From assembly GCA_946623485.1 (NCBI GenBank), contig CAMORF010000008.1:1-19515 (forward strand): a stretch of 19,515 nt of DNA, read 5' to 3'. The translations under genes were made by a program, and so were the position numbers. The stretch comes from an uncultured Clostridia bacterium (GTDB lineage: Bacteria; Bacillota; Clostridia; Lachnospirales; Lachnospiraceae). The notes beneath the pieces are model-generated. The model saw only the letters and a program-made list of their open reading frames with translations, was not told the DNA's origin and made no database searches. Shown piece after piece: positions 1 to 19,515 of the stretch. Numbering within the stretch: the stretch's first letter is position 1; every line of letters starts with the position of its first letter.

Positions 1-75
1 TCACTGTGTAACTGCCGCCTCATAAAGCAGCTTCTTTCAGATCTCCCGGCATTAAAGTCACTCGCAAGATCAGAA
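1..75. other. Short intergenic stretch downstream of the binding-protein gene
   Basis: No convincing gene or terminator is visible in these 75 bases. On the minus strand an ATG occurs near positions 30-32 and stays open to the window edge, but no clear ribosome binding site precedes it. I do not call it a gene. The next transporter gene (permease) would be expected just beyond the edge. Confidence 0.4.
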
Positions 76-1224
76 TCACTCAGCATCCAGGCTGACATAC
101 TCGCCGTTTTCGATGACCATGCCGCGCGGAGCCTTGGAGACAGCACCGCTCGCATCCCATGTCATGCCCTCGCCGGTCAGTCCGTCGTAAGTGAACTCTC
201 CGCCTGTCAGCACTGCCTTGACCGCCTCGCAGACCTCGGAAGCATCCATGTCAGAAGTAACGCCGGCCTGCTCGCAGGCAGCATACAGAACCTGGACAAC
301 ATCATATCCATCCGCGGCAAACTGGTTCGGAACATCTCCGCCGGTCTTTTCCGCATACTTGGCAACAAAGTCCTGCGTCTTCTCATCCGCCGCGTCTGCA
401 ACGAACGGAGTCAGGAGCATAACGCCTTCCGCCAGGGAGGTATCGAATCCTTCTACCGTAAGCAGGCCGTCAAGCCCATCGCATCCAAAGAAGTTTACGT
501 CATATCCCATCTTGTCCGCAGCAATCAGGACCTGGCTTGCCGGAGTATAGTAGATCGGCAGGAAAATCAGATCAGCGCCGGCATTCTGGCAGGACTGTAC
601 CTGCGTGGTCAGGTCGGTGGAGTTATCATCCGTGAAAGCTTCTTCAGCCACAACCTCCAGTCCTACTGCTTCCGCTTCCGCCATGAAAGTGGAATAAATC
701 CCGGAGGAATAAGCATCCGCGGAATTGTAGATTACGCCAATCTTCTCTCCCAGCTTCTGGTCAGCAATGTAATCCGCGGAAGCGGAACCCTGGTTCGGAT
801 CCGTAAAGCAAACCTGGAATACATTCTCACCCAGGTCAATGACATCCTGGGAGGACGCGGACGGTGTCAGCAAAAGTATGTTGTCATTGACTGCCTCTGC
901 GCCGACCGCAAGGCACGGGCTGGTGGTCACGGTTCCGCCCAGAAGCTGCATGCCCCAGTCCTTCAACGTATTATAAGCATTCACGCTCTTCTCCGGATCA
1001 TGCTCATCATCCTCGAACTGAAGCTCAAACTGCAGGTCAGGATTGGACGCGTTCACATCTTCAACAGCAATCTCCATGCCGTTCTTGACGTTAGATCCAT
1101 AGATCGCGGCCGCGCCGGTGATCGGTCCGATTCCGCCGATTTTGATTGTCTCTGCTGCAGATGCGCTCATCACGAAGCTTGCCGCAAGCGCGCCGGTCAA
1201 AGCTGCTGTAACTAACTTTTTCAT
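76..1224 (-). CDS. Branched-chain amino acid-type ABC transporter substrate-binding protein
   Basis: The 382-aa product is an extracytoplasmic solute-binding protein of the Peripla_BP_6 (LivJ/LivK) type. Such proteins capture an amino acid or related small molecule and deliver it to a membrane permease. The start is fixed by an AGGAGGAGG ribosome binding site just upstream. Residues 1-23 form a signal peptide with a Lys-Lys N-end, a hydrophobic core and a signal peptidase I-like site (SASA/AE). The mature protein opens with the family pattern IKIGGIGPITG and has the ligand-pocket stretch LLLTPSASS near residues 117-125, followed by a two-lobe fold of usual length. Oddly, there is no lipobox cysteine, although most Gram-positive binding proteins are lipoproteins. 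It has its own promoter and leader, so it is probably not part of the pilus operon. The ligand cannot be read from sequence, and partner permease and ATPase genes are not in the window. Confidence 0.9.
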   Translation of the reverse strand: MKKLVTAALTGALAASFVMSASAAETIKIGGIGPITGAAAIYGSNVKNGMEIAVEDVNASNPDLQFELQFEDDEHDPEKSVNAYNTLKDWGMQLLGGTVTTSPCLAVGAEAVNDNILLLTPSASSQDVIDLGENVFQVCFTDPNQGSASADYIADQKLGEKIGVIYNSADAYSSGIYSTFMAEAEAVGLEVVAEEAFTDDNSTDLTTQVQSCQNAGADLIFLPIYYTPASQVLIAADKMGYDVNFFGCDGLDGLLTVEGFDTSLAEGVMLLTPFVADAADEKTQDFVAKYAEKTGGDVPNQFAADGYDVVQVLYAACEQAGVTSDMDASEVCEAVKAVLTGGEFTYDGLTGEGMTWDASGAVSKAPRGMVIENGEYVSLDAE

Positions 1225-1306
1225 ATCCTTCTACCTCCTCCTGAAACACAGGCATCTGTCACAGATGGAATGAAATCTCATGACCACCGCGACAGATCCT
1301 TAGGAT

Positions 1307-1368
1307 CTGTTCAGAAATAACTTATGATCTTGCTTGCAGCGCAATAATCATAAGATATTTCTGAACAG
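1307..1368. repeat. 22-bp inverted repeat (hairpin) in the binding-protein leader
   Basis: The arms at 1307-1328 and 1347-1368 are reverse complements with a single mismatch, separated by an 18-nt spacer. The element lies between the predicted promoter (1390-1418) and the ribosome binding site, so it would fold in the 5' untranslated RNA. No T-run follows either arm, so it does not look like an intrinsic terminator. The left arm with its flank (from ttaggatctgtt at 1300) is closely matched at 13651-13674. That suggests a small mobile palindromic element (MITE- or REP-like) rather than a gene-specific riboswitch. Confidence 0.8.
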
Positions 1369-1389
1369 CTCCTTAGTTACGATGGAGGT

Positions 1390-1418
1390 ATTGTAACATT
1401 ATGTTTTTCATAATTCAA
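1390..1418 (-). promoter_or_regulatory. Sigma-70-type promoter for the substrate-binding protein gene
   Basis: Read on the minus strand, a -35 box TTGAAT (1413-1418) is followed after 17 bases by a -10 box TACAAT (1390-1395). The expected start is near 1383, giving a leader of roughly 155 nt that contains the large hairpin. It sits just behind the 2620-aa gene's stop and gives the transporter gene its own transcription start. Confidence 0.6.
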
Positions 1419-1463
1419 TCGAAAAAGTGCCGGATAACACTAATTTTTGCGGTAAATTACAGA

Positions 1464-4400
1464 TTATCCTGTAAAAGTAACACTTGTCTGTGTCCTGGTA
1501 TCCCAGTGATATCCGGAAAACGGGCTTTGCGCCTCATTTTGATGAACCGTAATCTGGCGCAGGCTCTTGCATACGGCTACAATGCCCTGACCGGTTTTCC
1601 TTACAGATGCCGGAATGTCCAGCGAAGAGATCGCCGTCATGCCAAAGCATCTGTCTCCGAATTCTTCCAGTGTTTCCGGGAGCCGGACCTGTGTCAGGTA
1701 TCCGCACCTGAAAAACGCCTGTGTCCCAATCGTGCGGATTCCGTCTTCCAGCTCCACTGACTGGATGGAGGTCTTTGAAAATGCCTGCGCGCCGATTCCA
1801 GTAATCTCAAGGATTTCATCCCCTCGCCTGACATAATGGGGGATCCGCAGTTGAGGATTCGTGAAATCAAGCGTCCTGCCTGTCAGAGGATCCGACAGGC
1901 TTTCCCGCAGCAGCTCGGAAGTCAGTGTGACATTGTGCCTCACGCATGCTACGGCAAAGGACATTCCGTTCTGAACCTGAACCGGATCCGTGAGCGCATT
2001 TTCCATCCTGCACGATTCCAGCCTCCAGTTTCCATTATTTAATTCCGTGACCGTCCATTTCGTGCCCTGCGGGAGCCGGAATACCGCCTGAGATCCGCTT
2101 TTCAGTGTAAATATTCCCTGTGCGTCGGACGATCCTTGGCCTGTTTCTGTTCCTGACACAGCATCACGGATCTGATAGCGAAGATAGCTGCCAGGCATTG
2201 CCGCCTGGTCAATGGTCTGCGTGATCCGGAACCGGAACAGCTCATCCGTCTCAATATCCGTCTGTTTCTCCACGACAACCGTCTGCAGGTCATTTTCATT
2301 GACAAACGTATTCCCTTCACATCTGACAAGCATTCCATAGGATGGGTCTGACAGATCCAGGACCTCCCGGATCCGAAGGTCTCCCTCCTGCGCTTCGTGC
2401 TCTGTATAGTACAGCGTTGTCCTGACCTTTCCGGTACCGATCGCAATGGGAAGAATGTACTGTCCGGGGGAATCAGAAGTCCCTTCCCGGGTTTCTTTCC
2501 GCACCCGGATCATCCCGTCTTCCCCTGTCTGATGGAAAGCGGCTCCTTCCGGAAGAGTCCCCTGGCACTGGATCCAGTCAACTCCTGCTGCCGCATGCCA
2601 TGCTCCTTGTGCATACCGTTCCAGGCACAATGCCAGCACCGCGCCATCCGGAACCTTTTCCCAGCCTTTCTCTCCGGAAAGAAATGCTTTCCGGATCATG
2701 GAATCCTCATGGGCAGAAACAGAATGAACCTCATTGGTAAAGCAAAGATCAAAGACCTGGCCGGCAGCAGTTCCGGACATCTGCCGGCCGGACCCGGGCA
2801 CGCAGCAGACTGTACCGTAGATCACAGAGTCCTTTGAAACAAGGCCGCTTTCCAGTTCGGTTACTCTCCACTGCCGGCCAGGAGCAATGCCGGACAGTAC
2901 GACAGTCTGGTTTTCTCCCACGCAGACAATCCCGTCCGGAACCTCGCACCGGAGCAAAGATCCTTCTGACGCATCCGCAATCTCCACCATACCCTCCAGC
3001 GGGGCAAATGAACCGTGCGCACCCTGGATCTCAATCAGAAACGAAGACCTAAGGGCGCTGGCAGTTCCTTTTGCCCTTTCCTGCTGCACATACCCGGCTG
3101 CCGCTGCATCCTCAGGCTTCGCGGTGAACTGTTTCCGGAACATGCCCTGGCAGGTCTGTCCGTTTATGAACAATGCCTGGCTCAGGTCAGTCCCGTCTTC
3201 TCCCAGGATCCCGCTCTGCGGCTGGCCGTCAGCCGGATAAGCCTGGGGGCACGATGGATCCGGTTCTTCCGTCACCCGCCATGCGCATCCGTCCTTTGCG
3301 ATGTCCCGGAAGATTGCGCTCTTTCCTGCAGCAAGGCTGAAATGCCCGGTCTCATCGGTTTTGCCTTCTTCCCCGTCTGAAACCTGGAATCCGGCTTCCA
3401 CTGCCGGTGCAAGATTTCCTTCTGCGTCAGCGATCTCCAGCAGGAAGGAAAATGTTTTCTCCGATTCCTCCCCCTGATCATCCTCTTCTCCGAACATCGG
3501 ACTGAAGAAAAAGAAAAAGCCTTCTTTCTGCTGCCCGGTCATATTCCCAAACTCGAGGGAGACATTCGTGTACCCCGGATATGTTTTTACCGTGCCCGCC
3601 TCGATCACGCCCTGAAAAGCATCGACCACATGGTGATCCACAATGACACTGATCGCTTCCTCCCCGTTGAGCCTGATCCGTGCAGGAAATGCAACCGTGA
3701 ATCCGGACATTCCTTCCGGCGCGCAGGAAAACAGAGACACGTTCCCGGATCCGGCCTGGAAAAGCCCGGGATAGCCGGGGGAACAGACGGTTGTGCGGTT
3801 CTTATGGGTTCCCGACAGGACGGTCTTTGAGACCCGCAGGCTCCTTCTTTTCCAGCTGTTCCGGATGGTTACATATCTGCGGCTTCCCAGAAGCGGCATG
3901 GAAACTGCCGCAATCCCCTGGTTCACCGCTTCATAATCCTCCGGAAGATCCGTTTCCTGGATGACATAAGTCCTGAGCGCTTCCAGATGCTTCAGGATCA
4001 CATCCTTCCCGGCGCACGCAAGCGTGAAGGATCCATTCTCATCCGTTACAAACGTGGTATCCTCCATGCTCCCTTCCACGCCTGCGGCAGGATCGGCAAT
4101 CGCTTCCGGATGATCCATGTCAAAGGATGCCGCGTCCTCCCCCTCACGGACTTTCCACAGCCGGAATGTAAAGGGTTCCAGGCACAGCATGGCATCCCTG
4201 TGAAGCACCTCCTTATGCAGAACCAGCTCCTTCCATCTCCATGCATTTTCAATCGTGACCGATGCGCCCTCTTCTCCCAGCGTGCCGCCTGCAAATGTTG
4301 TCACGCCGGCATAGTTGCTTTGCGCGTTGATACAGGATTCTTCCTCCTGTACCTCAAACCTGCATTCCCCGCCCTGGGGATGCATCGCAATCACTTCTCC

Positions 4401-7400
4401 CGCATGGAGCAGCACGCAGCTGTCCTCATCTACGATATGTGCCTCCACAATCTGATTCTCCACCATTCCTTGATCCGGATCAACCGTCCAGTAAGGCTTT
4501 CCTGCCATGCTGTTTCCCTCCATGGTCACCCGCACACGGAAAACATCATCCGGAAGACTGGTTCCCTCCGGGATGCCAAGAACCTTCTTTGTCAGATACA
4601 GCGGCGGATACCAGGTATTTTCAAACCGGCACACGCTTCCGGCCGGCGTATCCTCCTGCTGCCTGGAAACCTCATAATCGGCCGAAAGGATCTCTTCCAC
4701 TTCAAGCTCCTCCCTTCCGGGTTCATTCTCAAAGACGGCCCGCTGTCCGGAACACAGGAAGAATAATCCATCCTGATTGGTCGTGTGCAGCATGTCATCC
4801 GCCTGCCAGACCTGCTGCTGCAGGGACGCATCCCCCTGCTTCTCCTCGAGGCGGTAGCGGCAGAGCGCTGCCGGTGTACCATTTCTGGTCAGGCAGAACA
4901 AAAATGGCTGCCTGACGTCTCCGTCCTCTGACGGGTTTGTGAGAACTTTTTCCACGATCAAGGTCGATTTCTCTTTTAACGTCACCTCCACGGCGTTACA
5001 TTGTACCAGGTCCCCATCCGGTTCCTCCTCGCTGATGCTGTAGAAGGACGCGCATTGGTAAGCATGCTGTGCCGTGGTCTGCCCTTCTCCTTCCCCGATC
5101 CCCGGGCCTTTCATATGAAGAAACAGATGTATGCTGTCCCCTGCATCCAGGATAAAATCATTTCCGTCCGTCATTTTCCGAAGATCTACCGCCACAGAGT
5201 GCACGAACCCAAGATCCTTGTTCCAGTCTTCTATACGGATCCATCCGTGATTGGTTGTCAGGACACTGTCCGTCTGCTCCCCCTGTCCGGGAAATGGAGC
5301 GTCTTCATCCTCACTCACCCAGATGACCGGCGCGATTTTACGGCGCTCAAGTGCTTCCGTGTCTATCTCCTCCAGAAACCCCTGCCAGGACGCGGCATCA
5401 AAACTGCGGCCTGGTTCCGCCCGTTCTCTTTCTTCTTTTCCCCGCTCCAGATGGCTGCAGACGACAAGATCCGAGATCGGCCGCGCGGACGGATTGGCGA
5501 CATCGATCCGGTAGGTATAACAGTCTTCCGGCCCGATCACCGCGCTTTTCCCGCCATCCGTAAAGTCCTCCCTGTCAGCCTTCACGGTAAGATCGATCCC
5601 ATCTGTCAGGCTGACCGCAGTATCTCCCGGGGACAGCGCGAGGGCATACAGCACCGTCCGGAGATTTGTGACACCATCCTCATCAATGTCCGGTCCGAAG
5701 GCTTCCAGCGCGTCTTTCTCTGCCCCGGCATATGGAACCACTGTTCCGTCATCACACGCCACCTCATCATCCGTTCCCAGGATCTGGCAGGCCGGATCCC
5801 CCAGCCCCTCTCCCGGCATTACGGCAGCAATATTCGGCATGCTATTCATGCTTTCCAGGTCTCTGTATGGACAGGTACAGCCAAACTGTACCCCGATTCC
5901 ATTCATCCACATCCCCTGATCCATGCGCGGAATCTGTTCGCTTCCCAGGGCAATGGAAACCTGAAGCACCACCAATGTCCTGCCTGTATTCCTCCAGTTT
6001 TTCCGGATGCCGCCGGAAGGATCGATCCGCACGCTGACATCCTTGCTTTTCCACAAAGAAGGGGTCACGAGCTGCCGGTCCGTATCTCCCATGACCAGCC
6101 CGGCCTTGATCCCGGCAGAAGGGTCAAAGATCACGCCTTCCGGAAGCAGGTCATATACCACGTATTGCGCGCGGTCCGGAACGGGCAGAGAAGCTGCCTC
6201 CCGGGCAATTCTCCTTGCTGCCTGCCGGCTGTAAACCTGGTATCCCTCCACCGCGCCAATGGTATAAGTGAGGCAGACTCGGCCATTCTCAGGATCATTG
6301 TCACGCGCCGCCGTTTTGAGCGCCCTTGCATGCTTTGCCAATTCTGTCAGCCTGGCAAAGGAATTCGCGCGCATGGAAGGAACCCCGTACAAAGACCGGG
6401 TAAGCTCCCCAAGCCCGGGCTCTGAATAATTGTCATAGACAGTTTCCCGTGTATCATGGAACCATCCGTCTGAAGAGGTGCCTGTGCTTCGTGCCAGCAC
6501 ACTTCCCAGATGCTCCAGGTTCCAAGCCGTCAGGCTGCCGCTTTCCCCATTCTCCAACAGGGCTCCGGCCGCCGGGCTTTCCGGACGGATACACAGGCTG
6601 CAATCAATGGTACAGGAAGAATCATAATCCACACAGCAATGCACCGCCTTTACCCGCCAGATCTTTTTCCGGATCTGTTCCTCCGAAAAGGTATAAACGA
6701 TCTTCCCGGAACTGTTCCATGGACATTCTGCTGCCAGTTCCCAGTCAGCGGACCCCTCATACATCGCATAGATGTGTGTCGATCTGTCCGCCCCCGGGCA
6801 CTCCGCTTCTGTCATCGGTGCGCAGACCTGGTCCTCAAACAGATCCATCCCCCTGTCCCGGATGGTCACACGCACACCGCTATAGCAGTAATCCTGCGGA
6901 CCGAGCAGCTGCAAAGCGCCGTTCCCCTGAGACTGGCTGGCAAGATAGACCACATCATCCACCGTAGTGACCTCATATCCGGATCCCTCCCGGTAGCTTC
7001 CTGCCGCAGGACCCTGCAGCTCATGGGTAAATGAATATCCTCTGCATTCGGATCGGATCCGCAGCGGGATCTCTCCCGCGCCGCTGCCTGTCTCCCGGGA
7101 CAGCCTGTATTCATTGATCCAGCCGCTCATCGTTTCTTCTTTCCCCGGATAGGAAACCGTACCGTCCGGCGCCATCTTCCCGGTCCATGCCCGGATCCCG
7201 ACATCGTCCCCCTTGTATTTCCATTGATAATCCACAAAGGTCCACGAAGCACAGGCCCCGGCCGCGCTATCCGGATCCATCCCGTCTGCAGGAGTAAGCG
7301 ACAAATCCGCATTCATTCCCAGCACAGAGCCATTTCTCTGAAGGGCATCCCTCCTGACAGCCGTCACCACGATGGTTGTCAGGTGAAACATCCCTTGCTT

Positions 7401-9326
7401 TACAAATTGGCTCAGGTCCTCTGTGGAAAGCTGTACGATGCATGTGCTGTTCTCCTCCCCGGCCTGATACTTCACAATGTTTCCCTGCCCGGATCCCTCC
7501 GCGTCCTTTGCTGCCCTCGTGACGCTTCCGACGACACACAGGCCGCCATCTCCAGACAGCCCCTCCCCGGACAAGGCAGCGTCCATCCGAAGCGACCAGG
7601 GCTGGTTAAACCGGCCCTGGCTGTCAACCTTCCAGGCGATAAAAACCAGGCGGTCTGCCTGACTGGACAAAAAAGGCGGAAGGCTGTCTCCCAGGACCCG
7701 TCTGACCTGGTCCTGCGTATATAATGCAGGCAGGCAGCTGATGGACCCGTCGGAATATGCATCTGCCGAAGCGCCCAGGATGGCTGCATAGGAGTCAATG
7801 CTCCCTGTCAGTTCATCCACCGGATTCTCCTGGATCGTCCCATCCGGCATCCTGACCGAAATCTGCGGCGTAATCGACCAGGCAGCCCCATCGATCAGGT
7901 CAAATATCAGAACCGGATGGTACAAAACCTGGAAAGCTGTTTTGGTTCCTGCCGTAATCTTCCTGAAATTAAAAAAGACAAGCATCCCCTGGTCATCCCG
8001 GTTCCAGTTAAATGGGCTGTTCAGGCTATTTGCCGGAGCATCCTTTGTCCCCCGCGGTACGCCAATCTGGGACGGCACAATCCCCTCTCCCCTGCGGTTG
8101 CACAAAAGAAGCTCCGGAATACGGATTTCAACGTCTCCCGGTTCCAGATCCACCGATGTATGAAACTCAACCTGATATTTGAGGGAAAAATCATCTGTCT
8201 TTAAAACAGCATGCAGATCCTCCTCATTGACATAATAATCCGAACAGGACCACAGCGGCCCTCCTGAGGAAAGCTTCCCTTTTTTCATCAGCCTCTTTCC
8301 GCCGGCAGAAAGCACGGTTGCCGCACCTGCCTCTTCCCTGGGCAAAGCAGCCAGCGCATCAAAGCTCATCGATTGCTCATACCCATAACCGCCGTCAGAC
8401 GTCTCACTCTCCCCATCCGTTTCCCCCGGATTCTCTGTTTCTTTCATGGTGAGGTCTGTATCCTTCTCTGAATCCTTTGTTTCCGCCCCGGAATCTCCTG
8501 TTTCCGTCCCGGAAACTGTGGCTCCCTTCCCGGAATCACGGATTCCATCTCCGGCATCACTGATTCCATTTCCGGAATCCACTGTGTTTCCATTTCCGGA
8601 ATCCACTGTTTCCTTCTCTGAACTTCCTGTGCCCTTCCCTGAATCCGGAGCGCCTTCACCATCCTGACCCCTTTCGACCGTTCCATCCACAGCGTTCCTT
8701 TTTCCGGCGATTCTTGTTTCTCCGCCGGCAGCTGCGCCCGCTTCCGGGGGATTCCCATTCAGTTCAACCGGGCCTGCCAGGATCACACACTCTGCCCCTG
8801 GCTGCGTCTGGTTTGCTTCCTCTTTGGCCCGGTCTTCCGTTGCCGGATCCGTTTTTGGCAAACCGTCGGCTGCAGAATCCGAAGCAGGAATGCTCCCGCC
8901 AGGCTGCGTCTGATCCCCCATTGGCATTGCCTGTGTCTCCTGAGATTGTCCTGCATCCGAAGTCTGGGAATTTCCGGAAGCCTGGGCATTCCCAAAGTCC
9001 TGAGAAGTTCCGGAAGAGCTCTCCTCCAAGGTGTCTGGGATCTCTTTGGATCCTTCTGCCGCACCTGCCCCGGCTGCAGGCGCAGGAGCATCTTTTCCCT
9101 CCTTCGCAGCCACATCCGGACTGCTTTCCAAAAGCGCAGGCTCCGGATCCCCCTTGCCCGCTTCATCCGCAGACTCCTGCGCCAATGTCCCGCCTCCCGC
9201 AAGAGGTTCTGACGGAAGGCAATCATCTGCGAAGACTATGCCGGCCAGAGCCGTCAGATAGATCAGCACCAACAGGATCGCGATTCCCAATATCAGTGTC
9301 TTTTGTTTGATCCTTATCTCTCTCAT
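1464..9326 (-). CDS. Giant multidomain surface adhesin with seven Cna B-like modules and a C-terminal leucine-rich-repeat cap
   Basis: The product is 2620 aa. Residues 1-33 are a signal peptide (basic start, long hydrophobic core, VFA/DD). Residues about 36-335 are low-complexity and Gly/Ser/Asp/Glu/Pro-rich, with DSGNG-type repeats, and probably form a disordered stalk. Residues about 360-1250 are a large beta-rich region; it resembles N-terminal regions I know from long Clostridia Cna B proteins, and it contains an EF-hand-like DIDEDG at 1213-1218. Residues 1456-2462 hold seven tandem Cna B/SpaA-like modules. Most show a strand-A lysine (TKKVLG, HKEVLH, SKTVLS), a mid-domain VTE or VQE glutamate and a closing NxW or FxN asparagine, the usual isopeptide triad. 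Residues about 2500-2595 form a BspA-like leucine-rich repeat (IGAQAF, IGTQAF). No LPxTG motif or C-terminal membrane helix is present. The start overlaps the previous stop as ATGA, which implies translational coupling. The ligand is unknown. Confidence 0.85.
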   Translation of the reverse strand: MREIRIKQKTLILGIAILLVLIYLTALAGIVFADDCLPSEPLAGGGTLAQESADEAGKGDPEPALLESSPDVAAKEGKDAPAPAAGAGAAEGSKEIPDTLEESSSGTSQDFGNAQASGNSQTSDAGQSQETQAMPMGDQTQPGGSIPASDSAADGLPKTDPATEDRAKEEANQTQPGAECVILAGPVELNGNPPEAGAAAGGETRIAGKRNAVDGTVERGQDGEGAPDSGKGTGSSEKETVDSGNGNTVDSGNGISDAGDGIRDSGKGATVSGTETGDSGAETKDSEKDTDLTMKETENPGETDGESETSDGGYGYEQSMSFDALAALPREEAGAATVLSAGGKRLMKKGKLSSGGPLWSCSDYYVNEEDLHAVLKTDDFSLKYQVEFHTSVDLEPGDVEIRIPELLLCNRRGEGIVPSQIGVPRGTKDAPANSLNSPFNWNRDDQGMLVFFNFRKITAGTKTAFQVLYHPVLIFDLIDGAAWSITPQISVRMPDGTIQENPVDELTGSIDSYAAILGASADAYSDGSISCLPALYTQDQVRRVLGDSLPPFLSSQADRLVFIAWKVDSQGRFNQPWSLRMDAALSGEGLSGDGGLCVVGSVTRAAKDAEGSGQGNIVKYQAGEENSTCIVQLSTEDLSQFVKQGMFHLTTIVVTAVRRDALQRNGSVLGMNADLSLTPADGMDPDSAAGACASWTFVDYQWKYKGDDVGIRAWTGKMAPDGTVSYPGKEETMSGWINEYRLSRETGSGAGEIPLRIRSECRGYSFTHELQGPAAGSYREGSGYEVTTVDDVVYLASQSQGNGALQLLGPQDYCYSGVRVTIRDRGMDLFEDQVCAPMTEAECPGADRSTHIYAMYEGSADWELAAECPWNSSGKIVYTFSEEQIRKKIWRVKAVHCCVDYDSSCTIDCSLCIRPESPAAGALLENGESGSLTAWNLEHLGSVLARSTGTSSDGWFHDTRETVYDNYSEPGLGELTRSLYGVPSMRANSFARLTELAKHARALKTAARDNDPENGRVCLTYTIGAVEGYQVYSRQAARRIAREAASLPVPDRAQYVVYDLLPEGVIFDPSAGIKAGLVMGDTDRQLVTPSLWKSKDVSVRIDPSGGIRKNWRNTGRTLVVLQVSIALGSEQIPRMDQGMWMNGIGVQFGCTCPYRDLESMNSMPNIAAVMPGEGLGDPACQILGTDDEVACDDGTVVPYAGAEKDALEAFGPDIDEDGVTNLRTVLYALALSPGDTAVSLTDGIDLTVKADREDFTDGGKSAVIGPEDCYTYRIDVANPSARPISDLVVCSHLERGKEERERAEPGRSFDAASWQGFLEEIDTEALERRKIAPVIWVSEDEDAPFPGQGEQTDSVLTTNHGWIRIEDWNKDLGFVHSVAVDLRKMTDGNDFILDAGDSIHLFLHMKGPGIGEGEGQTTAQHAYQCASFYSISEEEPDGDLVQCNAVEVTLKEKSTLIVEKVLTNPSEDGDVRQPFLFCLTRNGTPAALCRYRLEEKQGDASLQQQVWQADDMLHTTNQDGLFFLCSGQRAVFENEPGREELEVEEILSADYEVSRQQEDTPAGSVCRFENTWYPPLYLTKKVLGIPEGTSLPDDVFRVRVTMEGNSMAGKPYWTVDPDQGMVENQIVEAHIVDEDSCVLLHAGEVIAMHPQGGECRFEVQEEESCINAQSNYAGVTTFAGGTLGEEGASVTIENAWRWKELVLHKEVLHRDAMLCLEPFTFRLWKVREGEDAASFDMDHPEAIADPAAGVEGSMEDTTFVTDENGSFTLACAGKDVILKHLEALRTYVIQETDLPEDYEAVNQGIAAVSMPLLGSRRYVTIRNSWKRRSLRVSKTVLSGTHKNRTTVCSPGYPGLFQAGSGNVSLFSCAPEGMSGFTVAFPARIRLNGEEAISVIVDHHVVDAFQGVIEAGTVKTYPGYTNVSLEFGNMTGQQKEGFFFFFSPMFGEEDDQGEESEKTFSFLLEIADAEGNLAPAVEAGFQVSDGEEGKTDETGHFSLAAGKSAIFRDIAKDGCAWRVTEEPDPSCPQAYPADGQPQSGILGEDGTDLSQALFINGQTCQGMFRKQFTAKPEDAAAAGYVQQERAKGTASALRSSFLIEIQGAHGSFAPLEGMVEIADASEGSLLRCEVPDGIVCVGENQTVVLSGIAPGRQWRVTELESGLVSKDSVIYGTVCCVPGSGRQMSGTAAGQVFDLCFTNEVHSVSAHEDSMIRKAFLSGEKGWEKVPDGAVLALCLERYAQGAWHAAAGVDWIQCQGTLPEGAAFHQTGEDGMIRVRKETREGTSDSPGQYILPIAIGTGKVRTTLYYTEHEAQEGDLRIREVLDLSDPSYGMLVRCEGNTFVNENDLQTVVVEKQTDIETDELFRFRITQTIDQAAMPGSYLRYQIRDAVSGTETGQGSSDAQGIFTLKSGSQAVFRLPQGTKWTVTELNNGNWRLESCRMENALTDPVQVQNGMSFAVACVRHNVTLTSELLRESLSDPLTGRTLDFTNPQLRIPHYVRRGDEILEITGIGAQAFSKTSIQSVELEDGIRTIGTQAFFRCGYLTQVRLPETLEEFGDRCFGMTAISSLDIPASVRKTGQGIVAVCKSLRQITVHQNEAQSPFSGYHWDTRTQTSVTFTG
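1557..1829 (-). other. BspA-like leucine-rich-repeat segment of the giant adhesin
   Basis: This encodes residues about 2500-2590. Repeats of the form ITGIGAQAF..., RTIGTQAFFRC..., LPETLEEFGDRCF... and DIPASVRKTGQGI... match the LRR_5 pattern of BspA-type surface proteins, about four repeats long. The protein ends about 30 residues later, so the segment forms the extreme C-terminal cap where a wall anchor would normally be. Confidence 0.75.
1941..4961 (-). repeat. Seven tandem Cna B/SpaA-like modules in the giant adhesin
   Basis: The modules begin near residues 1456, 1576, 1701, 1829, 2060, 2209 and 2348. Spacing is about 115-150 residues, except module 4, which is about 230 residues because of an insertion. 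Each opens with a strand containing Lys-Lys or Lys-hydrophobic and carries a central glutamate such as WRVTEEP, WRVTELE or WTVTELN. Modules 1-6 close with FENTW, IENAW, IRNSW, FING, FTNEV or FVNEN. These are divergent protein repeats, not recent DNA duplications. Module 7 lacks a clear closing asparagine motif. Confidence 0.7.
8322..9221 (-). other. Low-complexity, probably disordered stalk of the giant adhesin
   Basis: This encodes residues 36-335, which are rich in Gly, Ser, Ala, Glu, Asp, Gln and Pro with almost no long hydrophobic stretch. Residues 228-290 carry imprecise DSGNG, DSGKG, DAGDG and DSGAE repeats. At DNA level a 20-bp unit is repeated exactly at 8566-8585 and 8590-8609. The composition fits a flexible spacer crossing the cell wall. 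Confidence 0.7.
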
Positions 9327-11623
9327 CTTTTCCCCCTCTTTTGCATGAGTGTGACGTGTACCAGCAACGTCGTGATCATTCCTGCCGCGGCAAAAGCGAT
9401 CAGGAGCCCGATTCCGCTTCCGCCGGCAGAAGGCGCAAACAGACCGGAAGAAGTTTTTTCATTTTCAAAAAGAAGCTCCCGGATTCCATCCTGAACCACA
9501 AGACGCGAATATCCGTCTCCCTCCGGAACAACCTGCCGGTATCCAAGTGTTTTTTCTTCCCTGACACTGAACCGGCTCCCTTCCTCCATTCCAAGAAAAA
9601 CCGCCTGCTGACCGGCATGCAGGGAAAAATGGCCCTGCCCATCTGTCAATTGCGCTTCTTCCGACACCAGCGTTCCGCCTTCCTCTGCCAGGTAATAGGG
9701 TACCTGCTTTGCCGGCTTACCATCCTCTCCCAGAAGACAGAATGTAAAACCATGGCTCCGGTCACCGGAACGAAGGGATTTCTTCACAACAAAATCTGCC
9801 AGGCGGTTTGTCAATGTGATCCGGGTTCTGGAAGAAACAGCACCTTTCCATGTAACGCTCCCGGATGGCCGGAAGAAGCCATCCTGAGGGCCAACCTCCT
9901 CCACACGGGCATCGGATCCGGACGCAATCCCCTCTATGCAGGCACGTTCATTTCCCTGTATCTCAAACACACCATTCTCGTCGGTTGTTCCGTACCTGAC
10001 AGGATCTCCTTCCTCCAGGCCGGTCAACACAACCTGAACCTCCTGCAATGGGCTTCCATCTACGGTTACCCGGATGGGAAAGCTTCCCCGGAGCGGCAGC
10101 GCAATTCCATCCGGCCACAGGATCCTTTTGGTAATCACCAGCGAACCCTGTGCAGGATCCGGATTCTCCTCCGGAAGATAACGGTTCACATACCTGGCAA
10201 GGCTTCCATTCCGGCCGACGGTTCCACTCAGTACTGCAGAGGACGCAGGGATCACCCGCTCATAATGGGCATCACTTTGCTCGGCCACCTCCCACAGATC
10301 GCCCACCGTGACCTCCTCAAAAAGAGCACTCTGCCCTCCCCGAAGGAAAAATGACCCATCACGCCCGGTCCTGAGGGGAACCGTATCCCCCTGGGAATCG
10401 GACGCCGGCACAAGGTTTTTCCCGCCGCTTCCGGACGGATCCACCCATTCCTGCGAACTGCTGTCAAACACCCTGTACCGGATGCCGGCTGCCCGTTTCC
10501 CGTTCAGCGTCAGGCAGAACGCAAAAAGATCATCCTCCGGCGCCCTGCTTCCGCCGGCGGCATCCAGGACTTCCTTGGTGACAGACAGGCATGGCGCATC
10601 CGGAGCATGGTTGATGAATACAAGCTTCCGCTCGCCATCGATTATCGTCTGTAAGGAATCCATGTCACTCTCCCCGGCCATGGACACGGAACCCGTGCCA
10701 AGCGCAAGAAGCATCCCCGCGAAAGCCACAGCAACCAGAGGATGCCCGCGAAACCGCTTCCTGTACTTTGCATGCCGCGCCGCAATCAGGCCAATCACCA
10801 GCATGCTGACAAGAAATGCGCAGATCAGTCCGGAAAAAGGCGTATCATCCAGCGTCCGCACCGGCTGTGTGCGCTGGGATGTATACTGCTGCGTGGTTCT
10901 GCGGCGCATTGTCCGATCCTTGGGCGTAGCCTCTTTTTCAGGCATGTCCGTTTCCTTGCCTGTTTTTTTCTCTTCTCTTTTCTTTTTCGGCATCTTTGTT
11001 TTCTCTGAAGTAACATCTGTTTTCTCCGAAGGAACCTCTGTGTTCTCTGAAGTGACTTCTTCCGTCTTTCTCATCGTAGCGGTTTCCGTTTCGCTCCATG
11101 CCACCTGAACAGGCCCCGGCTCATCTGACAGATTAACCGTAAGAATCTCTCCCTTCGGCCACACATCCACGTTCCTGACAGGCCCCACCCAGTCATGCTT
11201 GTGCTGCACGTATGATGGCAATGCCAGCAGCGTATCATCGATCCGTCCGTAAGGATTGCTGGCTGACGCATGAATCAGCCACGCTCCTTCCTTCAGCCCT
11301 GCAAATGTGCAGGTTCCGTCTTCCGATGTGACAGCTTCATGCCGTTCCAGCGCCTTTCCATCTATTGTCTGTGTCCCGCAGACGTCCTTCTCCTGTCCCT
11401 GAAACAACAGACCCGACAGCTGCTTTGTCATCTGCTCCGCCAAAACAGACGGCCTGAAGCGAGGCAGCTGCCCCATATTCCAATTCAATGTGATGCTGCC
11501 GTCCGACTCATTCACCGAGCCGACCCGGCAGGCCTCGAACAGGACGCCCCTGCCCGAAGCCTGCTTTGTCTGCTTCAGATGAACGGTGATCGAACAGTTC
11601 CCGATCCCTTCCGTTCTATCCAT
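9323..11623 (-). CDS. Apparent fusion of a small pilin-like protein and a three-module Cna B surface protein
   Basis: The product is 766 aa. Residues about 10-165 resemble a small ancillary pilin (SITVHLKQ start, a CTFAGLKEGAWLI strand, LLALPSY..., and a pilin-motif-like VDVWPK with K157). A Lys/Glu-rich linker with heptad repeats follows (189-240), then TPFSG plus a membrane helix (263-283) and a basic tail (RHAKYRKRFR). Directly after come a second hydrophobic segment resembling a signal peptide (295-316, VSMA/GES), three Cna B-like modules (from about 346, 494 and 610), and a C-terminal APSAGG, membrane helix and basic end. It thus reads as two sortase-substrate-like proteins joined in frame. 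No signal peptide precedes the first half, and the upstream open frame (overlapping the pilin tail) encodes none. The start at 11623 has a GAGGAAGG ribosome binding site, 20 bases after the pilin stop. The stop overlaps the next start (ATGA). It may be an ancillary pilus subunit, but its topology is unresolved. Confidence 0.8.
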   Translation of the reverse strand: MDRTEGIGNCSITVHLKQTKQASGRGVLFEACRVGSVNESDGSITLNWNMGQLPRFRPSVLAEQMTKQLSGLLFQGQEKDVCGTQTIDGKALERHEAVTSEDGTCTFAGLKEGAWLIHASASNPYGRIDDTLLALPSYVQHKHDWVGPVRNVDVWPKGEILTVNLSDEPGPVQVAWSETETATMRKTEEVTSENTEVPSEKTDVTSEKTKMPKKKREEKKTGKETDMPEKEATPKDRTMRRRTTQQYTSQRTQPVRTLDDTPFSGLICAFLVSMLVIGLIAARHAKYRKRFRGHPLVAVAFAGMLLALGTGSVSMAGESDMDSLQTIIDGERKLVFINHAPDAPCLSVTKEVLDAAGGSRAPEDDLFAFCLTLNGKRAAGIRYRVFDSSSQEWVDPSGSGGKNLVPASDSQGDTVPLRTGRDGSFFLRGGQSALFEEVTVGDLWEVAEQSDAHYERVIPASSAVLSGTVGRNGSLARYVNRYLPEENPDPAQGSLVITKRILWPDGIALPLRGSFPIRVTVDGSPLQEVQVVLTGLEEGDPVRYGTTDENGVFEIQGNERACIEGIASGSDARVEEVGPQDGFFRPSGSVTWKGAVSSRTRITLTNRLADFVVKKSLRSGDRSHGFTFCLLGEDGKPAKQVPYYLAEEGGTLVSEEAQLTDGQGHFSLHAGQQAVFLGMEEGSRFSVREEKTLGYRQVVPEGDGYSRLVVQDGIRELLFENEKTSSGLFAPSAGGSGIGLLIAFAAAGMITTLLVHVTLMQKRGKR
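9326..9436 (-). other. C-terminal sorting-signal-like tail with APSAGG in place of LPxTG
   Basis: Residues 730-766 show APSAGGSGIG, a hydrophobic helix (AFAAAGMITTLLVHV) and QKRGKR. The stretch aligns with the pilin tail LPLTGGSGII...TAAAGM: the glycine-rich junction and helix are alike but the recognition motif differs. It is probably a cell-wall sorting signal variant or a plain membrane anchor. Confidence 0.6.
10670..10837 (-). other. Fusion junction: back-to-back membrane segments inside the 766-aa protein
   Basis: Residues 263-318 hold TPFSG, helix 1, a basic loop (ARHAKYRKRFRGH), helix 2 and an Ala-x-Ala-like signal peptidase site. This is the order expected if the sorting tail of one surface protein were joined to the signal peptide of the next. 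No stop codon, and no good internal start with a ribosome binding site, was found at the junction. Confidence 0.6.
10997..11059 (-). repeat. 21-bp (7-residue) tandem repeat in the linker of the 766-aa protein
   Basis: Three in-frame copies encode EVTSENT, EVPSEKT and DVTSEKT (residues 189-209), and a decayed fourth copy, KMPKKKR, follows. The DNA units are similar but not identical. The repeat lengthens a charged linker between the pilin-like domain and the first membrane segment. Confidence 0.7.
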
Positions 11624-11643
11624 ATCGCATTGCCCTTCCTCAG

Positions 11644-13299
11644 TCAGACCTGTTCTCTGCTGTTCTTTCTGCCCTGCCCGGATTCCCGCACAAACAGGAG
11701 CACCATCAACGCCATTCCTGCTGCCGCCGTGATAAGGATCACGATGATTCCGCTGCCGCCGGTGAGCGGGAGGGTGATCCCCTTATGGTTCGCTGCCGCC
11801 ACGATCACCGTTCCTTCCCGGTCTGCTGCCTGCAGGATACGGCTGGTTCCTTCTCCCCCTTCCGTGCTGATCTGCGTGCCATTGACCCTGGCTGTAAAGC
11901 TCCCGCTGTTGATTACCTGTGGCTGGCCCTCTTCTGCGGCGGAATCCGGGATAATCTCAATTTTAATGGGATTCATCATCAGGCTGTATCCGCTCGGTGC
12001 CTTGACTTCTTTCAGATAATAGGTTCCGGCATCCAGTCCCGTAAAATCAAGAAGCCCGTTTTCATCCGTTACCTGTGCCTGCCGGAATGGCTCCTGGGCA
12101 AGCATCTGTGCTGCACTGCTGCCCACCGGCGCTTCTTTGTAAAGAGCAAATTGAGCCCCTGCAAGCTTCTGTACACTCCCCGCGTCCCGGTCAAATTTCT
12201 CGACTTCAATTCCAAAACTGTAAACCTTTGTGTTATCATTTATCTCCTTCGTCTCATCCGGTTTCAACGGATCATAGCTGTACTGCAGCTGTACCTTATT
12301 CTCATTCCCATCAGCAGCCAGGCTCACCTTCTCATTTACCGTAGCGTTCAAAGCAAGCACCAGATCTGTATTATGATGCTCCTGATTCTGCAGATAGCTC
12401 CCGGAAAGGTTCACCGTCAGAACCGTACACCCGTTATCGTCTGTAGCAATGTCCTGGGTATAATCTGTTCCCAGGGTCAATGTATCTGTTCCGGCGGAAA
12501 GCCTGATCGTTGAAGGCTGGAGGGTCAGGCCCTTCGCCATCGTATCAATCAGTCGAAACGTCGGATTCTTTCCATCCTGGAAATAGACTTCCGTATACGC
12601 CGGGATCTTTGTGGTGATCGTGTACTGGACCGTATCTCCGTTCGCTACCGTATCCTTCTTCCCATCGTAACTGAGGGTATTGGAATAGGCGCCCTTCGCC
12701 TCATGAATGACCTTCTGCAGCCCGACGGGCGATCCCTTGGGCGACGCCGTGACATCGTAGATCCATCTGTCAAGCGCAGTGGAGTCCGTGCAAGGAAGGG
12801 AAACCAGGAAAGGGGCTGCCGGAAAATTGCCCGGCTTCGTGGCCGTCTCTAAAACCAGGTAGATCCCGGCGTTTTGTGTCGTCCAGCTGCACGATCCCCC
12901 TGACAGCGGCTTCTCCTCCAGCTTATCCGTCATCGAATCATCATCTACCTGCAGCGCAAGCTGATCCGCAAGCGTCTGGAGTTTTGCCGCAGGATACGCG
13001 CCGAACGCATCGGGATTGAAGCTGCCCTGGCCTGGATATACAAATCCATTGACGATATCCCAGTTCCAGCTGCCGTCATTCTGGGTAAATGACATGACAC
13101 GGTATGCCGTATACGCGGATCCTTCCGGGTTATAAGATTCTCCTGACTGCGGGGTAATCGTAAGGGTCATCTCCTTGTGAACCGGAAGGGAATCCTGCGC
13201 TGCGTCCGTGTTTGATCCCGCTGCCGCCAGCGATGCCGGCAGCGCTGCGATCATGAGTGCAGAAATGAGTGTAAAGGTACAGAATCTGTTTTTTCGCAT
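11644..13299 (-). CDS. Sortase-dependent backbone pilin with LPLTG anchor
   Basis: The 551-aa product is the probable major pilus subunit, secreted and then joined head-to-tail by the sortase. The start at 13299 is chosen because CAGGAGGTGTTCT directly precedes it and a signal peptide begins there (MRKNRF..., ending ASLAAAG near 28); an in-frame ATG 45 codons upstream has neither. Residues about 40-190 form a pilin N-domain ending in WIYDVTASPK, a pilin-motif equivalent whose K188 is the likely cross-linking lysine. A middle beta domain (about 205-355) follows. The SpaA-like domain (about 361-450) starts IEVEKFD and carries the E-box YLKEVKAPSGY. The sorting signal is LPLTGG (510-515), a hydrophobic helix and a basic tail (RKNSR). 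It lies 447 bases after the sortase gene and 20 bases before the 766-aa gene. The function is well supported by motifs; the precise pilus type is unknown. Confidence 0.9.
   Translation of the reverse strand: MRKNRFCTFTLISALMIAALPASLAAAGSNTDAAQDSLPVHKEMTLTITPQSGESYNPEGSAYTAYRVMSFTQNDGSWNWDIVNGFVYPGQGSFNPDAFGAYPAAKLQTLADQLALQVDDDSMTDKLEEKPLSGGSCSWTTQNAGIYLVLETATKPGNFPAAPFLVSLPCTDSTALDRWIYDVTASPKGSPVGLQKVIHEAKGAYSNTLSYDGKKDTVANGDTVQYTITTKIPAYTEVYFQDGKNPTFRLIDTMAKGLTLQPSTIRLSAGTDTLTLGTDYTQDIATDDNGCTVLTVNLSGSYLQNQEHHNTDLVLALNATVNEKVSLAADGNENKVQLQYSYDPLKPDETKEINDNTKVYSFGIEVEKFDRDAGSVQKLAGAQFALYKEAPVGSSAAQMLAQEPFRQAQVTDENGLLDFTGLDAGTYYLKEVKAPSGYSLMMNPIKIEIIPDSAAEEGQPQVINSGSFTARVNGTQISTEGGEGTSRILQAADREGTVIVAAANHKGITLPLTGGSGIIVILITAAAGMALMVLLFVRESGQGRKNSREQV
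11647..11772 (-). other. LPLTG cell-wall sorting signal of the pilin
   Basis: Residues 510-551 are LPLTGG, a hydrophobic segment of about 22 residues and a basic tail. This is the canonical three-part sortase substrate signal, and the only canonical LPxTG in the window. Confidence 0.92.
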
Positions 13300-13305
13300 A
13301 GAACA

Positions 13306-13311
13306 CCTCCT
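13306..13311 (-). promoter_or_regulatory. Ribosome binding site fixing the pilin start
   Basis: AGGAGG on the minus strand lies 6 bases before the ATG at 13299. It favours this start over the in-frame ATG at 13434. Confidence 0.85.
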
Positions 13312-13373
13312 GTAAAAAATGTGAAATAGATAGGAAATAGATGTGAGCCTTTCGGCCGGTGACGATCCGGCAG

Positions 13374-13398
13374 GCTGGCTGAAAGGAAGACAGCCAGC
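13374..13398 (-). other. Hairpin in the pilin mRNA leader
   Basis: The 8-bp arms at 13374-13381 and 13391-13398 are perfect reverse complements around a 9-nt loop, and further CCGG pairing is possible outside a small internal loop. It lies about 75 bases before the pilin start. No T-run follows, so a terminator is unlikely; an RNA stability or processing role is possible. Confidence 0.45.
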
Positions 13399-13486
13399 AA
13401 ACCGGCATACATATAGAACAGAAAACGGATCCATCCGGGAGTACGGCAGGTTTTCTTCGCCGGCTCCTGATCCGGTTTCTTACTGA

Positions 13487-13525
13487 AAATGATGGATGCA
13501 CAGGCAAATGATGGATGCGCCAGGC
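13487..13525. repeat. Two-copy tandem repeat in the pilin upstream region
   Basis: Two adjacent units of 19 and 20 bases (13487-13505 and 13506-13525) share aaatgatggatgc followed by caggc. They differ by one inserted base and one substitution. This is a small local duplication in non-coding DNA. Confidence 0.7.
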
Positions 13526-13650
13526 AACAGATGAAGTTTTTTATTGGGGATTTTTATGGATGAATCTTCCGCGTGAAACTTCTTCACAGATCGAAATGGA
13601 TTGCCAATGAACATCTTCCGGTCAGAGAGAAACAAAGAAGTAACTTGTGT

Positions 13651-13674
13651 TTAGGATCTGTTACAGAATAACTT
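13651..13674. repeat. Partial copy of the palindromic element found at 1300
   Basis: This 24-nt stretch starts ttaggatctgtt and ends ataactt. It matches 1300-1323 apart from two compensating single-base indels. The second, inverted arm present at 1347-1368 is not recognisable here, so this looks like a decayed or half copy. Confidence 0.55.
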
Positions 13675-13692
13675 GTACATCTGACTTGTCCA
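13665..13692 (-). promoter_or_regulatory. Possible secondary promoter for the pilin gene
   Basis: On the minus strand TGGACA (13687-13692) and TATTCT (13665-13670) are 16 bases apart. The match is modest. It would give the pilin gene a leader of about 360 nt, independent of the sortase promoter. Confidence 0.3.
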
Positions 13693-13746
13693 AACGCTCA
13701 TCTGCTGCGTTGGAAAGCCTCGCCGTAGTTACAGACGGGAACTTCT

Positions 13747-14559
13747 TCAGGAAGCCCTTCTGACAAGAAGAAATAAGAAGAAGAGCAGGAGGATGGTTGC
13801 GGGAACCCACCACCACATTTTCCAGAAAACCAGAGACAGGAGCCGTTCCGGAAAGGATGCTGAAAAGATGCCCGGATCTGATTGCTGCGTATCTTCCGGC
13901 ACACGTTTTGCATGGACATAAAGCCGGTGTGTATTGATCCCATAGGGAGTACATGTGATCAGTGTGAGGAGATCCTTCCCTTTTTTGATCTTCAGAGGAC
14001 CGGTTTCAGAAGGAAGGACGGTTTCATTTCCGGTCATCTCGTAACACAGGGTTTTCCCGAGGGTATGGACCTCAATGCGGTCACCGTCACGAAGCATATC
14101 AAGATTCGTAAACAGTGTCCGGTCAGGAAGCCCTCTGTGCGCTGAGATGCAGGTATGGGTTCCAGGGCCGCCTACCGGAAGGCTGGTGCCCTCCAGGATT
14201 CCCGCCCCTTCCATCAACGCCTGATCCCCTGTGCCGATGAAAAGCGGCAGGATCAGCTCAAGGGCAGGGATCCGGATCCACCCTGCAAGGCTTGACTGAT
14301 CCAGGCAAAGAACACGTGCTTCCTTCTCCCACTTTTGGAACGTACCTGCCCTTTCTCCTGCCAGATAACGGTTATAATCCATCGCCTTCGCCAGCCGCAT
14401 CCTGCAATCGGAAGAATCCTCGATCTCTTGACAGACGGCAATTACATCGCCCGAGATCCATGTGTTATAAAGCCGTGACAGATACGGATAATCCATTAAC
14501 AGCAGGAAAAACAAAAAGAAAAAAACAAGAACAAACGTACGAAGTTTTCTTTTTCTCAT
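13747..14559 (-). CDS. Class C-type (pilus) sortase
   Basis: The 270-aa product is a membrane cysteine transpeptidase expected to polymerise the LPLTG pilin and attach partner proteins. It has an N-terminal membrane segment (about 9-22), a catalytic domain and a C-terminal membrane segment (about 248-266) with a basic end, the topology of class C enzymes. Catalytic residues are visible: H141 in ISAHRGLPDRTLF, C203 in TLITCTPYGINTHR, and R212. GAGILEGTSLPVGG is also typical of the class. The usual DP(F/W/Y) lid motif before the core is not seen; the stretch there is WEKEARVLCLDQSSLAG. The start is the first ATG after an in-frame TAA three codons upstream, but no clear Shine-Dalgarno sequence precedes it. 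A strong promoter lies about 110 bases upstream. It is the first gene of the pilus locus. Confidence 0.9.
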   Translation of the reverse strand: MRKRKLRTFVLVFFFLFFLLLMDYPYLSRLYNTWISGDVIAVCQEIEDSSDCRMRLAKAMDYNRYLAGERAGTFQKWEKEARVLCLDQSSLAGWIRIPALELILPLFIGTGDQALMEGAGILEGTSLPVGGPGTHTCISAHRGLPDRTLFTNLDMLRDGDRIEVHTLGKTLCYEMTGNETVLPSETGPLKIKKGKDLLTLITCTPYGINTHRLYVHAKRVPEDTQQSDPGIFSASFPERLLSLVFWKMWWWVPATILLLFFLFLLVRRAS

Positions 14560-14570
14560 GGTGTTTTACA

Positions 14571-14638
14571 GAAGATGTCTTGAATGTCATACAATTTGCG
14601 ATATAGAGATGCCTTGAATGTCACACAATTTGTGATAT
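14571..14638 (-). repeat. Two 34-bp direct repeats in the sortase leader
   Basis: Units 14571-14604 and 14605-14638 are directly adjacent and differ at about five positions. Unit 2 contains the perfect 11-nt palindrome cacaatttgtg (14624-14634); unit 1 has a decayed version. They lie between the promoter and the sortase start, where a repressor or an RNA-binding regulator could act. Confidence 0.7.
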
Positions 14639-14671
14639 GGATTTGATATTTGATGTGTATCAGATGAAAGT

Positions 14672-14700
14672 ATAGTACACCTGCTCTGCATACTTGTCAA
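14672..14700 (-). promoter_or_regulatory. Promoter of the sortase-pilin locus
   Basis: On the minus strand a consensus -35 box TTGACA (14695-14700) is followed after exactly 17 bases by TACTAT (14672-14677). An overlapping TATACT is also present. The expected start near 14665 gives a leader of about 105 nt containing the two 34-bp repeats. Confidence 0.65.
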
Positions 14701-14762
14701 CTGCAAATTGCTTTCCCACTGCATTGCACCTGGTGCCCTGAAACGGCACGCCTCTGACCGTC

Positions 14763-14837
14763 CCTGCGGCTTGCCGGAATCCATCCGGCAGGCAAGCTTG
14801 CCGCCCGGAATGATGACAGTCCGCAGGAAGCACTGAA
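14763..14837. repeat. 75-bp palindromic intergenic repeat, copy A
   Basis: It aligns without gaps to 18146-18220. Its features are a flanking inverted pair (cctgcgg at 14763-14769 and ccgcagg at 14821-14827), an inner stem tgccgga/tccggca with a 5-nt loop, and a conserved atgacagtccgcagg end. Copy A also has the perfect palindrome ggcaagcttgcc. It is REP-like, with no coding capacity. Confidence 0.75.
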
Positions 14838-14842
14838 ACGTG

Positions 14843-14878
14843 AACCCCCCGGCAGCCGAAAGCCTGCCGGGGGGTTTT
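14843..14878. terminator. GC-rich hairpin, probable terminator between the Lys/Ala-rich gene and the pilus promoter
   Basis: A perfect 13-bp stem (14843-14855 with 14864-14876) with an 8-nt loop is followed by TTTT on the plus strand. On the minus strand, where the genes are, the 3' side has only a weak T-run (TTCACGTTTC). Its place between two minus-strand units suggests it ends transcription from the 221-aa gene, but the better T-tail faces the other way. Confidence 0.5.
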
Positions 14879-14904
14879 GTCATACAATCCATTCAATTCC
14901 CGGA

Positions 14905-15095
14905 ATCGATCCGTTCACGGGATCTATGATCGATTCGCATAATCAAAGATCAGTTCACAATCGAAGATCAATTCACAATCGAAGATCAGTTCACAATCGA
15001 AGATCAGTTCACAATCGAAGATCAATTCACAATCGAAGATCAATTCACAAGACCAAAAATCAATTCACAGGAACAACGATCCATTCGTAAAATCA
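14905..15095. repeat. 18-bp tandem array with a GATC in each unit
   Basis: Five near-identical copies of gatcarttcacaatcgaa run without gaps from 14948 to 15037; the only variable base is the a/g. Degraded copies on both sides extend the array to about 14905-15095. The outermost unit reaches the last codons and stop of the 221-aa gene (gatcgatctttgat), so the array may have grown out of that sequence. The unit length is a multiple of three. Confidence 0.85.
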
Positions 15096-15758
15096 AAGAT
15101 CGATCTTTCCCATAAAGGTATCGTTCAGTACATAATAAGCCGCATTATCTTCCGGCTTCAGATACAGATTGATGGTCTGCAGCTCGGATGCTTTTTTCTT
15201 CAGTTCACCAGTCCATACCTTCTTCACCTGATCCGTGATCTCGCTGACCTTGATATCCTTGCCAAAATACTGCAGGGAAATGCTTTCCTTCACTTCAGCC
15301 TTATTCGCAGCAGCCTTCTTCACCGTGCCGGCTGCGGAATCTGCAGCTTTCTTCACGGAGCTTCCGGCCTTCTTCACGGTTTCCTCTGCAGCCTTTCCTG
15401 CCTCCTCTGCCTTCTTGCTGACTCTCTTTGCAGAAGCTTCCGCTTTTGTTTCCGCCTTTTTCACTTCCGCTTTGGTCTCGGAAACCTTCTCTTTTACTTC
15501 CTTCTCAGCCTTAGCTGCCTTTTCCTTCACTTCTTTTTCAACCTTGGCTGCCTTTTCGTTTACTTCCTTCTCAGCCTTGGCCGCCTTTTCCTTTATTTCC
15601 TTCTCAGCCTTGGCCGCCTTTTCCTTTACTTCTTTCACTTCCTTTTCAACCTTGGCTGCCTTTTCCTTTGCCTCTTTTACAGCCTTGGATGCCTTCTCTT
15701 TCACCTCAGCCTGAATCTCTTCCTTCTTCACCGCTGAAGTTTTCCTTACTTCCTTCAT
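15093..15758 (-). CDS. Lys/Ala-rich hendecad-repeat protein with a DUF6465-like C-terminal domain
   Basis: The product is 221 aa and its function is unknown. The start at 15758 is set by an AGGAGGAGG site 5 bases upstream; an in-frame ATG 23 codons earlier has no support. Residues about 10-155 consist almost only of Lys, Ala, Glu and Val and should form a long helix or coiled coil. Residues 31-99 are built of 11-residue units of the type KEKAAKAEKEV. Residues about 110-155 are more basic (VKKAGSSVKKAADS) and resemble histone H1-like tails. Residues about 160-221 form a compact domain (SLQYFGKDIKVSEI, INLYLKPEDNAAYYVLND), which I recognise from memory as the DUF6465 type found in Clostridia. 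No signal peptide or membrane segment is present, so it is cytoplasmic. A DNA- or nucleoid-binding role is an inference from composition only. It has its own promoter. Confidence 0.88.
   Translation of the reverse strand: MKEVRKTSAVKKEEIQAEVKEKASKAVKEAKEKAAKVEKEVKEVKEKAAKAEKEIKEKAAKAEKEVNEKAAKVEKEVKEKAAKAEKEVKEKVSETKAEVKKAETKAEASAKRVSKKAEEAGKAAEETVKKAGSSVKKAADSAAGTVKKAAANKAEVKESISLQYFGKDIKVSEITDQVKKVWTGELKKKASELQTINLYLKPEDNAAYYVLNDTFMGKIDL
15462..15668 (-). repeat. 33-bp (11-residue) tandem repeats in the Lys/Ala-rich gene
   Basis: Six imperfect units encode KEKAAKVEKEV, KEKAAKAEKEI, KEKAAKAEKEV, NEKAAKVEKEV, KEKAAKAEKEV and KEKVSETKAEV (residues 31-99); an extra KEV follows the first. Such DNA repeats can vary in number between strains. 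Confidence 0.85.
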
Positions 15759-15763
15759 AAAAA

Positions 15764-15772
15764 CCTCCTCCT
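15764..15772 (-). promoter_or_regulatory. Ribosome binding site fixing the start of the Lys/Ala-rich protein
   Basis: AGGAGGAGG on the minus strand lies 5 bases before the ATG at 15758. It rules against the longer in-frame start at 15827. Confidence 0.85.
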
Positions 15773-15863
15773 GATGCATACATAATATACAAACCCACCA
15801 CGTGCCAGGAGCATGAAGCACCATCATGCAACCGTCCCGGAGAATATCGCATTCCCGTTGTGG

Positions 15864-15892
15864 ATGATACCCTATTCATGCGCTATTTTCAA
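15864..15892 (-). promoter_or_regulatory. Promoter of the Lys/Ala-rich protein gene
   Basis: On the minus strand TTGAAA (15887-15892) and TATCAT (15864-15869) are 17 bases apart, each one base from consensus. The leader would be about 100 nt. Confidence 0.65.
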
Positions 15893-15923
15893 GCCTTCAC
15901 AGGCAAAAACACAGTTATACATG

Positions 15924-15949
15924 CAGTGCAGGCTGTGGAGGCTGCAGTG
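15924..15949 (-). terminator. Possible weak hairpin terminator behind recG
   Basis: The 8-nt arms at 15924-15931 and 15942-15949 pair at seven of eight positions around a 10-nt loop, about 20 bases after the recG stop. A TTTTT run follows on the minus strand, but about 15 bases later, which is further than usual. Confidence 0.3.
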
Positions 15950-15968
15950 GGTTGCTGCCATCTGCAGT

Positions 15969-18053
15969 TCAAATCGTGGAATGGTTTTGTTCCCGCTTTC
16001 CGGCCTGCGCCAGCTCCTGCGCGATTCCTTCATACTCCGGCATTTCCAGGGAAGGATCGTCCCTCAGAATTGTCTGCACAGCTTCTTCCGCGTCCTTCAA
16101 CACGGCGGCGTCCGCATAGGGATCCGCCATGGCGAATCCGATCTCGCCGCTTTGCCGAAGCCCGAACAACTCCCCCGGTCCCCGAAGCGCAAGGTCTTTT
16201 CTGGCGATCTCAAAACCATCGTTGGAAGAAGCAAGGATGTTCAGTCTTTGTTTTATCTCATCACTTTGCATGGAGCTGATAAAGATGCAGTAGGACTGGT
16301 CTTTTCCCCGCCCGACCCTTCCACGCAGCTGATGCAGCTGGGCAAGGCCGAACCGTTCCGCATTTTCCACCATCATCACAGTGGCGTTGGGCACATTTAC
16401 GCCAACTTCAACCACGGTCGTAGAAACCAAAACATCGATCGCATGCGATGCGAACCGTTCCATCACAGACTGCTTCTCGCTCCCCTTCATCTTTCCGTGA
16501 AGATATTCCACACGGACATTCGGAAGATACTGCCTGAGCGCGTCCCGGAAAGATTCTGTATAATCCATGACATTTTCCGCCTCGACCTCCTCCGACTCCT
16601 CTACCATCGGACAGATCACGTACGCCTGGTGTCCTTCCTGAACCTGTTTCGCCACAAATTGATATGCTTTCGGGCGCCAGGACTGGTCAACCACCGCATT
16701 TTTGATCGGAAGGCGGTTTGCAGGCATCTCATCAATCACGGAGATATCCAGATCTCCATATAATATGACCGCCAGTGTGCGCGGGATTGGAGTCGCGCTC
16801 ATCACAATGGTATGCGGATGGATTCCTTTTTCCTCCAGGGTTTCTCTCTGATGAACGCCAAACCTGTGCTGTTCATCCGTGATGACCAACGCCAGATTCT
16901 TGTATTGGACCTTTTCCTGGATCAGCGCATGCGTCCCGATCACGACACTGGCCTCTCCTGAGAGGATCCTGGCATAAGCCTCTCTTCGCTCAGCCGCCTT
17001 CATGGATCCGGTAAGGAGCACGGTTCCGATCAGCAGACCGGCCTGCCCCAGAAGCTTTAAAAATGATTCGTAATGCTGTCTTGCAAGCACTTCTGTCGGA
17101 ACCATCAGCGCCCCCTGCATTCCGGACGCGGCGCACTGGATTAATGCAAGAAAGGCAACGATAGTCTTTCCGGATCCCACATCCCCCTGGACGAGGCGTG
17201 CCATGACTTTTTTTGAAGCAAGGCCATGAGAGATCTCATCCCAGACACGCTTCTGCGCACCGGTCAGGTCAAAATCCAGCGCATCCAAAACCTTGAGGGT
17301 CTGCGGGCAGGAAGAGATGACAGCCCCGTCCTCCCTGCTCTCCCGCTCTCCCCTCAGGCGCTTCAGCATCAGGATAAAGTAAAAGAATTCTTCGAAAACG
17401 AGACGTCTGCGCGCCCTGGAAAGCGCTTCCTCCCCTTCCGGAAAATGAATTCCGCGCACCGTTTCCTTCCGTTCGGGAAGCGTATATTTCCTGCGCATCC
17501 ACGCAGGAAGCGGATCCTGTGACAGGTCAATATGATCCTGCCCGAAAAATGCCTCCCGCAAAGCCTTCCTGAGCGCATTTTCCGTCAAGCCCCTTACCAG
17601 CGGGTAAACCGGCTGCATCGTTTTTTGCAGCTGCGTGTAGTCATACAGGTCATAGATCCTGGGCTGCTGCAGGAATATCCTGCTGCCCTTTGCCCTGATC
17701 CTTCCGCGGAAGATATATCGCGTGCCCGGGTGAACCTGATTCCTCAAAAAAGGCATATTGAACCATGTCACATCCAGGTATCCCCCATCTGTCAGAATCT
17801 TACCGGCCGTAATCCGGAAAGACTTCACATACCGGACGCTCAATGCCCGCTCAATAGCTCCCTCCACCGCAACCAGCCTGCCATCATCAAATACCGACAA
17901 TGTACCTGCCTTGACCGGTTCTTCAAAACGGTCATATCCTCTCGGGTAATACCGCACCAGGTCTCCTACCGTCCTGATCCCTGCTTTTGCAAAATGCTCA
18001 CTGCTCTTCGGACCTATGCCCTTTATGGATGTGATGGGGGAAGCCTCTGTCAT
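15969..18053 (-). CDS. recG: ATP-dependent DNA helicase RecG
   Basis: The 694-aa product is of usual RecG length. RecG remodels stalled replication forks and branched DNA in recombination repair. The start at 18053 follows AAGGAG by 6 bases; the longer in-frame start 38 codons upstream reads through non-coding hairpin sequence and is rejected. Residues about 1-35 contain a helix-hairpin-helix-like ITSIKGIGPKSSEHFAKAGI, and about 55-155 form the OB-fold wedge domain. The helicase motifs are Walker A GDVGSGKT (290-297), DEQH (393-396), SATPIPRT (419-426), STTVVEVGVNVPNA (544-557) and QLRGRVGRG (575-583). The RecG-specific motif LRGPGELFGLRQSG is at 623-636. All key residues are present. It follows glgD by about 207 bases and probably has its own or read-through transcription; no strong promoter was found. 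Confidence 0.97.
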   Translation of the reverse strand: MTEASPITSIKGIGPKSSEHFAKAGIRTVGDLVRYYPRGYDRFEEPVKAGTLSVFDDGRLVAVEGAIERALSVRYVKSFRITAGKILTDGGYLDVTWFNMPFLRNQVHPGTRYIFRGRIRAKGSRIFLQQPRIYDLYDYTQLQKTMQPVYPLVRGLTENALRKALREAFFGQDHIDLSQDPLPAWMRRKYTLPERKETVRGIHFPEGEEALSRARRRLVFEEFFYFILMLKRLRGERESREDGAVISSCPQTLKVLDALDFDLTGAQKRVWDEISHGLASKKVMARLVQGDVGSGKTIVAFLALIQCAASGMQGALMVPTEVLARQHYESFLKLLGQAGLLIGTVLLTGSMKAAERREAYARILSGEASVVIGTHALIQEKVQYKNLALVITDEQHRFGVHQRETLEEKGIHPHTIVMSATPIPRTLAVILYGDLDISVIDEMPANRLPIKNAVVDQSWRPKAYQFVAKQVQEGHQAYVICPMVEESEEVEAENVMDYTESFRDALRQYLPNVRVEYLHGKMKGSEKQSVMERFASHAIDVLVSTTVVEVGVNVPNATVMMVENAERFGLAQLHQLRGRVGRGKDQSYCIFISSMQSDEIKQRLNILASSNDGFEIARKDLALRGPGELFGLRQSGEIGFAMADPYADAAVLKDAEEAVQTILRDDPSLEMPEYEGIAQELAQAGKREQNHSTI

Positions 18054-18059
18054 AGCAAT

Positions 18060-18065
18060 CTCCTT
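18060..18065 (-). promoter_or_regulatory. Ribosome binding site fixing the recG start
   Basis: AAGGAG on the minus strand lies 6 bases before the ATG at 18053, which encodes MTEASPITSIKGIG, the expected N-end of RecG. Confidence 0.85.
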
Positions 18066-18080
18066 TCCCTGCACACAGAA

Positions 18081-18124
18081 GATACCCCGGATAGACCGCC
18101 ATGCAGGCTTTCTCCCGGGGTATC
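18081..18124 (-). other. Long-loop inverted repeat in the recG leader
   Basis: Perfect 10-bp arms (18081-18090 gataccccgg and 18115-18124) flank a 24-nt loop that has a small GCC/GGC pairing of its own. It lies about 30 bases before the recG start and has no T-run, so it is more likely a leader structure or repeat remnant than a terminator. Confidence 0.5.
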
Positions 18125-18145
18125 CCTGATCTCTATAACAGCGCC

Positions 18146-18220
18146 CCTGCAGCCTGCCGGAATCCATCCGGCAGGCAAGCTGACCGGCAAAAACTATGAC
18201 AGTCCGCAGGTGTCGCTGAA
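18146..18220. repeat. 75-bp palindromic intergenic repeat, copy B
   Basis: This is the partner of the copy at 14763-14837. A 26-base block around tgccggaatccatccggca and the end atgacagtccgcagg are identical; the part between has diverged. It lies between glgD and recG in the same orientation as copy A. Confidence 0.75.
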
Positions 18221-18260
18221 TAATTACTATAATTGAATCCTTTCCAGTGGGGGAATCTTC

Positions 18261-19385
18261 TTACAGGGTATCCGCCCTGTGAACATAACTGGGATGTTCC
18301 GGAGTGGAAATCAGCTCCTTCGTGCGTATCACCTTCGCGTACTTGTCAACGATCTGGGAATCAATCGTGACGCCATCGCCGATCTGCGCATAATCAAGGA
18401 TTACGCTGTTCCTGACAACAGCTCCCTTCCCGATATGGACGCCCCTGCCAATGACAGAGTGCACCACGGTACCCTCCACCTGGCATCCATTGGCAATCAT
18501 CGAATCCTTAACCGTCGAAGTATCGTAGATACGGGACGGATTGGAGTCGGTTGTCCTGGTGTAGATCCACCATCCATCCGTGAACAGATCCCTGGCATTC
18601 TTCGGATCCAGCAGACTCAGGTTGGATTCATAGTAGGACTGAAGGTCATCGATGGAAGCAAAGAATCCCTTATGCTGCACGCCGCGGATCTCCAGCTCTT
18701 CCCGGCTGATCAGCACGGAAAGGAACTGCGCGAGGGAATAGGTGGAGGAATACTTCGCCGCCCTCTGGACAAGGTCGATGAACAAGGACTTCTTCATGAT
18801 GTAGGTGTCCATGAACACGCACTGGTTCTGGCGGTTTCCACGGTTGATCTCCAGGGATGTGACAACCTGCTCCTGATCCACGCCCATGACACGGCAGTTC
18901 AGATAATGATCCTTCGCATTGTTTACCTTATGGTAAAGCATGGTGATGTCAGCGCCGGACGCGGTATGTTCATCCAGGAGCGCCGCGAAATCCTGCTTAT
19001 AAACCATGTAGCACGGAGCGATGACAACATACTCCTGGGGAAGTACCTCAAGATGGTGCAGGTTGTCAAGGTAATCGGAAACATCCGTATTGTAAACATC
19101 ATTCTCCATGTGATGGTTGCAATAAAACAGCTGCAGACGGTCTCTCTTGGAGTTCAGGTTGTAGCTGCGCCCGGTTCCCAGGTGGTCAGTCAATGCCTTC
19201 GGGTGCTTATTCAGGTAGACCTCGATATTCTTAATTCCGCTGTTGGAAAAATTCGAAATCGGGAAATCAATGACCCGGAACTTGCCGATAAAGGTAAATG
19301 CGCCTGCCGGCCTGTATTCCTGCAAGCCATGTACGTTCACGCGGCGCGGCGTCGATGTAACGATTCCAAATGCCTTCGCTGCCAT
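18261..19385 (-). CDS. glgD: Glucose-1-phosphate adenylyltransferase subunit GlgD
   Basis: The 374-aa product is of usual GlgD length. GlgD is the partner or regulatory subunit of ADP-glucose pyrophosphorylase (GlgC), which makes ADP-glucose for glycogen in the cytoplasm. The nucleotidyltransferase-like N-half is recognisable (RPAGAFTFIGKFRVIDFPISNFSNSGIKNIEV, shown here as IGKFRVIDFPISN). It lacks the Gly-rich GGxGTRL loop of catalytic subunits, having GIVTSTP instead, as expected for GlgD. The C-terminal about 90 residues form a left-handed beta-helix (VEGTVVHSVIGRGVHIGKGAVV). The start ATG lies one base after the glgC stop (TGACATG), and the AGGGGG ribosome binding site is inside the glgC end, so the two are translationally linked and made together. 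Confidence 0.95.
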   Translation of the reverse strand: MAAKAFGIVTSTPRRVNVHGLQEYRPAGAFTFIGKFRVIDFPISNFSNSGIKNIEVYLNKHPKALTDHLGTGRSYNLNSKRDRLQLFYCNHHMENDVYNTDVSDYLDNLHHLEVLPQEYVVIAPCYMVYKQDFAALLDEHTASGADITMLYHKVNNAKDHYLNCRVMGVDQEQVVTSLEINRGNRQNQCVFMDTYIMKKSLFIDLVQRAAKYSSTYSLAQFLSVLISREELEIRGVQHKGFFASIDDLQSYYESNLSLLDPKNARDLFTDGWWIYTRTTDSNPSRIYDTSTVKDSMIANGCQVEGTVVHSVIGRGVHIGKGAVVRNSVILDYAQIGDGVTIDSQIVDKYAKVIRTKELISTPEHPSYVHRADTL

Positions 19386-19386
19386 G

Positions 19387-19515
19387 TCATTCCACCCCCT
19401 TCACATTCTTGGAGACCAGGATAATGTTCTCGCTGTCTGCGGAACCTACGACTGCCCCCTTGCCGATCTTCACGCCGCTCGCGACAATTGCCCGGGTCAC
19501 CGTCGCGCCTTCTTC
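19387..19515 (-). CDS. glgC: Glucose-1-phosphate adenylyltransferase GlgC, C-terminal fragment (cut by window edge)
   Basis: The last 42 codons and TGA stop are present; the rest lies beyond the window. The fragment reads TVTRAIVASGVKIGKGAVVG...NIILVSKNVKGVE, a beta-helix end typical of ADP-glucose pyrophosphorylase. Identification rests on this end and on the tight coupling to glgD one base downstream. The catalytic domain cannot be checked here. Confidence 0.8.
   Translation of the reverse strand, partial: EEGATVTRAIVASGVKIGKGAVVGSADSENIILVSKNVKGVE

Follow-up and report, generated by a model that had tools for sequence, protein, structure and literature searches.

The window (the whole stretch of DNA analysed, 19,515 nucleotides of contig CAMORF010000008.1 from an uncultured Clostridia bacterium of the Lachnospiraceae) holds a sortase-pilus operon on its minus strand, on which all features of the window given below lie. 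A class C sortase (13747..14559, NF033745 above cut-off) and a backbone pilin of the SpaH/EbpB type with an LPLTGG motif (11644..13299, NF033902; the start at 13299 was picked by us, the open reading frame opens at 13434) are accompanied by a gene for a 766-aa protein (9323..11623) and one for an adhesin-like protein of 2620 aa (1464..9326). The latter gene overlaps the stop of the 766-aa gene via ATGA, and its product combines an N-terminal signal-like helix with DUF7601 and BspA-type LRRs. No tail transmembrane segment (TM) was detected after the LRRs, and the relatives of this protein end in the same way; therefore, it is possible that sortase does not attach the giant protein to the pilus. 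A gene for an Ala/Lys/Glu-repeat protein with DUF6465 (PF20069; 15093-15827) is situated between the sortase gene and recG, and ORFs resembling it are found at the equivalent place in loci L030-L033. The genome of the window encodes a second class C sortase on another contig (G000:C140:3017-3655, plus strand).

The 766-aa ORF runs without interruption and, together with the comparison of relatives, reads as a fused D1-CnaB gene, in line with the sequence-only reading of two surface modules placed end to end. It starts with nine hydrophilic residues, followed by a D1-type pilin domain (residues 10-162, 11138..11596), a variable Thr/Glu/Pro/Lys-rich linker (163-254, 10862..11137) and the stretch RTLDDTPFSG with the first membrane helix, TM1 (256-282, 10778..10858). 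A basic loop predicted to be inside (283-294, 10742..10777) leads to TM2, an internal helix resembling a signal peptide (295-316, 10676..10741), behind which lie three CnaB-type repeats (317-725, 9449..10675) and a sorting-type tail composed of APSAGG, a TM and a basic end (730-766, 9326..9436). Hydropathy places the helices at residues 266-282 (TM1, KD 2.85), 297-313 (TM2, KD 1.95) and 738-754 (tail TM), and the loop behind TM1, RHAKYRKRFRGH, has a net charge of +6, so the proposed succession of tail helix, basic loop and signal-like helix holds.

The N-half of the window protein has no match to Pfam GramPos_pilinD1, and the N-half of a first AF2 model had low confidence. AF2 combined with Foldseek and VIA predicts a D1/CnaB-type pilin fold for the N-domain, and hhalign of the window N-domain against ten stand-alone D1 proteins returned a probability of 98.2 over 136 columns. 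Two of the D1 relatives were scanned with Pfam; one passes GramPos_pilinD1, the other falls below the cut-off. K157 (11153..11155) is the only invariant lysine of the N-domain (17/17 in alignment A5, 15/15 in alignment A2) and aligns with the PK lysine of the D1 relatives. Its context is W(P/M/I/L)K, the preceding proline being replaced by M, I or L in five of 17 proteins. By position it matches the linking lysine of the pilin motif, and a linking role is putative. Cysteines recur in the same domain: C10 in 17/17 proteins, C32 in 15/17 (near clade only) and C105 in 16/17; a disulfide or a former lipobox would be conceivable roles. Averaged over 105 pairs, identity is 0.60 in the N-domain and 0.55 in the CnaB half, indicating that D1 is constrained at least as much as the exported half; the linker (0.23) and the loop with TM2 (0.24, 34% of the alignment gapped) are far more variable.

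In the second half, Pfam DUF7601 (PF24547) matches three stretches, and three invariant K/E/N sets are present, which agrees with the three Cna B modules that had been proposed; apart from these triads, whose isopeptide bonds are putative, the half has no invariant lysine. The final sorting signal is APSAGG and not LPXTG. All 15 aligned rows end in xx(S/A/T)xGGxG, mostly with P, followed by a TM and a basic end, a non-canonical arrangement compared to LPXTG with a putative sorting function. The TPFSG before TM1, noted earlier as part of a sorting tail, is indeed present in the window. Its counterparts in relatives are, e.g., TPLSG, TPVSA, TPLSS and SPLHG, within a stretch that reads TL/MD--P and lacks LPXTG; hence the sequence is not conserved as a sorting motif. 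Behind TM2, the Ala-x-Ala site of the earlier reading turned out to be Ser-x-Ala (SMA|GE, with a putative cut after A316), and a cleavage-type site follows TM2 in 18/18 proteins by a permissive pattern applied without a chance control.

Relatives with the same layout, in which one uninterrupted frame likewise runs through the internal signal-like helix, were found in genomes and in a protein database. A first contig scan of the genomes returned no relative; a scan with alignment A2 gave four loci, on the same contigs as the full-length fused relatives G015 (55% identity), G008 (55%), G002 (50%) and G009 (49%). Altogether 12 of 61 related genomes match (window counted), with G011 and G001 as more distant matches, and within the genus a match is present in 11 of 19 genomes. 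A database of 5.8 billion proteins contributed 15 matches, all fused and 728-892 aa long, one of which (P0002) equals the window protein apart from one residue while the other 14 are 44-57% identical. These 15 and G008, whose 3228-aa ORF exceeds the length range of the search, make up a near clade in which 16/16 proteins share the fusion and lack an N-terminal signal peptide, the starts of P0003-P0016 being those given by the database and the upstream DNA having been read in five genomes only. In the far clade both complete proteins are fused, namely P0019, which shares 99% identity with G011, and P0022, which by eye hardly differs from G001; P0020, with a start within D1 and a different end sequence, and P0021, with internal deletions, were excluded from this count. 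At the N-terminus of P0019 and P0022 stands a hydrophobic stretch resembling a signal peptide; its end reads FA|C or PA|C, the cysteine being the counterpart of C10.

The absence of a signal peptide before the first half, pointed out from the sequence, was borne out. A 53-codon open extension upstream of the 766-aa start is hydrophilic and contains none, nor is one encoded in any frame of the 130 bases that precede the start, all three having been read in the window, G015, G008, G002 and G009. Hydrophobic sequence occurs there solely in the tail of the backbone pilin, in the frame of that pilin. A hidden upstream signal peptide was thus ruled out, as the extension is hydrophilic and its length varies between genomes. 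Across 18 proteins, TM1 hydropathy is 2.29-3.25, and mean net charge is -0.6 over the 20 residues preceding TM1 (-2 to +1) versus +7.6 in the loop (+5 to +13), a distribution that favours an N-out/C-in first TM. By the positive-inside rule the loop should lie inside and both halves outside. The conflict raised by the sequence-only reading is therefore real: both halves are predicted to be outside, yet the first is leaderless. Combined with the missing signal peptide, this topology would make the near-clade proteins type III, with an N-out first segment.

Food for thought is where a leaderless pilin head came from. The N-domain profile matched 23 of 397 genomes of the family (that of the window counted), with 26 matches outside the window, of which 23 were left after G131, G340 and G229 were dropped because the locus ends before the N-terminus. 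All 23 have a hydrophobic segment resembling a signal peptide ahead of D1, near the protein start in 21 and inside a longer ORF in two. Twelve of the 21 are proteins of 207-308 aa with one signal-like segment and one tail TM; the tails of stand-alone D1 proteins include KTGD, LPQTG and others. Among six small D1 genes with wider context, a class C sortase adjoins four (L065, L071, L072 and L073), and in L069 and L070 an adjoining class C sortase was recognised by eye. Since other genera thus have stand-alone D1 genes, complete with signal peptide and membrane tail, beside sortase-operon genes, the ancestor was likely such a gene, which favours the gene fusion named earlier as one possible origin; the fusion likely joined the tail of the ancestral D1 gene to the signal peptide of the next gene, judging from these sequences. 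Comparable joints of a tail TM to a signal helix occur elsewhere. In G165 (L062 4790-6379) D1 lies inside a longer ORF after a class C-type sortase; there an inner ATG follows AAGGAGG, so the sortase-D1 ORF may merely lack a stop. In G206 (L067 7614-16001, minus strand) it follows an adhesin tail with YPMTGG, a TM and a basic stretch, and starts with a good site were not observed. The 3228-aa ORF of G008 (L029 2095-11718) extends the CnaB half in frame into the giant adhesin through a second such junction; within it, the adhesin's own ATG survives with a GAGG-like site upstream. Fusion to sortases is not a habit of the family: among the matches listed from the 397 genomes, the open frames of class C sortases measure 238-430 codons by eye and fusion is rare, though not absent; the fused G165 sortase lies outside these matches.

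We consider it more likely than not that the gene encodes a two-module pilus polyprotein with an exported leaderless D1 head, linkage at K157 and an internal signal peptide. At its origin, a gene for a pilin of the basal type, with signal peptide, D1 and membrane tail, would have merged in frame with the gene following it in a sortase operon, which encoded a CnaB surface protein equipped with a signal peptide and a sorting signal. A single polypeptide would now be made. TM1, acting as a reverse signal anchor, would insert N-out/C-in and take the N-tail of about 260 residues across the membrane. As an internal signal peptide, TM2 would start translocation anew, with a probable cut by signal peptidase after A316; cleavage into two proteins is likely. 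The CnaB half would be exported and then sorted via its tail, while the class C sortase may attach K157 to the backbone pilin; the D1 base may be retained in the membrane by TM1, possibly together with TM2. That the head keeps an invariant lysine at the pilin-motif position suggests that it still acts outside; export of D1, the cut, the linkage and the roles of base and tip are all inferred. In its fullest form, one gene would supply both ends of the pilus, a membrane-held base (D1 with the linking lysine, lacking LPXTG) and a CnaB tip-type subunit, separated by signal peptidase at a 1:1 ratio after export of the leaderless N-tail by the reverse signal anchor; we regard this version as doubtful. 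Both versions face the difficulty that the standard Sec route does not readily account for export of an N-tail of this length lacking a signal peptide.

Alternatively, the first half may stay in the cytoplasm, with TM2 alone acting as signal peptide for the CnaB half, TM1 being topologically frustrated or not spanning the membrane, and D1 having a role inside, e.g. in timing when the CnaB half is exported or folds. This is a real possibility that we do not favour: the leaderless start of all 16 near-clade proteins and the at least three N-domain cysteines in all 18 proteins counted would suit it, but the loop charge favours both halves being outside, and the sole invariant N-domain lysine occupies the position of the linking lysine of an outside pilin head. 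The linker argues in the same direction, as it resembles the Pro/Thr/Lys/Glu-rich stretches of surface proteins.

The fused frame itself could be misleading in two ways, either because translation of the CnaB half mostly begins at an internal start, in which case the ORF overstates the real fusion protein, or because the junction is an artefact of assembly or sequencing. For an internal start, which we hold to be quite improbable, one may point to a GTG with AAGGA ahead of TM2 in G011, to the inner ATG of G165, to the retained adhesin start of G008, and to ATG227 and ATG239 of the window, which precede TM1 and follow AAGGA, making a product without D1 conceivable. Against it, the stretch from the end of TM1 to TM2 has no in-frame start with a match of at least five bases in five near-clade loci, but the Shine-Dalgarno matches of the annotated starts are only 4-base, which makes this a weak test. 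Moreover, the frame is kept in 16/16 proteins despite the gaps in that stretch. As for the assembly error that had been suggested, its probability is negligible. The genomes are MAGs, public chimeras exist, and G001 has a run of 119 Ns at the junction; nevertheless, P0022 reads through that gap, and the layout recurs in 16/16 near-clade and both complete far-clade proteins, common to proteins about 50% identical from MAGs of two assembly series, i.e. Lachnospiraceae RUG11222, RUG12671 and RUG14439 (uncultured; we take RUG to denote rumen genomes) and UBA3711. The proposed search for split versions, made with the N-half alone, returned two proteins. P0017 links the D1 half to a CheW-like protein, and P0018 links it to sequence of the giant adhesin; either one comes from a single contig shorter than 2 kb, and we read both as chimeras and not as split relatives. 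An apparent split in G001 is explained by the N run; the stand-alone D1 genes of other genera are the unfused counterparts.

A bacterial polyprotein with an internal signal peptide is known in FbcH (cytochrome b/c1) of Bradyrhizobium. The two share a single polypeptide, an internal signal peptide and an expected signal-peptidase cut; FbcH gives rise to respiratory membrane proteins and the window gene to surface proteins of the sortase-assembled type. With the stand-alone D1 proteins of other genera (KTGD or LPQTG tails), the window D1 shares a homologous domain and the operon type; they have their own signal peptide and are unfused except in G165 and G206, whereas the window D1 is fused and leaderless. 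Compared to basal pilins of sortase-dependent pili, such as SpaB of L. rhamnosus GG (PDB 7cbs; PMC8244301), the window D1 lacks the N-terminal signal peptide and the LPXTG tail and is fused to a second surface protein. Type III membrane proteins (N-out, without signal peptide), as defined in a review of Gram-positive surface proteins, share the predicted N-out/C-in first TM without a preceding signal peptide, but the N-tail here is about 260 residues long with a folded pilin domain whose export is putative; how such proteins cross the membrane is unclear according to the same review (PMC5817068). Titles and opening lines of abstracts among the open-licence papers listed mention no pilin lacking a signal peptide and no sortase-pilus polyprotein, which is weak evidence of absence; within that scope the parts are of known kinds and their combination, a natural pilus polyprotein with a leaderless pilin head, was not found. 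If our reading is correct, a natural polyprotein route would be added to Gram-positive pilus assembly, and separation by signal peptidase may be a means of setting the proportion in which two pilus components are made. Export of D1 could be read out through the linking lysine, and the fused relatives with and without an N-terminal signal peptide constitute a natural comparison.
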